A stretch of DNA of 64,000 nt from the NCBI RefSeq assembly GCF_004296575.1, contig NZ_SAYT01000001.1, positions 652,856 to 716,855 on the forward strand, given 5' to 3'. The position numbers were made by a program, and so were the translations under genes. Every line of letters starts with the position of its first letter. The first letter of the stretch is position 1. Source of the DNA: Dyella amyloliquefaciens. GTDB taxonomy: Bacteria > Pseudomonadota > Gammaproteobacteria > Xanthomonadales > Rhodanobacteraceae. This document shows positions 1-64,000 of the stretch, piece by piece. Under the pieces are notes generated by a model, which was given only the letters and a program-made list of their open reading frames with translations, did no database searches and was not told the DNA's origin.

Positions 1-711
1 CGCGTCAATCTGAACGACACCATCACGAACCTCAGCGCGAACCTCATCGGTTCCCTGTGCTATGCCAACGACGCGAGCCCGCTGTGTAACTACATCCACC
101 GCTTCAACAACGGTCAGATCAACTACATCAACGAGCCCACCGAGAACCTCGGCACGCTGAGTGCCAAGGGTATCGACTTCAGCGGCAAGTACCGTATTCC
201 GCACTTCGACGTGGCAGGCACCAACGTTGGTGACTTCGCGCTGAGCCTGGATACGACCTACCTGATCCGTTATGACAACGATACGGCTCCGGGTCAGGCT
301 GGCGATGTGACCAACCACTTGGCCGGCGTGTACAACCAGGGTTACGGCAACTACACCCGCTGGCGTGCACTGGGTGGCTTGAACTGGACGGGTGGTGCGT
401 GGTCGGCCTCTTGGACGATGCGTTACATCGGCAAGGTCAAGGTGGGTTCGCTGAATCCGTCCGAGAACTTCAGTGCTGACGCGTCGTTCCCGAACGTGGT
501 GCTGAACATCCCGTCGGTGACGTACAACAACTTCCAGTTCGGTTATAACATCGCTCAGTACAACACCCGCGTGGACGTCGGTGTGGACAACGCGTTCGAC
601 AAGCAGCCGCCGCTGTTCTATCAGAACAACGTGCTCAATGCGAACACGGACGTGAACACCTACGACACCATCGGCCGCTACTTCTGGGCTCGCGTGACCG
701 TGAAGTTCTGA
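1..711 (+). CDS. TonB-dependent receptor, C-terminal part (5' end outside window)
   Basis: The reading frame is open from base 1 to the TGA at 709-711. The visible 236 residues are rich in aromatic/Asn-containing beta-strand segments and end in an outer-membrane-barrel terminus (VTVKF, final Phe). Strands such as TRWRALGGLNWTGGAWSAS and the DVGVDNAFDKQPP turn are typical of the last strands of large TonB-dependent receptors. Such receptors import scarce substrates through the outer membrane using TonB energy. The plug domain and the signal peptide lie upstream of the window, so substrate class cannot be judged. It is followed by a strong terminator and then by the sulfotransferase/hydroxylase genes. 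Confidence 0.88.
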   Translation, partial: RVNLNDTITNLSANLIGSLCYANDASPLCNYIHRFNNGQINYINEPTENLGTLSAKGIDFSGKYRIPHFDVAGTNVGDFALSLDTTYLIRYDNDTAPGQAGDVTNHLAGVYNQGYGNYTRWRALGGLNWTGGAWSASWTMRYIGKVKVGSLNPSENFSADASFPNVVLNIPSVTYNNFQFGYNIAQYNTRVDVGVDNAFDKQPPLFYQNNVLNANTDVNTYDTIGRYFWARVTVKF

Positions 712-739
712 TCGACATCGGGCAGTTCGCCGATAACGA

Positions 740-772
740 AACCGCGCGGTGTGAGCCGCGCGGTTTTTTTTC
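740..772 (+). terminator. Rho-independent terminator after the TonB-dependent receptor
   Basis: Perfect 10-bp stem AACCGCGCGG (740-749) with CCGCGCGGTT (756-765), loop TGTGAG, followed by a T-run. It separates the receptor transcript from the gene starting at 793. Confidence 0.9.
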
Positions 773-792
773 ATTTACCGGCATGAGTCGTA

Positions 793-2619
793 ATGCAAGC
801 GAGCATTGAATTCATTTCTTCGGCAGTGCGTGAAGGTGCGTTGGCTGAGGCCGAACGGGCGTGCCGGGAACTGCTGCGGAAGCAGCCTCAGTCGGAACCT
901 GCACTCGAGTGGCTGGCCTATGTGCTGCAGCTTCTGCATCGCCCTGCGGAGGCATTAGGTTGCTATCGGGAGCTGACTGAGCGCTACCCCCACGATGGTG
1001 GTCACTGGAGCAATCTGGCGACCATGTTGAGGGATGCCGGGGGGCTGGAGGAGGCGGAGCGCGCTTACCTGATCGCGCTTCGCATCAACCCCGAGGACTG
1101 CATCGTGCAGGGTAACCTCGGCCTGCTGTACATGGAGCGCGGTGAATACGTGCGCGCGCGTTCGCTATTGACCGAGGCGACCTTGCGGCAGCCGGACCAG
1201 ATGAGCGTCCGTATCTATGCGGTAATGGCCTGCTATGAGTGCGGCGACACGCTGGGTGTGGAGGAGTTGCTGGCTGGCTGGGAGCACTGGCCGCCCCTGA
1301 CAGAGGATCTGCGTGTCGATCTGGCATGGGTTTTCGCCCAGCTCGGGCGAGCATCCGAAGCGGAGCGCCTGCTAAACGAAACCCTGGATACGTCTGGGCA
1401 GCGTCCGCGTACCATTGCCCGCCTGATCCACTTGTATGAACGGGTGAATCGTCTTGAGGAAGCGCGTGATTTGCTCGCGTTGTTGCCGGATCCGGAATCA
1501 CTTGCCGACGAAGTTGATCGATACGAGGTGATTGCCGCGAGAGGTGTGATGGCACAACGAGGTCACGACCCGGCAATGACGCGCGATCTGCTCGAGGGTC
1601 TGATTGCGCAGACGCGTGAGCGCAAGCACCGCAGCAATCTCTATTTCGGTATTGCCAAGGCCTGCGACAAGGCGGGAGACACTGCCGCCGCACTTCGGGC
1701 GCTCGCCGAGGCACATGCCGTTCAGTTGGAAAATGCCGCTCAGTTGGTTCCCGATCTGCTGGCGCCTGGCGTTGAACCGCTCGCACCGTCGATGTTGCGC
1801 GTGGAGGCGACGGATCTCGGTGAGAACGATTCCTGGCGACAGGCCGGAGATGTTGCGACGTCCCCGGTGTTTGTCGTGGGCTTCCCGCGCTCCGGCACGA
1901 CCATGCTCGAGCAGATGCTCGATGCGCATCCGGGCCTGGCCTCGATGGACGAGCGCCCGTTCATGCAGGCCGTCGCCGAACGGCTTCAGCAGCACGGTGT
2001 GCTCTATCCGGAGCACCTGTGGAAGCTGAGCGAAGACGATGTTGACGAGCTGCGGCGATATTATTGGCAACTGGTATCGCGTGCCGTCACACTGGCCCCC
2101 GGGCAACGCATCGTCGACAAGAATCCGCTCAACTTGCTGCATCTGCCGTTGATCGTGCGACTATTCCCGAAGGCACCAGTCATCCTCGCCTTGCGGCATC
2201 CGTGCGATGTGATCCTCAGTTGCTATATGCAGAACTTCCGCTCGCCCGGCTTCCAGGTGCTCTGCTCCTCGCTTGACCGGCTCGCGCGTGGCTATGTGAA
2301 TGCCATGCGGTTCTGGGTGCACCACGAGGCCTTGCTCAAGCCGCCTGTGCTGCGCCTGCGCTACGAGGATCTCCTCGACGATTTCGAAACGATGGTAAAG
2401 CGCATCGGCGATTTCATCGGCGTCGAGGACGCCACGCCGTTGCTCCGTTTCCATGAGCACGCGCAGCAGAAAGGCTTCATCAGTACGCCGAGCTATTCGC
2501 AGGTGACGCAGCCGCCCAACAAGCGCGCAGTGGGTCGCTGGAAGCGCTATGCCGATGCTTTTGAAGCGTTGCGTCCTACCTTGGCTGAAGTGGTGGAGCT
2601 TTGGGGTTATGAGTTCTGA
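793..2619 (+). CDS. TPR-containing sulfotransferase family protein
   Basis: This 608-residue protein has TPR-like helical repeats over about residues 5-320 and a PAPS-dependent sulfotransferase domain over about 355-605. The 5'-phosphosulfate-binding loop is VVGFPRSGTTMLEQ (361-374). The 3'-phosphate motif is the RHPCDVILSCY segment (468-478), preceded by VDKNPLN. No signal peptide is seen, so a cytoplasmic enzyme is inferred. The family moves sulfate from PAPS to a hydroxyl group. The acceptor is unknown, but TPR fusions suggest a protein or peptide. It overlaps the next gene by 11 bp. The start ATG at 793 lacks a strong ribosome binding site, so the exact start is slightly uncertain. Confidence 0.88.
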   Translation: MQASIEFISSAVREGALAEAERACRELLRKQPQSEPALEWLAYVLQLLHRPAEALGCYRELTERYPHDGGHWSNLATMLRDAGGLEEAERAYLIALRINPEDCIVQGNLGLLYMERGEYVRARSLLTEATLRQPDQMSVRIYAVMACYECGDTLGVEELLAGWEHWPPLTEDLRVDLAWVFAQLGRASEAERLLNETLDTSGQRPRTIARLIHLYERVNRLEEARDLLALLPDPESLADEVDRYEVIAARGVMAQRGHDPAMTRDLLEGLIAQTRERKHRSNLYFGIAKACDKAGDTAAALRALAEAHAVQLENAAQLVPDLLAPGVEPLAPSMLRVEATDLGENDSWRQAGDVATSPVFVVGFPRSGTTMLEQMLDAHPGLASMDERPFMQAVAERLQQHGVLYPEHLWKLSEDDVDELRRYYWQLVSRAVTLAPGQRIVDKNPLNLLHLPLIVRLFPKAPVILALRHPCDVILSCYMQNFRSPGFQVLCSSLDRLARGYVNAMRFWVHHEALLKPPVLRLRYEDLLDDFETMVKRIGDFIGVEDATPLLRFHEHAQQKGFISTPSYSQVTQPPNKRAVGRWKRYADAFEALRPTLAEVVELWGYEF

Positions 2620-3226
2620 ACCCGTGCAGCGTGATCGTCTTGATGTGCGTAGCTACATCCAGTATTTCGACGAGGCGTTGCCGGCGGCCTTTTGCCAGCA
2701 GCTGATTGCGTCGTTCCACCAATCCGTCGCGCACCAGCAGGTACGCAGCAAGGGGTGGCGCGCGGGGCTGGAAGGCAGTGCCTGGACCGAGCTGGATCTC
2801 ACGCCGCTGGCGGATGACGCGTTCAAGGGATTCTTCTACCGGCAGATCGATGAGTACCTCACGCGCTACAACCGCAGCCTGCGACTCACCATCGAGGTGC
2901 CGTCGTCCCCGGTGCTCGCACCGTTGCGCATCAAGCGTTATATCGCCGGTTCCGGCGATGGCTTCCAGCCGCATTTCGATTCGCTGGGCGAAGTGGCGAG
3001 CCGCTACCTCGTGTTTCTCTGGTACCTCAACGACGTGGAACAGGGCGGGGAAACCGAGTTCTGCGATCTGGGCGTCTCGGTGCAGGCCCGGGCGGGAAGG
3101 TTGCTGGTATTCCCGCCGTACTGGATGTACCAGCACGCGGGCCTGCCGCCACTGTCGAGCGACAAGTACATCCTTTCCACTTACCTGATGTTCCCGGAGT
3201 CGTCGATCCAGGGGCGCGGGCTATGA
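2609..3226 (+). CDS. 2OG-Fe(II) oxygenase (prolyl-4-hydroxylase-like)
   Basis: This 205-residue protein has the double-stranded beta-helix signature. The Fe(II) triad is H122-x-D124 (in GFQPHFDS) and H176 (in YQHAGL), and K186 follows in SSDKYIL as a likely 2-oxoglutarate ligand. The GGETEF segment between them is typical of prolyl-hydroxylase-like members. The reaction would be hydroxylation coupled to 2-oxoglutarate decarboxylation, probably of a protein or peptide side chain. I chose the ATG at 2609, preceded by GGTGGAG and overlapping the upstream stop. A longer frame to 2549 exists but lies inside the sulfotransferase gene. It is probably translationally coupled to that sulfotransferase. 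Confidence 0.87.
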   Translation: MSSEPVQRDRLDVRSYIQYFDEALPAAFCQQLIASFHQSVAHQQVRSKGWRAGLEGSAWTELDLTPLADDAFKGFFYRQIDEYLTRYNRSLRLTIEVPSSPVLAPLRIKRYIAGSGDGFQPHFDSLGEVASRYLVFLWYLNDVEQGGETEFCDLGVSVQARAGRLLVFPPYWMYQHAGLPPLSSDKYILSTYLMFPESSIQGRGL

Positions 3227-3274
3227 TGCCCACGGGTGGGCGATGCGTGCCGGTCGGCGTGAGGTGAGGTGGCG

Positions 3275-4642
3275 ATGAGTGGTTCCACGCCGGTGGGGCA
3301 GGCGCCCGCATTCCACGGCGATCCCGCGCAGGCGCTGTCTGTGGCGCAACAGCTGCGGCAGCAGGGACGGTTGGAGGCGGCGGCGGCGGTGATGCACGCG
3401 GCGGGCATCGCGTCCCTTGGCCAACCCGACCGGGTCTTTGATTGCGCGATGTTCATCAAGGAGAGCGGGCGCCATGCGCTGGCCGCGGAGCTGTGCGACC
3501 GGCAACTCGCATTGTCGCCGGGGCATCTGCGCCTGCTCGCCCTGGCAGGCAGCGTCGATCACGAATTGGGTCGGTTCGATTCGGCCAGGGAACGCTATCT
3601 CGCGGCCATCCACGGCGGTATCGATCTCAATCAGTGGTTCCTGCTTCATGCGTTGTCCACCACGCAGCGCTATACCGACCCGAACCATCCGGACTTCGCC
3701 TTGTTCGAAGCGCACGCTCGCGATTCGCGCCTGTCGCCGCGTGCACGGGCCGCCGTCTGTTTTGCGCTGGGAAAGGCTTGCGACGATATCGGGGACACTC
3801 AGCGCGCCGCCGGGATGTTCCGGGAAGCCAACGGGCTTGTTAAAAGCGGCATCAGCTGGTCGCGTGACGTATGGGAGCGCTTCGTCACATCGCAGATGCA
3901 GGAACCGCACGGCGGCGCCCTCACCGAGCCGTCCGGCTGCATCCCTGTGTTTGTCGTGGGCATGGTGCGCAGTGGCACCACGCTGCTGGCCGATCGCCTG
4001 GGCCGGCACGCCGACGTGCGCAACCGGGGCGAGATGCCGTTCATGGCCTATCTGGCCGGGCAGCTCAAGGCGCAGGGACTGCTCAACGACCCGCGGGCGT
4101 GCATGCAGGCTCGCCAGATCTACCTGACCCACCTTCGCCAGGACGACACGCCGGCACGCTGGTATATCGACAAGCATCCGCTGAATTTCCGCTACGTGGG
4201 CCTGATCCAACGGTTGTTCCCGGAGGCCCGGGTCATCTACTGCCGGCGTGATCCCCGCGACAATGCGCTGTCGATCTACAGCCAGTATTTCGGTCACGCG
4301 GACAATGACTACGCCTACGATTTCGCGGATATTGCCAGTTACGCGGATGGCTGCGATCGCCTGATGAAACATTGGATGGAGGCGCGTGGCCTGCCTGTCC
4401 ATGTGGTCGCCTACGAGCGGATGGTGGGCGACTCCGAAGGGACGCTGGCGGATGCGGGGGCATTTCTCGGCCTGGCCGGAGAGGCCTCCGCGACACATGC
4501 GCACACGGGTGGAGCCATTGCCACCGCGAGCATGTGGCAGGCACGGCAACCGATCTATCATCGGTCCGTCGGTCGCTGGCGCAGCTACGGGGAGTGGTTG
4601 CCTGAATTGACGGAGTTGTTTGGCGCTGGCGGAGACGCCTAG
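3275..4642 (+). CDS. TPR-containing sulfotransferase family protein (second copy)
   Basis: This 455-residue protein has TPR-like helices (about 15-190) and then a sulfotransferase domain. The PSB loop is VVGMVRSGTTLLAD (227-240). The 3'-phosphate segment is CRRDPRDNALSIY (323-335), preceded by YIDKHPLNFR. It is clearly divergent from the first sulfotransferase (Met-Val for Phe-Pro in the PSB loop), so it is an old paralogue rather than a fresh duplicate. The start chosen is ATG 3275 with GAGGTGAGG just upstream; GTG 3269 is possible. Cytoplasmic location is inferred from the absence of a leader. It lies between two hydroxylase genes on the same strand, which suggests joint modification of one target. 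Confidence 0.87.
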   Translation: MSGSTPVGQAPAFHGDPAQALSVAQQLRQQGRLEAAAAVMHAAGIASLGQPDRVFDCAMFIKESGRHALAAELCDRQLALSPGHLRLLALAGSVDHELGRFDSARERYLAAIHGGIDLNQWFLLHALSTTQRYTDPNHPDFALFEAHARDSRLSPRARAAVCFALGKACDDIGDTQRAAGMFREANGLVKSGISWSRDVWERFVTSQMQEPHGGALTEPSGCIPVFVVGMVRSGTTLLADRLGRHADVRNRGEMPFMAYLAGQLKAQGLLNDPRACMQARQIYLTHLRQDDTPARWYIDKHPLNFRYVGLIQRLFPEARVIYCRRDPRDNALSIYSQYFGHADNDYAYDFADIASYADGCDRLMKHWMEARGLPVHVVAYERMVGDSEGTLADAGAFLGLAGEASATHAHTGGAIATASMWQARQPIYHRSVGRWRSYGEWLPELTELFGAGGDA

Positions 4643-4760
4643 CGCGGCGGCAGGGGAAACATCGCGAGGTTGGGTGCCTTGCCGATGTGCCGCCAGTTCC
4701 AGTGCCCAGGCCACGGATCATCCCGTTGCCGGGCGGGGGTCAGGTTGTATCGGGGGAGCG

Positions 4761-6083
4761 ATGAGTACGGAGTTTCAAGGCGGTTCCAGGGCCCTGCGCG
4801 AGCAGGCCCATCAAGGGTTGCGTCAGGGCAATCTGCTGCTGGCCGAGCAGTACTTCGGGCGGCTGCTCGAAGTCGTTCCTGACGATGTGGAGGCCCTGCA
4901 GTTCGTGGCGAGCCGGCGCCTGGCGCGAGGGGAATCGCTGCAGGCGATAGCGATGCTGCTGGCGGCGGACCGTATCCGCCCCGACGACGCCAACATCCTC
5001 CACCAGCTTGGCGTTGCCCAGATGGCGGCGGGCGAGTGGCGCGGCGCCGCGACCAACCTGCGCCGATGCGTCGACCTCACGCAGGACATGTTCGTGGCAC
5101 GGCTGCGCCTGGGCATCGCACTGGAGCAGTTGGGCGAGACGCATCAGGCACTGCTGGCTTACTTTGGCGCAGTGAACTCGGCGCAGGCGCAGGGCCGCTG
5201 GCTGAGCGACGACACGACCGCACCGGGGCTGCGCGACATGGTCAAGTACGCCATGCGCTACGTCGATGCGGGGCGCCATCAGCTGTTCGATCGCGTGCTT
5301 GCGCCTTTGCGCGAGCGTTATGGACGTGCGGAGCTGTCACGCGTCGAACAATGCCTGGCGATCTATCTTGGCGAGCAGCCGAAGCATTTGCCCGATCCGA
5401 GGCAAAAGCCCAAGTTCCTCTATTTTCCGGGTGTTCCGAGCCAGCCCTATTACCCGACCAGTCGGTTTCCCTGGCAGGCCCGGCTGGAAGAGGCCACCGA
5501 GGTCATTCGCGAAGAACTGCTGGCGGTGCTGGCCCAGGACGAGAGCCTGGAGCCGTTCATGAAATTCACCTCCCCCGATGCGGCTGAAGGTTATCTGCGC
5601 TCATCCAGCCAGCAGGCGGCGGCGTGGGATGCGTTCTTTTTCTACCGACATGGCACGCGCTACGACGACAACTGCACACGCTGCCCGCGTACGACCGCGC
5701 TGCTCGACGACCTGCCGCTCGTACGTATTCGCGATCACGCGCCCGAAACGTTGTTCTCGGTGCTGCGGCCTGGCACCCACATCCTGCCGCACCGTGGCGT
5801 TACCAACACGCGCCTGGTTACGCATCTTCCGCTGATCGTTCCGTCCGATTGCGCGATCAACGTGGGTGGCGAACTCCACGAGTGGAAGGAGGGGCAATGC
5901 GTCTCCTTCGACGACACCTTCGAGCACGAAGCGTGGAACCGAAGCGACCGTACACGCGTGGTGATGATCCTGGACAGCTGGAATCCGGACCTCACCGAGA
6001 TCGAGCGCGCGGCGGTGACCGATCTGGTCGAAGCGATCGGTGATTTCAATCGGGCCAGTGAAGTCGCGGTGCCAGGAGGCTGA
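4761..6083 (+). CDS. TPR-containing aspartyl/asparaginyl beta-hydroxylase
   Basis: This 440-residue protein has N-terminal TPR-like repeats (about 10-200) and a C-terminal AspH-type cupin. The iron ligands seen are H344 in PHRGVTNTRLVTH and H389 in DTFEHEAWN. Family members lack the acidic ligand of other 2OG oxygenases, and that is the case here. The R at 351 and the VVMILD strand also match. The predicted reaction is beta-hydroxylation of Asp/Asn in a protein or peptide. The domain order parallels eukaryotic AspH (TPR then catalytic). Start ATG 4761 follows CGGGGGAGCG; an in-frame extension to 4620 is not needed. It is the last gene of the sulfation/hydroxylation cluster. Confidence 0.87.
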   Translation: MSTEFQGGSRALREQAHQGLRQGNLLLAEQYFGRLLEVVPDDVEALQFVASRRLARGESLQAIAMLLAADRIRPDDANILHQLGVAQMAAGEWRGAATNLRRCVDLTQDMFVARLRLGIALEQLGETHQALLAYFGAVNSAQAQGRWLSDDTTAPGLRDMVKYAMRYVDAGRHQLFDRVLAPLRERYGRAELSRVEQCLAIYLGEQPKHLPDPRQKPKFLYFPGVPSQPYYPTSRFPWQARLEEATEVIREELLAVLAQDESLEPFMKFTSPDAAEGYLRSSSQQAAAWDAFFFYRHGTRYDDNCTRCPRTTALLDDLPLVRIRDHAPETLFSVLRPGTHILPHRGVTNTRLVTHLPLIVPSDCAINVGGELHEWKEGQCVSFDDTFEHEAWNRSDRTRVVMILDSWNPDLTEIERAAVTDLVEAIGDFNRASEVAVPGG

Positions 6084-6183
6084 GTTTCGAGGGGCCGCAT
6101 GCGGGGGCGTGCAGCACGTTGTGCACGGAAATGGCGGGAAATGTCATGCTTGTGACGTCCGATCACGTTGCCAGGAATTCCCC

Positions 6184-7140
6184 ATGCATGCACTGACCTT
6201 CGATCATTTCGGTCCGGCGGATGTCCTGCGCTGGACCGAATGCGCCGATCCGGTGCCCGGCGCGCAACAGGTGCTGGTGCGGATGAAAGCGGTGGGTCTC
6301 AATTTCGCCGACGTGTACCGGCGCAATGGCAACTATCACCTCAGCGGCTCGGCGCCCTGGGTGCTTGGCTATGAAGGCGCCGGCGTGGTGGTGGAGGGGA
6401 GTGATCCGCTGTTCCCTGCCGGCACGCGTGTCGGTTTTGCGGACATGCCTCATGCCAACGCTGAGCTGGTGGCCGTGGATCGCGACCGCCTGATTCCGCT
6501 GCCCGATGACATCGATGCCGATACGGCTGCCGCCGTGCTGCTGCAGGGGCTCACCGCGCAGTATCTGGTCAGCGACAGTTTCCGCGTGCAGCCCGGTGAC
6601 GTGGCCGTGGTGCATGCCGCCGCGGGTGGCGTGGGGCTCCTGCTGGTGCAGATGCTCAAGGCGCTGGGTGCGGTGGTGCTCGGTGTGGCGTCGAATGAAG
6701 CCAAGCGCGATGCCGTCATCGCCGTCGGCGCCGACGTGGCAGTGGGTTACGACGAATGGGTCTCGGCTACCAGGGCGTTGACCGGCGGTCACGGGGCCAC
6801 GGTCGTGTACGACTCGGTCGGTCGCACGCTGGGGGACAGTCTTGCGGTCGCCCGCATCGGCGGTACGGTGGTGTTCTACGGCATGGCGGCGGGTGATCCG
6901 GCGCCTGTCGATCCCCGCCTGCTGATGGATCGCTCGTTGACGCTCACGGGCGGCGACCTTTGGAATGTACTGACGAGCGCCGAGGTGCGCCGCGAGCGTG
7001 CGGCGGCTCTGTTCGAGCAGATCCGCAACGGCATCGTGAAACCCCGCATCGCCGCGCGCTTTCCCCTGCCCGAGGGCGCGCTCGCCCACGCCTACCTGGA
7101 AAGTCGCGCTGCCATCGGCAAGGTGTTGCTTACCCTGTGA
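6184..7140 (+). CDS. NADPH:quinone oxidoreductase (zinc-independent MDR family)
   Basis: This 318-residue medium-chain dehydrogenase/reductase begins MHALTFDHFGPADVLRW, a typical QorA-type start. It carries the NADPH-binding stretch VVHAAAGGVGLLLVQMLKALGA (about 143-164). The catalytic zinc ligands of alcohol dehydrogenases are absent. YDSVGR and the FYGMAAGDPAPVDP loop fit quinone oxidoreductases. The role is NADPH-dependent one- or two-electron reduction of quinones or enones in the cytoplasm. Start ATG 6184 lies behind CCAGGAATT. It is a single gene, convergent with the K+ channel gene. Confidence 0.88.
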   Translation: MHALTFDHFGPADVLRWTECADPVPGAQQVLVRMKAVGLNFADVYRRNGNYHLSGSAPWVLGYEGAGVVVEGSDPLFPAGTRVGFADMPHANAELVAVDRDRLIPLPDDIDADTAAAVLLQGLTAQYLVSDSFRVQPGDVAVVHAAAGGVGLLLVQMLKALGAVVLGVASNEAKRDAVIAVGADVAVGYDEWVSATRALTGGHGATVVYDSVGRTLGDSLAVARIGGTVVFYGMAAGDPAPVDPRLLMDRSLTLTGGDLWNVLTSAEVRRERAAALFEQIRNGIVKPRIAARFPLPEGALAHAYLESRAAIGKVLLTL

Positions 7141-7178
7141 GCGCGCCATGCACCGTGGTGCGCGTCTGTCGACAAAAG

Positions 7179-8084
7179 CTATAGCGCGTCTGTTTCGTCG
7201 TCGATGGGCAGCACGTGATGGAACACCGTGTAGTCGATGTGGCTAACGCCGAGTTCGTCGTCATGCACCAGGTCGACGTAGCGGTGGTTCCAGCGCCATT
7301 CGCGATAGCCCCACTGCCGACGCGCCAGCATCGACTGCGACGTGGTTTCATCGATGCCTTCGATCGACAGCATCAGCATGGCTTCCGTGCTCGCCAGCAG
7401 TTCCGGCGTCAACGCGTGCAGCGGGCTGTCTTCGTCGATCACGTGCATCAGGCTCCAGCTCAGCGTGAATACCGGATGCCGGTCACGCAGCAGCTTGAGG
7501 TCGTGGATGCGGCGCAGGCGAAACCCCTCGGGCGAGGCTTCGCGCAGCAACAGGTGCAGCTTGGCCGACGCTTCGGCGATCACGTTCTGCCGCGCATTCG
7601 CCGCGCGGATCATCAGCGTGGTCTGGCCGTGGATGCTCCGGATCACCGGATGGTCGGCAAAGATCATCTTGGCGCGTGGCCGCGAGAAGCGGGCAAACAC
7701 CAGGCCGGTGACCAGCGCGATGCTCAGCATGCCGGTGAAGATCTCCACCGTGGCGACAAGGTGGCCATACACCGTCTGCGGGTGCATGTCGCCGTAGCCT
7801 ACCGTTGCCAGCGTTTCCACGCTGAAAAAGAACGCGCCGCCGAAGTTGGCCGGAAACTGGTTGGCGATCGCATGGTCGCCCAGCTGATAGAGCGTGGCGA
7901 ACAGCGTGTTGAGCAGCACGAAGACCGTGGCCGCCAGCCCGAAAAACACCGGCCAGCGGATGGTGAGCGCAAAGTGGTAGATGTCGTCCCAGAAGCGGCG
8001 CATCAGGCCATGGCTGACGAACGGCCGGCCGCCGATGCTGACGGTGCGAGGGCGTTGGGACAGCGACTGCAGCCAGCGTGGCAT
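7179..8084 (-). CDS. Inward-rectifier-type (KirBac) potassium channel
   Basis: This 301-residue protein has a slide helix (FWDDIYHFALTIRWP), outer helix (about 46-66), pore helix, selectivity filter TVGYGD (94-99) and inner helix (about 107-131). The cytoplasmic immunoglobulin-like Kir domain (about 135-290) contains typical segments such as LMIRAANARQN and FTLSWSLMHVIDE. It forms K+-selective tetramers in the inner membrane. Length is usual for KirBac. ATG 8084 is the start. The gene is convergent with the quinone oxidoreductase and is followed on the same strand (upstream) by a small hypothetical gene. Confidence 0.93.
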   Translation of the reverse strand: MPRWLQSLSQRPRTVSIGGRPFVSHGLMRRFWDDIYHFALTIRWPVFFGLAATVFVLLNTLFATLYQLGDHAIANQFPANFGGAFFFSVETLATVGYGDMHPQTVYGHLVATVEIFTGMLSIALVTGLVFARFSRPRAKMIFADHPVIRSIHGQTTLMIRAANARQNVIAEASAKLHLLLREASPEGFRLRRIHDLKLLRDRHPVFTLSWSLMHVIDEDSPLHALTPELLASTEAMLMLSIEGIDETTSQSMLARRQWGYREWRWNHRYVDLVHDDELGVSHIDYTVFHHVLPIDDETDAL

Positions 8085-8137
8085 CGCGTGAGACCGTTCG
8101 TGGGGGATGCCCGGATTTTATCCCGGGCAGTTGCGAC

Positions 8138-8440
8138 TCACGTAGGGGGCGTGGCGTCGTCGAAACCGGTGTAGTCGTCGGGGAAAATCGGCGTGCCGTC
8201 GCCTTCGAGGCCGACGATCGCGGCAAGTGCCTTGACGGCCGCCTGCTCGGCGAGTTCGCTTTCGCGGAAGCTGCGGTTCTCGCATATCGCGTAATACACG
8301 GGGAAACCGGTGCGCTCCCGGGGCGTGACCACGAGGCAGGCGGTGTAGCGGGAGCCTTCGGCCACCGCCGTGGCGTGCACTTTGTAGTCGTCGAAGAGGC
8401 GGTCGGTCATGTCGGCAATCCAGAGGGCTTGGATCCTCAT
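8138..8440 (-). CDS. Hypothetical protein (about 100 aa)
   Basis: I do not recognise the family. The product is a short soluble acidic protein beginning MRIQALWIADMTDRLF, with a central stretch ending YYAICENRSFRESELAEQAAVKAL and an acidic tail PDDYTGFDD. No leader or membrane segment is seen. The start could instead be ATG 8410 (MTDRLFDDY); neither has a clear ribosome binding site. It lies upstream of the K+ channel gene on the same strand and divergently from the PIN gene. Confidence 0.6.
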   Translation of the reverse strand: MRIQALWIADMTDRLFDDYKVHATAVAEGSRYTACLVVTPRERTGFPVYYAICENRSFRESELAEQAAVKALAAIVGLEGDGTPIFPDDYTGFDDATPPT

Positions 8441-8463
8441 TTTAGCGTGCCGGCTGTGCCACC

Positions 8464-8913
8464 ATGCGCGCCATGTCCAGCAGCACCCCTCGACTTGTCC
8501 TCGACACCAACGTCGCACTCGACCTTTTCGTGTTTCGCGACCCCTCCGCCCGCCACGTGCTGGACGCCCTGCAAAGCGGTGCCGTGCAGGCGGTGGTGGA
8601 CGAGGCGTGCCGAGCCGAGTGGCTGGCGGTGCTCGAGTATCCCGAGCTGGCCCTGCCGGAAGAGGTGCGTGAGGCGGCCGCCACTGCCTTCGATGGCTGT
8701 GTCCTGTTGCTGCGTGATACGCCTCCGCGCACCGATATCAAGCTGCCGCGTTGCGCCGACCCCGACGATCAGCAGTTCCTCGAACTGGCATTGTCTGCCG
8801 GGGCGCAGTGGCTGCTGAGCAAGGACAAGGAGGTGCTTCGGCTGGCGCGGCGCACCGCGCGCGAGGGTTGGTTCCAGATCGTGACCCCCGCGGCGTGGAT
8901 CCCGCCGGCGTGA
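8464..8913 (+). CDS. PIN-domain protein (putative ribonuclease)
   Basis: This 149-residue PIN fold has its acidic site visible as D14 (VLDTNVALD), E52, D99/D102 (CADPDDQQFLELAL) and D121 (LSKDKEVL). The layout matches the COG1569 branch, often annotated as putative toxin-antitoxin PIN proteins. PIN domains are Mg2+-dependent RNases. No antitoxin-sized gene is adjacent on the same strand; the small gene at 8138-8440 is divergent. A toxin role is therefore not supported here. Start ATG 8464; ATG 8473 is an alternative. Confidence 0.82.
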   Translation: MRAMSSSTPRLVLDTNVALDLFVFRDPSARHVLDALQSGAVQAVVDEACRAEWLAVLEYPELALPEEVREAAATAFDGCVLLLRDTPPRTDIKLPRCADPDDQQFLELALSAGAQWLLSKDKEVLRLARRTAREGWFQIVTPAAWIPPA

Positions 8914-8983
8914 GTGTCCGGTTCACGCCGGATTGATCGCTCATTCGCGATGCTCGCCGTTGTGAACCACACGGAGTCGGGCG

Positions 8984-9403
8984 ATGAAGGCAGCTCAGTA
9001 CGTCATGGGTACGGTCGTGGTGGGGGCATTGCTGCTCACCGGTTGCGGTGTCACCAACAATCACGACACGGCGATCAGGGATGCTGTCGCCAACCGCGTG
9101 TTCCTCTATCAGACGCCCGGTGCCAATGACGCGACCCTGCAGGTCGTGCGCGCCAATGGCTATTTCGGTGGCGGCTGCTCCAGCCAGATCATCATCGACG
9201 ACAAGTTCGCCGCGCAGCTGGAGACTGGTGAGCAGGTCGCATTCTCCGTCCCCAGTGGCTCGCATGTGGTGTCGCTGCAGAACTCGGGCGCATGCCACAA
9301 GGTGGGTGGCGATGCGCAGGTGCAGACCACGCTGGCCAGCGGTGAGACGGCGCAGCTTGAGGTGAACAAGTGGGGTTCGTCGTTGTCGGCGGTCAAGCGC
9401 TAG
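8984..9403 (+). CDS. Putative lipoprotein (139 aa)
   Basis: A type II signal peptide with lipobox LLTGC (Cys 21) predicts a lipid-anchored envelope protein. The mature part is small, with glycine-rich GYFGGGCSS and a second Cys in GACHKVGG that could form a disulfide, and ends in a beta-rich segment (AQLEVNKWGSSLSAVKR). The family is not recognised. ATG 8984 is preceded by CGGAGTCGGGCG. It stands alone between the PIN gene and the CPXCG gene on the same strand. Confidence 0.75.
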   Translation: MKAAQYVMGTVVVGALLLTGCGVTNNHDTAIRDAVANRVFLYQTPGANDATLQVVRANGYFGGGCSSQIIIDDKFAAQLETGEQVAFSVPSGSHVVSLQNSGACHKVGGDAQVQTTLASGETAQLEVNKWGSSLSAVKR

Positions 9404-9427
9404 GCGCTGATCGATCGCGTGACGCCC

Positions 9428-9616
9428 ATGCTCGACGCGGCCCTCATCCATTGCCCTTATTGCGGTGAGCCGATCGAGGTGCTGGTGGACAGCTCGGTGG
9501 AAAGCCAGCACTACATCGAGGATTGCCAGGTGTGCTGCCGCCCCATGCAGATCTCCGTGGAGGTCGATGAGGAAGGCACGCCGCACGTGCGCGCCGCCTC
9601 CGAAAACGACGGCTGA
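9428..9616 (+). CDS. CPXCG-motif cysteine-rich protein (small zinc-ribbon-like)
   Basis: This 62-residue protein carries CPYCGE near its start and CQVCCRPM in the middle, spaced as in the conserved gammaproteobacterial CPXCG family. A zinc ribbon is inferred from the four cysteines. Function is unknown in the family. ATG 9428 gives MLDAALIHCPYCG; an in-frame GTG at 9419 is also possible. It is convergent with pncA, with only four bases between the stop codons. Confidence 0.82.
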   Translation: MLDAALIHCPYCGEPIEVLVDSSVESQHYIEDCQVCCRPMQISVEVDEEGTPHVRAASENDG

Positions 9617-9620
9617 GGCC

Positions 9621-10277
9621 TTAGTCCAGCGAGGTGGAGTCGATTGTGTCCACCCCGAGCTGGTCGAAGCGGAAGCGGGTGGCGATGTCGGTGTCCGGGG
9701 TCACCGGGCGCGTGAGATCCCACAGCACGTGCGTGCGATACCCCAGGTCAACCGCGTCCTGGGCCGTCCACAGCACGCACACGTCGCGCGCGAGGCCGCA
9801 AACATAGATCTCGTCCACGCTCTGCCGGCGCAGCCAGTCGTGCAGTTCGGTGCTGGGGCGCGTGCCGTCGGGGCCGTGGTTCTCGCGAAAGCCGCTGTAG
9901 GAATCCACGCGCGGGTCGTCGCCCTTGCGGATGATCTTTTCCACGCCGGACCAGTCGATGGACGGATGCAGGGCGGCTCCGGTCGTCTCCTGCACGCAGT
10001 GGTCGGGCCACAGCGTCTGTGCGTGGCCGTAGAGCGGGATGCGCTCGAACGGGCCGCGTCCGGGGTGCGAGCTGGCAAAGGAAACATGGCCGGCGGGATG
10101 CCAGTCCTGCGTCGCCACCACGTGCTGGAATACGCGCCGTTCCAGCAACCTCGAAATGCCGGGAACGATGGCATCGCCCTCGTGGCAGGCGAGCGCGCCG
10201 CCGGGCATGAAATCCGGCTGCACATCGACCAGGACCAGGGCTGCGCGGCTGCTGATGGGGCGGCTCATGGGGTGCAT
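9621..10277 (-). CDS. pncA: Nicotinamidase/pyrazinamidase
   Basis: An isochorismatase-fold hydrolase with the family signature: VDVQPDF (catalytic Asp), TQDWHPAGHVSF (metal-binding Asp and His residues), the catalytic Lys in IIRKGDD, and the nucleophilic Cys in CGLARDVCV. It deamidates nicotinamide to nicotinate in the NAD salvage pathway. Length (about 218 aa) is normal. Starts at 10304, 10277 and 10268 are all in frame; MHPMSRP (10277) or MSRP (10268) is the likelier. Confidence 0.92.
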   Translation of the reverse strand: MHPMSRPISSRAALVLVDVQPDFMPGGALACHEGDAIVPGISRLLERRVFQHVVATQDWHPAGHVSFASSHPGRGPFERIPLYGHAQTLWPDHCVQETTGAALHPSIDWSGVEKIIRKGDDPRVDSYSGFRENHGPDGTRPSTELHDWLRRQSVDEIYVCGLARDVCVLWTAQDAVDLGYRTHVLWDLTRPVTPDTDIATRFRFDQLGVDTIDSTSLD

Positions 10278-10464
10278 CGGGCTCGTAAATGTCTGCGGTC
10301 GCAAAGTCTAATCGGCCGGCAGATCAATGAGGTGTGACAGGCTCGACGGGTGCCCTGTACGTGATGTGCGGGATTCAGGGTAGGAAATTCCTTACGTGAT
10401 GTCGGTCATTGTTTCTGGGGCAGGCATAATGTGCTTAAACAACAATGATGACGGGACAGGGGCG

Positions 10465-10833
10465 ATGCCTTACGACCAATCGTGGATGGGATACGGCCTG
10501 GTGGGCGCGCTGGAAGCAGGCGCGATCGCCTTGGTGGTCGGATTTCTCGTCTTTGCGCTGCTGAACCGTGTCGGGCGCAGCCAGGGCTGGAACATGGCCA
10601 TGGAGCTGGGCTGGTCGTATGTGGTCGGCATGGCGCTGGCCGGCGGCCAGGACCTGTGGAACCTGTTCTATTTCAACTACGGTCGCCTGCAGTCGCTGCA
10701 GTTGCTGCGCATCCGGCTGGCGGCCGTGCACGATGCCGACAACCTTGGCCAGCGCGTGCTGTTCGAATTCCTTGGCGTCGGCATCGGCGTGTACCTGGCC
10801 TGGCTGGCACTGGGCCGCCGTCGCCCGACCTGA
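10465..10833 (+). CDS. Small inner-membrane protein (122 aa)
   Basis: A hypothetical protein with three likely hydrophobic helices: GLVGALEAGAIALVVGFLVF near the start, a weaker one around the middle (SYVVGMALAGG), and one near the end (GVGIGVYLAWLAL). ATG 10465 follows ACAGGGGCG, a good ribosome binding site, and is preferred over in-frame starts at 10396 or 10429. Family not recognised. It lies 57 bp before the MFS gene on the same strand. Confidence 0.65.
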   Translation: MPYDQSWMGYGLVGALEAGAIALVVGFLVFALLNRVGRSQGWNMAMELGWSYVVGMALAGGQDLWNLFYFNYGRLQSLQLLRIRLAAVHDADNLGQRVLFEFLGVGIGVYLAWLALGRRRPT

Positions 10834-10890
10834 TGTCGCGGCGGGCCCTGCCCGCCACCGTTTGTTCTTCCTTGGCTTCAAGTAGTACCC

Positions 10891-12090
10891 ATGCATACCC
10901 AAGCTGACACAGAGATCCGCGGCTCGCGGCTGACTCTGCGCATCGTCCAGATCGTGTGCTTCACGTTCCTGGCCTATCTCGTGATCGGCATGCAACTGGC
11001 GGTGTTGCCGCCGTTCGTGCACGACAACCTGGGCATGGGCGCGGTGGTCGCCGGCCTGGTGATCAGTACGCAATACGTGGCCACCCTGCTGAGCCGTGGC
11101 TTCGCAGGCCGCACCTCCGATACGGCAGGCCCCAAGCGCGCCGCATGGATCGGCCTGCTTGCCTGCGCGGCGAGCGGATTGCTGATGATCGGGGCGGCCT
11201 TGCTGCGTGCGTGGCCGATGGCATCACTGGGCACCATGCTGGTGGCGCGTCTTGCGCTGGGCATGGGCGAGAGTTGCGTTGCCACGGGCTGCATCATGTG
11301 GGGCATCGGTCGCGTGGGCAGCGAGCACACGGCCAAGGTCATCTCGTGGAATGGCATCGCCACCTACGGCGCGCTTGCGGTAGGTGCCCCGCTGGGCGTG
11401 GTGCTGGTGGCCATGGGCGGCTTCGTCATGATCGGCGTATCCGGTGTCGCGCTGATGCTGCTGGCCCTGCTGCTCGCATGGCGTCGTCCTCCGGTGCACG
11501 TGGAAGCGGGCGAGCGCCTGCCGATGCATCACGTGTTCGGGCGCGTCGCGCCGTATGGCATGGGCCTAGCCTTGGGCTCGGTGGGCTTCGGCGTGATCGC
11601 CACCTTCATCACCCTTTATTACGCCAGCCAGGGCTGGGTCGGCGCCGCGCCCACGCTCAGTGCCTTCGGCGTGTGTTTCGTGGGCGTGCGGTTGGTGCTG
11701 GGATGGACCATCGCGCACTTCGGCGGTTACCGCGTCGCGCTGGGTTCGCTGTTGATCGAGGCGATCGGCCTGATGGTGCTGGCCTCGGCCAGCCATGCCG
11801 GCGTGGCGATGCTGGGAGCTTCGTTGTGCGGCATCGGTTTTTCGCTGGTGTTTCCCTCGCTCGGCGTCGTGGCGGTGGAACGTGTCAGCGTGAGCAATCG
11901 CGGCGCGGCGCTGGCGGCGTACTCGGTGTTCATCGATGTGGCGCTGGGTGTCACAGGCCCGTTGGGTGGCTGGATTGCTTCGGGTGGGCGCTATGGGCCG
12001 ATGTTCGTGGTGGCGGCAGCCTTGTCACTCGCGGCGGCGCTGCTGACGGCGACGTTGTACGTGGGTTATGGCAGCAAGCTGCGAGGCTGA
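10891..12090 (+). CDS. MFS transporter (YhhS-like)
   Basis: This 399-residue protein has 12 predicted transmembrane helices and the MFS loop 2-3 motif seen as SRGFAGRTSDTAGPKRA. The early segment FLAYLVIGMQLAVLPPFVHDNLG matches the YhhS group, which are putative efflux carriers. Substrate is unknown. Start ATG 10891. It is convergent with cardiolipin synthase, with a solitary palindromic-repeat copy between them. Confidence 0.85.
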   Translation: MHTQADTEIRGSRLTLRIVQIVCFTFLAYLVIGMQLAVLPPFVHDNLGMGAVVAGLVISTQYVATLLSRGFAGRTSDTAGPKRAAWIGLLACAASGLLMIGAALLRAWPMASLGTMLVARLALGMGESCVATGCIMWGIGRVGSEHTAKVISWNGIATYGALAVGAPLGVVLVAMGGFVMIGVSGVALMLLALLLAWRRPPVHVEAGERLPMHHVFGRVAPYGMGLALGSVGFGVIATFITLYYASQGWVGAAPTLSAFGVCFVGVRLVLGWTIAHFGGYRVALGSLLIEAIGLMVLASASHAGVAMLGASLCGIGFSLVFPSLGVVAVERVSVSNRGAALAAYSVFIDVALGVTGPLGGWIASGGRYGPMFVVAAALSLAAALLTATLYVGYGSKLRG

Positions 12091-12097
12091 CACGCTT

Positions 12098-12121
12098 CTG
12101 TAGGAGCGCACCCAGTGCGCG
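12098..12121. repeat. Solitary half of the convergent-gene palindromic repeat
   Basis: The copy reads TGTAGGAGCGCACCCAGTGC and matches the halves of the paired repeats near 27.5, 29.2 and 34.7 kb. No inverted partner is seen before the next gene. It sits between two convergent genes like the other copies. Confidence 0.75.
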
Positions 12122-12158
12122 CCGCCGCGCCGCGCCGGATCGATCAGGCCGCCTGCCG

Positions 12159-13571
12159 CTAAAGCACCGGATCAAACAACCGCGCCACATGCATCGCCAG
12201 ACGCCGCATGTAGGGGGCCTTGAGATATTCCGCCTCGGTCACTTCATGCGCATGCGAGAAATCCTCGCGCAGCATGGCCTCCACCTCGGTGGCGAACTGA
12301 CGGCCCACGTTCAACGCACCGATCTCGAAGTTGAGCCGGAACGAGCGGTTGTCGAGATTCATGCTGCCTACCGACGCGGTGTCGTCGTCGATCAGCACCA
12401 CCTTCTCGTGCAGGAAGCCGGGCTGATAGCGGAACACGCGAATGCCGGCGATGACAGCGTCGTGCGCATACAGGCCACTGGCGAGGAATACCGCATGGTG
12501 ATCCGGGCGCGAGGGAATCAGCACGCGCACGTCCACGCCGCGGAACACCGCCAGGCGCAGTGCCGACATCACCGCCTGGTCGGGCACGAAATAGGGCGTG
12601 GTGATCCACAGGCGGCGACGTGCGGCGTGGATCAGCGCCACGAAGAACAGCGAGCAGGTTTCCTGGCGGTCTGCGGGCCCGGTGGCTGCGATCAACGTAT
12701 GCGTGTGGCCGGTACCGGGGTTGGGCGAACGCAGCGGCGGCAGTGCGCCCGTGACCCAGTGCCAGTCCTCGGCGAAGCTGCGCTGCAGGTCCGCGACGGC
12801 CGGACCATCGACCTGCAGGTGCGTGTCGCGCCACGGCGCCAGGGGCGGCTTGAGGCCCAGGTATTCGTCGCCCACGTTGAGTCCGCCGACGAAGCCGCGA
12901 ATGCCATCGATCACGACGATCTTGCGGTGATTGCGGAAATTGAGCTGGAAGCGATTGCTGCGCCGCTGCGTGGCGAACGGATGGATGGCTACGCCCGCCT
13001 CGCGCAAGGTGTCGACGTACTGGTGGGGCAGGGCGTGGCTGCCGATGCCGTCATACAGCACGCAAACCTCCACGCCGGCGCGCACGCGCTCGATCAGCGT
13101 TTCCTGCAGGCGTCGTCCCAGGCCGTCGTCGTGGATGATGAAGAACTGCAGCAGCACGCAGTGCCTGGCCTCGCCAATCGCCGAAAGGATCGCGTTGAAG
13201 GTCGCGTCGCCGTTGACCAGCAGGCGAAGCTGCTGTCCCGGGTGGAAGCGCGCGTGCAGCAGGCTGGCGATCTCGCCGTAGCGTTCGCAGGCCCACGGCG
13301 GTGATGCCGCCGTCTCCAGCGTGGTGTTCGCCATCGCCTGCATCTGCTCGCGGCGCAGGCGATGCAGGTCGACATAGCCGTGGAAGCGGCTGCGACCGAG
13401 GTAGAGATACGGAATCAGCGTGATGTAGGGCAGCAGCACCAGCCCCAGCGCCCAGGCGAAGGCGCCTTGTGGCGTGCGCGTATTCATCACCGCATGCATG
13501 GCGGCGATCACGCCGGCTGCATGCAGCACGAGCAGGACGATGCCGACGATGCTGCTCAGCATGGGCGGCAT
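12159..13571 (-). CDS. cls: Cardiolipin synthase (phospholipase D family)
   Basis: About 470 residues with two N-terminal transmembrane helices (ending near LYLGRSRFHGYVD) and two HKD motifs, in NFRNHRKIVVIDG and LHEKVVLIDDDTASVGSMN. The reaction condenses phosphatidylglycerol molecules (or a related phosphatidyl donor) into cardiolipin at the inner membrane. Length matches ClsA. ATG 13571 is preferred; ATG 13562 is possible. It lies 62 bp upstream of (before) the LysR gene's stop and reads in the same direction. Confidence 0.92.
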   Translation of the reverse strand: MPPMLSSIVGIVLLVLHAAGVIAAMHAVMNTRTPQGAFAWALGLVLLPYITLIPYLYLGRSRFHGYVDLHRLRREQMQAMANTTLETAASPPWACERYGEIASLLHARFHPGQQLRLLVNGDATFNAILSAIGEARHCVLLQFFIIHDDGLGRRLQETLIERVRAGVEVCVLYDGIGSHALPHQYVDTLREAGVAIHPFATQRRSNRFQLNFRNHRKIVVIDGIRGFVGGLNVGDEYLGLKPPLAPWRDTHLQVDGPAVADLQRSFAEDWHWVTGALPPLRSPNPGTGHTHTLIAATGPADRQETCSLFFVALIHAARRRLWITTPYFVPDQAVMSALRLAVFRGVDVRVLIPSRPDHHAVFLASGLYAHDAVIAGIRVFRYQPGFLHEKVVLIDDDTASVGSMNLDNRSFRLNFEIGALNVGRQFATEVEAMLREDFSHAHEVTEAEYLKAPYMRRLAMHVARLFDPVL

Positions 13572-13632
13572 CCACAAGGGCAGGGAACGGGCGTGCGAAT
13601 CGGCTTCGGCATGCTGTCCTCGTCGGTGTGGT

Positions 13633-14562
13633 TCAGATCATCGCGTTGCGTACGGTATCGAGTACATCACGCTCGCGTCGTTGCAGTTCGTGCTGCAGAT
13701 GATCCACGAACAGGCGGATGCGTGCGGGCAGGTAGCAGCGGCTGGGATAGATCGCATAGATGTGTGCGTCGGGCATGACCACGTCGCCCAGCAACGGCAC
13801 CAGCCGGCCGGCGCGGACATCTTCGGCGATATCCCAGGCCGACTTGAAGGCCAGCCCATGCCCGGCCACGGCCAGCGCACGCATCAGGTCACCGTTGTCA
13901 CAGGTGATCGAGGCATCCATGCGCAGCGGGCGAGGGCCCTCCGGCGTCTGCACGATCCACGGGAGGATGCCGTGACCAGGTCGGTGCAGCATCAGGCAGT
14001 CGTGCTGCGACAGATCCTCCACGCGCCTGGGATGGCCGCGCCGGGCGAGATAGGCAGGCGAGGCGCAGAGCACGCGGAAATTGTTGGTCAGCAGTCGCGA
14101 TACCAGCCGCGAGTCGGTCATGGTGCCGCCGCGCACGGCCACGTCCACGCCGTGCTCGAACAGGTCGAGCACGCTGTCGGAGTGGGTCAGGCGCAGGGTG
14201 AGCGCGGAGTGCTGGGCGGCAAAGTCGGCCGCGATCGGCCCCACGTACTGGCGTCCCATGTCCACCGAGGCCGACACGTGCAGCTGGCCGCGCACCTCCA
14301 GCTGACGCTGGCCCACGGCCGAGTTGGCGTCGTCCATGTCCGCGATGATGGCCTGGGCCCGCTCGAAGTAGATGGTGCCCTCCTCGGTGAGCGCCAGCCG
14401 CCGTGAGCTGCGTTGCAGGAGGCGCGCGCCGAGGGCCTGCTCCAGGCGGTTCAGGCGCTTGCTGGCGGCCGCGGGCGACAGGCCGAGCGTCCTCCCGGCC
14501 GCCGAGAGGCTGCCGTCGGTCACCGCGCGGACGAACAGCCGCATGTCCTCGAAATCGACCAT
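13633..14562 (-). CDS. LysR-family transcriptional regulator
   Basis: Residues 1-60 hold the winged helix (LRLFVRAVTDGSLSAAGRTLGLSPAAASKRLNRLE in short), followed by the periplasmic-binding-protein-like effector domain. It belongs to the AaeR/DmlR-like group with a typical length of 309 aa. The start is ATG 14562 (MVDFEDMR). It is divergent from the MFS exporter at 14661, with 98 bp between, so it probably controls that operon and itself. Confidence 0.9.
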   Translation of the reverse strand: MVDFEDMRLFVRAVTDGSLSAAGRTLGLSPAAASKRLNRLEQALGARLLQRSSRRLALTEEGTIYFERAQAIIADMDDANSAVGQRQLEVRGQLHVSASVDMGRQYVGPIAADFAAQHSALTLRLTHSDSVLDLFEHGVDVAVRGGTMTDSRLVSRLLTNNFRVLCASPAYLARRGHPRRVEDLSQHDCLMLHRPGHGILPWIVQTPEGPRPLRMDASITCDNGDLMRALAVAGHGLAFKSAWDIAEDVRAGRLVPLLGDVVMPDAHIYAIYPSRCYLPARIRLFVDHLQHELQRRERDVLDTVRNAMI

Positions 14563-14660
14563 CTTCAACTTTTTGGAAAAGATGCGTCTCTAGTTTGCTC
14601 AATTCTCGCCAAGGTGGGCAAGCCGCAAAGTAGCGGGCAGTTTCCATTCCGGATATCCCC

Positions 14661-15902
14661 ATGAACCTCCCCAGCGCCACTGAAGAGACGGCCGCGGCCG
14701 ATACCGTCGGGGCAGGCGCTTCGCGCCTGGCCCTGCTGGCCTTGTCCGTGGCGGCCTTCGCCATCGGCACCACCGAATTCGTGATCATGGGCCTGTTGCC
14801 CGAGGTGGCCAGCGACCTGCATGTGAGCATCCCGTCGGCAGGCCTGCTGGTGTCGGGCTATGCGCTGGGGGTGGCCGCCGGCGCGCCGCTGCTGGCGGCT
14901 CTTACGGCCCAGATGGAGCGGCGCAACGCGCTGCTGCTCCTGCTCGGCCTGTTCATCCTCGGCAATGCGCTGTGCGCCGTGGCGCCGAACTACGGGGTGC
15001 TGATGGTGGCTCGCGTGGTGGCGGCGTTCTGCCATGGCTCGTTCTTCGGCATCGGTGCCGTGGTTGCCTCACACATCGTGCCGCGGGGCCAGGCCGCGCG
15101 CGCCATCGCCCTGATGTTCACCGGCCTGACGCTCGCCAATGTGCTCGGCGTGCCGTTTGGCACCTTCCTCGGCCAGTGGGCGGGCTGGCGCTCCACTTTC
15201 GGCGCGGTCACCGTCCTGGGCGTGGTGGCGGCCATTGCCGTGTGGCGGCTGGTGCCGGCGCTTCCCGGCATGCCTTCGCCCGACATGCGTCGTGAGATCG
15301 GCGTACTGCGCCAGCCGCAGGTGTTGCTCGCGTTGGCCATGACCGTGCTTGGCTTCGGCGGCGTGTTCACCGTGTTCACATACATCGCGCCGATCCTGCA
15401 GGAGCAATCGCACGTGAGCGTGGGCGCCACCGGCTGGGTGCTGATCCTGTTCGGCGTCGGCACCACGATCGGCAACATGCTGGGCGGCCGCCTGGCGGAC
15501 TGGCGCCTGATGCCGTCGCTGGCCGGCGTGCTGGTGGTGCTGTCACTGGTGATGTTCGCCTTCGCGTGGACCATGCACAGCACTGTGGCTGCGATCGTCA
15601 CCGTGTTCGTGTGGGGCGTGTTCGCCTTCGCCACGGTGCCCCCGCTGCAGATGCGCGTGGTGCAGCAGGCGAGTGAAGGGCCGCATCTCGCATCGACCTT
15701 GAACATCGCGGCGTTCAATCTGGGCAATGCGATCGGTGCGTTCATCGGCGGCACGATGATCGATCTCAAGCTGGGCCTGCCGTCGGTGAGCATCGCCGGT
15801 GCGGTAGTCACGCTCCTCGGCCTGCTGGTCACCGTGGCCAGCGCCGTGCTCGAGCGTCGCCGCGCATCGACCACCCCGGTCGCCTGTTCCGTCGGCGCCT
15901 GA
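14661..15902 (+). CDS. MFS efflux transporter (AraJ/YdhP-like)
   Basis: This 413-residue, 12-helix protein has the DHA1 signature FAIGTTEFVIMGLLPEVASDL in its first helix and the antiporter segment GxxxGxPxG seen as LANVLGVPFGTFLGQWAGW. Family members export arabinose-type sugars or drugs; the substrate here is unknown. The divergent LysR gene is the likely regulator. Two oxidoreductase genes follow on the same strand, 30 and 26 bp apart, which suggests a three-gene operon. Confidence 0.87.
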   Translation: MNLPSATEETAAADTVGAGASRLALLALSVAAFAIGTTEFVIMGLLPEVASDLHVSIPSAGLLVSGYALGVAAGAPLLAALTAQMERRNALLLLLGLFILGNALCAVAPNYGVLMVARVVAAFCHGSFFGIGAVVASHIVPRGQAARAIALMFTGLTLANVLGVPFGTFLGQWAGWRSTFGAVTVLGVVAAIAVWRLVPALPGMPSPDMRREIGVLRQPQVLLALAMTVLGFGGVFTVFTYIAPILQEQSHVSVGATGWVLILFGVGTTIGNMLGGRLADWRLMPSLAGVLVVLSLVMFAFAWTMHSTVAAIVTVFVWGVFAFATVPPLQMRVVQQASEGPHLASTLNIAAFNLGNAIGAFIGGTMIDLKLGLPSVSIAGAVVTLLGLLVTVASAVLERRRASTTPVACSVGA

Positions 15903-15932
15903 GCCGGCTCACTTCATTCCCAAGGATCTGTC

Positions 15933-16991
15933 ATGACGACACCAAGCAAGGTGGCGCTGGTGGTCGGCGCGCAGGGCGTTATCGGCCGCAATCTCGCCGA
16001 TCACCTGGCGTCGCTCGACGACTGGCAGGTGATCGGTCTGTCGCGCCGTGGCGGTGCATCGTCGGGGCGTGTCAGCCATGTTGCGGTGGATCTGCTGGAC
16101 GCGGCAGATGCACAAGAGAAGCTGTCGACGCTGACTCATGTGACGCACGTGTTCTACGCCGCCTACCAGGACCGCCCAAGCTGGGCCGAGCTGGTGCCGC
16201 CGAACCTCGCGATGCTGGTCAACGTCGTCGATGCCATCGAACCGGTGGCCAAAGATCTGCAACACATCAGCCTGATGCAGGGCTACAAGGTGTACGGCGG
16301 TCACCTGGGGCCGTTCAAGACGCCGGCGCGCGAAACCGATGCGGCCTTCATGCCGCCGGAATTCATGCACGACCAGCAACGCTTCCTCGAGCAGCGGCAA
16401 CAAGGCGCGACGTGGAGCTGGTCGGCGATCCGTCCGGCGGTGGTCGGGGGCTTCGCGCTGGGCAATCCGATGAATCTCGCGTTGGCGATTGCCGTCTACG
16501 CTTCGATGAGCAAGCAGCTGGGCCTGCCATTGCGCTTTCCGGGCAAGCCCGGGGCCTATGACCGCCTGCTGGAGATGACCGACGCGGGCCTGCTTGCGCG
16601 TGCCACCGTGTGGGCGGCTACCGAACCCGCCTGCGCCAACCAGGCCTTCAACATCACCAACGGCGATCTGTTCCGCTGGAACGAGATGTGGCCCGCCATC
16701 GCCAGGTACTTCGACATGGAGGTGGCGCCGCCGTTGCCGCTTTCGCTGGATTCGGTGATGGCGAACAAGGAGTCGCTGTGGCGTACGATGATCGAAAGGC
16801 ATGGCCTTACCGAACATGCCTACGCCGAGGTCTCGTCCTGGCGCTTCGCCGATTTCGTATTCTCGTGGGACTACGACATGTTCGGCGACGGCTCGAAGGC
16901 CCGTCGTTTCGGCTTCCACGAGCACATCGAGACACAGGCGATGTTCACGCGACTTTTCGATGACTTCCGTCGGCGCAAAATCATTCCCTGA
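15933..16991 (+). CDS. Extended SDR oxidoreductase, PRISE-like (progesterone 5-beta-reductase/iridoid synthase group)
   Basis: This 352-residue NAD(P)-binding protein starts VALVVGAQGVIGRNLADHL (Rossmann glycine motif). It contains LMQGYKVYGGHLGPFKTPARETD, characteristic of PRISE-type enone reductases, and FNITNGDLFRWNEMW later in the chain. These enzymes reduce activated C=C bonds using NADPH. Physiological substrate is unknown. It lies in a probable operon between the MFS exporter and a second enone/quinone reductase. Confidence 0.83.
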   Translation: MTTPSKVALVVGAQGVIGRNLADHLASLDDWQVIGLSRRGGASSGRVSHVAVDLLDAADAQEKLSTLTHVTHVFYAAYQDRPSWAELVPPNLAMLVNVVDAIEPVAKDLQHISLMQGYKVYGGHLGPFKTPARETDAAFMPPEFMHDQQRFLEQRQQGATWSWSAIRPAVVGGFALGNPMNLALAIAVYASMSKQLGLPLRFPGKPGAYDRLLEMTDAGLLARATVWAATEPACANQAFNITNGDLFRWNEMWPAIARYFDMEVAPPLPLSLDSVMANKESLWRTMIERHGLTEHAYAEVSSWRFADFVFSWDYDMFGDGSKARRFGFHEHIETQAMFTRLFDDFRRRKIIP

Positions 16992-17017
16992 CGTTGCCCA
17001 CTTTTCCCGGAGAAACC

Positions 17018-18034
17018 ATGAAAGCCGTCGCCTACCGCAGCAGCCTGCCCATCGACGATACGCAGAGCCTGCTGGACGTGGAATTGCCCGAGCCGGTGGC
17101 CCAGGGTCGTGACTTGCTGGTGAAGGTCGAGGCGGTATCCGTCAACCCCGTGGATACCAAGATCCGCAAGCGGGTAAACCCCCAGGGCGCCGACAAGGTG
17201 CTCGGCTGGGACGCCGCCGGCACCGTGGTGGCCGTGGGCGCGGACGTGACCTTGTTCAAGCCGGGCGACGCGGTGTACTACGCCGGCGCCATCGACCGCT
17301 CCGGCAGCAATGCCGCATTGCAGCTGGTGGATGAGCGCATCGTGGGGCGCAAGCCGGGCACCCTGGACTTCGCGCAGGCCGCAGCCATGCCGTTGACCAC
17401 GCTGACGGCCTGGGAGTTGCTGTTCGATCGCCTGGGCGTGCCGCGCGGCAGCACGGCGCACAGCGGCGTGGTGCTCATCGTGGGAGGTGCGGGTGGCGTG
17501 GGTTCGATGGCCATCCAGCTTGCGCGGCGCCTCACCAATGCCACCGTGGTCGCCACGGCTTCACGTGATGACAGTCGCGCGTGGGCCGCCGACCTGGGCG
17601 CGCATCACGTGGTGGATCATCGCGGCGACCTGGTGTCCGCCGTCAAAGCGGTGGCACCACAGGGCGTGGACTATGTACTTAGCCTCACGCATACCGAGCA
17701 GCATTTTCCGGCGCTGGTGGAGCTGCTGAAGCCGCAAGGCAAGCTTGGCCTCATCGATGATCCGGCGACGCCGCTGGATATCGGCCTGATGAAATCCAAG
17801 AGCATCTCGCTGCACTGGGAGTTCATGTACACCCGCTCGCTGCATCACACCGAGGACATGCAGGCCCAGCACCGCATACTCAACGAAGCGAGCGACCTGG
17901 TCGATGCCGGCGTATTGCGTACGACAATGCGCGAAAACCTTGGCGCGATCAATGCGGCCAACTTGCGTCGCGCCCATGCGCAACTGGAAAGCGCCACTAC
18001 GATCGGCAAGCTGGTGTTGAGCGGGTTTGCGTGA
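17018..18034 (+). CDS. Zinc-binding-family alcohol dehydrogenase / quinone oxidoreductase (MDR)
   Basis: This 338-residue MDR protein begins MKAVAYRSSLPIDD. It has the glycine-rich nucleotide loop VLIVGGAGGVGSMAIQLARRL (about 150-170) and DYVLSLTHTEQHFPAL typical of the ZadH1-like group. Classical zinc ligands are not apparent. ATG 17018 follows CCCGGAGAAACC, a clear ribosome binding site. It probably reduces quinones or enones and may share induction with the upstream SDR gene. Confidence 0.85.
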   Translation: MKAVAYRSSLPIDDTQSLLDVELPEPVAQGRDLLVKVEAVSVNPVDTKIRKRVNPQGADKVLGWDAAGTVVAVGADVTLFKPGDAVYYAGAIDRSGSNAALQLVDERIVGRKPGTLDFAQAAAMPLTTLTAWELLFDRLGVPRGSTAHSGVVLIVGGAGGVGSMAIQLARRLTNATVVATASRDDSRAWAADLGAHHVVDHRGDLVSAVKAVAPQGVDYVLSLTHTEQHFPALVELLKPQGKLGLIDDPATPLDIGLMKSKSISLHWEFMYTRSLHHTEDMQAQHRILNEASDLVDAGVLRTTMRENLGAINAANLRRAHAQLESATTIGKLVLSGFA

Positions 18035-18049
18035 CAGGCGGTTGAGTCA

Positions 18050-18083
18050 CGCCAGGGACGGGGCTGGTGCTTCGTCCCTGGCG
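18050..18083. terminator. Bidirectional hairpin between convergent genes
   Basis: Perfect 11-bp stem CGCCAGGGACG (18050-18060) with CGTCCCTGGCG (18073-18083). No T-run follows on either side, so termination strength is uncertain. Confidence 0.5.
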
Positions 18084-18100
18084 CGGTGCCGTATTCCAGG

Positions 18101-19477
18101 TCAGACGAGCTGCGGCTGCAGCAGGCGGTCGGCGAGGTTGCGTGCCTGCTGGCGGATCTCGGGCATCGCCGTGGACTCCCACAACGTGCCGCGCAGCAGC
18201 GTGCCGATGGCATAGAAGTGCGGCCACACTTGGTCATCGTGCTGCAGGCGACCTTCCTTCGTGGCGATGCAGCCCAGGCCCAGCGGATCGGGCGTGATAT
18301 GTCCGTTGGTGGCCAGCTGCCGCGCGAGCGGATGCTGCGTACGGCGCACATCGGTATTGAGTCCCACGGTCTGGATCACCAGGTCGGCGTCCATCGTTTC
18401 GATGCCCTTGCCGTGAGGCAAACGGACGTCCAAACGCAGCTTGCCATCGACCGTATCCACGGCCTGCAGGCGGCCGCGCCGACGATGCAGGCGGCCCTCG
18501 TGTTCCAGCTGCTGCAGGGCCGTCATCACCTGTGGCGCCATGCGATGACGCACGCGCTCCCAGGCCCAGCGTGCGTGCCGCAGGAAACGCGAGCGTTCCG
18601 CTGGCGGCAATAGCGCCCACAGCGAAGGTGTATGCGGACGCAGGCTGTCGATCACCGTGCGCCAGTCGGCGCTCTGGGCGATCGCTTCGCGCAGCAGGCG
18701 GATCCACGTGCGGATGTCGGGCGCGTCGCGCATCGACTCGATCAGGTCGCCACTGTCGTCCGACGGTGCGGACGCCATGTGCAGATGAGGCTCGGGCAGC
18801 AGGCCGTGACGCGAGATCGCCTCGAACGTCGCGTTGGGCCACAGTGCCGAGAGCTCCAGCAGGACGTCGACAGCCGTCAGTCCCAGCCCGATGAGCACGA
18901 CCTTGCGCGGGCGCGGATCCGGCTTGACCGAGCCAAGGAAGCTCCAGGGTTCGGTGACATACAGGCCGCTTTCGAGCGCGGCATCGCTGACGCCGCCCAA
19001 CGGCTGGGGCGGCAGCGAGCCGATCGCCAGCACGGAGGCATCCACATGGCTGCTTTCTTCACCATGGACCACGGTGACGCCATTGTTTTCCGGCACCACG
19101 GCATCGACGGTAACCGGCAGTACGCGCACATCGTGCCCGGCGCTGCGGGCGCGCGTCAGGGCGCGATCGACCTCGGCCTCGAGGTAGTCGCCATACAGGC
19201 GGCGAGGCAGGAAATCCGTACCCGCGATGCTGCTGTCGCCGCGCTGGGCAAATTCGAGAAAACCCTGCGGCCTGGCCACGAACATGCTCATGGATGCGGC
19301 GCGCACATTGAGAAGGTGCCGGTCCGAGCGCGTGCCGTACGCGACACCGCGCGCCGGCGTACCGCCGCCGGTATACCAGTCCACGTGCAACGGCTGCGGC
19401 AGCTGGCGATCCAGCAACTCGCTCAGCAGCGCTGCCGCTGCAGCGCCGCCGCCGATGATGGCGACCCGTCGATACAT
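18101..19477 (-). CDS. FAD/NAD(P)-binding protein (COG4529-like)
   Basis: This 458-residue protein opens with the FAD-binding VAIIGGGAAAAALLSELL and carries a second Rossmann motif, VVLIGLGLTAVDVLLEL (about 192-208). The YGTRSDRHLLNVRA segment and AIGSLPPQ match the NAD(P)/FAD-binding family of uncharacterised oxidoreductases. Start ATG 19477. The next gene upstream, 38 bp away on the same strand, encodes a cysteine-dioxygenase-like cupin. The pair is probably one operon, possibly in sulfur amino-acid oxidation (inference). Confidence 0.82.
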   Translation of the reverse strand: MYRRVAIIGGGAAAAALLSELLDRQLPQPLHVDWYTGGGTPARGVAYGTRSDRHLLNVRAASMSMFVARPQGFLEFAQRGDSSIAGTDFLPRRLYGDYLEAEVDRALTRARSAGHDVRVLPVTVDAVVPENNGVTVVHGEESSHVDASVLAIGSLPPQPLGGVSDAALESGLYVTEPWSFLGSVKPDPRPRKVVLIGLGLTAVDVLLELSALWPNATFEAISRHGLLPEPHLHMASAPSDDSGDLIESMRDAPDIRTWIRLLREAIAQSADWRTVIDSLRPHTPSLWALLPPAERSRFLRHARWAWERVRHRMAPQVMTALQQLEHEGRLHRRRGRLQAVDTVDGKLRLDVRLPHGKGIETMDADLVIQTVGLNTDVRRTQHPLARQLATNGHITPDPLGLGCIATKEGRLQHDDQVWPHFYAIGTLLRGTLWESTAMPEIRQQARNLADRLLQPQLV

Positions 19478-19515
19478 GCCACTCCCTTAGAAAAGCGTGA
19501 TTGTCTTGGTGCGGC

Positions 19516-20082
19516 TCAGGCGTACAGGTTGCCGGTGATGGCGCTGCGCTGCTGCTTCACGAGCCACTGGCCCGGTTTCCCGGCTTCTTCGTATGTGAAG
19601 TACTGTGCCAGATCGCCACCGAAGACGTGAAGCGTCAGCGCGGTCTCCTGTCGCGAAAGATTGCGGCAGCGGTGCGCATGGCTGTCGTCGGCATCGAACC
19701 ACGTGGCATCGCCAGGCCCCAGCCAGTCGCGGCCGGCCTGACGCAGGGCCTTGCCATCCGCGCCACGATCCCAGGACTCCACTTCGAGCGCTCCGTGCAG
19801 GGCGAGCTCCAGGCCCCAGAGGCCACCGTGGTCATGGATGGGTGTGGCGTAATTCGCCGGCCACGCCATCACCAGCACGCTGATGCCGGGCTTGCCACGC
19901 TGCGCTACCAGCCAACGTTCGAAACCCTTGTTGCTCGTGCGCAGGTCACCCAGGCCATGGTTGATCGATTGCCGGTGCTGGAACACCACACGGCTCAATT
20001 CCCGCGCCATGGAAGCGAGGTCGGGGTGATCACCCGTCCCGTAGTCGAACGCAATGTCACGCAGCGCCTTCAGGTGTTGCAT
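19516..20082 (-). CDS. Cysteine dioxygenase type I family protein (cupin)
   Basis: The cupin metal site is visible as PIHDHGGLWG (His-x-His) and SHAHRCRNLS. The frame matches the bacterial CDO-like group, which oxidises thiols such as cysteine or 3-mercaptopropionate with O2. Starts at 20082 (MQHLKALRD) and 20094 (MARHMQ) are possible. It precedes the FAD/NAD(P)-binding gene on the same strand. Confidence 0.83.
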   Translation of the reverse strand: MQHLKALRDIAFDYGTGDHPDLASMARELSRVVFQHRQSINHGLGDLRTSNKGFERWLVAQRGKPGISVLVMAWPANYATPIHDHGGLWGLELALHGALEVESWDRGADGKALRQAGRDWLGPGDATWFDADDSHAHRCRNLSRQETALTLHVFGGDLAQYFTYEEAGKPGQWLVKQQRSAITGNLYA

Positions 20083-20321
20083 GTGTCTGGCCATGCGGGG
20101 CTACTCGACGAGAACCGGGCCGCAGTGGAGCATGCGCATCGTTAAACTCCCGTAACTCCTGAACGTGGCGCGTGGCACCGATGCCATGACTTTCGCGACA
20201 TGTGCGGCGCATGGCAAAAGCGCAGGATGACTCCTAACGAAGTCTTGAAATATGCGCCGGTCGCCTGCATGAGGACGGAGCGCAGAGATCATCGGATTGT
20301 TCGCGCCGGAGGAGGATCGTC

Positions 20322-20609
20322 ATGATCACGATGAGCGTGCTACTGATGTTGTTCGTAGGTGCCTGGCTTGCCGTTGCCCTGATTGGCACCATGTTCAAGC
20401 TGACCTTCGCCCTGATCGGCGGTCTGTTCCATCTCGTTGGCGCCGTGCTTGGCTTGCTGTTCGGCGGATTGGCGTTGCTGATCGTCGCGCCGATCGTGGC
20501 GCTGGCCCTGCTGCCGTTCTGCCTGCCGGTGATCCTGCTGGTGGCGGTGATATGGGCGATCGCTCGTTCATCGCGCCGACCGGTGGCTCCCACGGTCGCG
20601 ACGCACTGA
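20322..20609 (+). CDS. Small hydrophobic membrane protein (95 aa)
   Basis: Nearly the whole chain is hydrophobic, with about three transmembrane helices and a short basic tail (ARSSRRP). ATG 20322 is preceded by an excellent ribosome binding site, GGAGGAGGATCG. The family is not recognised. A near copy of the GGA-N4-TCC dyad (ATCGGATTGTTCGC) lies at 20291-20304. Confidence 0.7.
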   Translation: MITMSVLLMLFVGAWLAVALIGTMFKLTFALIGGLFHLVGAVLGLLFGGLALLIVAPIVALALLPFCLPVILLVAVIWAIARSSRRPVAPTVATH

Positions 20610-20629
20610 ATATCCGGTTGCCGTGGAAC

Positions 20630-20661
20630 GGCCCGGTCTGACGCTGGATGCAGACCGGGCC
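20630..20661 (+). terminator. Terminator hairpin after the small membrane gene
   Basis: Stem GGCCCGGTCTG (20630-20640) pairs perfectly with CAGACCGGGCC (20651-20661), followed by TTCC. Confidence 0.6.
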
Positions 20662-20674
20662 TTCCCTCGGAACT

Positions 20675-20701
20675 CCATGGCGTGATGCCGTCACGCCATG
20701 G
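20675..20701 (-). terminator. Hairpin downstream of the TonB-family gene
   Basis: Perfect 11-bp inverted repeat CCATGGCGTGA (20675-20685) and TCACGCCATGG (20691-20701), five-base loop, directly after the stop of the gene at 20708. There is no T-run. Confidence 0.5.
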
Positions 20702-20707
20702 CGCGAC

Positions 20708-21364
20708 TCAGAGCTGGTTGACGTTGAAACTCACCGGCACGCGCGCCCAGGCCCGTACCGCCTGGCCGCTGACGCTGGCGGGCTGGAAGCGCCACCCGCG
20801 CAATACCTGGTCCCGTGCGCTGCGATCCAGCAAGGCATAACCGCTGCTTTGTTCGATCGTCACCTCCTGGGGCACACCTTGCTCATCCACCAGCACCTTG
20901 AGTATCACCGTGCCCTCCATGTGCGCGCGTAGCGCCGCGGGCGGGTATTTCAGCGGTACCGCACGATAGGCGAGCGTGGCTTCGACGGGTGCGGTCCCCA
21001 CGTTGGGCTCGACCACTGTCGCGGCGGTAGGGGGTACCGGCGGTGCCGCGATCGTGCCTTCGTCACTGAGAGTGGCCGGCGGCGGCGTCACCGGCAACGG
21101 CGGGGCATGCGTACGAGGAACGGGCACGGTCTTTGGCAACGGTTTGAGTTCGATGTCCTGCGGCGTTTCCACCTTGGGTGGTGGCTCCAGCCAGTGGATC
21201 GTCATATCGGTGGCGTGCTGCACCTGTTCGGCCAGTTGCGGTGCCATCGGCCGCAATAAGGCGAGCAGGGCAACAAGGTTGACGGCGATGGCAGCGCTCA
21301 TGGCGGCGACGCGCGCGGCGTCGGGATGGGCGTGACGGGGTACGGCCAGGCTTGCGGACGACAT
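20708..21364 (-). CDS. TonB-family energy transducer
   Basis: This 218-residue protein has one N-terminal transmembrane helix (VAAMSAAIAVNLVALLALLRP), a Pro-rich spacer (about 60-115, several PPP runs) and a C-terminal TonB domain with YPPAALRAHMEGTVILKVLVDEQG and the RGWRFQPA strand. It spans the periplasm and energises TonB-dependent receptors such as the one at the window start. No exbB/exbD genes are adjacent, so it must pair with ExbBD encoded elsewhere. Confidence 0.9.
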   Translation of the reverse strand: MSSASLAVPRHAHPDAARVAAMSAAIAVNLVALLALLRPMAPQLAEQVQHATDMTIHWLEPPPKVETPQDIELKPLPKTVPVPRTHAPPLPVTPPPATLSDEGTIAAPPVPPTAATVVEPNVGTAPVEATLAYRAVPLKYPPAALRAHMEGTVILKVLVDEQGVPQEVTIEQSSGYALLDRSARDQVLRGWRFQPASVSGQAVRAWARVPVSFNVNQL

Positions 21365-21524
21365 AGGCGACCTCCTGACGTTTCGATGTGGATTGTCTGC
21401 ACCGGGCGCGCCGCTTGGGGATGCGGTGGGGATCGCGCCGGTGCGACTTCAGCCTATGCCGATCGAAAACGCTTGCACAAGTAGCCGTATGGAAGGCTAT
21501 TCTGCGCGGAGTGCCCCGCGGAGT

Positions 21525-21553
21525 GCCCCGCGGGGGCCGCGGGGCGGATTTTT
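21525..21553. terminator. GC-rich hairpin beyond the universal stress gene
   Basis: GCCCCGCGG (21525-21533) pairs with CCGCGGGGC (21537-21545). The 12-base unit GCGGAGTGCCCC is also tandemly duplicated just before it. The T-run lies on the plus-strand side, so its direction is unclear. Confidence 0.4.
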
Positions 21554-22380
21554 CAGTGCGCCACCAGCATCGGCACGTCGCCGTGCATGAACAGGTGGCG
21601 GGTGGTGCCGCCCAGCACCATCTGCGCCAGCCGCGAACGGCTCCAGGCGCCCATCACGATAAGGTCGGCGCCCCACGCGTGGGCCGTGTCCAGCACCGCC
21701 GGGCCGGCGGCATGGCTCGGCCCGGTGCCGAAGATCTCGACCGTGGCGCGGATGCCGTGGCGCTGCAGCCAGTCGAGCAGCCCGGGCGGTGGCAGCACGG
21801 GGAGCATGTCCGCATTCATCTCGCTGCCGTCGAGCACCTTGACCTCATCAGCGCGCTGCAGCACGGGCAACGCGGCGGCCAGCGCCAGCGCCGATTCCCG
21901 GCTGCCGTTCCAGGCCACCAGGACGCGGGTGCCGATGCTGGCTACCGGGGCGACGTCCGGCACCACCAGTACGGGCCGCCCGCAGGCGAAGACGCAGCGC
22001 GACACCGAGCCGAACCCCACCGGCGCATCGCTGCGCTGCTGGCTGCGTTCCATCACCAGCAGGTCATAGCCGGAGGCCGCCTGGCTGACGGTCTGGACGG
22101 TATCGCCCTGGGTGACCCGCCACAGACCGGCCAGCCCGTGGGCGGCGATGGCTTGCTGCCACAGCGGGTCGTGGGTCTGCGCTTCGGCCACCCGGCGTTG
22201 GGTTTCTTCGAGTTGGACGGGTACGGCCTCGGGGAGACTGAAGGCCGTGGCGGGCAGGTCGGCTACGTAGAGCGCGTCGAGCCTGGCACCCAGCCTGTTT
22301 GCGAGCGCCATGGCGGCCCGGGGAGCGGCTACGCCCAGGTCCAGATGGTCCAGATGCAACAGCAGGTCGATGGCCGACAT
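21553..22380 (-). CDS. Universal stress protein (two UspA-like domains)
   Basis: This 275-residue protein has two UspA-type halves. The second carries the ATP-binding-like VMGAWSRSRLAQMVLGGTTRH (Gx2Gx9G(S/T) form). Family members bind nucleotides and help survival under stress. ATG 22380 follows AAGGAGCTCGCG, which decides this start against a much longer in-frame extension. Confidence 0.88.
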   Translation of the reverse strand: MSAIDLLLHLDHLDLGVAAPRAAMALANRLGARLDALYVADLPATAFSLPEAVPVQLEETQRRVAEAQTHDPLWQQAIAAHGLAGLWRVTQGDTVQTVSQAASGYDLLVMERSQQRSDAPVGFGSVSRCVFACGRPVLVVPDVAPVASIGTRVLVAWNGSRESALALAAALPVLQRADEVKVLDGSEMNADMLPVLPPPGLLDWLQRHGIRATVEIFGTGPSHAAGPAVLDTAHAWGADLIVMGAWSRSRLAQMVLGGTTRHLFMHGDVPMLVAH

Positions 22381-22488
22381 CGCGAGCTCCTTCCGGTTCC
22401 TGGTTCCTTGCCAGCTTAGAGCCTGTGGCCGATACCCGTGTAGCCCACGTTGCCGCACTGGCGTCCAGCCGGCAGTCCCGGACGCAGG

Positions 22489-22620
22489 GAAAAAAAAGCC
22501 CCGCACAGGGTGGCGGGGCGGCAAATCCGGACGTCGGGGGAGAGAGAGGGGACATCCGGGGAGCATCAGTTTCTCAATGCGGTGCTTGTTTTGTCGTTCA
22601 TCTTGAGTGAAGGGTGCATT
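22489..22620 (-). ncRNA. Candidate small RNA with C-rich loop and Rho-independent terminator
   Basis: Reading the minus strand, a hairpin CCGGATGTC/GACGTCCGG encloses a loop of C and U only (CCCTCTCTCTCCCCC). It is followed by a terminator stem GCCCCGC/GCGGGGC and eight T. No minus-strand gene ends here, so the terminator needs its own transcript. The arrangement resembles C-rich-loop sRNAs such as Xanthomonas sX13 (family knowledge). A 16-codon frame starts at the ATG at 22619 (MHPSLKMNDK...), so it might also encode a peptide. The 5' end is a guess. Confidence 0.5.
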
Positions 22621-22704
22621 CACGCAGCAGACGGTTAGCGCTTGCCAGAATCGATTGGATTAGCTGGCGCAAAGCCACCGGGATCGAGACAGGAGAAAAC
22701 CAGC

Positions 22705-23136
22705 ATGGCGATGGGCAAGATCATGGGCGCGGTGGCGCTGGCCCTGGCTGGCATGACGGCGGTTCCGGCGCATGCGGGCGATCTCGAGTGCAAGATGAAT
22801 TTCCGCCTCTCCGGTTGGTCGGTCTTCTATCAGACCGCCGAAGGCAGCGGCACCGTCCACTGCAGCAACGGGCAGACCATGGGCGTGCACATCCGCGTCA
22901 AGGGTGGCGGCCTCACCTTCGGCAAGAACCAGATCGACAACGGCGTCGGCAAGTTCTCGGGCATCACCAGCATCAGCGAGATCAAGGGCCACTACGCCGA
23001 TGCCGGGGTGCATGCCGGGGCGGCCAAGTCGGCCGGTGCGCGGGTGATGACCAAGGGCAATGTCTCGCTGGCGCTGAGCGGTACCGGCAAGGGCTGGGAC
23101 CTGGGCGTGGCCTTCGGCGCCTTCATCCTCGAGTGA
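22705..23136 (+). CDS. Exported hypothetical protein (143 aa)
   Basis: A Sec signal peptide (IMGAVALALAGMTAVPAHA, cleavage near residue 24) precedes a small beta-rich domain with two cysteines (LECKMNF, TVHCSNG) that could form a disulfide. The mature part is glycine-rich near its C-terminus. Family not recognised with confidence. ATG 22705 follows ACAGGAGAAAACC. Located between the candidate sRNA and trhA. Confidence 0.7.
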   Translation: MAMGKIMGAVALALAGMTAVPAHAGDLECKMNFRLSGWSVFYQTAEGSGTVHCSNGQTMGVHIRVKGGGLTFGKNQIDNGVGKFSGITSISEIKGHYADAGVHAGAAKSAGARVMTKGNVSLALSGTGKGWDLGVAFGAFILE

Positions 23137-23253
23137 CGCAGGCCGCGGAGCGGCGTTTCATACGCGTTTTGCTGCTTTGCAATCGGGCGTCGGGCGGCTA
23201 AGGTGGCGGACGCGTACGTCTCCGTACGTTGTTGCCCCACTTAGGAAATCCCC

Positions 23254-23922
23254 ATGTCCGTCAGCTCCGGCTCGGTGCTACCCCGCTATGCGTTTGGCGA
23301 CGAGCTCGCCAGCTCCGTCATCCATGGCATCGGCATCCTGCTCAGCATCGCCGGTCTCGCCACGCTGGTGGCCTTTGCCGCGCTGTACGGCGATACCCGT
23401 GCGGTGGTGGCGAGCGCCGTGTTCGGCTCCACGCTGATCCTCTGCTACACCGCCTCCACGCTGTATCACTCGATTCCGGGCGCGCTGGCCAAGCAAGTCC
23501 TGCGCACGTTCGACCACATCGCGATCTTCCTACTGATCGCCGGCACCTATACGCCTTTCACGCTGATCGCCCTGCCAGGTGCCTGGGGCTGGAGCCTGTT
23601 CTGCATCGTCTGGACGCTGGCGATCATGGGCAGCGCGCTGGAGCTGGGTCTTCTGAAGAAGTACCGCAAGCTCGCCGTGCTGATGTACGTCGGCATGGGT
23701 TGGGTGGGCGTGGTGGCGTTCAAGCCGCTGATGGCGCATCTGCAGACAGGCGGCATGGTGTTGCTGCTGGCCGGCGGCGCGGCCTACACGCTCGGCGTGC
23801 CGTTCTACCTGTGGCGCAAGCTGCCGTATCACCATACGGTGTGGCACTTCTTCGTGCTTGCCGGCAGCGTGTTCCATTTTCTCGCCGTGCTGCTCTACGT
23901 GCTGCCTGACCGGCCGGCGTGA
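23254..23922 (+). CDS. trhA: Hemolysin III / TrhA family membrane protein
   Basis: This 222-residue, seven-helix PAQR-type protein has the conserved SSTLYHS-like motif (CYTASTLYHSIPG), FDHIAIFLLIAGTYTPF and the C-terminal HTVWHFFVLAGSVFHFLAV with metal-site histidines. Related proteins act in membrane homeostasis; the haemolysin label is historical. It overlaps the TfoX-like gene by four bases (GTGA). Confidence 0.92.
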   Translation: MSVSSGSVLPRYAFGDELASSVIHGIGILLSIAGLATLVAFAALYGDTRAVVASAVFGSTLILCYTASTLYHSIPGALAKQVLRTFDHIAIFLLIAGTYTPFTLIALPGAWGWSLFCIVWTLAIMGSALELGLLKKYRKLAVLMYVGMGWVGVVAFKPLMAHLQTGGMVLLLAGGAAYTLGVPFYLWRKLPYHHTVWHFFVLAGSVFHFLAVLLYVLPDRPA

Positions 23923-24296
23923 ACCCGGAGCTTGAGGCGCTGCGTGCGGACCTCGTGGATGCGGCTACGCATCTGGGTCGGCCACACGATCTGCGCTTCA
24001 AGCCGATGTTTGGCGGCCTCATGGCCTACTTCGGCGAAAAGCCATGTGCCTGGGTCTCCGCCGATGGCATCGCGCTGAAGGTGGCGGCTGCCGACCAGGA
24101 AGAGTTGCTGGCCATCGAGGGCGCGCGGCGTTTCCGCCATACGCCGACGGCGGCGCCCAGTCGCGGCTACATCATCGTGCCGCCATTGCTTTCCCGTGAT
24201 ACGCCGCGGTTCGCCGCTTGGCTGGCGCGCAGCGCGCTCGCTGCGCCGGCGGCGCAAACAAAAAGGCCGCGTCCGAAGACGCGGCCTCTTCGCTGA
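23919..24296 (+). CDS. TfoX/Sxy N-terminal-domain protein
   Basis: This 125-residue protein has the TfoX N-terminal fold, with FKPMFGGLMAYFGEKPCAWVSADG and a downstream YIIVPPLL segment. It lacks the C-terminal TfoX domain, so a competence-regulator role is not implied. Start is GTG 23919, overlapping the trhA stop. The last codons (RPRPKTRPLR) are encoded inside the terminator hairpin. Confidence 0.8.
   Translation: MNPELEALRADLVDAATHLGRPHDLRFKPMFGGLMAYFGEKPCAWVSADGIALKVAAADQEELLAIEGARRFRHTPTAAPSRGYIIVPPLLSRDTPRFAAWLARSALAAPAAQTKRPRPKTRPLR
24260..24290. terminator. Bidirectional Rho-independent terminator
   Basis: GGCCGCGTC (24265-24273) and GACGCGGCC (24278-24286) form a perfect stem with a CGAA tetraloop, an A-run on the left (T-run for the minus strand) and TCTT on the right. 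It serves the convergent TfoX-like and DUF885 genes. Confidence 0.85.
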
Positions 24297-24314
24297 CGGG
24301 CCACGGCCCGCCGG

Positions 24315-26081
24315 TTACTTCTTCTTCTGCGACGGGATGAACTGCGTGCGCACCGCTTCGGCGAGCTGCTCGGGCGGCAACAGGCCCTGGCCGATCACGA
24401 AGTCGTTGAAGGCCTGGCGATTGAAGTCCTTGCCCAGCGCCAGCTCGGCGTTCAGGCGGGTCTGCTGCAGGCGCATGTACCCGTAGAAGTACGCCGTGGC
24501 CTGGCCGGGGCTGTTGAAGGTGTAGCGATCCAGTTCTTCCTGGGTCAACGCCTCGGACAGGCCCACATCGTTACGCAGTACATCGTGTGCGCGCTCCTTG
24601 CTGATCAGGCCCAGGTTGAGCATGGGATCCAGATAAGCACGGGCAGCACGCATCAGGCGCGCCTGCAGCGACGCGAACTGGCCGGACGGCGGCTCGTACG
24701 GCAGCATCTCCGACTCCGCATACAATGCCCAGCCTTCCACGTTGACGCTGTTGAAGGCGAACAGGCTGCGCGCCAGCGAGACGCCGCGCTCGACCATGGC
24801 GGCGAACTGCAGTTCATGGCCCGGGCGACCCTCGTGTGCGGTCAACGTCCAGGCGGCGGCCTTATAGGTGAAGTCGTCGTAGGAGTCGGACTTGCTGCCG
24901 CTGGGGTTGCCCATGGTCAGCACGAAGGTGCCCTGTTCGCCATGGTTGTTGACGAGCGGCGGCGGATCCATGTGCGGTGCCGGCACCGCGGCGGTTTCGG
25001 CTTCCGAGGCAAGGCGCATCTGCATCTTGCGCTGCGGCAGCGTGATGATGTGCTCGCGACGGATGGTGTCCTCGATCTTGCCGATGATCTCGTGGTACCA
25101 CGGCACCACGTCATCCTTGCCCAGCTGCTGCTGCTTGAGCGCCTTGAGCACGTCGCGGTAGTCGGTGGACTGGAAGCCTTCTTCCTTCGCCACCACCGGC
25201 GCCAGCACCTGCATCTCCGAGCGCAGCTCGACGAACTCCAGCTGGGCCTGCTTGATCAGTTCCTCCGGCGGGATGTCGATGCCGACCTGCTTGAGGTTGT
25301 AGGCATACAGCGGTTCGGGCAGGCGGAAGTCCGTGCGCTCGCGCGGCACGATGGTTGAGCGCACCCAGGTGTCGTAATCCTTCAGCTGGCTGTCCATGGC
25401 GTCGAGCGCGGCCTTGGCCTGTGCGTCGTCGAGCTTGTACTTGGTGAACAGCTGGCGGATGCCCTGCGCGTAGCGTTGCGTGTTGGAGAGCTTCTGCTCG
25501 ACCTCGTTCTTGTACGGACCGATCAGCGCCTTCTCGCCGATGCGCTCCATGGTCTGCGCCTTGGCCAGATCGACGATCGGCGTGCAGCCAGGTGCCTTGC
25601 CGACGTAACACTCCAGGCGCTTGAGCGCGGACGGCCGGCGCTTGGCGTCGACGTCATCCTTAAGCAGCGCAAACTCGCCCTGGAAGATGGTCTGTCCCAC
25701 GTCCTGGTAGGGCAGCATGTACTTGTGGTTGAGATCGATGCCTTCGACCTGGTCGTTGACGGTCTTGAGCATGATCTGCAGGTCCTGGCGGACGTTCGGG
25801 TCCTTCTCGCCAGCCAGCATCTTGTCCAGCTTGCCCTTGGCATCGACCAGTGCCGCCCGGAAGCGTGCATCGAGGTCCGGTTTGAGGTCGATCACCTTGT
25901 CGTCGTAACCCGGCACGCCAATCTGCGAGGCGAACTCGGGATTGAAGCGCGCCAGCACATCGAGCAGCACCTTGGCGTCGCTGTTGCTGCGATCGACCCA
26001 GGGCGGGGTCTTGGTGTCGGCGTGGACCGATCCGGCGGCGACGAGCGACACCGCCATGGCGAGGGCAAGGCGTTTGGACAT
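24315..26081 (-). CDS. DUF885 family metallopeptidase-like exported protein
   Basis: This 588-residue protein has a signal peptide (LALAMAVSLVAAGSVHA) and a DUF885 domain. The zinc-type motif is HEGRPGHE (416-423), with WALYAESEMLP further on supplying a probable Glu ligand. Family members are periplasmic or lipoprotein carboxypeptidase/aminopeptidase-like enzymes of unsettled specificity. ATG 26081 is the start and is preceded by CAGGGATAGCC. A longer in-frame stretch upstream lies across two other genes and is rejected. Confidence 0.87.
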   Translation of the reverse strand: MSKRLALAMAVSLVAAGSVHADTKTPPWVDRSNSDAKVLLDVLARFNPEFASQIGVPGYDDKVIDLKPDLDARFRAALVDAKGKLDKMLAGEKDPNVRQDLQIMLKTVNDQVEGIDLNHKYMLPYQDVGQTIFQGEFALLKDDVDAKRRPSALKRLECYVGKAPGCTPIVDLAKAQTMERIGEKALIGPYKNEVEQKLSNTQRYAQGIRQLFTKYKLDDAQAKAALDAMDSQLKDYDTWVRSTIVPRERTDFRLPEPLYAYNLKQVGIDIPPEELIKQAQLEFVELRSEMQVLAPVVAKEEGFQSTDYRDVLKALKQQQLGKDDVVPWYHEIIGKIEDTIRREHIITLPQRKMQMRLASEAETAAVPAPHMDPPPLVNNHGEQGTFVLTMGNPSGSKSDSYDDFTYKAAAWTLTAHEGRPGHELQFAAMVERGVSLARSLFAFNSVNVEGWALYAESEMLPYEPPSGQFASLQARLMRAARAYLDPMLNLGLISKERAHDVLRNDVGLSEALTQEELDRYTFNSPGQATAYFYGYMRLQQTRLNAELALGKDFNRQAFNDFVIGQGLLPPEQLAEAVRTQFIPSQKKK

Positions 26082-26182
26082 GTGGCTATCCCTGAAGGTG
26101 AAGTGTCGCGAGCCTAAAGCGAGTGCTGCGCAACATGCCATGTGCCGAAGGTTGCGTGGCCGGCAAGACGCCTCGGACGGCC

Positions 26183-26680
26183 TCAGCCGATCATCCAGGC
26201 AAAGCCGAACAGGCCGATCATCATGAACGAGAGCACCAACTTGACCAGGGTGCCGACCAGCAGGCCGATCCAGGTAGCCGCGCCGACGTGGGCCGAACGC
26301 AGGATGCTGGTGCCGGACATGAGTTCCCCCACCAGTGCTCCGATGAACGGACCCAGCAGCAGGCCGGCCAGGCCGAAGAACATGCCGACCAGGGTGCCCA
26401 GTGCCGCGCCGGTCATGGCCCGTTTGCTGGCGCCCACCCGCTTGGCGCCGAGCGAGGCGGATACGAAATCCACGATGATCCCGAGCGTGCCCAGCGCGCC
26501 AATGATCAGCAGCCACCACAGGCCCAGGTGGCGGTACTCGTCCACCGCGGCGGCCAGCCAGATGCCGCCGAAGATCATCGGAATGCCCGGCAGCGCGGGC
26601 AGGACATTGCCCACCAGTCCGCCCACGATCAGCACGGCGGCGAGCAAGTAGAGCGCGATCTCCAACGCGGCCTCCTTCAT
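26183..26680 (-). CDS. DUF456 family membrane protein
   Basis: This 165-residue protein has about four hydrophobic helices with the DUF456 features LPALPGIPMIFGGIWLAA and FGLAGLLLGPFIGALVGEL. The family function is unknown. ATG 26680 is chosen; ATG 26713 is in frame. It starts back to back with the kinase gene, whose start is 120 bp away on the other strand. Confidence 0.85.
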   Translation of the reverse strand: MKEAALEIALYLLAAVLIVGGLVGNVLPALPGIPMIFGGIWLAAAVDEYRHLGLWWLLIIGALGTLGIIVDFVSASLGAKRVGASKRAMTGAALGTLVGMFFGLAGLLLGPFIGALVGELMSGTSILRSAHVGAATWIGLLVGTLVKLVLSFMMIGLFGFAWMIG

Positions 26681-26798
26681 GGCGGCGAACTCGCAGCATA
26701 TCGGCTCGAACATTGCCGGCGATACCGCGACTGCAGAGGCGCGACGGATCGGACACAATAGCGATTGCGGCGCAGGGCGCGCCGTTGGCGGATGCATT

Positions 26799-27452
26799 GT
26801 GGATAGATCGGGCGATACCCTGCTGAAGGCCGACGAGCTCGGCCGCATCGAAATGACCGAGCGCGGCGGCGTGCGCGTGATCCGTCGCGATATCGCAGCG
26901 GCGCGCTGGTGGGCGCGCGCCTTTGCGCGCCGCGCCGCCGCACGCGAGGCGCGCGCACTGGCCCGGCTCGATGGCCTCGATGGGGTACCAGCCTTGCTTG
27001 GCTGGAACGGCAGTGAGCTGTTGCGCAGCTATATCGCTGGCGCTCCGATGCAGCAGGCGCAACCGCGCGACCGCGCCTACTACCGCGATGCGCTGCGCCT
27101 GCTCGCGGCGTTGCATCGGCGCGGCATCGTGCACAACGACCTCGCCAAGGAACCGAACTGGCTGGTGCGTACCGACGGGCGTCCCGCGCTGGTGGACTTC
27201 CAGATTGCCTGGACACGCGGTCGGCGCGGCGCGCTGTTTCGGCTGCTGGCACGCGAAGACGTACGCCATCTGCTCAAGCACAAGCGGACCTACTGCGCCG
27301 AGGCCCTGAGCGCCCGGCAGCGCGCGATCCTCGATACGCCCGCACCGCATTCGCGACTGTGGCGCGCGACGGGCAAGCGTCTCTACAAGCTCATCGCTCG
27401 TCGCGTGTTCGGCTACTGGGACAACGAAGGGAAGGGACGCGTCCGCGACTGA
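26799..27452 (+). CDS. RIO-like / lipopolysaccharide-kinase-like protein kinase
   Basis: The catalytic loop is HNDLAKEPNW (112-121) and the metal-binding motif is VDFQIAW (D133). This order of HxD, Asn and Asp is that of RIO/KdkA-like kinases. The DFG glycine is replaced by Gln. The beta-3 lysine position appears as VIRRD, so the usual Lys is not obvious. About 217 residues from GTG 26799; the start is uncertain and a longer frame begins at 26679. Substrate unknown. Confidence 0.72.
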   Translation: MDRSGDTLLKADELGRIEMTERGGVRVIRRDIAAARWWARAFARRAAAREARALARLDGLDGVPALLGWNGSELLRSYIAGAPMQQAQPRDRAYYRDALRLLAALHRRGIVHNDLAKEPNWLVRTDGRPALVDFQIAWTRGRRGALFRLLAREDVRHLLKHKRTYCAEALSARQRAILDTPAPHSRLWRATGKRLYKLIARRVFGYWDNEGKGRVRD

Positions 27453-27463
27453 CCCGCCGCTGT

Positions 27464-27572
27464 CTGTAGGAGCGCACCCAGTGCGCGACCGCAGCGTTGT
27501 ACTCCTCCATTACGACCGGTTGTCGCCCATCCCTCTCATCGCGCCGATCGCGCACTGGGTGCGCTCCTACAG
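27464..27572. repeat. Palindromic repeat pair between convergent genes (copy 1)
   Basis: Left arm 27464-27489 (TGTAGGAGCGCACCCAGTGC...) and inverted right arm 27549-27572 (...GCACTGGGTGCGCTCCTACA), spacer 59 bases. The right arm supplies the TAG stop codon (27567-27569) of the LysR gene. Confidence 0.9.
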
Positions 27573-28475
27573 GGAGGCAACCGGCTCCTTTGCTCCGAAT
27601 CGCTCCAGCAGGAAGTCGATCATGCTGCGCAGCTTTGCCGTGGGTCGCCGGTCCTGCGCGTAGAGCAGGTGCATCGGTGTCGCCGGTGGCTCCCAGCCCG
27701 GCAGTACGGTGAGCAGGCGTCCTTCGGCGAGGTCGTCGGCCAGCAGCACTTCCGGTTGCAGCACGATGCCGGCGTCATGCAACGCCGCAATGCGCAGCGC
27801 ATCGCCATGGTCTACCGCCAGGCGTCCATGGACCGGCACGTCGCACGATTCGTCCCCGGGGCCGACCAGCCGCCACTGGTCACGACGGCGCCAGTTCGAC
27901 AAGCCCAGGCACACATGCGCGGAGAGGTCACGAGGATGCACGGGTGTGCCGCGCCGCCCGAGATAGGCCGGCGAAGCAGCGAGCAGCATGCGGTAGGGCT
28001 GTAGCGGTCGCGCGACCAGTTGCGGATCGCTGATGGCGCCGATGCGGATGGCCAGTTCGTAGCCTTCGTCGACGAAATCGAGCACGCGGTTGTCCAGCGA
28101 CAATTCCACGCTGACGTCGGGAAAGCGTTGCAGGTAGTCCGTGATCGCCGGCGTGAGGCGCCGGCTGCCGAAACTCATCGGCGCAGTGATGCGCAGGCGC
28201 CCACGTGGCGCGGCCTGCAACTCCAGCGCACTGCGCTCGGCCAGCTCCACATCGGCCAGCACCAGCTTGCAGCGTTCGTAATAGAGCCGTCCCACTTCGG
28301 TAAGCTGCTGGCGCCGCGTCGTGCGATGCAGCAGCCTCGCGCCCAGGCGTTGCTCGATCGCGCGAATGTGCTTGCCGGCCATGGTGGCCGATACGCCGCT
28401 GGCTTCGGCGGCCGCGGCAAAGCTGCCGCTCTCCACCACACGCACGAACATCGCCATGTTGGCCAGCGTATCCAT
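27567..28475 (-). CDS. LysR-family transcriptional regulator
   Basis: This 302-residue protein has an N-terminal winged helix (ATG 28475, MDTLANMAMFVRVVES) with recognition segment SGVSATMAGKHIRAIEQRLG, then the effector domain. It belongs to the DmlR/AaeR-like group and is of normal length. It is divergent from the SDR gene at 28596 (120 bp between), so it probably regulates it. Its final codons run into the palindromic repeat. Confidence 0.9.
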   Translation of the reverse strand: MDTLANMAMFVRVVESGSFAAAAEASGVSATMAGKHIRAIEQRLGARLLHRTTRRQQLTEVGRLYYERCKLVLADVELAERSALELQAAPRGRLRITAPMSFGSRRLTPAITDYLQRFPDVSVELSLDNRVLDFVDEGYELAIRIGAISDPQLVARPLQPYRMLLAASPAYLGRRGTPVHPRDLSAHVCLGLSNWRRRDQWRLVGPGDESCDVPVHGRLAVDHGDALRIAALHDAGIVLQPEVLLADDLAEGRLLTVLPGWEPPATPMHLLYAQDRRPTAKLRSMIDFLLERFGAKEPVASL

Positions 28476-28595
28476 GATTGAAAACCCTGGGGTTTCGAAT
28501 GGATCAAATCATGGCATGTTTATCGGGCGATGAGCCGCGGGGAGACTGGCGGCGGTGCGGCCCGTCCCGGGCCGCCATGCATCGAGGTGATTGCC

Positions 28596-29198
28596 ATGCG
28601 AGTCCTGCTTGTAGGTGCCAGCGGCACCGTGGGTCGTGCCGTGGCCGATGGGCTGGCGCCGCACCATGAACTCATCCGGGCCAGCCGCCAGAGCGGCGAC
28701 CTGCGCGTGGACCTCACCGACATGGCGAGCGTCCAGCGCATGTACGACGAAGCCGGCCCGCTCGACGCGGTGATCACCACGGCTGGCCATGTCCATTTTG
28801 GCGCACTGGCTGACACCACGCCGGCGCAGTTCAACGAGGGCTTGCAGGACAAGCTGATGGGGCAGGTCAACGTCGTGCTGGCTGGCATGAGTCGGCTGCG
28901 TGATGGCGGCTCGTTCACCCTGACCAGCGGCATCACCGCGGCCGAACCGATCCGCTTCGGTACGAACGCCACCACGGTGAATGCGGCGATCGAAGGCTTC
29001 GTGCGCGCCGCGGCTACCGAACTGCCGCGTGGCCTGCGCATCAACGTGGTGAGCGCGACCGTGCTGACCGAAGCGCTTGAGAGTTACGGTCCGTATTTCC
29101 CGGGTTTCGAAGCCGTGTCTGGCGAGCGCGTGGCACAGGTCTATCGTCGCAGCGTGGAAGGCGTGGGCACGGGACGCGTTTACACGCTCTGGCAATAA
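28596..29198 (+). CDS. Short-chain dehydrogenase/reductase (atypical)
   Basis: This 200-residue protein has the N-terminal VLLVGASGTVGRAVADGL cofactor site and ITTAGHVHFGAL (NAG-like motif). It has TLTSGITAAEPIRFGTNATTVNAAIEGF where YxxxK would normally be, so the catalytic Tyr is not evident. This matches the YfdM-like atypical SDR group. ATG 28596 follows GAGGTGATTGCC. Adjacent to a divergent LysR regulator, its likely controller. Confidence 0.85.
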   Translation: MRVLLVGASGTVGRAVADGLAPHHELIRASRQSGDLRVDLTDMASVQRMYDEAGPLDAVITTAGHVHFGALADTTPAQFNEGLQDKLMGQVNVVLAGMSRLRDGGSFTLTSGITAAEPIRFGTNATTVNAAIEGFVRAAATELPRGLRINVVSATVLTEALESYGPYFPGFEAVSGERVAQVYRRSVEGVGTGRVYTLWQ

Positions 29199-29216
29199 CG
29201 CCCGTCGACAGCCGTT

Positions 29217-29330
29217 GTGGGAGCGCACCCTGTGCGCGACCGCGACGCGATGGTGTTGCCATGCAGTCGGCTATCGCGAATCGAGTCAGCTTGCCGCTCC
29301 GTCGCTGTCGCGCACAGGGTGCGCTCCCAC
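29217..29330. repeat. Palindromic repeat pair between convergent genes (copy 2)
   Basis: Arms 29217-29240 and 29307-29330 are perfect 24-base inverted copies; the core is GGGAGCGCACCCTGTGCGCG. The spacer is 66 bases. It lies between the SDR and fpr stops. Confidence 0.92.
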
Positions 29331-29346
29331 AGAGATCGCGTCGCGC

Positions 29347-30123
29347 TTACTTCTCGACGAACGCACGCTCGATCACGTAGTCGCCCGGTTCGCGCGTGCG
29401 CGGCGAGACCTGGAAGCCGCGCTCGTCGAGCAGGACACAGATGTCGTTCAACATCGACGGGCTACCGCACAGCATCACGCGGTCGGTGGCCGGATCGAGC
29501 GGGGGCAGGCCGATGGCCTGGCTCATCGAGCCGTTGACGATGTTGTCGGTGATGCGGCCGCGGTTGCGGAACGGTTCGCGCGTCACCGTGGGGTAGTAGA
29601 TCAGCTTTTCGCGCACCATCTCGCCCAGGTACTCGTGCTGCGGCAGTTCGTTTTCCAGGTAGTCCTGGTAGGCGAGGTCGTTGATGTTGCGCACGCCATG
29701 GGCGATCACGATCTTCTCGAAACGCTCGTAGGTTTCCGGATCGCGCACCAGGCTGAGGAAGGGCGCCAGGCCGGTACCCGTACCCAGCAGGTAGAGGTGC
29801 TTGCCGGGCTTGAGGTCGTTGAGCACCAGCGTGCCGGTCGGCTTGCGGCTGACGATGATCGGGTCGCCGGGCTTCAGGTGCTGCAGGCGCGAGGTCAGCG
29901 GGCCATTGGGCACCTTGATGCTGAAGAACTCCAGCTCTTCCTCGTAGTTCGCGCTGGCAATCGAGTAGGCGCGCATCAGCGGGCGGCCGTCGACCTCCAG
30001 GCCGATCATCACGAACTGGCCGCTGTCGAAGCGGAAGCCAGGATCGCGCGTCGTGCGGAAACTGAAGAGGCTGTCATTCCAGTGGTGCACGTCGATCACG
30101 TGCTCCGTCGCCAATGCCACCAT
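29347..30123 (-). CDS. fpr: Ferredoxin-NADP+ reductase (bacterial subclass I)
   Basis: This 258-residue protein has the FAD site RAYSIAS (RxYS), the NADP-binding LLGTGTGLAPFLSL, and the CGSPSMLND segment. The C-terminus ends FVEK as in Azotobacter/Pseudomonas-type FPR. It transfers electrons between NADPH and ferredoxin or flavodoxin. ATG 30123 (MVALATEHV) is preferred over an upstream frame. Confidence 0.92.
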   Translation of the reverse strand: MVALATEHVIDVHHWNDSLFSFRTTRDPGFRFDSGQFVMIGLEVDGRPLMRAYSIASANYEEELEFFSIKVPNGPLTSRLQHLKPGDPIIVSRKPTGTLVLNDLKPGKHLYLLGTGTGLAPFLSLVRDPETYERFEKIVIAHGVRNINDLAYQDYLENELPQHEYLGEMVREKLIYYPTVTREPFRNRGRITDNIVNGSMSQAIGLPPLDPATDRVMLCGSPSMLNDICVLLDERGFQVSPRTREPGDYVIERAFVEK

Positions 30124-30487
30124 TGCCGGGTACCGTCGTAGAAATAGGAAAGCTGCAGACAGCAGCACCAGCCAGAGGCCGGTGCCGGGACTCGTGTGGG
30201 GAAGGCGATGAGCCGCTGCGCCTGACGAGTGCTGCCTGGGTGCAGCGTATGGGCGTGCATTATGCCATCGGGCGCGGCGCCGTTCATGATCGGGCCGCGG
30301 CCGTTTGTTGGCGTCGTCTTCGCGCCAGGAACCCGCGCTGCCGCGGTGTTACGCGGATTTGATGATGAGCCGGGCCGGGCAGCACTCGCGAGGGATAGAT
30401 GGCTGCGGCATCATGTCACCAGAGAGGCGGCGCACTCGGGAAAGGGTGATCGTCGCGTCGCCTCCTGCCGACATCAGGGGAAGGGAC
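30124..30487. other. Divergent intergenic region without a recognised gene
   Basis: This 364-bp stretch separates the fpr and TMEM175-like starts. Short frames exist in both directions, but none has conserved features or a ribosome binding site. It presumably carries both promoters. Confidence 0.6.
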
Positions 30488-31114
30488 ATGACGCAGGGAA
30501 CGCCTACGCCGGCCGAAGGGCCGGTGGCGCAAAAGCATCTTGAGCGGCTGGTGATGCTGTCCGATGGCATCTTCGCCATTGCGATCACGCTGTCCGCGAT
30601 CGAAATCAGGCCCGAGGTGGGTGAAGGCGTGACGCTGTGGCAGGCCTGGGCGCCTTCGCTGCTGGTGTATTTCCTCAGCTTCCTCCTGATCGGCGTGATC
30701 TGGATGGCGCATCGGCTCATCGTGTCCCACCTGCGCGACATCGACGGTCCGGGCACGATCATCAACATGGTCCTGTTGAGCGTGGTGGCCTTGACGCCGG
30801 TGGTCGTGCGCTTTGCACTGACCCATTCCCAGGAGCAAGGCTCCTATCTCGTCTACGCGCTGGCCTTTGCGGTGCTTTATGCCGGCCTGGCGCTGCTGTG
30901 GGGCTATGTGGCCTTCCGGGCCAGGTTGACCGCGCACATTTCCGCCAGCGCCACGCGGGAGCTGCTCTACAAGCTGTGCTTCGCCTCGGCCCTGTTCGGG
31001 GGCGTCGCGGCGTACCAGCTGGGCTCACTCGTCGGCGCGGTGATCTGCGCAATGGTGGCCCTGCCGTTGCGCTGGCTGGCCTGGCGCCAGGGGCAGTCGC
31101 CCGCGGCCTCCTGA
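30488..31114 (+). CDS. TMEM175-like/DUF1211 potassium channel family protein
   Basis: This 208-residue protein begins after AAGGGAC with MTQGTPTPAEG. Its first helix is RLVMLSDGIFAIAITLSAIEIR, the bacterial TMEM175 signature (R-x-x-x-(F/L)SD, FAIAxTL). About six helices follow, with the second-helix WMAHRLIVSHL segment conserved. Bacterial members form tetrameric K+ channels. It is followed after 21 bp by dusA on the same strand. Confidence 0.84.
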   Translation: MTQGTPTPAEGPVAQKHLERLVMLSDGIFAIAITLSAIEIRPEVGEGVTLWQAWAPSLLVYFLSFLLIGVIWMAHRLIVSHLRDIDGPGTIINMVLLSVVALTPVVVRFALTHSQEQGSYLVYALAFAVLYAGLALLWGYVAFRARLTAHISASATRELLYKLCFASALFGGVAAYQLGSLVGAVICAMVALPLRWLAWRQGQSPAAS

Positions 31115-31135
31115 GCCAGCCGGTACAATAGGGGC

Positions 31136-32140
31136 ATGTCAGTCTCCCCCGAACCCACCCGCCAGCCGCTGCAAAAGGACGACTGGCGGCTCACCGTCGC
31201 GCCCATGATGGACTGGACGGACCGTCACTGCCGGTATTTCCACCGCCTGCTGTCGCCGCATGCCCGCCTGTATACCGAGATGGTGACCAGCGCCGCGCTG
31301 GTGCGCGGCAAGCAGCTGCGTCTGCTCGAGCACAGCCAGCAGGAGCATCCGGTGGCGCTGCAGCTGGGCGGCAGTGAACCGGAAGAATTGGCCATCGCCG
31401 CGCGTTACGGCGCCGATGCGGGCTATGACGAGATCAACCTCAACGTGGGGTGTCCGTCCGATCGTGTGCAGTCCGGCCGTTTCGGCGCTTGCCTGATGCG
31501 CGAGCCGGCTCTGGTGGCCGATTGCGTGAAGGCCATGCGCGACGCGGTGGATGTGCCGGTGACGGTGAAGTGCCGTATTGGCGTGGATGACCAGGACGAC
31601 TACGCCGACCTGCAGCAGTTCACCGAAACCATGATTGGCGCCGGCGTCGAAGTGCTGGTGGTGCATGCGCGCAAGGCGTGGCTGCAAGGGCTGAGCCCCA
31701 AGGAAAACCGCGAGATCCCGCCGCTCAACTACGAGCGCGTGTACCGGCTGAAGCGCGAATTTCCGGAGCTGATCATCGTGATCAACGGTGGCATCACCAC
31801 GGTCGAGGAGGTGCAGGCGCACCTTGCCCAGGTGGATGGCGTGATGCTCGGGCGCGCGGCCTACCACGACCCTTACGTGCTCGCGAAGGTCGAGGCCGCG
31901 CTTTATGGGGAGGCCATGCCGACGCGCGAGGACGTGCTGCTGCGGCTGCGTCCTTATATCGAGGCCGAGCTGGCCCGGGGCACTGCGCTCAAGCACATCA
32001 GCCGGCACATCCTGGGGCTTTACCAGGGCGAACCGGGTGCCCGCGGATTCCGTAGGCGGCTTAGCGAAGGTGCCCATTTGCCGGGCGCGGGTTGGTCACT
32101 CCTTGAACAGGCGATTGCTCAACCCCGGGTGGCGGCGTGA
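31136..32140 (+). CDS. dusA: tRNA-dihydrouridine(20/20a) synthase
   Basis: This 334-residue FMN enzyme has VAPMMDWTDRHCRYFHRLLS at its start, the NLNVGCPSDRV catalytic Cys region, VTVKCRIGVD and the FMN phosphate loop VINGGITT with MLGRAAY. It reduces U20/U20a in tRNA using NADPH. Start ATG 31136 follows CAATAGGGGC. Length is typical. Confidence 0.96.
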   Translation: MSVSPEPTRQPLQKDDWRLTVAPMMDWTDRHCRYFHRLLSPHARLYTEMVTSAALVRGKQLRLLEHSQQEHPVALQLGGSEPEELAIAARYGADAGYDEINLNVGCPSDRVQSGRFGACLMREPALVADCVKAMRDAVDVPVTVKCRIGVDDQDDYADLQQFTETMIGAGVEVLVVHARKAWLQGLSPKENREIPPLNYERVYRLKREFPELIIVINGGITTVEEVQAHLAQVDGVMLGRAAYHDPYVLAKVEAALYGEAMPTREDVLLRLRPYIEAELARGTALKHISRHILGLYQGEPGARGFRRRLSEGAHLPGAGWSLLEQAIAQPRVAA

Positions 32141-32236
32141 CGCCGCGCGGTTATCCGGTCAATATTCAGCCCCGATTCCCTAGTCTGAACGACGATGTGG
32201 TTCCGCCCTGCGGAGTGATTGGGTCTGTTTAACGAA

Positions 32237-32554
32237 ATGAAAACAATTCTGCGCACCCTGGTATTGCTGCTGTCGCTGTCGGCCGGACCGGCCGTCTGGG
32301 CGGCGCAATCCGCCGAACCGGCCATGTCGCTGGAGCAGGCGGTGGTCCAGGTGCAAAAGGAGACTGGCGGCAAAGTACTGTCGGCCAGTACCGTGCGGCG
32401 CGGGCGCAGCTCATTCGAACATCGTGTCAAGGTCCTCACGCCCGAAGGGCATGTGCGCGTGGTGACCGTAACGACGGAAGCAGCCAAGACCGCTTCCAAC
32501 GATTCGACCAAGAACCCGTCCAGTGACGGCGAGAGCAACAAGGAGAAACACTGA
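32237..32554 (+). CDS. PepSY-domain exported protein
   Basis: This 105-residue protein has a signal peptide (ILRTLVLLLSLSAGPAVWA) and a PepSY-like unit, SLEQAVVQVQKETGGKVLSAS followed by a beta strand, then a Ser/Asn/Lys-rich tail. Such proteins often precede PhoP/PhoQ-like genes and may modulate the sensor in the periplasm. Its stop overlaps the response regulator start by one base (TGATG). Confidence 0.82.
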   Translation: MKTILRTLVLLLSLSAGPAVWAAQSAEPAMSLEQAVVQVQKETGGKVLSASTVRRGRSSFEHRVKVLTPEGHVRVVTVTTEAAKTASNDSTKNPSSDGESNKEKH

Positions 32555-33246
32555 TGCGCATCCTTTTGGTTGAGGACGAGGCGCCGCTGCGCGAAACGCT
32601 CGCTGCCCGCCTGAAGCGCGATGGTTTTGCCGTCGATGCAGCCCAGGACGGTGAAGAAGGCCTGTACATGGGGCGCGAAGTGCCCTTCGACCTGGCCATC
32701 ATCGACCTGGGCCTGCCCAAGATGTCGGGCATGGACCTGATCAAGTCGCTGCGCGAGGCCGGCCAGCGTTATCCCATCCTGATCCTCACCGCCCGTGGCG
32801 GCTGGCAGGACAAGGTGGAAGGCCTCAAGCACGGCGCCGACGACTACCTCGTCAAGCCGTTCCACGTCGAGGAACTGCTGGCCCGCATCAACGCACTCGT
32901 GCGTCGCGCCAGCGGCTGGTCCAAGCCGGTGCTGGCCTGCGGTCCCATCAAGCTGGACACCACCGCGCAGACGGTGACTGTGGAAGGCAAGCCGGTGGAC
33001 CTCACCAGCTACGAGTACAAGGTGCTGGAATACCTGATGCTGCACGCGGGCGAGCTGGTCTCCAAGGCCGACCTCACCGAGCACATCTACCAGCAGGATT
33101 TTGATCGCGACTCCAACGTGCTTGAGGTCTTCATCGGCCGTCTGCGCAGGAAGCTCGATCCGGAAGGCAACCTCAAGCCCATCGAGACGGTACGTGGACG
33201 CGGATACCGCTTTGCCATCCCTCGCAGCGAAAGCGAAGACGAATGA
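32554..33246 (+). CDS. OmpR/PhoP-type response regulator
   Basis: This 230-residue protein has a receiver domain (phospho-acceptor D51 in IIDLGLP, Lys in LVKPF) and a C-terminal winged helix with LEVFIGRLRRKLDPEG and TVRGRGYRFAIP. It closely resembles PhoP of Xanthomonas-type bacteria. Its partner sensor kinase follows with an overlapping or abutting start, and a PepSY gene precedes it. The operon likely responds to envelope stress or divalent cations (inference). Confidence 0.95.
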   Translation: MRILLVEDEAPLRETLAARLKRDGFAVDAAQDGEEGLYMGREVPFDLAIIDLGLPKMSGMDLIKSLREAGQRYPILILTARGGWQDKVEGLKHGADDYLVKPFHVEELLARINALVRRASGWSKPVLACGPIKLDTTAQTVTVEGKPVDLTSYEYKVLEYLMLHAGELVSKADLTEHIYQQDFDRDSNVLEVFIGRLRRKLDPEGNLKPIETVRGRGYRFAIPRSESEDE

Positions 33247-34630
33247 TCCGCCACCGCCGCGCCGCCCGTTCTCACTGGCGGCGCGCGCGGCTTTGGCCAC
33301 GGGTTTTGTGCTGGCCGCCTTCCTTGGCGTGGTCGGCCTCACCCTCACGCGTACCGCAGCCGATAGCGCACTGAAGGGCCTGCAGGATCGCCTGCAGAAT
33401 TTCGTCGTGGCCTATCTGGCCGGCACCGAAGTCGGTCGCTCCGGCAAGGTGCTGCTGCCTGACACGCCGCCCGACCCGAGTTTCTCGCGGCCGGGTTCGG
33501 GGCTTTACGCCGTCGCCATTGGCGACAACGGTTTCCGCTGGGAGTCGCCGTCCGCCATCGGGCGCGACTTCGGCTTCCTGCATCCACTCGAGCCCGGACA
33601 GGGCCAGTTTGTCGGCCCTGTCGATACGCGCATGGGCAGGCTGTACTACTACATCTACGGCGTGGCGCTGGACACGTCCGAGAAGAAATCGGTGCACCTC
33701 ACCTTCATGGTGGCGCAGACCGAGGACCAGCTCGAAGGCCGCAACGCCGTGTTCCGGCGCAGCCTGATCTTCTGGCTGGCCTCGCTGGGCGTGATGCTGA
33801 TCCTGCTGCAGATGCTGCTGCTGCGCTGGAGCCTGACGCCGCTGCGCAAGGTGGCCAACGAGATGTCGCGCGTGGAGCGTGGCGATCGCGACCACCTCGG
33901 CGACCAGTATCCGGCCGAGCTCACCGCCCTGACCGGGCGCATCAACGCCTTCATCGACAGCGAGCGCGAGCAGCGCGTGCGCACGCGCAATACGTTGGCC
34001 GATCTCGCGCACAGCCTGAAGACGCCGCTGGCGGTGGTGCGTTCCAGCCTTGAAAGCGCAAGCGGCGAATCGGGCCTGCGCGACACGGTGCTGGAACAGG
34101 TCCGCAAGATGGACGAGCTGGTGGCCTACCAGCTGGCGCGCGCGGCGACGTCGGGGCGCCAAACCTTCGCCACCACCGCGATTCCCATCGCCGGTCATGC
34201 CGAAGACCTGGTGCAGAGCCTGGAGAAGGTCTACGCCGCCAAGAACGTGCTGTGCGAATTCGATATCGACGACAACGCGGCGTTCTACGGCGAGCAGGGC
34301 GACCTGCTCGAACTGATGGGCAACCTGCTGGAGAACGCCTTCAAGTGGGCGCGCCACCGCGTGCTGCTGGTGGTGAAGATGCGTCCGGTGGCGGGGCGCC
34401 CGCGTCCCGGCCTGTGGCTGAGCGTGGAAGATGATGGCCCGGGCATCGATGATGACAACATCGAGAGCGTGCTGCAGCGTGGCGTGCGTGGCGACGAGCG
34501 CGTGCAAGGCCATGGCATCGGTCTTTCCATCGTGCAGGACATCATCCGCGCCTACGGCGGCGAGCTGGTGGTCGATCGTTCGCCAGAATTCAACGGCGCG
34601 CGTTTCAGCGTGAAATTGCCGCCGGGTTGA
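33212..34630 (+). CDS. PhoQ-like sensor histidine kinase (no AUG start)
   Basis: The frame encodes TM1 (about 24-46), a periplasmic sensor region with SGLYAVAIGDNGFRWESP, TM2 (185-206), a HAMP segment, phospho-acceptor H267 in DLAHSLKTPLAVV, N-box LMGNLLENAFKWA, G1 DDGPGID and G2 GHGIGLSIV. No in-frame ATG lies near the expected start. Candidates are TTG 33212, GTG 33194 and ACG 33239; I give TTG 33212 with low precision. The gene overlaps the response regulator by about 35 bp and forms its partner. Confidence 0.88.
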   Translation: MPSLAAKAKTNDPPPPRRPFSLAARAALATGFVLAAFLGVVGLTLTRTAADSALKGLQDRLQNFVVAYLAGTEVGRSGKVLLPDTPPDPSFSRPGSGLYAVAIGDNGFRWESPSAIGRDFGFLHPLEPGQGQFVGPVDTRMGRLYYYIYGVALDTSEKKSVHLTFMVAQTEDQLEGRNAVFRRSLIFWLASLGVMLILLQMLLLRWSLTPLRKVANEMSRVERGDRDHLGDQYPAELTALTGRINAFIDSEREQRVRTRNTLADLAHSLKTPLAVVRSSLESASGESGLRDTVLEQVRKMDELVAYQLARAATSGRQTFATTAIPIAGHAEDLVQSLEKVYAAKNVLCEFDIDDNAAFYGEQGDLLELMGNLLENAFKWARHRVLLVVKMRPVAGRPRPGLWLSVEDDGPGIDDDNIESVLQRGVRGDERVQGHGIGLSIVQDIIRAYGGELVVDRSPEFNGARFSVKLPPG

Positions 34631-34643
34631 GCGCGAACCTTTT

Positions 34644-34728
34644 GTGTGGGAGCGCACCCTGTGCGCGACGGCAACGATGCGTCGATACGGTAGCGTGGGG
34701 TTGTCGCGCACAGGGTGCGCTCCCACAC
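34644..34728. repeat. Palindromic repeat pair between convergent genes (copy 3)
   Basis: Arms 34644-34669 and 34703-34728 are perfect 26-base inverted copies with core GGGAGCGCACCCTGTGCGCG and a 33-base spacer. They fall between the sensor kinase and the mtfA-like stops. Confidence 0.92.
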
Positions 34729-34740
34729 TGAAGCCGCCCT

Positions 34741-35508
34741 TCAATGGGGCGCCGGCGACGGCCCGTAATACGCGGTGAGCAACTCCGCCACCGCCGCGTC
34801 CGCCCGTCGCAACACACTTGGCTGCGACCAGTGCAGCTCGCTGACCACGGCGAAGAATTCGTCGGCGCTTTCTGCCGCATACGAATCGATAAGCGTGTCG
34901 CGGCCGCGCGCCACGTCGTTGGACAGGTGATCGAACGCGCGCTGGAACGCCACGATCCACTGCCGCCGCTGGATATGCGGTGGCAGCAGGGGCACGCCGT
35001 CGGGCGATCCATCGAGCATGTCGAGCTTGTGCGCGATCTCGTGCACGACCACGTTGAAGCCGTCCCACGGCTGCTCGAGGTCCAGTTGCACATCGGCGAG
35101 CGACAGCACCAGCGGGCCGCGTTCCCACGCTTCGCCGATCAGTGCCTCGTCGCCTTCGGTCACCACGCCGCTGTGGTCGTCATGATGGCTGCGGCGAACC
35201 TTGAATTCGCCCGGATACACCAGGATCTCGCGCCAGCCGCGCAACGCACGCGGACCTTGCCGCATGGCAGGCAAGCTGGCCTGCATCGCAATCAACGTTT
35301 GATGCAACGGCGTCAGTTCTGCTCCGGCCAAGGCATGGAAGCGCTTGCGGGCGAGAAAGACGCAGACCAGCTCGCGCAGTGCGTTCTGACGCGGACGATC
35401 CAGTCGCTGCGCCAGCGGACAGGCGTCCATGGCTTCACGCCAGAGCGGGTCAGGGAGCGGAGGAGGGGTCAGGTAGGCGCGGAAGCGCCGCCACCAGGAG
35501 TCCGGCAC
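34741..35508 (-). CDS. mtfA: Zinc-dependent peptidase of the MtfA (M90) family
   Basis: This 255-residue protein has the zinc motif HEIAHKLD (156-163) within NVVVHEIAHKLDMLDGS and a downstream acidic SADEFFAVVSE, which supplies a third ligand. EILVYPGEF and the N-terminal PFPLPDPLWREA-like segment match MtfA. In E. coli MtfA relieves Mlc repression of the glucose PTS (family knowledge). Start ATG 35508. Confidence 0.9.
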   Translation of the reverse strand: MPDSWWRRFRAYLTPPPLPDPLWREAMDACPLAQRLDRPRQNALRELVCVFLARKRFHALAGAELTPLHQTLIAMQASLPAMRQGPRALRGWREILVYPGEFKVRRSHHDDHSGVVTEGDEALIGEAWERGPLVLSLADVQLDLEQPWDGFNVVVHEIAHKLDMLDGSPDGVPLLPPHIQRRQWIVAFQRAFDHLSNDVARGRDTLIDSYAAESADEFFAVVSELHWSQPSVLRRADAAVAELLTAYYGPSPAPH

Positions 35509-35520
35509 GGGCCAGGAGCT

Positions 35521-35838
35521 TTATTGGATGGAGCCGGGCAAGAGCGACTGCCAGCCGAGCGTGGCGCGACGATTGCGGGCCGGCGACACCGGATTCGGAC
35601 CCGGGCAGTTGTCGCTGCTGGACGACGAAGACGAGGAACCGGACGGCGCAGGCGATTCACGCGACAGGCCCAGTGCATCGCCGCCACTGCTGGTTCCCGC
35701 ACCCTCGTGACTGCTGGCGCTGTTGTCGAGCGAGCGCTGCATCGAGGACAAATCCTGGCCGTCAGCATCCATGGCCGATGCGGACATGACGCCGCCGACA
35801 CACAGTACGCATCCGAACAAGACTTTCCCGATAGCCAC
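35521..35838 (-). CDS. Serine-rich exported small protein (105 aa)
   Basis: A leader (IGKVLFGCVLCVGGVMSASA) precedes a Ser-rich tail with eight consecutive Ser residues, then CPGPNP and a conserved-looking end RRATLGWQSLLPGSIQ. Start is a GTG at 35838 (GTG GCT ATC GGG); an internal ATG would lose the leader. Function is not recognised. It lies 13 bp before the mtfA-like gene on the same strand. Confidence 0.6.
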   Translation of the reverse strand: MAIGKVLFGCVLCVGGVMSASAMDADGQDLSSMQRSLDNSASSHEGAGTSSGGDALGLSRESPAPSGSSSSSSSSDNCPGPNPVSPARNRRATLGWQSLLPGSIQ

Positions 35839-36084
35839 GGCGGCTCAACCCCTTGATCCGCAATCAGAGATCCCGATGCTGGCAGAAACGGGGGGCTGAT
35901 GCCAGTGCCCCGGAACCCCGTGAAAAATGTCGCGAGTCCCAGAAGTCATGGGACGGAAGCGATCGCGACACCTGCGGCGCCGTCGCAGGGCAGGCTAGAA
36001 TTCGCCGATGTCTTGCCTCTATTCCTTGTCCCGCCTTGTCTCCGGCAGCGTCGCGCGCGCTCTGCCCGGCATGGATGTGCCCTG

Positions 36085-37056
36085 ATGCAGGCGCAGGAAT
36101 TGCTCACGGCATTGGCGGACGGCGGGACCGTGTCGGGCGCCCATCTCGCCGAGCGTGCCGGTGTCACGCGCGCCGCGATCTGGAAGCAGGTGGAATCCCT
36201 GCGCGCGCGCGGCGTGCCCGTGCAGTCGCAAGGCACAGCGGGTTATCGCCTGCCATGGCCGCTGCAGTTGCTGAGCGCGCAGGCGATTCGCTCCGCCTTG
36301 CCTGTGCCGGTGCGCAAGTCGGTAGGAGAGCTGGAGCTTCACTGGGAGATCGACTCAACCTCCAGTGAGATCCAGCGCCGGGCGGCGACGTTGCCCGACC
36401 TGAGCATGATCCTTGCCGAGACGCAGAGTGCAGGGCGTGGCCGACGCGGGCGCAGCTGGCTGTCGCCGCCGGGGCTCAACATTTATCTCTCCTGCCTCAA
36501 GCGGTTTGACGCAGGCTTCGCTGCGCTGTCCGGGCTCTCGCTCGCGGTCGGTGTCATCGTCATGCGCACGCTGGAAACACTGGGCATCCAGGGAGCTGGC
36601 CTCAAGTGGCCCAATGACGTGCTCAGTGACGACGGCAAGGTCGCCGGCATCCTGGTGGAGCTGAGTGGCGAGTACCAGGGGCCGTGCGCCGCGATCATCG
36701 GCGTGGGGCTCAATGTCCGCCTCACGCCGGCCTTGCGCGAGCAAGCCGGCCAGCCCGTGAATGATCTCGTGTCGTTGAGCGGCGGCGTGGGCCCGGACCG
36801 CAATCGCGTGGCAGCTGCCCTGATCGGCGCACTGGCCGAAGGGTTGATCCAGTTCGAACGCGAAGGGTTCGCTGTCTTCACCGAGGAATATGCCTCACAC
36901 GATCTGCTGCGCGGCAAGGCACTGCGAGTGCAGGGCGCACAAGGGGCGATGGAAGGCGTGGGCGCGGGCGTGGATGCGCGCGGCGCGTTGTTGCTCCAGG
37001 CCAGCGACGGCCTGCACAGCATCGACAGCGCCGATGTCTCGGTGCGCCGCGCATGA
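36085..37056 (+). CDS. birA: Biotin-[acetyl-CoA-carboxylase] ligase / biotin operon repressor
   Basis: This 323-residue protein has an N-terminal winged helix (SGAHLAERAGVTRAAIWKQVE) and the catalytic region GRGRRGRSW (117-125) and KWPNDVL (174-180), ending in an SH3-like domain. It activates biotin with ATP and loads it on BCCP; the HTH suggests repressor activity too. ATG 36085 is chosen over an upstream frame extending to 35899. It overlaps coaX by four bases (ATGA). Confidence 0.94.
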   Translation: MQAQELLTALADGGTVSGAHLAERAGVTRAAIWKQVESLRARGVPVQSQGTAGYRLPWPLQLLSAQAIRSALPVPVRKSVGELELHWEIDSTSSEIQRRAATLPDLSMILAETQSAGRGRRGRSWLSPPGLNIYLSCLKRFDAGFAALSGLSLAVGVIVMRTLETLGIQGAGLKWPNDVLSDDGKVAGILVELSGEYQGPCAAIIGVGLNVRLTPALREQAGQPVNDLVSLSGGVGPDRNRVAAALIGALAEGLIQFEREGFAVFTEEYASHDLLRGKALRVQGAQGAMEGVGAGVDARGALLLQASDGLHSIDSADVSVRRA

Positions 37057-37811
37057 GGCTGCTGCTGGATCTCGGCAATACGCGCCTGAAGTGGGCGCTG
37101 CGCGAGGGCGCCGGTTGGCACGCGCAGGGTGCGGTCGGCTGGAACGAAGACGTGGTGCTCGCATTGCATGATGTGTGGCGCCATCTGCCCGTACCGAGCG
37201 ATGTTTTCGGCGCATCGGTGGTCGATGCCGGACGCGAGGCGCAGGTGGCGGCGGTGGTGTCCGCTTGCTTCGGTCACGACACCGAATGGCTGCGTACGCC
37301 TGCGGAAGCATGTGGCGTGCGCAATGCCTATCCGGAACCGGGTCGGCTGGGCGTGGATCGTTTCCTCGCCATGGTGGCCGCGCATGCGGATGATCCCGTG
37401 TCGTGCGTTCTCGCCGGCGTCGGTACCGCGCTGACGCTCGATGCGCTCACGGCCGATGGCAGGCATCTGGGTGGCTTGATCGCGCCCGGCCCCCAGCTCA
37501 TGCAGCAGTCGCTGCTTGGCGCCACCTCACGCGTGCAGGTGGAGCGGCCAGGCCAGGTGCTCGAGGCTGCCGACAACACGCCCGACGCCGTGGCTTCCGG
37601 CTGCTGGCAGGCCGCGGCTGCGCTGATCGAACGCTTCGTGTCGCATATGTCTTCCCCGCTGGGCGGTGCTCCGCTGCTGATTCTTGGCGGTGGCGATGCC
37701 GAGGCCTTGCTGCCTTTGCTGACGCCGCCTGCGCGGCTCAGTTCCGACAGCGTGCTGCGTGGTCTGGCCGTGTGGTCGGATGCACATTCTCCTTTGGCGC
37801 CGGCTCTTTAG
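37053..37811 (+). CDS. coaX: Type III pantothenate kinase
   Basis: This 252-residue ASKHA-fold kinase has LLLDLGNTRLKWAL (phosphate 1 loop), GVDRFLAMVAA, AGVGTALTLDAL and GLIAPGPQLMQQSL. The reaction is phosphorylation of pantothenate, the first CoA step. The birA-coaX coupling by a 4-bp overlap is typical of gammaproteobacteria. A SPOR gene follows after 36 bp. Confidence 0.95.
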   Translation: MRLLLDLGNTRLKWALREGAGWHAQGAVGWNEDVVLALHDVWRHLPVPSDVFGASVVDAGREAQVAAVVSACFGHDTEWLRTPAEACGVRNAYPEPGRLGVDRFLAMVAAHADDPVSCVLAGVGTALTLDALTADGRHLGGLIAPGPQLMQQSLLGATSRVQVERPGQVLEAADNTPDAVASGCWQAAAALIERFVSHMSSPLGGAPLLILGGGDAEALLPLLTPPARLSSDSVLRGLAVWSDAHSPLAPAL

Positions 37812-37847
37812 AATGCCGGCTCGTGTGGTTTGCCTGACGGATCGACG

Positions 37848-38582
37848 ATGTTCCTGCGCCTGCTCTTCGTTCTGCTGATTGCACTCAATATCGCCGTGGG
37901 CGCATGGCTGTTGCTGGGCCAGGACGACGTGCACGGGCGCAGTGCCACGGACGCCGGCGTGCCCGAACTGCAGCTGCTGAGCGAACGTCCGGCGCCGCCG
38001 GCCGCCAGTGCCTCCGTGGCCCCTGTGGCGTCTGCTTCGGTCGCCGCCGCCCCCGCAGTGTCTTCATCGGCTCCTGCACCTGCTGCTCCGGTACCCGCTG
38101 CTCCGGCACCCGCACCGCCGCCGCGCCAGACCTCGTATACGTGCATGGCGCTGGGACCCTTCGCGACCCAGGCCGACATGCGTAGTGCGCGCACGACGCT
38201 CAGCAATCAGGCGGCCCGCATGCGCTCGCGCCAGGAACAGACCACGCAGACCAGCGGCTGGTGGGTCTACCTGCCCGGTGGCGGCAACCGCGATCGGGCG
38301 CTGGAGCTGGGGCGCCGCCTCAGTGCCGCGAATGTCGGCGAATACTTCATCGTGAGCAGCGGCGACCAGTCCAACACCATCTCGCTGGGCTTGTTCAAGG
38401 ACCCGGCCAACGCCCGCCGCCGCCGTGACCAGGTCATCTCGGCCGGTTTCCCCGCCCAGATGAGCGAGCGCACGGAAAGCGTTCCCGAGTACTGGCTGGA
38501 CGTGGTGATCGCCGACAATGGCCGCTCCGACTGGCGCAGCCGCCTGCACGGCGTGGGCTCGCACAGTACCGGATGTTTTTGA
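37848..38582 (+). CDS. SPOR-domain inner-membrane protein
   Basis: This 244-residue protein has an N-terminal helix (FVLLIALNIAVGAWLLLG) and an Ala/Pro-rich linker (about 45-95). A C-terminal SPOR-like domain covers about 98-230 (CMALGPFATQADMRSAR, WWVYLPG, LGLFKDPANARRRRDQV). SPOR domains bind denuded peptidoglycan at the division site. It ends the birA-coaX-SPOR cluster, just before the tRNA gene. ATG 37848 is preceded by GACGGATCGACG, a weak site. Confidence 0.84.
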   Translation: MFLRLLFVLLIALNIAVGAWLLLGQDDVHGRSATDAGVPELQLLSERPAPPAASASVAPVASASVAAAPAVSSSAPAPAAPVPAAPAPAPPPRQTSYTCMALGPFATQADMRSARTTLSNQAARMRSRQEQTTQTSGWWVYLPGGGNRDRALELGRRLSAANVGEYFIVSSGDQSNTISLGLFKDPANARRRRDQVISAGFPAQMSERTESVPEYWLDVVIADNGRSDWRSRLHGVGSHSTGCF

Positions 38583-38617
38583 GTCGCGCCGATCGCCTGC
38601 TAGACTTCCGCTCCCAT

Positions 38618-38693
38618 GCCGGTATAGCTCAGTTGGTAGAGCAACTGATTTGTAATCAGTAGGTCGCGGGTTCGACTCCTGCTGCCGGCACCA
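38618..38693 (+). tRNA. tRNA-Thr (anticodon TGT)
   Basis: A 76-base cloverleaf with acceptor GCCGGTA/TGCCGGC, D-arm AGCTCAGTTGGTAGAGC, anticodon stem CTGAT/ATCAG, anticodon TGT at 38651-38653, T-loop GGTTCGACTCC and encoded CCA at 38691-38693. The accessory region begins directly after it. Confidence 0.96.
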
Positions 38694-38873
38694 GATAAGC
38701 TCGTTAAATCAACAATTTGAAACTTTGTTGTTTCATCGCGTAGTTGGTTGCGAGCGGGGATTTTGAAGGGGTATTCCCCCAGAATTCCCCCACCGTGTCA
38801 CAGCGTATATCAGGACGCATCCCCCGCGGCTCCCCCTCCTCGCCAGCTCTATGGCAATCACGGGACTCAGCCG
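38694..38873. other. Candidate attachment-side junction of the accessory region
   Basis: Between the tRNA 3' end and the first gene lies AT-rich sequence and a G/C-run stretch with repeated TTCCCCC near 38770-38800. No gene is apparent. I did not find a second copy of the tRNA 3' end downstream by eye. Confidence 0.35.
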
Positions 38874-39530
38874 ATGCGTAAATGTGACGACCTTCTCAGC
38901 TTCTCGTTGCGTGCACTTGCGGACATAAGTGCTTCAGGGCGCTGCTCATCACCTATGGGCTACGCTGTTAAAACGATGCAGCATTCTTTGAGCCCTTTCT
39001 CGACGTTTCGTCAGACCATTTGGCGTCTGATGTCGGAGCGTCATTGTTGGGTTCATCTCATCCAGGAAAAAGCTGCGCGCATTGCGAGCGCATCACACCG
39101 GCAGACCAAGCTCGCGGAGCTCAATAAGGTCATCGCTCCGATGATCATAGCCGGCTTGGTCACATTGAACTGTGCCGGAGTCTTGCCCGTGCACTGTCTG
39201 CTCAAGTCGCTGGTTTACGCAGCGATCGGTATTGGTGTCGTTGCAGTCGTGGTCCGTCTGCTGACGGCGCAATCGCGCCGTCTCGGTGACTTCCTACGAC
39301 AGCATTGGCGCCTGGCCTGGCGGCTGGATCACCAGACGGTGATCAGTTTCGAACGGCCGCCGACGCACGCAATGTCCGTACTCGCCTCAGATGCTGCTTC
39401 GAGTCGCGCTAGCCTTGTTGAGCGTGACTCTCAGGAGCAGGCCCGTTTGCTCCGTGAACGAGCAGGCCTCATTGCCTTGATGCTATCGCCACGCGTTCTG
39501 CCCATCCCGACTCAGATCCGCGGCGCATAG
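38874..39530 (+). CDS. Hypothetical membrane protein (about 218 aa)
   Basis: Not a recognised family. Two hydrophobic segments occupy the middle (IAPMIIAGLVTLNCAGVLP and SLVYAAIGIGVVAVVVRLL), flanked by a basic N-terminal half and a charged C-terminal half (RASLVERDSQEQARLLRERAG). ATG 38874 is assumed; ATG 38955 and an upstream start at 38748 are in frame. It is the first gene after tRNA-Thr, of lower GC than the core genes. Confidence 0.5.
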   Translation: MRKCDDLLSFSLRALADISASGRCSSPMGYAVKTMQHSLSPFSTFRQTIWRLMSERHCWVHLIQEKAARIASASHRQTKLAELNKVIAPMIIAGLVTLNCAGVLPVHCLLKSLVYAAIGIGVVAVVVRLLTAQSRRLGDFLRQHWRLAWRLDHQTVISFERPPTHAMSVLASDAASSRASLVERDSQEQARLLRERAGLIALMLSPRVLPIPTQIRGA

Positions 39531-39606
39531 CGCGGGTTTTCGGCCCCGTCCCGCGCGGGCGCCGCGCCCCAAGTAGGGCGCAGAGGGGTTCCTTCGGGAG
39601 CCAACC

Positions 39607-39933
39607 ATGTCGGACTTTCTCTCCCTCGCCGAACACGCGGCGAGTTTAAACCTTCCCCTCAACTCCATCCGGAATCTCATCTCGCGTGGGCAATGGCCGG
39701 CGCGCACCGTTCTGCTTGGGAACCGCAGACTGGTACCCAAGCTGGAACACGATCGCCTTGTCGCAACGCTGCTGGAGACCGGGAGAGTCCCATTCACCGG
39801 TCCTGAAACCCTTGATCGCATTGCGCTGCAAAGCGAAAAAGCTGAAAGGGGCTTGGAGGCAGCATTGCCTTCCCCGAGGCGACGGGGTCGTCCGCGAAAA
39901 GCCGTCCCCATGAGCATGGGAGATGTGGCATGA
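39607..39933 (+). CDS. Small HTH-type DNA-binding protein with AT-hook-like tail
   Basis: This 108-residue protein starts after GGGAGCCAACC. Residues 6-40 (LAEHAASLNLPLNSIRNLISRGQWP) resemble the AlpA/MerR-type helix-turn-helix of excisionases and phage regulators. A Pro/Arg stretch, SPRRRGRPRKAV, near the C-terminus contains a GRP core flanked by Arg/Lys, like an AT-hook. Its stop overlaps the next start by four bases (ATGA). It is the likely regulator of the replication-type module that follows. Confidence 0.65.
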   Translation: MSDFLSLAEHAASLNLPLNSIRNLISRGQWPARTVLLGNRRLVPKLEHDRLVATLLETGRVPFTGPETLDRIALQSEKAERGLEAALPSPRRRGRPRKAVPMSMGDVA

Positions 39934-40493
39934 CACATCTCCGTTCCCTAAAAGAAAAAAGCTCGATAGCGGCCGACACCGCTACCGAGCTAGATATAGA
40001 TACGCGCCCTGTTGAGACGGCATCTCGTGACACCATAGCACAGGAGATCGGGCGAGACGGGTTCTCGGAAGAGCTGTACCTACTTTCGCAAAAGCACCCC
40101 GAACCGGTCAGGAATAGGTGGCTCCCTCAGAATGGTTTCATTCGAAGCAGCCACTCTGCATCAGCGTACGCGCGTTCACCTCACCAGCGCGCAGGCGGTT
40201 CTCGTAGTCGACAAGCTGTCCATGTGACGGAATTGGAGCTCGACGCGGCCTCTACTGCTTGCGTACAGGGCGAGATTTTCTATCCGCTAGCAATGCTGAT
40301 TGACGCAGAAGAAGCGGAAGAAGCAGGTGATACATCGTCCGACTTGATACTCGAGCTTGCACGCTCTACAGCCGGTCCTGCAAGGGCGATCCATCGCATT
40401 CGCCGTCAGGTACAACAACTGGGCGTCCAGCGTAAACGCACTGTTGGTACAGGGCAGTTGGGTTTCGCTGGCTTTGGCTGGGGCCTGATTTAA
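39930..40493 (+). CDS. Hypothetical protein of the replication-type module (187 aa)
   Basis: Not recognised. It has a Thr/Asp-rich N-terminal part, an acidic mid segment (LIDAEEAEEAGDTSSDL) and a basic helix near the C-terminus (IHRIRRQVQQLGVQRKR). It is coupled at both ends: ATGA overlap with the HTH gene and TAATG overlap with the initiator gene. That arrangement is the main support for it being translated. Confidence 0.55.
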   Translation: MTHLRSLKEKSSIAADTATELDIDTRPVETASRDTIAQEIGRDGFSEELYLLSQKHPEPVRNRWLPQNGFIRSSHSASAYARSPHQRAGGSRSRQAVHVTELELDAASTACVQGEIFYPLAMLIDAEEAEEAGDTSSDLILELARSTAGPARAIHRIRRQVQQLGVQRKRTVGTGQLGFAGFGWGLI

Positions 40494-41710
40494 TGAAGTA
40501 TGCCTCCCTAAAGGCCCTGGAGTCAGCTCCGAGGGCCGCTGAGTCACGCCCCCATGAAAGCCTGAACCGGGCCTTCATTGATCTATTGAAGAGACTAGCC
40601 AAAGCCGACATGAGCGGAGCTGCATTTCGCGTTTTTTGCGACATCGCTGCCCGATTCATGGAGGATGGTTGCTATTCGGAAGCGAGGGATCTTGAATGGA
40701 CAGCGGAACGCCTCGGGATCCACCGAAACACCGCTGGCAACGCCTACAAGCAGCTCACCACGGCCGGCCTTTGCAAGCGCAAGACTGTTTTCGAGCGGGG
40801 AGCACCCACACGTACTGAGCTTGCCGGGCCTGGTTTACATCTGTTGACCGTCACTGACGCTTGCCGTGGCATTGCTCTCAAATCCACAAGTGGTGAGTCA
40901 GCTGACTCAGGTCGGCACGAAAGCTTTGGAACCTTATGTGGTGAGTCATCTGCCTCACTCTCCAGGGTCGGCGTTGCAGCGGGCGGTGTTCTCGCGCGTA
41001 CTGATTCAACTGAATCAGTACAGACGCTAGGCGGCCGATCAGTTGGCTCAACCACTCAAACCGATTCAGTTGAATCAAGGCATGCCACCGTGACAGGCGC
41101 TCCGTCAGGTGACTCGCTTCGTCAAGTAACAGGCCAAATTACGTTTCATTCAAATCAGCCATTGCATGGCTCAAGTCTCACCTCGCAACGGAGGTCAGGC
41201 GAGGAGCGTCGTGCCATCGAGAGCGACCTCTGCGATGACACGTCTCGCCCAGCAAACAAACTCGCGCAGGAAATTCATCAAGCGATAGCCAAGAAAATAC
41301 CGTTCGAGGCAATGTACCTTGCGCTTCAGGGACTCCTCGCCGAGAAGGACATAGCCCCAACCTGGGGTCTCACAGAACAAGAGCGTGCATGCTTGATCAA
41401 GTTCACCAGGGAGAAGGACATCCCGGTCCAAAAAGAGAAGCCCGCCGCCAAGGCCATGCTCACCTGCGCCCCGCCCGCATTGGCAACGCTGCTATGGAAC
41501 AGCTACCCCCGTCTGGTCAAGCTCTCAGACAACAAACGTGCACACCAACTGCTCGACGAAATCGCTTTCGAGGTGACGCATGGGATGCTCGGCAACGGGG
41601 ATTACCCTGGCGGCGTTCGCGCGGCTCTGAGCATCGTGGCCAAGGGTACGTGGTCGCCGCCGAGGGGTTTCACGTCGGACTGGCGCGGATCTGTGTTGCG
41701 AAGCTTGTAG
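40493..41710 (+). CDS. Lambda-O-like replication initiation protein (putative)
   Basis: This 405-residue protein has a winged-helix-like N-terminal domain (about 42-125, with DLEWTAERLGIHRNTAGNAYKQL). A Ser/Thr/Gly-rich linker follows (about 128-215), then a helical C-terminal domain (about 235-400). The linker is encoded by a series of imperfect dyads at 40894-41115. Phage lambda O has the same plan: an N-terminal origin-binding domain, with origin iterons lying inside its own gene. The family assignment is inference from architecture, not sequence similarity. No helicase loader is seen next to it. It is the last gene of a coupled three-gene operon. Confidence 0.6.
   Translation: MKYASLKALESAPRAAESRPHESLNRAFIDLLKRLAKADMSGAAFRVFCDIAARFMEDGCYSEARDLEWTAERLGIHRNTAGNAYKQLTTAGLCKRKTVFERGAPTRTELAGPGLHLLTVTDACRGIALKSTSGESADSGRHESFGTLCGESSASLSRVGVAAGGVLARTDSTESVQTLGGRSVGSTTQTDSVESRHATVTGAPSGDSLRQVTGQITFHSNQPLHGSSLTSQRRSGEERRAIESDLCDDTSRPANKLAQEIHQAIAKKIPFEAMYLALQGLLAEKDIAPTWGLTEQERACLIKFTREKDIPVQKEKPAAKAMLTCAPPALATLLWNSYPRLVKLSDNKRAHQLLDEIAFEVTHGMLGNGDYPGGVRAALSIVAKGTWSPPRGFTSDWRGSVLRSL
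40894..41115. repeat. Cluster of imperfect dyad repeats (candidate origin iterons)
   Basis: Dyads with consensus TGA(G/T)TCA-N-TGA(A/C)TCA lie at 40894-40909 (perfect TGAGTCAGCTGACTCA), 40942-40957, 40999-41020 (arms TACTGATTC/GAATCAGTA), 41039-41050 (partial), 41063-41076 (arms GATTCA/TGAATC) and about 41104-41115 (half). Centres are 25-60 bp apart. All lie in the linker-coding part of the initiator gene. Confidence 0.65.
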
Positions 41711-42672
41711 GCTTGCACTGCAGGCGGGGCGTAGCACCAGAAAACTGGCGATGCACAAAAAAAGGTGCGCTAAAGCAACCGCTCTTTCCTTTAGATCTTT
41801 CTATTACAACCAACTTAACCTCTCCGTAGGGCGCATGACCAAATGGGTTGAGTTGGCTGGATGAAAATGGCGAAAGGCTAACGTCAGCCGGGCAAGTAGG
41901 GCAGCGGGACGCGAGGGGTGGCCAGGATGAGCTGCAAGGAATCGGGCAAAACCGCTTCGAAGCAGTTCAATTGCGCAGGTCCGTCAGACGGGGGTTGTCC
42001 TTGGCGGAGCCATAAGCGGCACCAAGTGAAGGGCGGGGGTGCTAACGATCCGGCCGCGATGAATACGCTGGGTCGCCGTGCTTGCAAAGAAAGGGTGAGG
42101 GCAGGGCCCGGCGCCGATTTAATATCCCAAAACGGCAAAAATATTAATTTAATATTGGCCCCCGGAATGCGGCTTTGTGCCTTTTAATAAATAACAAAAG
42201 CAATGACTTGCGTAAGTGTGGCCCTTGGTTTCAGCAAACTAGGTCGCGCGTCGCTCCTTTGCTGCTGACCCACGTTTGCCCCAGAGCCAGAGTGGGAGAT
42301 CGACGCCAGACCACTGGTCATTCGCGTGGCCCTCAGCCTTGTTATATGCCAGTTCGACAACGGATCTGGAACTGGCGCAACGGGCCTTGCAGGCCATATG
42401 TATAGCTGCAACGGCTACATCCCTGGAACACATGCTGTAGGAAGGAGAGTGCCGGGTTGACGCTTAGGGGCTGACATTAGATTAACCGTCGACGAGCCGA
42501 AGCAGGTGACTCCGTGTTGCTGACCCCCTGCGCGGCCTTCGGATTCGTCCGATGGTGTCCGGCCAGAGACATTTTGATACTGCATGGTCACTTCGTCAGC
42601 GGAGGCTTCGCTCTCCTGCGCAGCCCGCGCGCCTTCCGCATGACCCCTAACGAATTGATCCGGGTGCATGAC
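41711..42672. other. Gene-free stretch with AT-rich palindrome
   Basis: No convincing gene is seen in these 960 bases; short frames on both strands lack family features. The section 42118-42205 is strongly AT-rich in this GC-rich genome and contains the 17-base palindrome AATATTAATTTAATATT (42140-42156). It could be a promoter, a DNA-unwinding site or a remnant of the element. Confidence 0.5.
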
Positions 42673-43878
42673 ATGTCGAAGAAGCAGTTAGCTCGCAAGA
42701 CCATCCCTCGAAGCGTCAAGGCTCCTATCGCTGAAACGCGCGATCTTCTTCGGCGTGACGGGGAGCTCAAGCCGGGCATTGGCCAGATCAGCAGTGTGGT
42801 CGCGTTGTCGTTGGGTTTCCTCTGTCTGCTCGGCGTGCTCGCCTTCCATTTTCCGCAATACCTGACCACCCCCGACCTACGCCACAAGTACTCGGTCGAT
42901 ATCCTGCGACAGCTGCTGCTTGTGGCGCTGCTGATCGCGGGGGGCATGTCGCTGGCCAACATTGCGCTAAGGCGCCGGCGCAACATTAGCCTGGTCGCGT
43001 TCGCGCTCGTGATGACCGCAGCGGCGCTGGGTGGTTCGCGGGTTCCCGTGGGCGATTTTCCCGACCATACACCGTATATCGGTCTGGACTGGTTCATCCT
43101 CGATCTACTCGGTTCCACGTTGATGTTCGTCGTGATTGAGAAGTTGTTTCCGCTCTACAAGGGTCAGATGCTGTTTCGAAAAGAATGGCAAACGGACCTC
43201 AAGCATTTTGCTGTGAACCACTTCATTGTTGGCCTGGCGTTGCTGGTGGTGAACTTCCTGCTGCACCACTTGTTCGGATGGATCATTCGTGGTGATTTCC
43301 AGCTGTCACTGCAGAGCATATGGTTCGTGCCGCAATTGATGTTGTGCATTCTCGTCGCTGACCTCGCGCAATACTGGACGCACCGGTGCTACCACGAGGT
43401 GCCCTTCTTGTGGCGCTTCCATGCCGTGCACCACTCAGTGAAAACCATGGATTGGCTGGCCGGGTCACGCCAGCACATGCTGGAGCTTATCGTCACGCGC
43501 GTCGCCGTGTTGGCTCCTCTCTACATCCTCGGTTTCAGTGAGGGCGTAATGAATGCCTACATTATCGTGGTCGGCTTCCAGGCCGTCTTTAATCACGCGA
43601 ACGTGCACTTGCCGTGGGGGCCTCTTAAGTACTTGGTCGTGACACCAGACTTTCATCACTGGCACCATGCTTCGGACAACGAGGCTATCGACAAGAATTA
43701 CGCGGCTCACTATGCCTTCTTGGACTACCTATTCGGGACGGCGGTGAAGTCGACGAAGAAATTTCCAGACCGCTACGGTGTCGTCGGAGACTATGTGCCG
43801 GAAGGGTTCACGGCGCAGCAGTTCTTTCCATTTCGTCGTCAAAGAGATATGCGCGAGAAAAAAGGGGGCGCCCCTTAG
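42673..43878 (+). CDS. Sterol desaturase / fatty acid hydroxylase family protein
   Basis: About 401 residues with several transmembrane helices and the di-iron histidine boxes: HRCYH (in YWTHRCYHEV), HAVHH, HANVH and HHWHH. These match the FA_hydroxylase superfamily, whose members oxidise lipid C-H bonds at the membrane with O2. Substrate unknown (hopanoid, fatty acid or carotenoid-type lipids possible). The start could be ATG 42673 (MSKKQLARK) or ATG 42640. It sits alone in the accessory region. Confidence 0.85.
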   Translation: MSKKQLARKTIPRSVKAPIAETRDLLRRDGELKPGIGQISSVVALSLGFLCLLGVLAFHFPQYLTTPDLRHKYSVDILRQLLLVALLIAGGMSLANIALRRRRNISLVAFALVMTAAALGGSRVPVGDFPDHTPYIGLDWFILDLLGSTLMFVVIEKLFPLYKGQMLFRKEWQTDLKHFAVNHFIVGLALLVVNFLLHHLFGWIIRGDFQLSLQSIWFVPQLMLCILVADLAQYWTHRCYHEVPFLWRFHAVHHSVKTMDWLAGSRQHMLELIVTRVAVLAPLYILGFSEGVMNAYIIVVGFQAVFNHANVHLPWGPLKYLVVTPDFHHWHHASDNEAIDKNYAAHYAFLDYLFGTAVKSTKKFPDRYGVVGDYVPEGFTAQQFFPFRRQRDMREKKGGAP

Positions 43879-44127
43879 GGCTCCTCGGATAGAGGGCCTC
43901 CTCGCACGAGTTTGGATCCCTAGTCTGGCCGAGTCACCACTACGGCAGGAGCAAAGAGAGACCCTCCCGGTTTTCATCAACAACGGAACTTGATTAGGCG
44001 CCGCTTGACGCGGGTTTTGTTGTGTCCGTACAGCATGATTCAAAGCGCGATGTTGGTCACACCGTCGGTTGATGGGATTAATCGATAGTTTCCCCCGCAG
44101 CAATCGCTGCGAAATAGGGGGAATATC

Positions 44128-44439
44128 ATGATTTACCGCAGTAAATTCGCATTATTCATCTTTGGCCTGGTAGTGCTCGCACCGATAGAAGCGGGTACGG
44201 CGGGAACGATCCGCTTTACCGGTAGCGTGATCGCTCCCACATGCAGGCCAGACCTGGTTAGTGGCGCATGCGTAGCCTCAGTGGCTGAGCATCGCTTCAT
44301 GTCCTATGCGTCGCAGACCGCCGCCTTAGAACGGAGCCCGGTGGCCACCAGTGAGGTTGCGACCTACTTTGTGAAGTCAGTTCGTGAGCCAGCAGCTCAT
44401 CCTGCCAAGGTCATGCTTACGACGTCGACCTTTGACTGA
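44128..44439 (+). CDS. Short fimbrial-subunit-like exported protein (103 aa)
   Basis: A signal peptide (FALFIFGLVVLAPIEAGTA) precedes GTIRFTGSVIAPTCRPD, the typical start of type-1 pilin domains, including the first conserved Cys; a second Cys follows in SGACVAS. The chain is only about half a pilin and lacks the C-terminal donor-strand region, so it is either truncated or a distinct short relative. ATG 44128 follows AGGGGGAATATC. No chaperone/usher genes are near. Confidence 0.6.
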   Translation: MIYRSKFALFIFGLVVLAPIEAGTAGTIRFTGSVIAPTCRPDLVSGACVASVAEHRFMSYASQTAALERSPVATSEVATYFVKSVREPAAHPAKVMLTTSTFD

Positions 44440-44883
44440 TTCGAGGAATCGGCGTTTGAGGTGAGGCTCGCAACTGCTCCACCTCAACCGTCGTCGTGTT
44501 TGCATTCCATCATGAAGAAGTTTCCGTGAATCACTCCGGTTGGATGGCTGGGTGAAAGGATAAGTTGGTGACGAACTGACCGAGGTTTCGTGTCGGTGCT
44601 TACGCGAATAGATCGGGTCATCCAAAGCATGACAGTCGCAGCGTTCCTCAAAGGGCCGGCGGTCACTCTTTTGCAGCGTTTTAGTCTTTCATGCTTGTTT
44701 GCGTGATGCACATCGATTAAGGCTTGCATGTCGCAGCGGTACGGGACGACAGCATGGGAACAGGGCTTTGGCTGCGCGCCGTCTTGCGGCATGACAGCCT
44801 TTGTCGCGTTGGCCAGTTCGCGCTATAGGCGAGGGACCCATCTGCTGTAAGCATCGTCCTCCGCCGTTCTGTCATTCCGCTCT
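44440..44883. other. Gene-free stretch next to an IS fragment
   Basis: I see no supported gene in these 444 bases between the pilin-like gene and the transposase fragment. Codon-like statistics are poor in all frames. Confidence 0.5.
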
Positions 44884-45198
44884 CTAGCTGTAGGAGACCA
44901 GGACGTTGTTGACGCGAGTTGGAGTTAGTGAGGCAGGTGGATTACCGTTCGCCCCGCTGTGGGGCCGGTGGTAGTTATAGTGCAGGTTCCAGACTGCAAG
45001 CGCCTCATGGCGTTGTTTCTCTGAAGCCCATGTGTGGGCGTAGAGGAACTCCTCGGCGAGTATTCGGTTATAGCGCTCGATTTTGCCGTTATGCCTGGGC
45101 GTGTATGGCGCGATTCGCTGGTGTCGCGTGCCACGCAGCGCTTCGACAAAGGCTACAGAGCGGTAGTACGCGCCGTTGTCGGTGACGATGCACTCGGA
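44884..45198 (-). pseudogene. IS481-family transposase, C-terminal fragment
   Basis: Reading the minus strand, an open frame ending in TAG at 44884-44886 encodes CIVTDNGAYYRSVAFVEAL, then PYTPRHNGKIERYNRILAEE, then YNYHRPHSG near the end. These are the second Asp region and catalytic Glu region of the rve/DDE core of IS481-type transposases. Similarity stops near 45198 and no start codon is present in frame, so the 5' two thirds have been lost. It is a relic, not a working element. Confidence 0.82.
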
Positions 45199-45515
45199 AG
45201 TTTCCTATATGACAGATCGTATCTGATCAATACATTGACGTTGTCATTTGACGGTTGCAAATCGATGGCGCCGCACCTTGAGTCGTCAACTGGCGTCTGT
45301 CCATAGGCAAGGGCTTTCAGCCATACGAGGCATCATTCTCCTGTCGGAAGTATTTCGCGCCCTTTCCGTAGTTCGGTTCCGCGTGTTCATCCGTAAGTGA
45401 GGAGGCCGGACGGATCTCGACAAGGTCGTCGATGTCTCAAACGGTAGCGGCGCCATTGGATGGTCAGGCATGGGTAGACGCTCAACTGGCATGAGGCTTT
45501 CGGTCAAAGATCAGA
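45199..45515. other. Gene-free stretch beyond the transposase fragment
   Basis: No frame here shows recognisable features. The sequence directly abuts the broken end of the transposase fragment and may be further IS debris. Confidence 0.4.
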
Positions 45516-45950
45516 GTGCATATCGCAATTTCAAGGCTTTCTCTTGAGGGCATCTCTAGCGGTGCCGCTGGGGCTACCGCACACATGGAGCGACGTCTGA
45601 TGTCTGGAGTTACTTCTATCGCTAACCTCACGGCTAGTGCAGCAAAAGCAGCACTAGCTAAACGCCCCAGGCAACGGTTGCTACCTTCTCCTGTTGCTCG
45701 AATCGGTAGCAGCAGCACGCGGATCGGAGTGGTAGCCAAAATGGTCGCGATGCTCACGCGGCGGGTAGGTTATACCTCGGTGCTCGTGAATCCCGAAACC
45801 GAGGTTTACGTCCTGACGGGCGGTGATGCGCTCCTGGCTGCTACCGCGTATCCCGGCTGGGTTGCGGGATGTTACGACCGGACAGCCGAGGAGACGGATA
45901 TCTCAAGTGACTTGCGATATCGGGTGGCAGAGGTCTGGCGCAACCCTTAG
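45516..45950 (+). CDS. Hypothetical protein (up to 144 aa, doubtful)
   Basis: The frame is open over 144 codons with an Ala/Arg-rich basic N-terminal half and a more globular end (TEVYVLTGGDALLAATAYPGW). An opposing frame of 91 codons covers part of the same DNA. No family, leader or clear ribosome binding site is recognised. Treat as a possible gene only. Confidence 0.3.
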   Translation: MHIAISRLSLEGISSGAAGATAHMERRLMSGVTSIANLTASAAKAALAKRPRQRLLPSPVARIGSSSTRIGVVAKMVAMLTRRVGYTSVLVNPETEVYVLTGGDALLAATAYPGWVAGCYDRTAEETDISSDLRYRVAEVWRNP

Positions 45951-46087
45951 GGCACGCAAGAAGGCAGATAGCGATCGGCGCATGTGCTGAATGGCTAAAT
46001 CGATGTCATCCGCGCGCTATCGTCTTGTCCGCGTTGCTTCTGGTCAGCCTGGTCGATTTGCACGCCTTGGCGCGAAAGGTCATTGGA

Positions 46088-46396
46088 ATGGCAGCCTCCT
46101 TTCTGGTCGCTGGTATCGCGTTGCTCGCTATTTCCATCGCGTTGCATTGGGAGCACAGGGAGACCTCTCTGGGCTTCGATAGGCGCATGCGCCTGCAGCG
46201 GGCCGCTATCGCATCGCGTGGCATTCGTGCTGTTCGGTATTCGCCTTCGGCACACTTGACGGAACCCCATCTGTGGCAAGCATTGGGAGCCTGTCTGCAG
46301 CCTGGCACGGTGTATGGCGATCGGCGGGGTCGCTTGGTTGGGCGGCTACTAAGCGAACTGCCGCCTACCAGTGCTCCGGGGCATGCCTGCAGCTAG
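46088..46396 (+). CDS. Hypothetical membrane-anchored protein (about 102 aa, doubtful)
   Basis: From ATG 46088 the product has an N-terminal hydrophobic helix (ASFLVAGIALLAISIAL) and a basic soluble tail ending in a Pro/Gly-rich segment. An in-frame TTG at 46025 would extend it. Family not recognised; codon use is weaker than in core genes. Confidence 0.35.
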   Translation: MAASFLVAGIALLAISIALHWEHRETSLGFDRRMRLQRAAIASRGIRAVRYSPSAHLTEPHLWQALGACLQPGTVYGDRRGRLVGRLLSELPPTSAPGHACS

Positions 46397-46562
46397 TGCT
46401 ATCTAACGAATGACTCGGCGCTGTTGAGTCGAAGTCCGTAAAACTTGGTCTGCGGCATCTCTCCAATGCGGCGAGAAGAAATCGCAGAACCTGGTGACGA
46501 CCATTTTCATGCTCGATCATGAGCTGGAGGAAGCGCTTTTGAGCCGCCTTCCAAACCGGGTA

Positions 46563-47174
46563 TCACCGAGCCGCTAGGTCAATCTTCGCCAGGGCATCGA
46601 GCATCCTCGGCGCACGGTTATCGCCACCGGCTTCGGCAAAATGAAGCCAGGTCTCGGCGAGTACATGATCAGTGGGGACGCCATGGCCACTGGCGTGAAT
46701 CCACCCAAGGCTGTACTGGCCGGCGGCCAAGCCTTGTGCAGCGGATCGACCACACCACATCAGCGCCGCTTGGACGTCCATGTCGACGCCGTAGCCAAAG
46801 AGATACATCAAACCTAGATTATTCTGCGCCGCGGCGTCGCCCTTCACGGCCGCCTTTTTGAACCAGTAAACCGCGGCCGATGAATCTTGGTCCATGGCTG
46901 ATCCCGCGTGGAACATGACGCCGAGACTGTTCTGGGATTGAACATGTCCTTGCTGCGCACCAAATGCGTACAAATACCAAGCACCGATGACATCTTGAGG
47001 CAGTCCGTCACCTGTCTCCAGGCGGGTGGCCAACTCGTAGGATGCAGCAATGTTGCCATTGTTGGCGGCAAGCTGGAGCAACAGAAGCGGTGATGGCCGT
47101 TCTTCGCTACCCTTCACTCCGTCCGGGCAGGGTGAGGGAAGCGTGCGGTCCGACGATGTCCGTTGAGCCTTCAT
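46563..47174 (-). CDS. Sel1-like repeat protein
   Basis: This 203-residue protein contains about four Sel1-type repeats of 36 residues: AAASYELATRLETGDGLPQD-like, then SQNSLGVMFHAGSAMDQD, AQNNLGLMYLFGYGVDMD and GQYSLGWIHASGHGVPTD. Such solenoids mediate protein contacts. No signal peptide is clear. ATG 47174 (MKAQRTSSDR) is assumed; a TTG start at 47279 is possible. Confidence 0.75.
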   Translation of the reverse strand: MKAQRTSSDRTLPSPCPDGVKGSEERPSPLLLLQLAANNGNIAASYELATRLETGDGLPQDVIGAWYLYAFGAQQGHVQSQNSLGVMFHAGSAMDQDSSAAVYWFKKAAVKGDAAAQNNLGLMYLFGYGVDMDVQAALMWCGRSAAQGLAAGQYSLGWIHASGHGVPTDHVLAETWLHFAEAGGDNRAPRMLDALAKIDLAAR

Positions 47175-47395
47175 TTGGGAGGATATTGGCCGTTGATGAT
47201 TGTGCGTCGCGACGCGACTACGGGTGGTGGAAGAACCGTGGCGATCAGCCGTCCAACTATGTGCAAGCGTCGAAGCCAAATGTATGCCTGCTTACTCAGG
47301 CCGCATATCGGACAAATCCGCTGCCTGCCATGTGCAACGTTACCTTCACAATAAGTGCTTTGAGTTGCATGCGCGATGGTCCGCGGACAAAAGAA

Positions 47396-47424
47396 AAGGC
47401 GGACGTCAGGGGACATCCGCCTTT
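47396..47424 (-). terminator. Rho-independent terminator on the minus strand
   Basis: AAAGGCGGACGTC (47396-47408) pairs with GACATCCGCCTTT with one mismatch. The minus-strand reading ends in TTTTCTTTTG. It lies downstream of the small minus-strand unit at 47442-47498. Confidence 0.7.
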
Positions 47425-47441
47425 GCACCCCAGTCCTTGAG

Positions 47442-47498
47442 CTAAACACACAGCCGTTCAGGGGGTGAAGCCAGTGTGCGAACCGGTGACCGGTTCAT
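47442..47498 (-). other. Possible 18-codon peptide or small RNA unit
   Basis: On the minus strand a GGA-N4-TCCGAT dyad (47544-47556) is followed 46 bp later by an ATG frame of 18 codons (MNRSPVRTLASPPERLCV) and then by the terminator at 47396-47424. The total would be a transcript of roughly 110-140 nt. Coding status is unproven. Confidence 0.3.
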
Positions 47499-47674
47499 TG
47501 CTCGGGGCAAGGTGACGATAGGCGAATCACCGCGGTCGTGTACATCGGATTATTCCGGGACGTTGGAGCCATCTTGAAGCCAGATTCCGGTTCGACCAGT
47601 CATCCGATGACCGAGTAGGATGCTACGGTGCGCCGCGACGTTATGCGATGTGTACTTGCCTGGGAGGAGGCCGC

Positions 47675-47893
47675 CTACTCGCGCGGTACTCTGCGCAGGA
47701 TCGCGTCCATCTGGCTTCGGATTTCGAGCTTCTTTCGGGTGAGCGTTTCGATAAGCGGGGAGTTGTTTGGGTAACCGCTTCTCGTTGCTGTCCGTATTTG
47801 TCTATTGATGTCGTGATGCTGATAGAACAGCCGCGCGAAGTGAGGGTCTCGTGCCCGTAGCTCAGCAATGACGAACCTGTATTTCGTAAGCAT
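47675..47893 (-). CDS. YdcH/DUF465-family small protein
   Basis: The 72-residue product MLTKYRFVIAELRARDPHFA and then RLFYQHHDINRQIR, ending LTRKKLEIRSQMDAILRR, matches the coiled-coil YdcH (DUF465) family. Function of the family is unknown. Start ATG 47893 is preferred to GTG 47947. Confidence 0.72.
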   Translation of the reverse strand: MLTKYRFVIAELRARDPHFARLFYQHHDINRQIRTATRSGYPNNSPLIETLTRKKLEIRSQMDAILRRVPRE

Positions 47894-47995
47894 GCAAATC
47901 GATGATCCACGAGTTTTAGGCCAAAATGCGACCGCGTACCTGTTCACAGCGAGCGTCCTCTCTAGTGCGAGCGAGTGTGCGTTGGGGGCGCAAAG

Positions 47996-48034
47996 TAAAG
48001 AGGGCGAGCCTCAAGGCCCGCCCTCTCTTCACTG
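47996..48034 (-). terminator. Terminator hairpin after the Gly/Thr-tail exported gene
   Basis: AGAGGGCGAGCC (about 47999-48010) pairs with GGCCCGCCCTCT (48015-48026) with one mismatch, loop TCAA. It follows the stop of the minus-strand gene at 48090. Confidence 0.6.
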
Positions 48035-48089
48035 ATAAACAAGCCATCGTCCTGGCATGTCCTTAGCCTTCGCTCCAGCTCCCAGGCTA

Positions 48090-48470
48090 TCAGTGGCCTC
48101 CCACCGTTCCTGTCGTACCCGTCGTGCCAGTCGTGCCACCGGTGCCACCGGGCCCATCGTTATGATGGCTTCCATCCCCTGAGAGAGCCCCCGCAATGGT
48201 GGCCGCCGCTGCGACAGCGGCTCCGATATACACGGGGGTCAGAGTGCCGTCGGCCGCGGCGCTGGCAGCCTTGGCTCCGCAAGGTGCCACAACGGCGCCA
48301 TCGCGGCGATCGGAAGAGTCGCCCTCCTTACTCTCCGCGCTCTTCCCGCCGCTCACGCAGTCAACGGCAACTGCACTGGTGCGATCATCACGGGACGCGC
48401 TTGGTTCGCTTTGCGCCCAAGCGTGGCCCATGGCCAACATCATGCCCACTACGGCGATAGCTCGCTTCAT
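48090..48470 (-). CDS. Exported protein with Gly/Thr repeat tail (126 aa)
   Basis: The leader IAVVGMMLAMGHAWA is followed by a Ser/Asp-rich stretch, two cysteines (DCVSGG, APCGAK), a hydrophobic segment (VYIGAAVAAAATIAGAL), and a tail of GTTGT units. ATG 48470 is decided by the strong AAGGAGTGTCAG ribosome binding site. The hydrophobic segment resembles glycine-zipper-type short proteins. An ATCGGA-N4-TCCGAT dyad lies 63 bp upstream of the start. Confidence 0.72.
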   Translation of the reverse strand: MKRAIAVVGMMLAMGHAWAQSEPSASRDDRTSAVAVDCVSGGKSAESKEGDSSDRRDGAVVAPCGAKAASAAADGTLTPVYIGAAVAAAATIAGALSGDGSHHNDGPGGTGGTTGTTGTTGTVGGH

Positions 48471-48532
48471 CTGACACTCCTTGTGTCGCTGTTGATGGCT
48501 TGCCATGCTAGGGATCGCGCTTGGAGGTAGAT

Positions 48533-48548
48533 ATCGGAACAATCCGAT
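48533..48548 (-). promoter_or_regulatory. GGA-N4-TCCGAT dyad upstream of the gene at 48470
   Basis: ATCGGAACAATCCGAT is a perfect 6-bp-arm dyad ending 63 bp before the start codon. It is one of five matching sites between 47.5 and 55.2 kb. Confidence 0.5.
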
Positions 48549-48646
48549 CTGTCATCACCGAGACGACTTTTCGATAGTCTGCTGTCTGAGAAAGTCGAAG
48601 AATTTAGGGCTTGGTTGCGTGCGGCAGAGCTCATCAGGCCTGACAG

Positions 48647-49075
48647 TTAGCACCATTCCCGCGTCGCGAACCGGTAGAGGTAGGGCTGACGCTCTTGCAC
48701 CCGCTTGAGTGCTGCGTGAAAGCCCCCCTGAAGGGCCCAAAATCTGACCTTGCCCGTCGGAAAGTGGAGTGTGACCCTTATCACGCGATTTGCAGGGCTA
48801 CGCGATACGCATATGCGCCTGAGGTCTCGCAAGGCGAAAGCTGTATGGCCGATGGCACCAAAAAGGTAGGTCCGATAAATGATGTCGTCCGTCCAAACCA
48901 GTCGGATGGACCATGACCACAACAGAAGCGTCGCCGGACTGAGCGTGGCTAGTGCAACGGCTGCGCGACTACCATCTCGCCATACCCCCGCGAGTCCGTA
49001 GACGATCGCTACGCACAGCACACCAAACGCCAGAATCGAGAACGCCTTGCGTGAATCGCAGGTGATGGAATGCAT
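48647..49075 (-). CDS. Hypothetical membrane protein (142 aa)
   Basis: Two hydrophobic helices lie near the N-terminus (FSILAFGVLCVAIVYGLAGVW and AALATLSPATLLLWSWSI), followed by a soluble C-terminal half rich in basic residues. This layout is like small PH-domain-type membrane proteins, but I cannot assign a family. Start ATG 49075. Confidence 0.55.
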   Translation of the reverse strand: MHSITCDSRKAFSILAFGVLCVAIVYGLAGVWRDGSRAAVALATLSPATLLLWSWSIRLVWTDDIIYRTYLFGAIGHTAFALRDLRRICVSRSPANRVIRVTLHFPTGKVRFWALQGGFHAALKRVQERQPYLYRFATREWC

Positions 49076-49278
49076 GACGGATCTGCTGAATGGGGCTGAG
49101 ATGGGCGGTACTTGAAATCACCCAAAGCAGTGCGATGGCGGATCGCGCAACGAATGCCGGGTAGCACGCGCCATTGCAATGATTTGCGTGGCGGGCGCTC
49201 GATCTGACCCTTGCTCTGGGTCGTTAGGTTTCTTTCAGGGGCCAGGGCGCGGCCTAGGGAACAGTTCGATGCCGCTCG

Positions 49279-49315
49279 GCCACGAGAGGAGGGCAGATAG
49301 CCCTCTTCTCGTGGC
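49279..49315. terminator. Long hairpin downstream of the lipoprotein gene
   Basis: CCACGAGAGGAGGGC (49280-49294) pairs with GCCCTCTTCTCGTGG (49300-49314) with a single mismatch, loop AGATA. There is no T-run, so its role as a terminator is not certain. Confidence 0.5.
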
Positions 49316-49323
49316 GACATTCA

Positions 49324-49683
49324 CTACTCGCAATGAAGCGACGATGCTACTTGCGCGAACTGGTCGCTTGCCGCTTTGCAAGCCGCGCCAAGGGCGTCCT
49401 TGTCGGTGATCGTTTTCCATTGTGCAGTGGATTGGTCGATGCCCTGCTGGAAGGCGGCCGCAGAGGAAGCGTCGGCCTTGGCGAAGCACGCCTTCGCGCG
49501 CTTGAGATACTCGTCGCAGGCCTTGGGTAGGTCCGACGTGGTAGCGGAAGCATTGGCCGTGGTCGCTGCGGTTGATGCGCTGGCGCCGGCAGCGCTGCCG
49601 GCGGTGGAAGCTGATTGGTCGTCGTGGCAGCCAGCCAGCGAGATGCAGCCGATCAGCACGGCGGAAAGAATGTGTTTCCTCAC
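49324..49683 (-). CDS. Small lipoprotein (119 aa)
   Basis: Type II leader with lipobox SLAGC (Cys 19), an Ala/Ser/Thr-rich spacer (about 24-50), and a C-terminal helical domain with Cys residues (LPKACDEYLKRAKACFAKAD and GAACKAASD). The helical part is like DUF5339-type proteins. ATG 49683 follows TTAGGAGCTTC. It lies 28 bp after the DUF805 gene on the same strand and probably forms one operon with it. Confidence 0.75.
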   Translation of the reverse strand: MRKHILSAVLIGCISLAGCHDDQSASTAGSAAGASASTAATTANASATTSDLPKACDEYLKRAKACFAKADASSAAAFQQGIDQSTAQWKTITDKDALGAACKAASDQFAQVASSLHCE

Positions 49684-49711
49684 ATGAAGCTCCTAATGTT
49701 GTGGGTGTAGA

Positions 49712-50059
49712 TCAAATCACTGCCTTCGGGTTGGCGCCATAGCGGTTCGTCCGAGGCTCTGAGTCCTGCGCCAGTAGATAAATCAGGTACAGGCCCACAA
49801 GGGGAACAAATCCGATAAGTAGCATCCAGCCGGACTTGCCGATGTCGTGCAGTCGTCTGGCGCCCACGGCAATTCCGGGGACGAGTACCGCCAAGGAGTA
49901 GATTGAACTTAGCCAATGCATTTTCATCAGGCCAAATACGAACCCAATGACGAACGCAATGACGATGTTCACAAGCGTAAACATCCAGAACTCCTCGCGT
50001 CTCGCGCGCCCATTGAAGTCTGCGTAGTGTTCGCGGATGACGCGCAAATACCATTCCAT
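49712..50059 (-). CDS. DUF805 family membrane protein
   Basis: This 115-residue protein starts MEWYLRVIREHYADFNGRARREEFWMF, the DUF805 hallmark. Three or four helices follow with GARRLHDIGKSGWMLLIGFVP. Function unknown. ATG 50059. A GGACTAATCCGAT site lies 62 bp upstream (50121-50133). Confidence 0.88.
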   Translation of the reverse strand: MEWYLRVIREHYADFNGRARREEFWMFTLVNIVIAFVIGFVFGLMKMHWLSSIYSLAVLVPGIAVGARRLHDIGKSGWMLLIGFVPLVGLYLIYLLAQDSEPRTNRYGANPKAVI

Positions 50060-50120
50060 GCCAGCCCATCGCCTTTTGTTTCGGAGGTTCCGATCTTATT
50101 CACGGCGCTGCCGTGCCACT

Positions 50121-50133
50121 ATCGGATTAGTCC
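50121..50133 (-). promoter_or_regulatory. GGA-N4-TCCGAT site upstream of the DUF805 gene
   Basis: Minus-strand GGACTAATCCGAT, 62 bp before the start codon. Same motif and nearly the same distance as at 48533-48548. Confidence 0.45.
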
Positions 50134-50233
50134 TATCAGTTCCGCCAAGCAAGCGGCGATGTGATTGAAGACTTGGCTTGCACGTCATTAGTCATCCTGT
50201 GCGGACAAATACACGCGGATGCGTATTGAACGC

Positions 50234-50246
50234 GGAATTGTCCGAC
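50234..50246 (+). promoter_or_regulatory. GGA-N4-TCCGA site upstream of the 31-aa gene
   Basis: GGAATTGTCCGAC, 57 bp before the ATG at 50303. Confidence 0.4.
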
Positions 50247-50302
50247 TCCAGGAAGGTGCGGCCTGTCGTAGGCTGAGCGCACGTTCAATCGGGGATGATT
50301 CG

Positions 50303-50398
50303 ATGCTGGTGGAGATTGTGGGGTGCGTCGTCGCCGTGGCTGTCGTTCTATATATGGCGCGGAGGTCTGCGAAGGATATCGACCAGGACCCGCCATGA
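50303..50398 (+). CDS. Small single-helix membrane protein (31 aa)
   Basis: The frame ATG CTG GTG GAG ATT encodes MLVEIVGCVVAVAVVLYMARR and a short charged tail, KDIDQDPP. A single transmembrane helix with a basic cytoplasmic end is predicted. It is too short for ordinary gene callers. No strong ribosome binding site is seen. The upstream regulatory dyad at the same spacing as in two neighbours is supporting context. Confidence 0.45.
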   Translation: MLVEIVGCVVAVAVVLYMARRSAKDIDQDPP

Positions 50399-50456
50399 AT
50401 CAAGTTCACGCCGATGGCGGGATTGTCATCGGCGTGAGAAAGGGCTGGGTCATATC

Positions 50457-53400
50457 TCAGTCGTGGAGATCGGAGTCGTCCATCTTACGTTCGATTCTGC
50501 GAACAAGTACTTCAAGGCGACTCATCCGAGCAACGATAGAGGCTACCCGGTCATCAATGGATGCGTCCGCTGAACTAGGCTCGACGCCATCGATGTCGCC
50601 AATGACACCCAGAGAGCCTTCAATCCGGTGAAGCCAATAGCGCTGCCGCGCCTCGTCATTGATCGCTAAAGCACCTTCCAGGTCGGCAAAGTCTTTCCGG
50701 CAGATGGAAAGAAGCTCAATCAAAATCGCGCGCAAGTGCGCGGGCTCCCTGTAAAAGTTGATGAGGTGCGCTGCCTGTCTGTCGACATCGCTCTCGTGTG
50801 ACCTCTGGGTGGAGCGGCCTGGGTGATCCACTATTGAAAGGATCTTGGCTTCAAGATCATGAAGGGTCACCGGTTTGGCCAGGAAACCATCCATGCCCGC
50901 GTCCAGGCACTGCTGAACCTGCTCCGGCAGCGCACTGGCGGAAAGGGCGATAATCGGAAGGCGCGGACCGCAACCTTCAGCCCGTCGCAGCTGCCGAGTC
51001 AGCTCAAAGCCGTCCATGTTCGGCATGTGGCAATCTGCCAAAAGTAGATCAAAACGCCCCGTGCTGAGTTCTTCCAGTGCCTCCACGCCGTCGCTCACCA
51101 TCACGTGATCGAATCCAAGCGCATCCAGCTGCCTATGGATGAGCGCCTGGTTGATTGGGTGGTCTTCCGCAATCAGTATGCGAGCGGCATGCGCTCGGGA
51201 TGATGGGGTAGGGATTGGCTTCGTGTCCGTGTTTTCCAGGTGCATGGCACGACGACATGCGTCAGCCACAGCCGTCCAGAGCACGGGGCCTGTTCGAACA
51301 ACTTCCGACGTGCCGGATGAAGCCGCCATGGAGGGCGAAATGGAGATGCTGTCACTGACGGCCATCTCCTGCCTGCCTGAATTGCCAGTCTCACCGATAT
51401 ACAAATCAGCGCCATGCTCGAAAGCGCTTTCACGGCGCACGTCAATGCCAAGTGCATGCAGGGCACCATTGATCTCTTCGAATAGAAGCTCATCCGAGAT
51501 CACCACCGATGCCATTTTCCCTGTGAACTCGGGTGATGTCTCCGCGGCCTCGATCATGTGCATCGGTAGCTCAAGGATGGCATCAGTACCCTTCTTGGGC
51601 TGGCTCTTCAGGTAGAGCTTGCCGCCCATCATTTCTGCGAGGCGTTTACTGATAGACAGGCCAAGCCCGGTTCCACCGAACCGTCGGGTGGTTGACTGCT
51701 CTGCCTGGGTGAACGGCTGGAACAGACGGGACAGGCTGGCTGGAGAGATGCCGATCCCGGTATCCGACACCATGAAGCGGATCAGCTGGATGCTGTCCGT
51801 TGACTCCAGCAGCACGACGCGCAGAGTCACATGGCCGGTATCGGTGAACTTGAGCGCGTTGCTCATCAGGTTGGTGAGAATCTGCCGAATGCGCAGGGCG
51901 TCACCCGCAAAAACACGCCCTACGAGGCCATCGTGGATAGCGTGGAGACTCAGCCCCCGATCTGCTGCTCCTACGGAGAAGAGCCCGGCCACACTGTCGA
52001 CCAGCTGATGGAGGTCAAAGGGGGCCGTCTCTAGGTCGACACGGTCCGCCTCGATACGCGAATAATCGAGGATGTCGTCGAGTATCTGCAGCAGCAGCTT
52101 GGCCGAGTCCTGCGCCATCCCCAGCATGGTTGCCTGCTCGGTATCGACATGGGTTCGGGAAAGCAGCTCCACCAGTCCCACCACGCCAGCCATCGGCGTT
52201 CTTATCTCATGACTCATCGCCGCCAGGAATGCTCCCTTGGCCGCTACGGCGGTTTCGGCCTGGGCCTTGGCCGCAAGCAATTCCTCAGCCTGTTGGTGGG
52301 CTTCCGTTGTGTCGATCCAGTACCCACTCCATTCGGCGGCACCGTCAGGAAGCCTGTGTGCTCGCCCGCCTTCCGTGCGTAGCCATCGCCACTCGCCCCG
52401 GACCTTCAGTCGGAAGTCGATGGCGGGCATGGGTTTGAGCGCGTCGGCCGCGTCATGCACATGGTCAAGCAGGCGCACCCTGTCGTCAGGATGAATCCGT
52501 CGTGCCAGCTCGGGCTCATCAGCGATGATCTCTTCCGGCGTCAGGTCGAGGAGAGCCTTCGAGTCGCCGCCTACATACGTGAAGGTTCGCCCGGATCCCG
52601 CCTTGACCTGGAGCTGGAAGACGACGGATGGCATCGCCTCAGTGATGTCCGAGAGTCGTTGTTCCGTCTCTCGCGCCTTGGCCTCCGCGCTTCGGATATC
52701 GCTGACATCAACGATCGTGCCGAGCATGCGGCTTTCCCTGGATGCCGCGCTCACAAAGGGTCGGCGCCAAGCGATATAGCTGTGCACCTGATGGCCGCCT
52801 GGGACTGGGGGAAGCGTCACCTCTGAACGCTCGCTTTCGCCACTCTCCAACATCTTCAGGTCCGATTCGTGCTGCTCCTCGGGCGAAAGTGCAGGCGTGT
52901 GTCTTGATTCGACAAGAGTCTTTCCAAGGATGTCATTGCGCGAGATTTCAAGCAGCTGCTCGTAGGCCTGATTGACGGCCAGATAGCGGCCTTGGCCGTC
53001 CTTGACGAAAACGGGGTAGGGAAGCGTCTCGAGTAGTGCATGCTGGAAGCTCAGCTCGTCGGCAAGCTTGCGTTCCGCGTGTTCCTTGTCGTTCATGGCC
53101 TTTCGCAGGCGCCGGTAGGCAAAGCCGCCAAGGCCGAAGAGGACGACCGCCGCTCCTATGCCCGTCACCACCCACGCCCACGGCACGCCGTAGTAATAGT
53201 CCGTGGTAAGCCAGCGCGCCCGTATGGCTTGGCGTTGAGCGCCGCCCAGGCCATTCAACTCTCGATTGATATAGGGGAGCAGCGCCGCATCCGACGGCCG
53301 TAGCCCGAGTGCGAGATCCAGATCGATGCCGGCGGGGCCAATCACATGAAGTTCCGCCGCATAACGATTGCGGATCAACGAATCGATGGCGGGAAGGGTG

Positions 53401-54767
53401 CCGATATACGCATCCGCCTTGCCACTGGCCACCATCGCCAAGCCGGCTTCATTGCTCCCCACCGGAACCAGCGTACTTGCGCCAAGCATCGCCTTGGCGC
53501 GCGACAGCATGCTTTGTTCCTCGCGGATGGCGACAACCCGTCGTGCCAAATCAGACGGCCCCGCAATGGGTGGTCCCCCGACACGCGTCACGATCACTCC
53601 GGGAAACGTTTCGTACGGCTGGCTGAACATCATGTCCTGGCCGGCGAAATCGTTGACGCTACCCGCAGCGATGAGATCTACCTGGTGCGCATCGACGAGT
53701 TTCTTTATCTCGGTCCAGTCATTGGCGGGTACGAGCTTGAACCGGAGGCCAAGGTGCTGGCTGAGCAAGTGCAAGTAGTCAGCCGCGATCCCCGAAAATT
53801 CACCCTTGTCGTCGAAGCTGTAGGGATAGCGGTCAGTCTCGTAGGCCACGCGTAGTTCGGGAAGATGGCGAAGCCATTCGTTCTGTTCGGCGGTGAGCGG
53901 ACTGGACGGCGGCGGCAGCGAGTCAACGGTTTTGTCTATGCCCCAGCGCTTGTGCAACTGAAGCAGGTCGTCCTGGCTGATGTGAAGCTCGGCCTTGCGC
54001 AAGATGCGCGTCAGGACCTCGCGATTCTTGGGCAGTGCCAACGCGATGGAGTCGGGGGGGATGATGCCCTGGCCGAGAATGCGAAGATCGTCGCGTGGCC
54101 TATGCTGCAGAAGTGCTCGCGTGCGAGCGACACCTGTGCCCAGGTAGAGGTCGGCATCCCCTCGGGCCACTATGTCGAGCGCGTCGGCACCATCATTGGC
54201 GTATACCGGAATGGCCTTGGGGTAGTACTTGCGAATCTGCTCGTTGTAGCCGATGAGGGGGCGCTCAACAGCAATACGAAGCCCTTCGAGCGTGCTGTCC
54301 CTCTGGATGAGCTGGTTGTCCTGCCGCACGACCACCATGGCACCACCCGTCATATAGGGGCGCAGGTAGCTGAAGCGATCGGATGTCGTCGGAAGAATCC
54401 CCTGAGCCACCAGAAGATCCACATCAGGCGAAAGTTTCGGCGGGTCCTGCGTATTCGTCCACTCCGTGAACGGATGAAATTCGAGACGCAGGCCAGCATA
54501 GGACGCAAGCAGTCGTGCGTAGTCCACGCCGACGCCCTGGGGTTGGCCACCTATCCAACCTTCCAGAGGCATATGGTCGCCGGCATAGACGGCGACCTGT
54601 ACCACATTGTGTTCGCGTCGCCAGATTTCCTCTTCGGCAGTAAGCCCGCTGGCCGAAGTGTCCTGGAAGGCATCTGCGTGCGCCGGTTTGGAATACGGAA
54701 GAGCCAACCAAGCCATCAGCACCAGTGCGATGCGGCAGAGCCATCGAGTGTCGAGCGCCATGTTCAT
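50457..54767 (-). CDS. BvgS-type hybrid sensor histidine kinase
   Basis: About 1436 residues: leader; two periplasmic SBP3 (solute-binding) domains at about 45-285 and 295-525; transmembrane helix at 530-552; two PAS domains (about 570-695 and 700-830). HisKA has phospho-acceptor H853 (AAMSHEIRTPM); HATPase has SDTGIGIS and GGTGLGLSI. A degenerate receiver-like region (about 1080-1180) lacks the Asp. A true receiver has D1245 (LADCHMPNMDG) and an HPt region has H1380 (LHRIEGSLG). The phosphorelay must end on a response regulator not encoded nearby. Start ATG 54767 is chosen; 54797 is possible. Confidence 0.93.
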   Translation of the reverse strand: MNMALDTRWLCRIALVLMAWLALPYSKPAHADAFQDTSASGLTAEEEIWRREHNVVQVAVYAGDHMPLEGWIGGQPQGVGVDYARLLASYAGLRLEFHPFTEWTNTQDPPKLSPDVDLLVAQGILPTTSDRFSYLRPYMTGGAMVVVRQDNQLIQRDSTLEGLRIAVERPLIGYNEQIRKYYPKAIPVYANDGADALDIVARGDADLYLGTGVARTRALLQHRPRDDLRILGQGIIPPDSIALALPKNREVLTRILRKAELHISQDDLLQLHKRWGIDKTVDSLPPPSSPLTAEQNEWLRHLPELRVAYETDRYPYSFDDKGEFSGIAADYLHLLSQHLGLRFKLVPANDWTEIKKLVDAHQVDLIAAGSVNDFAGQDMMFSQPYETFPGVIVTRVGGPPIAGPSDLARRVVAIREEQSMLSRAKAMLGASTLVPVGSNEAGLAMVASGKADAYIGTLPAIDSLIRNRYAAELHVIGPAGIDLDLALGLRPSDAALLPYINRELNGLGGAQRQAIRARWLTTDYYYGVPWAWVVTGIGAAVVLFGLGGFAYRRLRKAMNDKEHAERKLADELSFQHALLETLPYPVFVKDGQGRYLAVNQAYEQLLEISRNDILGKTLVESRHTPALSPEEQHESDLKMLESGESERSEVTLPPVPGGHQVHSYIAWRRPFVSAASRESRMLGTIVDVSDIRSAEAKARETEQRLSDITEAMPSVVFQLQVKAGSGRTFTYVGGDSKALLDLTPEEIIADEPELARRIHPDDRVRLLDHVHDAADALKPMPAIDFRLKVRGEWRWLRTEGGRAHRLPDGAAEWSGYWIDTTEAHQQAEELLAAKAQAETAVAAKGAFLAAMSHEIRTPMAGVVGLVELLSRTHVDTEQATMLGMAQDSAKLLLQILDDILDYSRIEADRVDLETAPFDLHQLVDSVAGLFSVGAADRGLSLHAIHDGLVGRVFAGDALRIRQILTNLMSNALKFTDTGHVTLRVVLLESTDSIQLIRFMVSDTGIGISPASLSRLFQPFTQAEQSTTRRFGGTGLGLSISKRLAEMMGGKLYLKSQPKKGTDAILELPMHMIEAAETSPEFTGKMASVVISDELLFEEINGALHALGIDVRRESAFEHGADLYIGETGNSGRQEMAVSDSISISPSMAASSGTSEVVRTGPVLWTAVADACRRAMHLENTDTKPIPTPSSRAHAARILIAEDHPINQALIHRQLDALGFDHVMVSDGVEALEELSTGRFDLLLADCHMPNMDGFELTRQLRRAEGCGPRLPIIALSASALPEQVQQCLDAGMDGFLAKPVTLHDLEAKILSIVDHPGRSTQRSHESDVDRQAAHLINFYREPAHLRAILIELLSICRKDFADLEGALAINDEARQRYWLHRIEGSLGVIGDIDGVEPSSADASIDDRVASIVARMSRLEVLVRRIERKMDDSDLHD

Positions 54768-55168
54768 GCCTAATCGACCAAGCAAGGAATGACACATCGG
54801 TGGTCGATGCCAAGGCGGGCGTCATGCCCGGAGACTTTGCGACGGCGATGAGTCATCAGGGTTATCGATGCAATCCCCAACAGCAGGACCGAACCCGCGG
54901 ACAGCGGCGTCCATTAGGCATCCAGGGATGTGAATCCCTGGTGTGAGGGTCTGCCTTGCACAGGGGTGGGGTAGGTAACGCCAAAGTTCGCGGTGAGCGC
55001 CGCTCCTGAAGCGGCCGGGAAGGGGAGTTCATAAGGTCAGTGCGGGCGCGCCATAAGCGCGTTTGCAGCTTATCCGTGCGTCTCGGAGACGCGACATCGG
55101 ACTTTTCCTAGGTGCTGACTGCGCGATTGTGCGTTGTGACACGCGTGTCCGAAAAATCGCTTGCGCTA

Positions 55169-55181
55169 GGACAAATCCGAT
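55169..55181 (+). promoter_or_regulatory. GGA-N4-TCCGAT site between the sensor kinase and the adhesin locus
   Basis: GGACAAATCCGAT. It lies about 400 bp upstream of the sensor kinase start and about 290 bp upstream of the TPR gene. Confidence 0.4.
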
Positions 55182-55303
55182 TCTTTGGATGTGGCCGTAG
55201 TCGCACATTAGCTCCGTCGCCAATGACAGAGATCACGGCAGCTCAAGACAAGAGCGCCGACTGCATCACAGGCGATTTCCTGAAGGCGAAGGAATCGTGA
55301 TCG

Positions 55304-55420
55304 TCAGGGTGATGAAAACGTCGCAAGGCCGACGAAGTTCACACCCAAGACGAACAGGAACGAGATCGACATCAGGGCGAATCGTGCGAGCCGTTGGAAC
55401 AGGCCACGCACATCGCGCAA
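55304..55420 (-). CDS. Possible small hydrophobic protein (38 aa)
   Basis: The minus-strand frame from TTG 55420 encodes LRDVRGLFQRLARF followed by a hydrophobic helix (ALMSISFLFVLGVNFVGLATF) and a stop. The basic-then-hydrophobic layout fits a small membrane protein. Start codon and ribosome binding site are weak, so this may be a chance frame. Confidence 0.22.
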   Translation of the reverse strand: MRDVRGLFQRLARFALMSISFLFVLGVNFVGLATFSSP

Positions 55421-55469
55421 GTGAATGGATTCGCCCTGAGTTCCGGTTTTCCTTCTGAACGTAGGTGTG

Positions 55470-56360
55470 ATGAAAATGCGATTCGATGCAATTCAAACCA
55501 GTCAGGTCTCCAAGCGCGCCCCGCTGATCGCTTCGGCCATCGCGTTGCTGTTCGCTTCGTTTGGCGCCGTGCACGCCGAGGCACCGGCAGCTTCGGTCAA
55601 GCCGATGGCGAATGACGCCGCTTCGTGCGAGGCGGCTGCGGCGGTCGCCGCCAAGCCGTCGACCGCGTGCCTGGTGGTTGCGGGCCAACTGGTCGACCAG
55701 GCTCACCGCTATTACCTCGCTGGCGACGCCGCCAATGCCCAGCCTTATCTGGAGCGCGCCGCACGCATTGCGCCGGAAGATGCCCGTGTGTCGTTCGAGC
55801 AGGCGTTGGTGGACGATGCTTCGGGCCGCCCGCAGGAGGCGCGCAAGCGCTACGACCTCCTCAAGAGCACGCCCATGGCGGCCGCGGCCGCAGTGCCGTC
55901 GGCTGTGAATCTGGTGGCACTGGGCCGCTTCGACGACGCGCGTAATGCGTTTGCCTTGCTGGCTGCAAGCCAGGACGCGTACCTCAGTGGGTATGCGCAA
56001 CTTTGGCAGCTCTGGCTGGACGCACGCAGCTACCGCGGTGACGTCGCCCCGCTGCGCGAAAAGCTGGCGCGGGCCACCGTGGGTGTACGTGCGGCCAATG
56101 CTCAGCAGCAGGCGCTACTCAACCTCTATGCGGGCCAGGGCAGTGTCGACGCGGTGTTTGCCGCCATCGACGCCTCCACGCCCGAGAACTCTCTCCAGCG
56201 AAAAGACGCGCGCACCGAAGCGGCGCTGTTTGCTGGTGGCTATCTGCAATACGTGCTGCGTGACAAGGCCGCAGCGCAGCGGCTCTACCGCCGCGAGCTT
56301 CCCCAATCCGGCGCGTCGGTGGAGCGCCCCTTGATCCAGCAATCCATCGGCTCGTTGTAA
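55470..56360 (+). CDS. Exported TPR-type protein of the adhesin locus
   Basis: About 296 residues with a leader (LIASAIALLFASFGAVHA), then TPR-like helices (ACLVVAGQLVDQAHRYYLAG, ANAQPYLERAARIAPEDARV, and more), Ala-rich throughout. A periplasmic or outer-membrane-linked helper role is inferred because it directly precedes the trimeric autotransporter (67 bp) on the same strand. Start ATG 55470 follows GTAGGTGTG; ATG 55476 is possible. Confidence 0.75.
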   Translation: MKMRFDAIQTSQVSKRAPLIASAIALLFASFGAVHAEAPAASVKPMANDAASCEAAAAVAAKPSTACLVVAGQLVDQAHRYYLAGDAANAQPYLERAARIAPEDARVSFEQALVDDASGRPQEARKRYDLLKSTPMAAAAAVPSAVNLVALGRFDDARNAFALLAASQDAYLSGYAQLWQLWLDARSYRGDVAPLREKLARATVGVRAANAQQQALLNLYAGQGSVDAVFAAIDASTPENSLQRKDARTEAALFAGGYLQYVLRDKAAAQRLYRRELPQSGASVERPLIQQSIGSL

Positions 56361-56427
56361 CTCGATTCAAACCTTTCCTTTCTGAAGACACACATGCCGG
56401 GACACGCGTCCGGTACGGAGCACTGTT

Positions 56428-59400
56428 ATGAACAAGATCTATCGCCTTATCTGGAACAAGAGCCTCGGCGCCATGGTGGCCGTGGGTGAACACACCGCTG
56501 CGCGCGGTAAGAAAAGCTCCGGCACTAATCGTGCCCAAAGAGCAGTGGTGGGTGCTGTGGCGGCCCTGGCGTTCGTCGCCGGTGGGGCACAAGCTTATGT
56601 GGTTAATTCTGGGAGTGTGACGAACGGAGGATCGGTTGCACCTACCGACGGCGGTTCGTCGTCAAACACCGCAATTGGCGGAGGCGCTATTGCGAGGAAT
56701 TCTTCAAACCCTTCTGACAATGCAGGAATTACAGCAATTGGCTATCAGGCAACTGCTACGGTTGGTAATGCGACCGCCATTGGTGAGGCCTCCGCGGCCA
56801 ATGCCGGTGGAAGCGTTGCAATCGGGCCCTCTGCGCAAGTTTACAGTGGTTCAGATTTTGGCCTCGCGATTGGCATGTATGCTTATGTGGGCGACAAGAT
56901 GGTCTCCACTGCTGCGACCGCTGTGGGCCCTGGATCTGAAGCAAATGGAGTCAATGCGGTCTCGATTGGTGGCTCGGCACGAACGTTGGGCGATGGTTCG
57001 GTAGGAATTGGCGCCGGAGCTCAAGGTTATGCAAAGGCTGCAACAGCAATTGGCTCAAATTCGCAAGCTACTGGCGTGTATTCGACGGCTATCGGTGCGG
57101 CCAAGACAACCGCAGACAGGTCGGTAGCGATCGGTCCCGCTGCGAACTCGTCGGCGCTCTCGGCCGCAGCCATCGGAGACACAGCATCGGCTAGCCAACA
57201 GAATGCAGTGGCTATTGGTGCTAACGCATCTGCTTCAATTGCTGGTGGTGTGGCGCTCGGTTCCGGTTCTAGCACCACAGTCGATGCCGGCGTAGCCGGT
57301 TACGTGCCGGGCGATGCCTCCAAGAAAATCAGTTCGGTCGACAAGGCCGCCATCGTCGCCACGGTCGCGAAGAACGCTGCCGTTGACGTTGGCAGCCGCC
57401 AGATCACGAATGTTGCCGCCGGCACCAACAACGGCGACGCGGTGAACGTCTCTCAGCTGAAGGCGGTGGAAGATCTCGCCAGCTCTGGCTGGAACGTCAC
57501 GGACGCCACGGGTGGTACTTCGCATACCGCCAACATCGGCCCGCAGGGCACGGTGACCTTCAGCAGCGCCGACAAGAACATGACGGTGACGGCGGGCGGT
57601 AAGCAGGATGCCGGCACCGTGCAGGTGCAGCTTGCCGACAACCTGGACCTGACCAAGGACGGCAGCGTCACCATGGGCACCACGGTGCTCAACGCCAAGG
57701 GCCTGGACATCAAGAGCACCTCGACCGTCCCGTCCGCTCCGGATGTGAGCATCACGGCCGCGGGCATCAGCGCCGGCATGAACAAGATCACCAACGTTGT
57801 CGACGGCGTGGATGCTAACGACGCCGTGAACGTGGAGCAGCTCAATAAGGCCAGCTCGCACTTCTACAGCGTCAACAGCAGCGACGCGACGGCTGCCAAC
57901 TACAAGAATGATGGTGCTACCGGAGTCAACGCCGTGGCCGCTGGCGTGGGTGCCTCGGCATCGGCCGACCACTCGGTGGCCATGGGCGAGCTTGCCTCCG
58001 CCACCACCGCCAACAGCGTGGCACTGGGCGCCAACAGCAGCACGTCCGCTGTCGTGGGCACCGACAGCGTCACGATCGGCAACACCACGTATACGGGCTT
58101 TGCCGGCACCAAGCCGGTGGGTACGGTGAGCGTGGGTTCCAACGGTAATGAGCGCACCATCACCAACGTAGCCGCAGGCCAGATCACCGATACCAGCACG
58201 GATGCGATCAACGGTTCGCAGCTGTACGCGGTGGCCAAGCAGACCAGCGATCTGTCTGATCGTACGGTGAAGTACGACCTGAACCCGGATGACACGGTGA
58301 ACTACAACTCGGTCTCGATGACCGGCGACGCGTACGACTCGACGACCAAGTCGGGCGGCACGCGCATCTCCAACGTGGCGGCTGGCGTGAATGGCGGCGA
58401 CGCGGTGAACGTGGACCAGCTCGATGCCGCCACGACGCACTTCTACAGCGTCAACAGCAGCGACGCGACGGCAGCCAACTACAAGAATGATGGTGCTACC
58501 GGCGGCAATGCCATCGCCGCTGGCGTGGGTGCCTCGGCCTCGGCCGACCACTCGGTCGCGATGGGCGAACTGGCCTCCGCGACGACCGCCAACAGCGTGG
58601 CGCTGGGTGCCAACAGCAGCACGTCGGATGTGGTGAAGACCACCGACATGACCATCGGTAAGAAGACGTACACCTTCGCCGGCGGCGCGCCGGTAGGCAC
58701 GGTGAGCGTGGGTTCGAAGGGTAACGAGCGCACCATCACCAACGTGGCCGCAGGCCAGGTGAGCGACACCAGCACCGATGCCATCAACGGCTCGCAGCTG
58801 TATGCCGTGACGTCCGATATGGAAGCGTCCAAGACGCATTACTACAGCGTCAACGACAACGATGTGCAGGGTGCCAACTACGACAACGACGGCGCCAAGG
58901 GTATCGACTCGCTGGCTGCTGGCGTGGGTGCCTCGGCGACGGGCTTCGCCGCACAGGCCGTGGGTTACAACGCCGTGGCTAGCGGCGACAATTCGGCCGC
59001 GTTTGGCCAGAGCGCCAAGGCCTCCGGCCCGGTGAGCGTGGCGATGGGTGCCTATAGCCAGGCCACCAACAATGAAGCGGTTGCCATCGGTGCCTTCGCC
59101 AAGGCTGCCGGCAATGGCGCGACGGCGCTGGGCGTGCAGGCGGATGCAGAGGGCGACCAGTCCTTTGCAGTGGGCAATGGCGCCACTTCGACTGGCGCTT
59201 ACAGCAACGCCCAGGGTTATGGCGCCACCGCCGGTACGCTGGGTTCCGTGGCAATCGGCCCGTTTGCCAATGCGTCGGCCAACAACGGCGACGTGGCGTT
59301 GGGCATGAGCTCCAAGACCAGCACGGTGGTGAATACCACCAGCGCGACGGTGGGCGACACCACATACACCGGCTTTGCCGGCACCAACGCGAAGAGCACG

Positions 59401-62400
59401 GTGAGCGTGGGTTCGGCCGGTAGCGAGCGCACCATCACCAACGTGGCCGCAGGCAAGATCACCGACACCAGCACGGATGCGATCAACGGTTCGCAGCTGT
59501 ACGCGGTGGCGAAGCAGACCAGCGATCTGTCCGATCGTTCGGTGAAGTACGACCTGAAGGCCGACGGTTCGGTGAACTACGGCACCTCGACGCTGGCTGG
59601 CGATGTTTCGACCGACGGCGGCGTGACGGGCGGCACCAAGATCACCAACCTGTCGCAGGGTGACGTGAACGCGACCAGCACGGACGCCATCAACGGTGCG
59701 CAGCTGTACGCCATCGCCGGTGACACCAGCAAGCAGTACACCAAGAACTACGGCGTGGGCGTGAAGTATGTGCGCACCAACGACAACGGGCTGACCGAGT
59801 CGGATGCGTTTGCACAGGGCCAGGGTTCGACCGCAGTGGGTTACAACGCCACGACGGCCGCCAACGCTCTGAACAGCGTGGCCATGGGCAACACGGCCAA
59901 CGCAGGCGCTTCGGGCAGCATCGCGATCGGTGCCAGCGCAACGACCAAGGGCATCGAAGGTATCGCCATCGGCCAGGGTGCGAGCGCAAGTGTTGCCTCC
60001 GCAGTCTTGGGCTGGGGTGCGAACGGTGGCGCTCTCGCCACGGCCGTGGGTGCACAGGCTTCGGCGGTGGGTTACCAGTCGACGGCGCTGGGTAACGGTG
60101 CGACTGCATCGGACGACGACAGCGTCGCTTTGGGTGCCAACAGCAGCACGTCCGCTGCCGTGGGCACGGACAGCGCCACGATCGGCAACACCACCTACAC
60201 GGGCTTTGCCGGCACCAAGCCGGTGGGTACGGTGAGCGTGGGCACGAAGGGTAACGAGCGCACCATCACCAACGTGGCCGCAGGCCAGATCACCAAGGAC
60301 AGCACCGACGCCATCAACGGCTCGCAGCTGTACTCGGTGGCGCAGCAGACCAGCGATCTGTCCGATCGTGCGGTGAAGTACGACCTGAACCCGGACAACT
60401 CGGTGAACTACAACTCGGTCACGATGGGCGGCGACGCTTATAACTCGGTGACCAAGTCGGGCGGCACGCGCATCTCGAACGTGGCAGCGGGCGTGGACGG
60501 CGGCGACGCGGTCAACGTCGACCAGCTCAAGCAGGCGAGCGACGATGTCACCTCCAAGGGCATGAACTTCGCTGGCAACAGCGGCGGCACCGTGCACCGT
60601 GACCTGGGCGACACGCTGGCCATCACCGGTGCAGCGACGACGGCCGGTACCTACTCGGGTGCCAACCTGAAGACGGTGACCGATCCGACTACGGGTGCAA
60701 TCCAGCTGCAGATGGCTGATGCGCCGAAGTTTGGCGGTGTGACCATCAACGACGGCAACACCGGCAAGATCACCGGCCTGACCGCTGGCGTGGACGATAA
60801 CGACGCGGTGAACGTGAGCCAGTTGCATGGTGTATCCGATCGCTCTGTGAAGTACGACCTCAATGCCGATGGGTCGGTGAACTACAACAGCGTGAGCATG
60901 GAGGGCGACAAGTCGACCGACGGCGGCAAGACGGGCGGCACCAAGATCACCAACCTGTCGCAGGGTGACGTGAACGCGATCAGCACGGATGCGATCAACG
61001 GTGCACAGCTGTACGCCATCGCCGGTGACACCAGCGACACCTATGTCACCAAGAACGGCAAGGGCGTGAAGTACGTCCGTACCAACGACACGGGCCTGGC
61101 CGATGCCGACTCGTATGCGCAGGGCCAAGGCTCGACGGCAGTGGGTTACAACGCCTCGGCGACGGCTGACAGTAGCCTGGCCCTGGGCCGCAACTCCGTC
61201 GCCTCGGTGGCCGACGGCATCGCGTTGGGCAGCAACTCGGTAGCCAGCACGAAGGCCGGTATCGCGGGCTGGGATGCCAAGACGGGCCAGGCCTCGACCG
61301 ACACCAGCGCCACCTGGAAGAGCACGCTGGGTGCACTGAGCATTGGCGATGCCGCCAACGGCCAGACCCGCCAGATCAACGGCGTGGCCGCTGGTTCGTC
61401 GGATACCGATGCGGTGAACGTCGCACAGCTGAAGGAAGTGGCGCAAGCCACCAGCGATCTGTCTGATCGTGCGGTGAAGTACGACCTCAAGTCCGACGGC
61501 ACGGTGAACTACGGTACCGCCACGCTGGCCGGTTCGACCTCGACCGACGGCGGCAAGACCGGTGGTACCAAGATCACCAATCTGTCCCAGGGTGACGTGT
61601 CGGAAGACAGCACGGACGCGGTGAATGGCTCGCAACTGTTCGCCATTACCGGTGACACCAGCGACACCTACGTGACCAAGAACGGTCGTGGCATCCTCTA
61701 CGTGCGTACCAACGACACGGGTTTGGCGGTGGCTGACTCGCATGCGCTGGGCCAGGCGTCGACGGCGGTGGGTTACAACGCCACGGCGAAGGGTGACGGC
61801 AGCGTGGCCATCGGGCAGAACGCCCAGGCCAACAATGCCAACGATGTCGCGATCGGTTCGGGTTCCACCACTGGCACGGCCAAGGGCACGGCCGGTGCCA
61901 CCATTGCCGGTGATCACTATGACTTCGCCGGTGCCAACCCGACGAGCACGGTGAGCGTGGGCTCGCAGGGTGAGGAACGCACCATCACCAACGTGGCGGC
62001 CGGCGAACTCTCGGCCGACAGCACGGACGCGGTGAACGGTTCGCAGCTGTATGCGACCAACCAGGCGGTGGACAAGATCAACACCACGGTCAACAACATC
62101 GCGGGTGACATCACCAACATCACGCAGGGCCAGGCTGGCATGTTCCAGACCAGCACGGACCAGAAGGCGCCGTCTCCGTCGCCGACCGGTACGAACTCGG
62201 CTGCGGGTGGTGCGAACGCTTCGGCGTCCGGCAGCAACAGCCTGGCGGTGGGCAATGGTTCGCAGGCCTCGGGTGACAACAGCACGGCCATCGGTACCAG
62301 CGCGAAGGCCACGGCCAGCAACAGCGTGGCGATTGGTGCCAACTCGGTGGCTGACCGCGCCAACTCGGTGTCGGTGGGCTCTGCCGGTGCCGAGCGCCAG

Positions 62401-62916
62401 GTCACCAACGTGGCGGCCGGCTCACAGGGTACGGATGCGGTGAACGTCAGCCAGTTGAAGGCGGCGCAGGCCGGGTCGGTGCAGTACGACACCAACGTCG
62501 ACGGCTCCACCAACTACAACTCCGTGACGCTGAACCCGGGCGGTAGCTCTACGACCATCCACAACGTGCAGGCCGGTTCGGCCACCACGGATGCGGTGAA
62601 CGTGGGTCAGCTGAGCGACGCCATCAACAACACGCAGAACTGGGCCAAGAACTACACGGACAACCAGATCAACCAGATGGGCAAGAAGGCTTACGCCGGT
62701 ACTGCTGCAGCCCTGGCTGCCGCCAACCTGCCGCAGGCCTACCAGCCGAACCAGAGCAGCGCGGGCGTGGGCATTGGTACCTACCAGGGCCAGAGCGCGA
62801 TCTCCATCGGTGTGTCGACCATCAGCGAAAGCGGTCGCTACATCTTCAAGGCCAGCGCCACCGGTTCTCAGCAGGGCGGCGTGGGCGTGGGTGTCGGCGC
62901 GGGCATGGTCTGGTAA
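56428..62916 (+). CDS. Trimeric autotransporter adhesin (YadA/Hia-like)
   Basis: This 2162-residue protein has an ESPR-type extended leader (MNKIYRLIWNKSLGAMVAVGE), with the Sec helix ending near residue 52. Long YadA-like head stretches (AIG-x-AxA-x-G repeats) then alternate with stalk/neck modules (NVAAG...DAVNVDQL). At least five near-identical VKYDL modules start near 58267, 59541, 60371, 60846 and 61471, with a divergent one near 62477. A C-terminal YadA anchor (about 2070-2162, GKKAYAGTAAALAAANLPQ) follows. It trimerises, inserts in the outer membrane and projects an adhesin. ATG 56428 follows CGGAGCACTGTT. The partner gene is the TpgA-like protein downstream. Confidence 0.96.
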   Translation: MNKIYRLIWNKSLGAMVAVGEHTAARGKKSSGTNRAQRAVVGAVAALAFVAGGAQAYVVNSGSVTNGGSVAPTDGGSSSNTAIGGGAIARNSSNPSDNAGITAIGYQATATVGNATAIGEASAANAGGSVAIGPSAQVYSGSDFGLAIGMYAYVGDKMVSTAATAVGPGSEANGVNAVSIGGSARTLGDGSVGIGAGAQGYAKAATAIGSNSQATGVYSTAIGAAKTTADRSVAIGPAANSSALSAAAIGDTASASQQNAVAIGANASASIAGGVALGSGSSTTVDAGVAGYVPGDASKKISSVDKAAIVATVAKNAAVDVGSRQITNVAAGTNNGDAVNVSQLKAVEDLASSGWNVTDATGGTSHTANIGPQGTVTFSSADKNMTVTAGGKQDAGTVQVQLADNLDLTKDGSVTMGTTVLNAKGLDIKSTSTVPSAPDVSITAAGISAGMNKITNVVDGVDANDAVNVEQLNKASSHFYSVNSSDATAANYKNDGATGVNAVAAGVGASASADHSVAMGELASATTANSVALGANSSTSAVVGTDSVTIGNTTYTGFAGTKPVGTVSVGSNGNERTITNVAAGQITDTSTDAINGSQLYAVAKQTSDLSDRTVKYDLNPDDTVNYNSVSMTGDAYDSTTKSGGTRISNVAAGVNGGDAVNVDQLDAATTHFYSVNSSDATAANYKNDGATGGNAIAAGVGASASADHSVAMGELASATTANSVALGANSSTSDVVKTTDMTIGKKTYTFAGGAPVGTVSVGSKGNERTITNVAAGQVSDTSTDAINGSQLYAVTSDMEASKTHYYSVNDNDVQGANYDNDGAKGIDSLAAGVGASATGFAAQAVGYNAVASGDNSAAFGQSAKASGPVSVAMGAYSQATNNEAVAIGAFAKAAGNGATALGVQADAEGDQSFAVGNGATSTGAYSNAQGYGATAGTLGSVAIGPFANASANNGDVALGMSSKTSTVVNTTSATVGDTTYTGFAGTNAKSTVSVGSAGSERTITNVAAGKITDTSTDAINGSQLYAVAKQTSDLSDRSVKYDLKADGSVNYGTSTLAGDVSTDGGVTGGTKITNLSQGDVNATSTDAINGAQLYAIAGDTSKQYTKNYGVGVKYVRTNDNGLTESDAFAQGQGSTAVGYNATTAANALNSVAMGNTANAGASGSIAIGASATTKGIEGIAIGQGASASVASAVLGWGANGGALATAVGAQASAVGYQSTALGNGATASDDDSVALGANSSTSAAVGTDSATIGNTTYTGFAGTKPVGTVSVGTKGNERTITNVAAGQITKDSTDAINGSQLYSVAQQTSDLSDRAVKYDLNPDNSVNYNSVTMGGDAYNSVTKSGGTRISNVAAGVDGGDAVNVDQLKQASDDVTSKGMNFAGNSGGTVHRDLGDTLAITGAATTAGTYSGANLKTVTDPTTGAIQLQMADAPKFGGVTINDGNTGKITGLTAGVDDNDAVNVSQLHGVSDRSVKYDLNADGSVNYNSVSMEGDKSTDGGKTGGTKITNLSQGDVNAISTDAINGAQLYAIAGDTSDTYVTKNGKGVKYVRTNDTGLADADSYAQGQGSTAVGYNASATADSSLALGRNSVASVADGIALGSNSVASTKAGIAGWDAKTGQASTDTSATWKSTLGALSIGDAANGQTRQINGVAAGSSDTDAVNVAQLKEVAQATSDLSDRAVKYDLKSDGTVNYGTATLAGSTSTDGGKTGGTKITNLSQGDVSEDSTDAVNGSQLFAITGDTSDTYVTKNGRGILYVRTNDTGLAVADSHALGQASTAVGYNATAKGDGSVAIGQNAQANNANDVAIGSGSTTGTAKGTAGATIAGDHYDFAGANPTSTVSVGSQGEERTITNVAAGELSADSTDAVNGSQLYATNQAVDKINTTVNNIAGDITNITQGQAGMFQTSTDQKAPSPSPTGTNSAAGGANASASGSNSLAVGNGSQASGDNSTAIGTSAKATASNSVAIGANSVADRANSVSVGSAGAERQVTNVAAGSQGTDAVNVSQLKAAQAGSVQYDTNVDGSTNYNSVTLNPGGSSTTIHNVQAGSATTDAVNVGQLSDAINNTQNWAKNYTDNQINQMGKKAYAGTAAALAAANLPQAYQPNQSSAGVGIGTYQGQSAISIGVSTISESGRYIFKASATGSQQGGVGVGVGAGMVW
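57859..58502. repeat. Direct repeat pair inside the autotransporter gene
   Basis: About 65 bases starting CACTTCTACAGCGTCAACAG occur at 57859-57923 and again at 58438-58502 with one mismatch, 579 bp (193 codons) apart. They could recombine in frame. Confidence 0.85.
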
Positions 62917-62929
62917 GCGATTGGCATGA

Positions 62930-62956
62930 CTCCCTCCACCCTCGTGGTGGAGGGAG
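62930..62956 (+). terminator. Strong hairpin between adhesin and TpgA-like genes
   Basis: CTCCCTCCACC (62930-62940) pairs perfectly with GGTGGAGGGAG (62946-62956), loop CTCGT, no T-run. It may be an mRNA-stabilising or partial-termination element. Confidence 0.5.
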
Positions 62957-63015
62957 CACCAACAACATTTCTGCATTCATCGGTCGATCTGACCAACGAT
63001 CAAAGGTTTAAAATC

Positions 63016-63870
63016 ATGCGTACCAACTTCAAAATCTTCATGGCTGCCCCGCTGCTTCTCGCAGCGGCTGCCGCCCTCACGGGCTGCGGCAATGTCAGCC
63101 GCAATGTCGCCAAGGACGGCAAGTCCGCCGACATGGTGTGGCCGAAGGTGACGGACACCACCCCGATGCACAAGGGTGGCACCTTCCCGAGCCGCGACAA
63201 CCTCATTCGCGTCCATGCTGGCCTGAACAAGCAGCAGATCTCGGATCTCATCGGTTTCCCGCACTTCAGCGAAGGCGTGTGGGGCGTCCGCGAGTGGAAC
63301 TACGTGCTGAACTTCCGTGAGCCGGCCAACAGCGAGAACGTGGTGACCTGCGAGTTCAAGGTCCTGTTCGACGAGAACAAGATCGCGCGCAGCTTCTACT
63401 GGAATCCGTCGCCGTGTGCCCGCTTCCAGCAGCCCGAGCCGGTGGCCGCCGTCCAGGCTCCGGTGACCACGGAGCGGTTCACCTTCTCGGCTGACGCGCT
63501 GTTCGCGTTCGACCGTTCGTCGGTGTCCGACATCACCGGCAGCGGTCGTGCGCAGCTCGACCAGCTGGCCAGCAACATCGAGGCCCATGGCCGCAACGTG
63601 CAGAGCATCCGCGTGATCGGCTACACCGATCGCATCGGTGGCGACGCCTACAACAACGATCTCTCGCAGAAACGCGCGAACACGGTAAAGAGCTACCTGG
63701 TCAGCCACGGTACCGCACCCTCGCTGGTCCAGGCGGAAGGTCGTGGCAAGGCCGATCCGGTGACGGATTGCTCCGATCGTAGCCGTGACAAGCTGATCGC
63801 GTGCCTGGCGCCGAACCGCCGCGTGGTCATCCTGATCAACTCGGTCCGGACGGCAGAAGCCTCGAACTGA
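63016..63870 (+). CDS. tpgA: TpgA-like lipoprotein (SmpA/OmlA plus OmpA-like domain)
   Basis: This 284-residue protein has a lipobox ALTGC (Cys 24), an SmpA/OmlA-type domain (about 60-135, GLNKQQISDLIGFPHFSEG), and a C-terminal OmpA-like peptidoglycan-binding domain (about 155-280). The latter carries FDRSSVSD, GYTDRIGGDAYNNDLSQKRA and NRRVVILI. Acinetobacter TpgA has this domain pair, is encoded directly downstream of a trimeric autotransporter, and anchors it to peptidoglycan (family knowledge). The same order here supports the same role. ATG 63016. Confidence 0.88.
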   Translation: MRTNFKIFMAAPLLLAAAAALTGCGNVSRNVAKDGKSADMVWPKVTDTTPMHKGGTFPSRDNLIRVHAGLNKQQISDLIGFPHFSEGVWGVREWNYVLNFREPANSENVVTCEFKVLFDENKIARSFYWNPSPCARFQQPEPVAAVQAPVTTERFTFSADALFAFDRSSVSDITGSGRAQLDQLASNIEAHGRNVQSIRVIGYTDRIGGDAYNNDLSQKRANTVKSYLVSHGTAPSLVQAEGRGKADPVTDCSDRSRDKLIACLAPNRRVVILINSVRTAEASN

Positions 63871-63882
63871 CGCGAGTGCAAG

Positions 63883-63924
63883 GGCGACCGGCTGCGATGG
63901 AGCGCAGCCGGTCGCCTTTTTTTT
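63883..63924 (+). terminator. Rho-independent terminator of the adhesin locus
   Basis: Perfect 14-bp stem GGCGACCGGCTGCG (63883-63896) with CGCAGCCGGTCGCC (63903-63916), followed by eight T (63917-63924). Confidence 0.95.
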
Positions 63925-64000
63925 GGCCGCTATTGGGCCATGGACGCTGCGATACACTTGCCGTGCTGTTCGGGATGAATGCTCACGGAACCTTCACTTT

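Follow-up and report, generated by a model that had tools for sequence, protein, structure and literature searches.

A putative plasmid-type replication initiator with candidate binding sites in its coding linker on a tRNA-Thr integrative element of Dyella

The O protein of phage lambda combines an N-terminal helix–turn–helix (HTH) domain, a variable linker and a C-terminal domain, and its gene holds four iterons of 18 bp in the middle (39034–39118 of J02459). An AT-rich unwinding region adjoins these iterons and also lies inside the O gene. RepC, the initiator of alphaproteobacterial repABC plasmids, occurs in a parA–parB–rep gene order on large plasmids (here with Ti C58 as the yardstick). 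In one account, which tested the repC coding sequence on its own behind a foreign promoter, the origin is placed within this initiator gene, and no iterons are reported (PMC3155836). A third type is represented by SGI1, an island in the chromosome that encodes its own Rep and has an iteron-bearing oriV immediately downstream of the rep gene; RepA_C or replicase/PriCT-1 proteins and direct-repeat iterons of 17 bp are described for SGI1 (PMC7433901).

Here we analysed a stretch of 64 kb from Dyella amyloliquefaciens, referred to as the window, in which an initial annotation had described a 405-amino-acid, lambda-O-like initiator with its origin inside the gene. The gene is present (Table 1). We conclude that its product, here called Rep, most likely represents a new plasmid-type initiator family that is located on an integrative element at a tRNA-Thr gene and has putative binding sites in coding linkers. 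We consider it probable that rep is the replication initiator of a plasmid-derived integrative element and that palindromic dyads in and around rep are iterons bound by Rep. The protein may work like lambda O, RepC or the SGI1 initiators; by the tests that we ran, it is a member of none of these groups.

Table 1 Coordinates of features at the rep locus and its island (window positions unless indicated)
Feature	Position	Strand	Description
tRNA-Thr(TGT)	38618..38693	+	ARAGORN
attL	38645-38693		Last 49 bp of tRNA-Thr; exact repeat
First island gene	38748..39530	+	260-aa ORF; 52% identity in D. jiangningensis island
HTH_17/excisionase-like gene	39607..39933	+	108 aa; weak matches to HTH_17 (E 0.0048) and 'excise' (E 0.029), neither reaching the cut-off; 74% identity in D. 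jiangningensis island (tblastn)
187-aa protein gene	39930..40493	+	Family unassigned; overlaps rep start; 61% identity in D. jiangningensis island
rep	40493..41710	+	Putative replication initiator; ATG 40493, stop 41708-41710; 405 aa
Dyad 1	40894..40909	.	TGAGTCAGCTGACTCA; exact; perfect 16-bp palindrome; translated ESADS
Dyad 2	40942..40957	.	1 mismatch
Dyad 3	41002..41017	.	TGATTCAACTGAATCA; exact arms, non-palindromic centre; 11-nt arms 40998-41021 (24 bp)
Dyad 4	41062..41077	.	1 mismatch
Dyad 5	41101..41116	.	Weak; 3 mismatches
3′ block	41765..41870	+	GCTCTT...TCTnnnAnAACCAAC...GTTGG; conserved, AT-rich; candidate unwinding/primer region 3′ of rep
attR	G000:C1:744734-744782 (window-equivalent 91879-91927)		Identical 49 bp; exact repeat; beyond window

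Rep comprises an N-terminal HTH region (residues around 30–110), a linker (around 120–250) and a helical C terminus. The overall confidence of a four-sequence structure model was low (mean pLDDT 48.5). HTH-like helices were modelled at the N terminus (blocks 56–76) without a beta wing; the HTH is probably winged, as initially proposed, a description that draws on weak profile and fold matches. The proposed linker and helical C terminus agree with the model, in which residues 97–256 have a pLDDT of <50 and the C-terminal part, modelled alone, is all-helical (mean pLDDT 75.5). A C-terminal match to a non-replication family had been named as evidence that would count against an initiator; the C-terminal model matched nothing in the PDB or among viral fold models at E ≤ 0.001. 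For the window protein, searches of Pfam and NCBIfam gave nothing above the cut-off, the best E values were only 0.077 in PHROGs (with no match to its initiator families) and 0.097 against PDB sequences. Foldseek with the low-confidence full model returned mostly wHTH DNA-binding proteins among the best 50 of 167 matches, all at E > 0.6, which says only that an HTH is predicted.

Using tblastn with the window Rep, we identified two plasmid records, both from Rhodanobacter (31–32% identity over 92–97%). The same search against phages returned nothing, and a phage origin of rep was rejected for want of a match in phages or viral contigs. Homologues were found in 2 of 20 genomes of the genus and 6 of 233 of the family. 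In a sample of the order, 14 of 398 genomes matched, 2 at full length and the other 12 over the HTH only; the known carriers G005, G125, G155 and G159 are absent from these matches, and the sample may not have included them. The only match in a class sample of 369 genomes was the window's own genome. A single-sequence scan of genome contigs returned no match and an alignment-based scan three loci. Within the searches run, full-length homologues are almost confined to the Rhodanobacteraceae; a contig (L071) of a MAG labelled Castellaniella encodes a protein that is near-identical, by eye, to the R. denitrificans plasmid Rep. No title or abstract opening that we found in the literature names the family.

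Six distinct full-length members were compared: those of the window, Dyella jiangningensis SBZ 3-12 (G005), plasmids NZ_CP088924.1 (L001) and NZ_CP088981.1 (L002), Rhodanobacter sp. 67-28 (L016; L072) and genome G125 (L015). The counts of six exclude the copies in G155, G148 and L071, which are identical to one of these or nearly so. The homologues share 31–39% identity with the window protein, and the motifs HRN (recognition-helix region) and RGAPTRT (presumed wing) are invariant across the alignment. The window Rep is 7–16 residues shorter than its relatives at the C-terminal end, and the profile match runs beyond its stop codon, across two in-frame stops. Because of this slightly short end, and because a search of the window genome (run without a positive control) found no relative of the relaxase encoded by the D. 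jiangningensis island, the window copy may be partly decayed, that is, a remnant.

The lambda-O-like plan that had been proposed applies to the order of HTH, linker and C-terminal domain and to the position of the repeats in the middle of the gene; in sequence, Rep resembles O weakly and at the N terminus alone (hhalign against three O proteins, probability 18%, E 0.0013). The phage_O_Nterm profile matched one of the six members at E 0.09, and the window Rep had no match to TIGR01610 (phage replication protein O). PHROGs initiator families matched three of the six members, the window's excluded (best E 3.7e-5, for L015). They ranked first for the L015 Rep, which was true of none of four control wHTH regulators; one of these controls matched them at E 0.024–0.058, below its five best matches. 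Rep differs further from lambda O in that its neighbours are partition or integration genes and that dyads also occur outside rep.

Membership of the RepC family was rejected on the absence of RP-C (PF03428) among the 19 families matched by the six members at E ≤ 1, and by an hhalign probability of 2%. RP-C was also not detected in the window genome, in a search in which only 1 of 14 control genomes matched, below the cut-off. Dyads are abundant in the Rep family, whereas the repC study reports no such repeats. Rep3_N of the Rep_3 initiators (PF01051) matched one of six members, at E 0.38, too weakly for assignment on profiles. Like SGI1-type elements, the window feature is an island in a chromosome with its own putative rep, and has direct att repeats at a tRNA gene together with an integrase; unlike them, the Rep family has no RepA_C or replicase/PriCT-1 Pfam matches, and its sites are palindromic and in several cases intragenic.

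The gene context on plasmids points to replication. In all four plasmid-type loci, parA–parB is directly upstream of rep, as in the RepC order; this arrangement is absent from the window and D. jiangningensis islands. Two of the four loci are on complete circular plasmids (205 and 218 kb), the large Rhodanobacter plasmids NZ_CP088981.1 and NZ_CP088924.1, which carry F-type tra genes. On both, rep is annotated as a hypothetical protein only, as are the genes just downstream. Their PLSDB gene tables, which are known to be incomplete, name no initiator, although one lists relatives of dnaB and dnaN, and the MOB-suite typing shown gives no replicon type for either plasmid; in NZ_CP088981.1, a ribonucleotide reductase and a Tn3 transposase are the products of two large stretches absent from the table. 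The minima of the detrended cumulative GC skew are at distances of 7.1 and 5.0 kb from the rep/dyad centre (P = 0.065 and 0.049 for position; the plasmids are related and thus not fully independent), and the amplitude of the skew exceeds that of all 500 one-kb block shuffles on each plasmid. Together with the dyads by rep in all six loci, this synteny and the proximity of the skew minima uphold the earlier description of an initiator-like protein. The two plasmids share with the window island a homologous rep, the dyad class and a conserved block 3′ of rep, and differ from it in still having parAB and tra genes and in a dyad array that is non-coding.

Across the family, the dyads (16–17 bp) follow the motif TGANYCR-N2/3-YGRNTCA, with the half-site TGANYCR; matches with ≤1 mismatch were counted. 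In the linker-coding DNA of the window rep, the consensus is TGAKTCA-NN-TGAMTCA. Its spacer is 2 bp, and not the 1 bp initially given; of the six dyads initially listed, we count four good ones and one weak one, including the perfect 16-bp palindrome that had been pointed out. From each start to the next, the distances are 48, 60, 60 and 39 bp, and a half-like stretch is found near 41039. In the 64-kb window we observed 4 matches at ≤1 mismatch; 100 dinucleotide shuffles gave 0.03 on average and never 4.

One explanation would be that the dyads are mobile palindromic repeats, or the by-product of a repetitive ESxDS peptide linker, with no function as DNA. Peptide bias alone does raise their number: synonymous-codon shuffles with the protein fixed contained, on average, 0.9 matches to the family motif at ≤1 mismatch, and at least 4 in 12 of 2,000 shuffles, so that ES/DS peptides account for the dyad count in part, not wholly. 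Tandem copies at 39 bp in a second gene, described below, also resemble ordinary repeat expansion. Yet the dyads of L015 are translated in another frame, giving TQxGS instead of ESxDS, which argues that DNA, not peptide, is what is selected; arrays in four loci are non-coding; and exact sites are localized to rep. The rep region of 2.2–2.3 kb holds 7 exact dyads on one complete plasmid and 4 on the other, compared with 0 and 1, respectively, elsewhere. The looser motif (≤1 mismatch) is less local, with 9 in the rep region versus 7 elsewhere on one plasmid and 6 versus 8 on the other. A purely peptide or repeat origin is, in our assessment, highly improbable.

The dyad class adjoins rep in all six loci. 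We counted 9 dyads upstream of rep in L001, 5 upstream and 1 in rep in L002, 5 upstream and 2 in rep in L015, 12 upstream in L016, 2 in rep and 5 3′ of it in D. jiangningensis, and 4 in rep in the window. They are thus inside rep in four loci, always between the parts that encode the HTH and the C terminus, and upstream and non-coding in four. Homologues without dyads had been proposed as a ground for rejecting the initiator: none of the six loci lacks them, so the proposal of an initiator stands, but two of the six genes contain none. On the plasmid loci, the upstream array sits between parB and rep, which would fit parS centromere sites for ParB. Against parS sites, the single ParB_N match in the window genome is on another contig, and a tblastn search of the stretches covering the two Dyella islands with ParA and ParB of both plasmids gave no match (E ≤ 1e-4), yet dyads persist beside and inside rep there. 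For the islands the evidence counts against parS, which is unlikely there, although a partition protein of an unrecognized kind is conceivable; for the dyads as a whole we regard a centromere role as very unlikely.

A conserved AT-rich block follows rep. It has 20 invariant columns over the six loci, compared with at most 6 in 200 shuffled alignments, and in five of the six the 60-bp window with the lowest or joint-lowest GC content in rep and its 1.5-kb flanks overlaps it or lies inside it. In the window, the lowest-GC stretches lie 3′ of the gene, at 42137 and 41757, with the block as the second-lowest 60-bp window, and no dyad lies between rep and the block. An exact DnaA box (TTWTNCACA) was found within 1.5 kb of rep at none of the six loci. 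We claim no RNA structure for the block: an AACCAAC/GTTGGTT stem is preserved, but its outer seven pairs show no compensatory changes and covariation scores against it. These features bear on the initial claim that the origin lies within the gene. In a strict lambda-O-type arrangement, both iterons and unwinding region would be inside rep, and the dyads in the middle of four of the six homologues do recall the lambda iterons in O. However, two homologues have no intragenic dyad, four loci have the larger array upstream, and the AT-rich block is outside the gene, 3′ of rep, rather than inside it as in lambda. We consider a wholly intragenic origin doubtful; the sequence comparison suggests instead an origin composed of the dyads and the 3′ unwinding block.

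The dyads are not restricted to rep. The 4.83-Mb window genome contains 13 exact family sites, 6 of them within the 53-kb island described below (3 of these in a second gene), and a reversed control pattern was found once. A three-gene cluster is common to the window and D. jiangningensis islands, and its third gene (346 and 384 amino acids, respectively) encodes a C-terminal Xre/MbcA/ParS domain (E 5.7e-6 and 1e-5). The linker DNA of this gene holds 3 dyads in the window island; its D. jiangningensis counterpart has 6, spaced at exactly 39 bp, and they are translated ESxDS or DSxES; no viral contig had the 39-bp-pitch pattern. The middle gene of the cluster has relatives on both complete plasmids, and rep is therefore not the sole gene shared with them. 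Dyads with ≤1 mismatch are also found in the parA end of L002 and in parB of L016, and further sites lie near other genes (L037 10792; L039 9335, which precedes a large ORF by 135 bp).

This dispersal also fits an operator, and Rep could be a transcriptional regulator of the element, with the dyads as scattered operators, like those of global regulators on plasmids, that have no role in replication initiation. Its HTH similarity extends to MarR, GntR, Crp and MocR regulator profiles, palindromic sites of 16–17 bp would suit a dimeric regulator, and sites occur in or near several genes. Set against this are the dense arrays by rep on large circular plasmids that have no other named initiator, beside parAB and 5–7 kb from the GC-skew minima; the location of sites in linker-coding DNA, six of them at an exact 39-bp pitch, which are odd places for operators; and the AT-rich block conserved 3′ of rep. 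We judge a purely regulatory role unlikely. Among the neighbours compared (over 20 kb only for L015 and L016), rep is the sole gene that adjoins dyads in all six loci, and it encodes a DNA-binding domain; for these reasons we infer that Rep is the simplest ligand for the dyads.

The initial annotation had also proposed that the region is a replicating element or its remnant, and the island boundaries accord with this. The last 49 bp of the tRNA-Thr gene are repeated exactly 53 kb away, where an intact-looking tyrosine integrase (350 amino acids; Phage_integrase, E 1.9e-28) adjoins attR. One of 18 other genomes of the genus (G000 and G005 apart; about 1.5 kb downstream examined in each) has an empty site: in G017, about 280 bp separate the tRNA from the gene that follows attR in the window genome. 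The 187-amino-acid gene occupies the position directly upstream of rep that is held by parA–parB in plasmid loci. As for a neighbouring helicase-loader gene, such as P beside lambda O, the next gene identified after rep is fatty-acid-hydroxylase-like. Other island genes encode a YadA-like adhesin, a sensor kinase and, by eye, a chaperone-usher-like cluster. The island of D. jiangningensis is 32 kb in length and uses the same tRNA, and the first three genes of the window island, its rep and its integrase all have counterparts there; it also encodes a TrwC relaxase and a TrwB-like coupling protein.

If Rep is an initiator, dimers of its N-terminal domain would bind the dyads, which would serve as iterons. 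Several occupied dyads could deliver Rep to the AT-rich block just 3′ of rep, where strand opening would take place and the host helicase would be brought in by the C-terminal domain, enabling the excised island circle to copy itself autonomously. The dyads may also keep copy number down, or mediate repression of rep and of further genes on the island. On plasmids, where the array is non-coding, they would act from between parB and rep; in the integrated elements, in which no parAB was found, they would act from the linker DNA of rep and the second gene and, in D. jiangningensis, also from 3′ of rep. We advance more tentatively, and lean slightly against in its entirety, a broader proposal: that this unnamed initiator family has iterons that migrate between non-coding arrays on plasmids and coding linkers in integrated elements, embedded in two unrelated genes (rep and the Xre/MbcA/ParS-like gene) at a codon-compatible 39-bp pitch, such that the sites are written into disordered linkers and shape them.

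Were the initiator role to hold, it would supply large Rhodanobacter plasmids with the initiator that their gene tables lack, and would provide a search signature: parAB–rep, TGANYCR dyads and an AT-rich block 3′ of rep. The question of intragenic origins posed by lambda O and repC would become testable in a third family that profile tests link to neither. It would also show the passage of a plasmid replicon into an integrative element, with iterons kept by a move into coding DNA.

Insertion of a member replicon into a chromosome-size contig is seen in G148. The 205-kb plasmid is present there nearly unchanged (approximately 99.6–100% identity over the first 163 kb), apart from one segment of some 3.6 kb that carries an IS transposase. 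On both sides it is bordered by a region of some 16 kb in direct orientation, which occurs a third time, inverted, between these two copies. The 205-kb replicon thus occurs both free and inserted.

Dyads of the same kind as those of rep, the putative replication initiator gene, occur in an Xre/MbcA/ParS-domain gene of both D. amyloliquefaciens and D. jiangningensis, which is the final member of a conserved three-gene cluster (see table). On both Rhodanobacter plasmids, tyrosine integrase genes were observed near the homologues of the middle gene of this cluster. Further cases of dyads in coding sequence are found in parA and parB, and one of the two lone dyads that are distant from rep, the one in D. 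jiangningensis, is a possible operator.

The rep gene of the window ends 7–16 residues earlier than those of its relatives, with in-frame stops beyond its stop codon (window 41708-41780). The island cargo includes a gene of around 1,887 codons for a YadA-like trimeric autotransporter adhesin and a fimbrial cluster that, judged by eye, is chaperone-usher-like.

Direct copies of a region of approximately 16 kb, located 241 kb apart, flank the 205-kb Rhodanobacter plasmid in the chromosome of genome G148. For R. denitrificans 2APBS1, a published account ascribes a 0.24-Mb deletion between two genome versions to assembly (PMC8809349); absence of the 205-kb plasmid would fit this deletion if G148 is 2APBS1.

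Coordinates of dyads, associated genes and other features. L037 and L038 are stretches of the D. amyloliquefaciens genome, L039 is from D. jiangningensis, L002 is from plasmid NZ_CP088981.1, L016 is from Rhodanobacter sp. 67-28, L044 and L067 are from two Rhodanobacter plasmids and L049-L062 are from G148.
Feature	Position	Remark
Xre/MbcA/ParS-domain gene, D. amyloliquefaciens	L037:13593-14633	3 dyads in linker-coding DNA
Xre/MbcA/ParS-domain gene, D. jiangningensis	L039:12654-13808	6 dyads in linker-coding DNA, exact 39-bp pitch
Middle-gene homologues	L067:31943-32437; L044:8777-9217	both Rhodanobacter plasmids
Dyad within parA coding DNA, 3' end	L002:5773	plasmid-type locus
Dyad within parB coding DNA	L016:12997	plasmid-type locus
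Lone dyad distant from rep	L037:10792	
Lone dyad distant from rep, 1 mismatch	L039:9335	135 bp upstream of 1766-aa ORF
AT-rich palindrome AATATTAATTTAATATT	window 42140-42156	inside the most GC-poor 60 bp of the DNA up to 1.5 kb either side of rep
Island cargo: adhesin gene, chaperone-usher-like cluster	window 57250-62913; L038 3-5360	
Short tandem repeat inside island	L037:10919-11166	KHQAPST / VLGAWCL on two strands
205-kb plasmid within G148 chromosome	G148:C1:2004360-2261705 (L049-L062)
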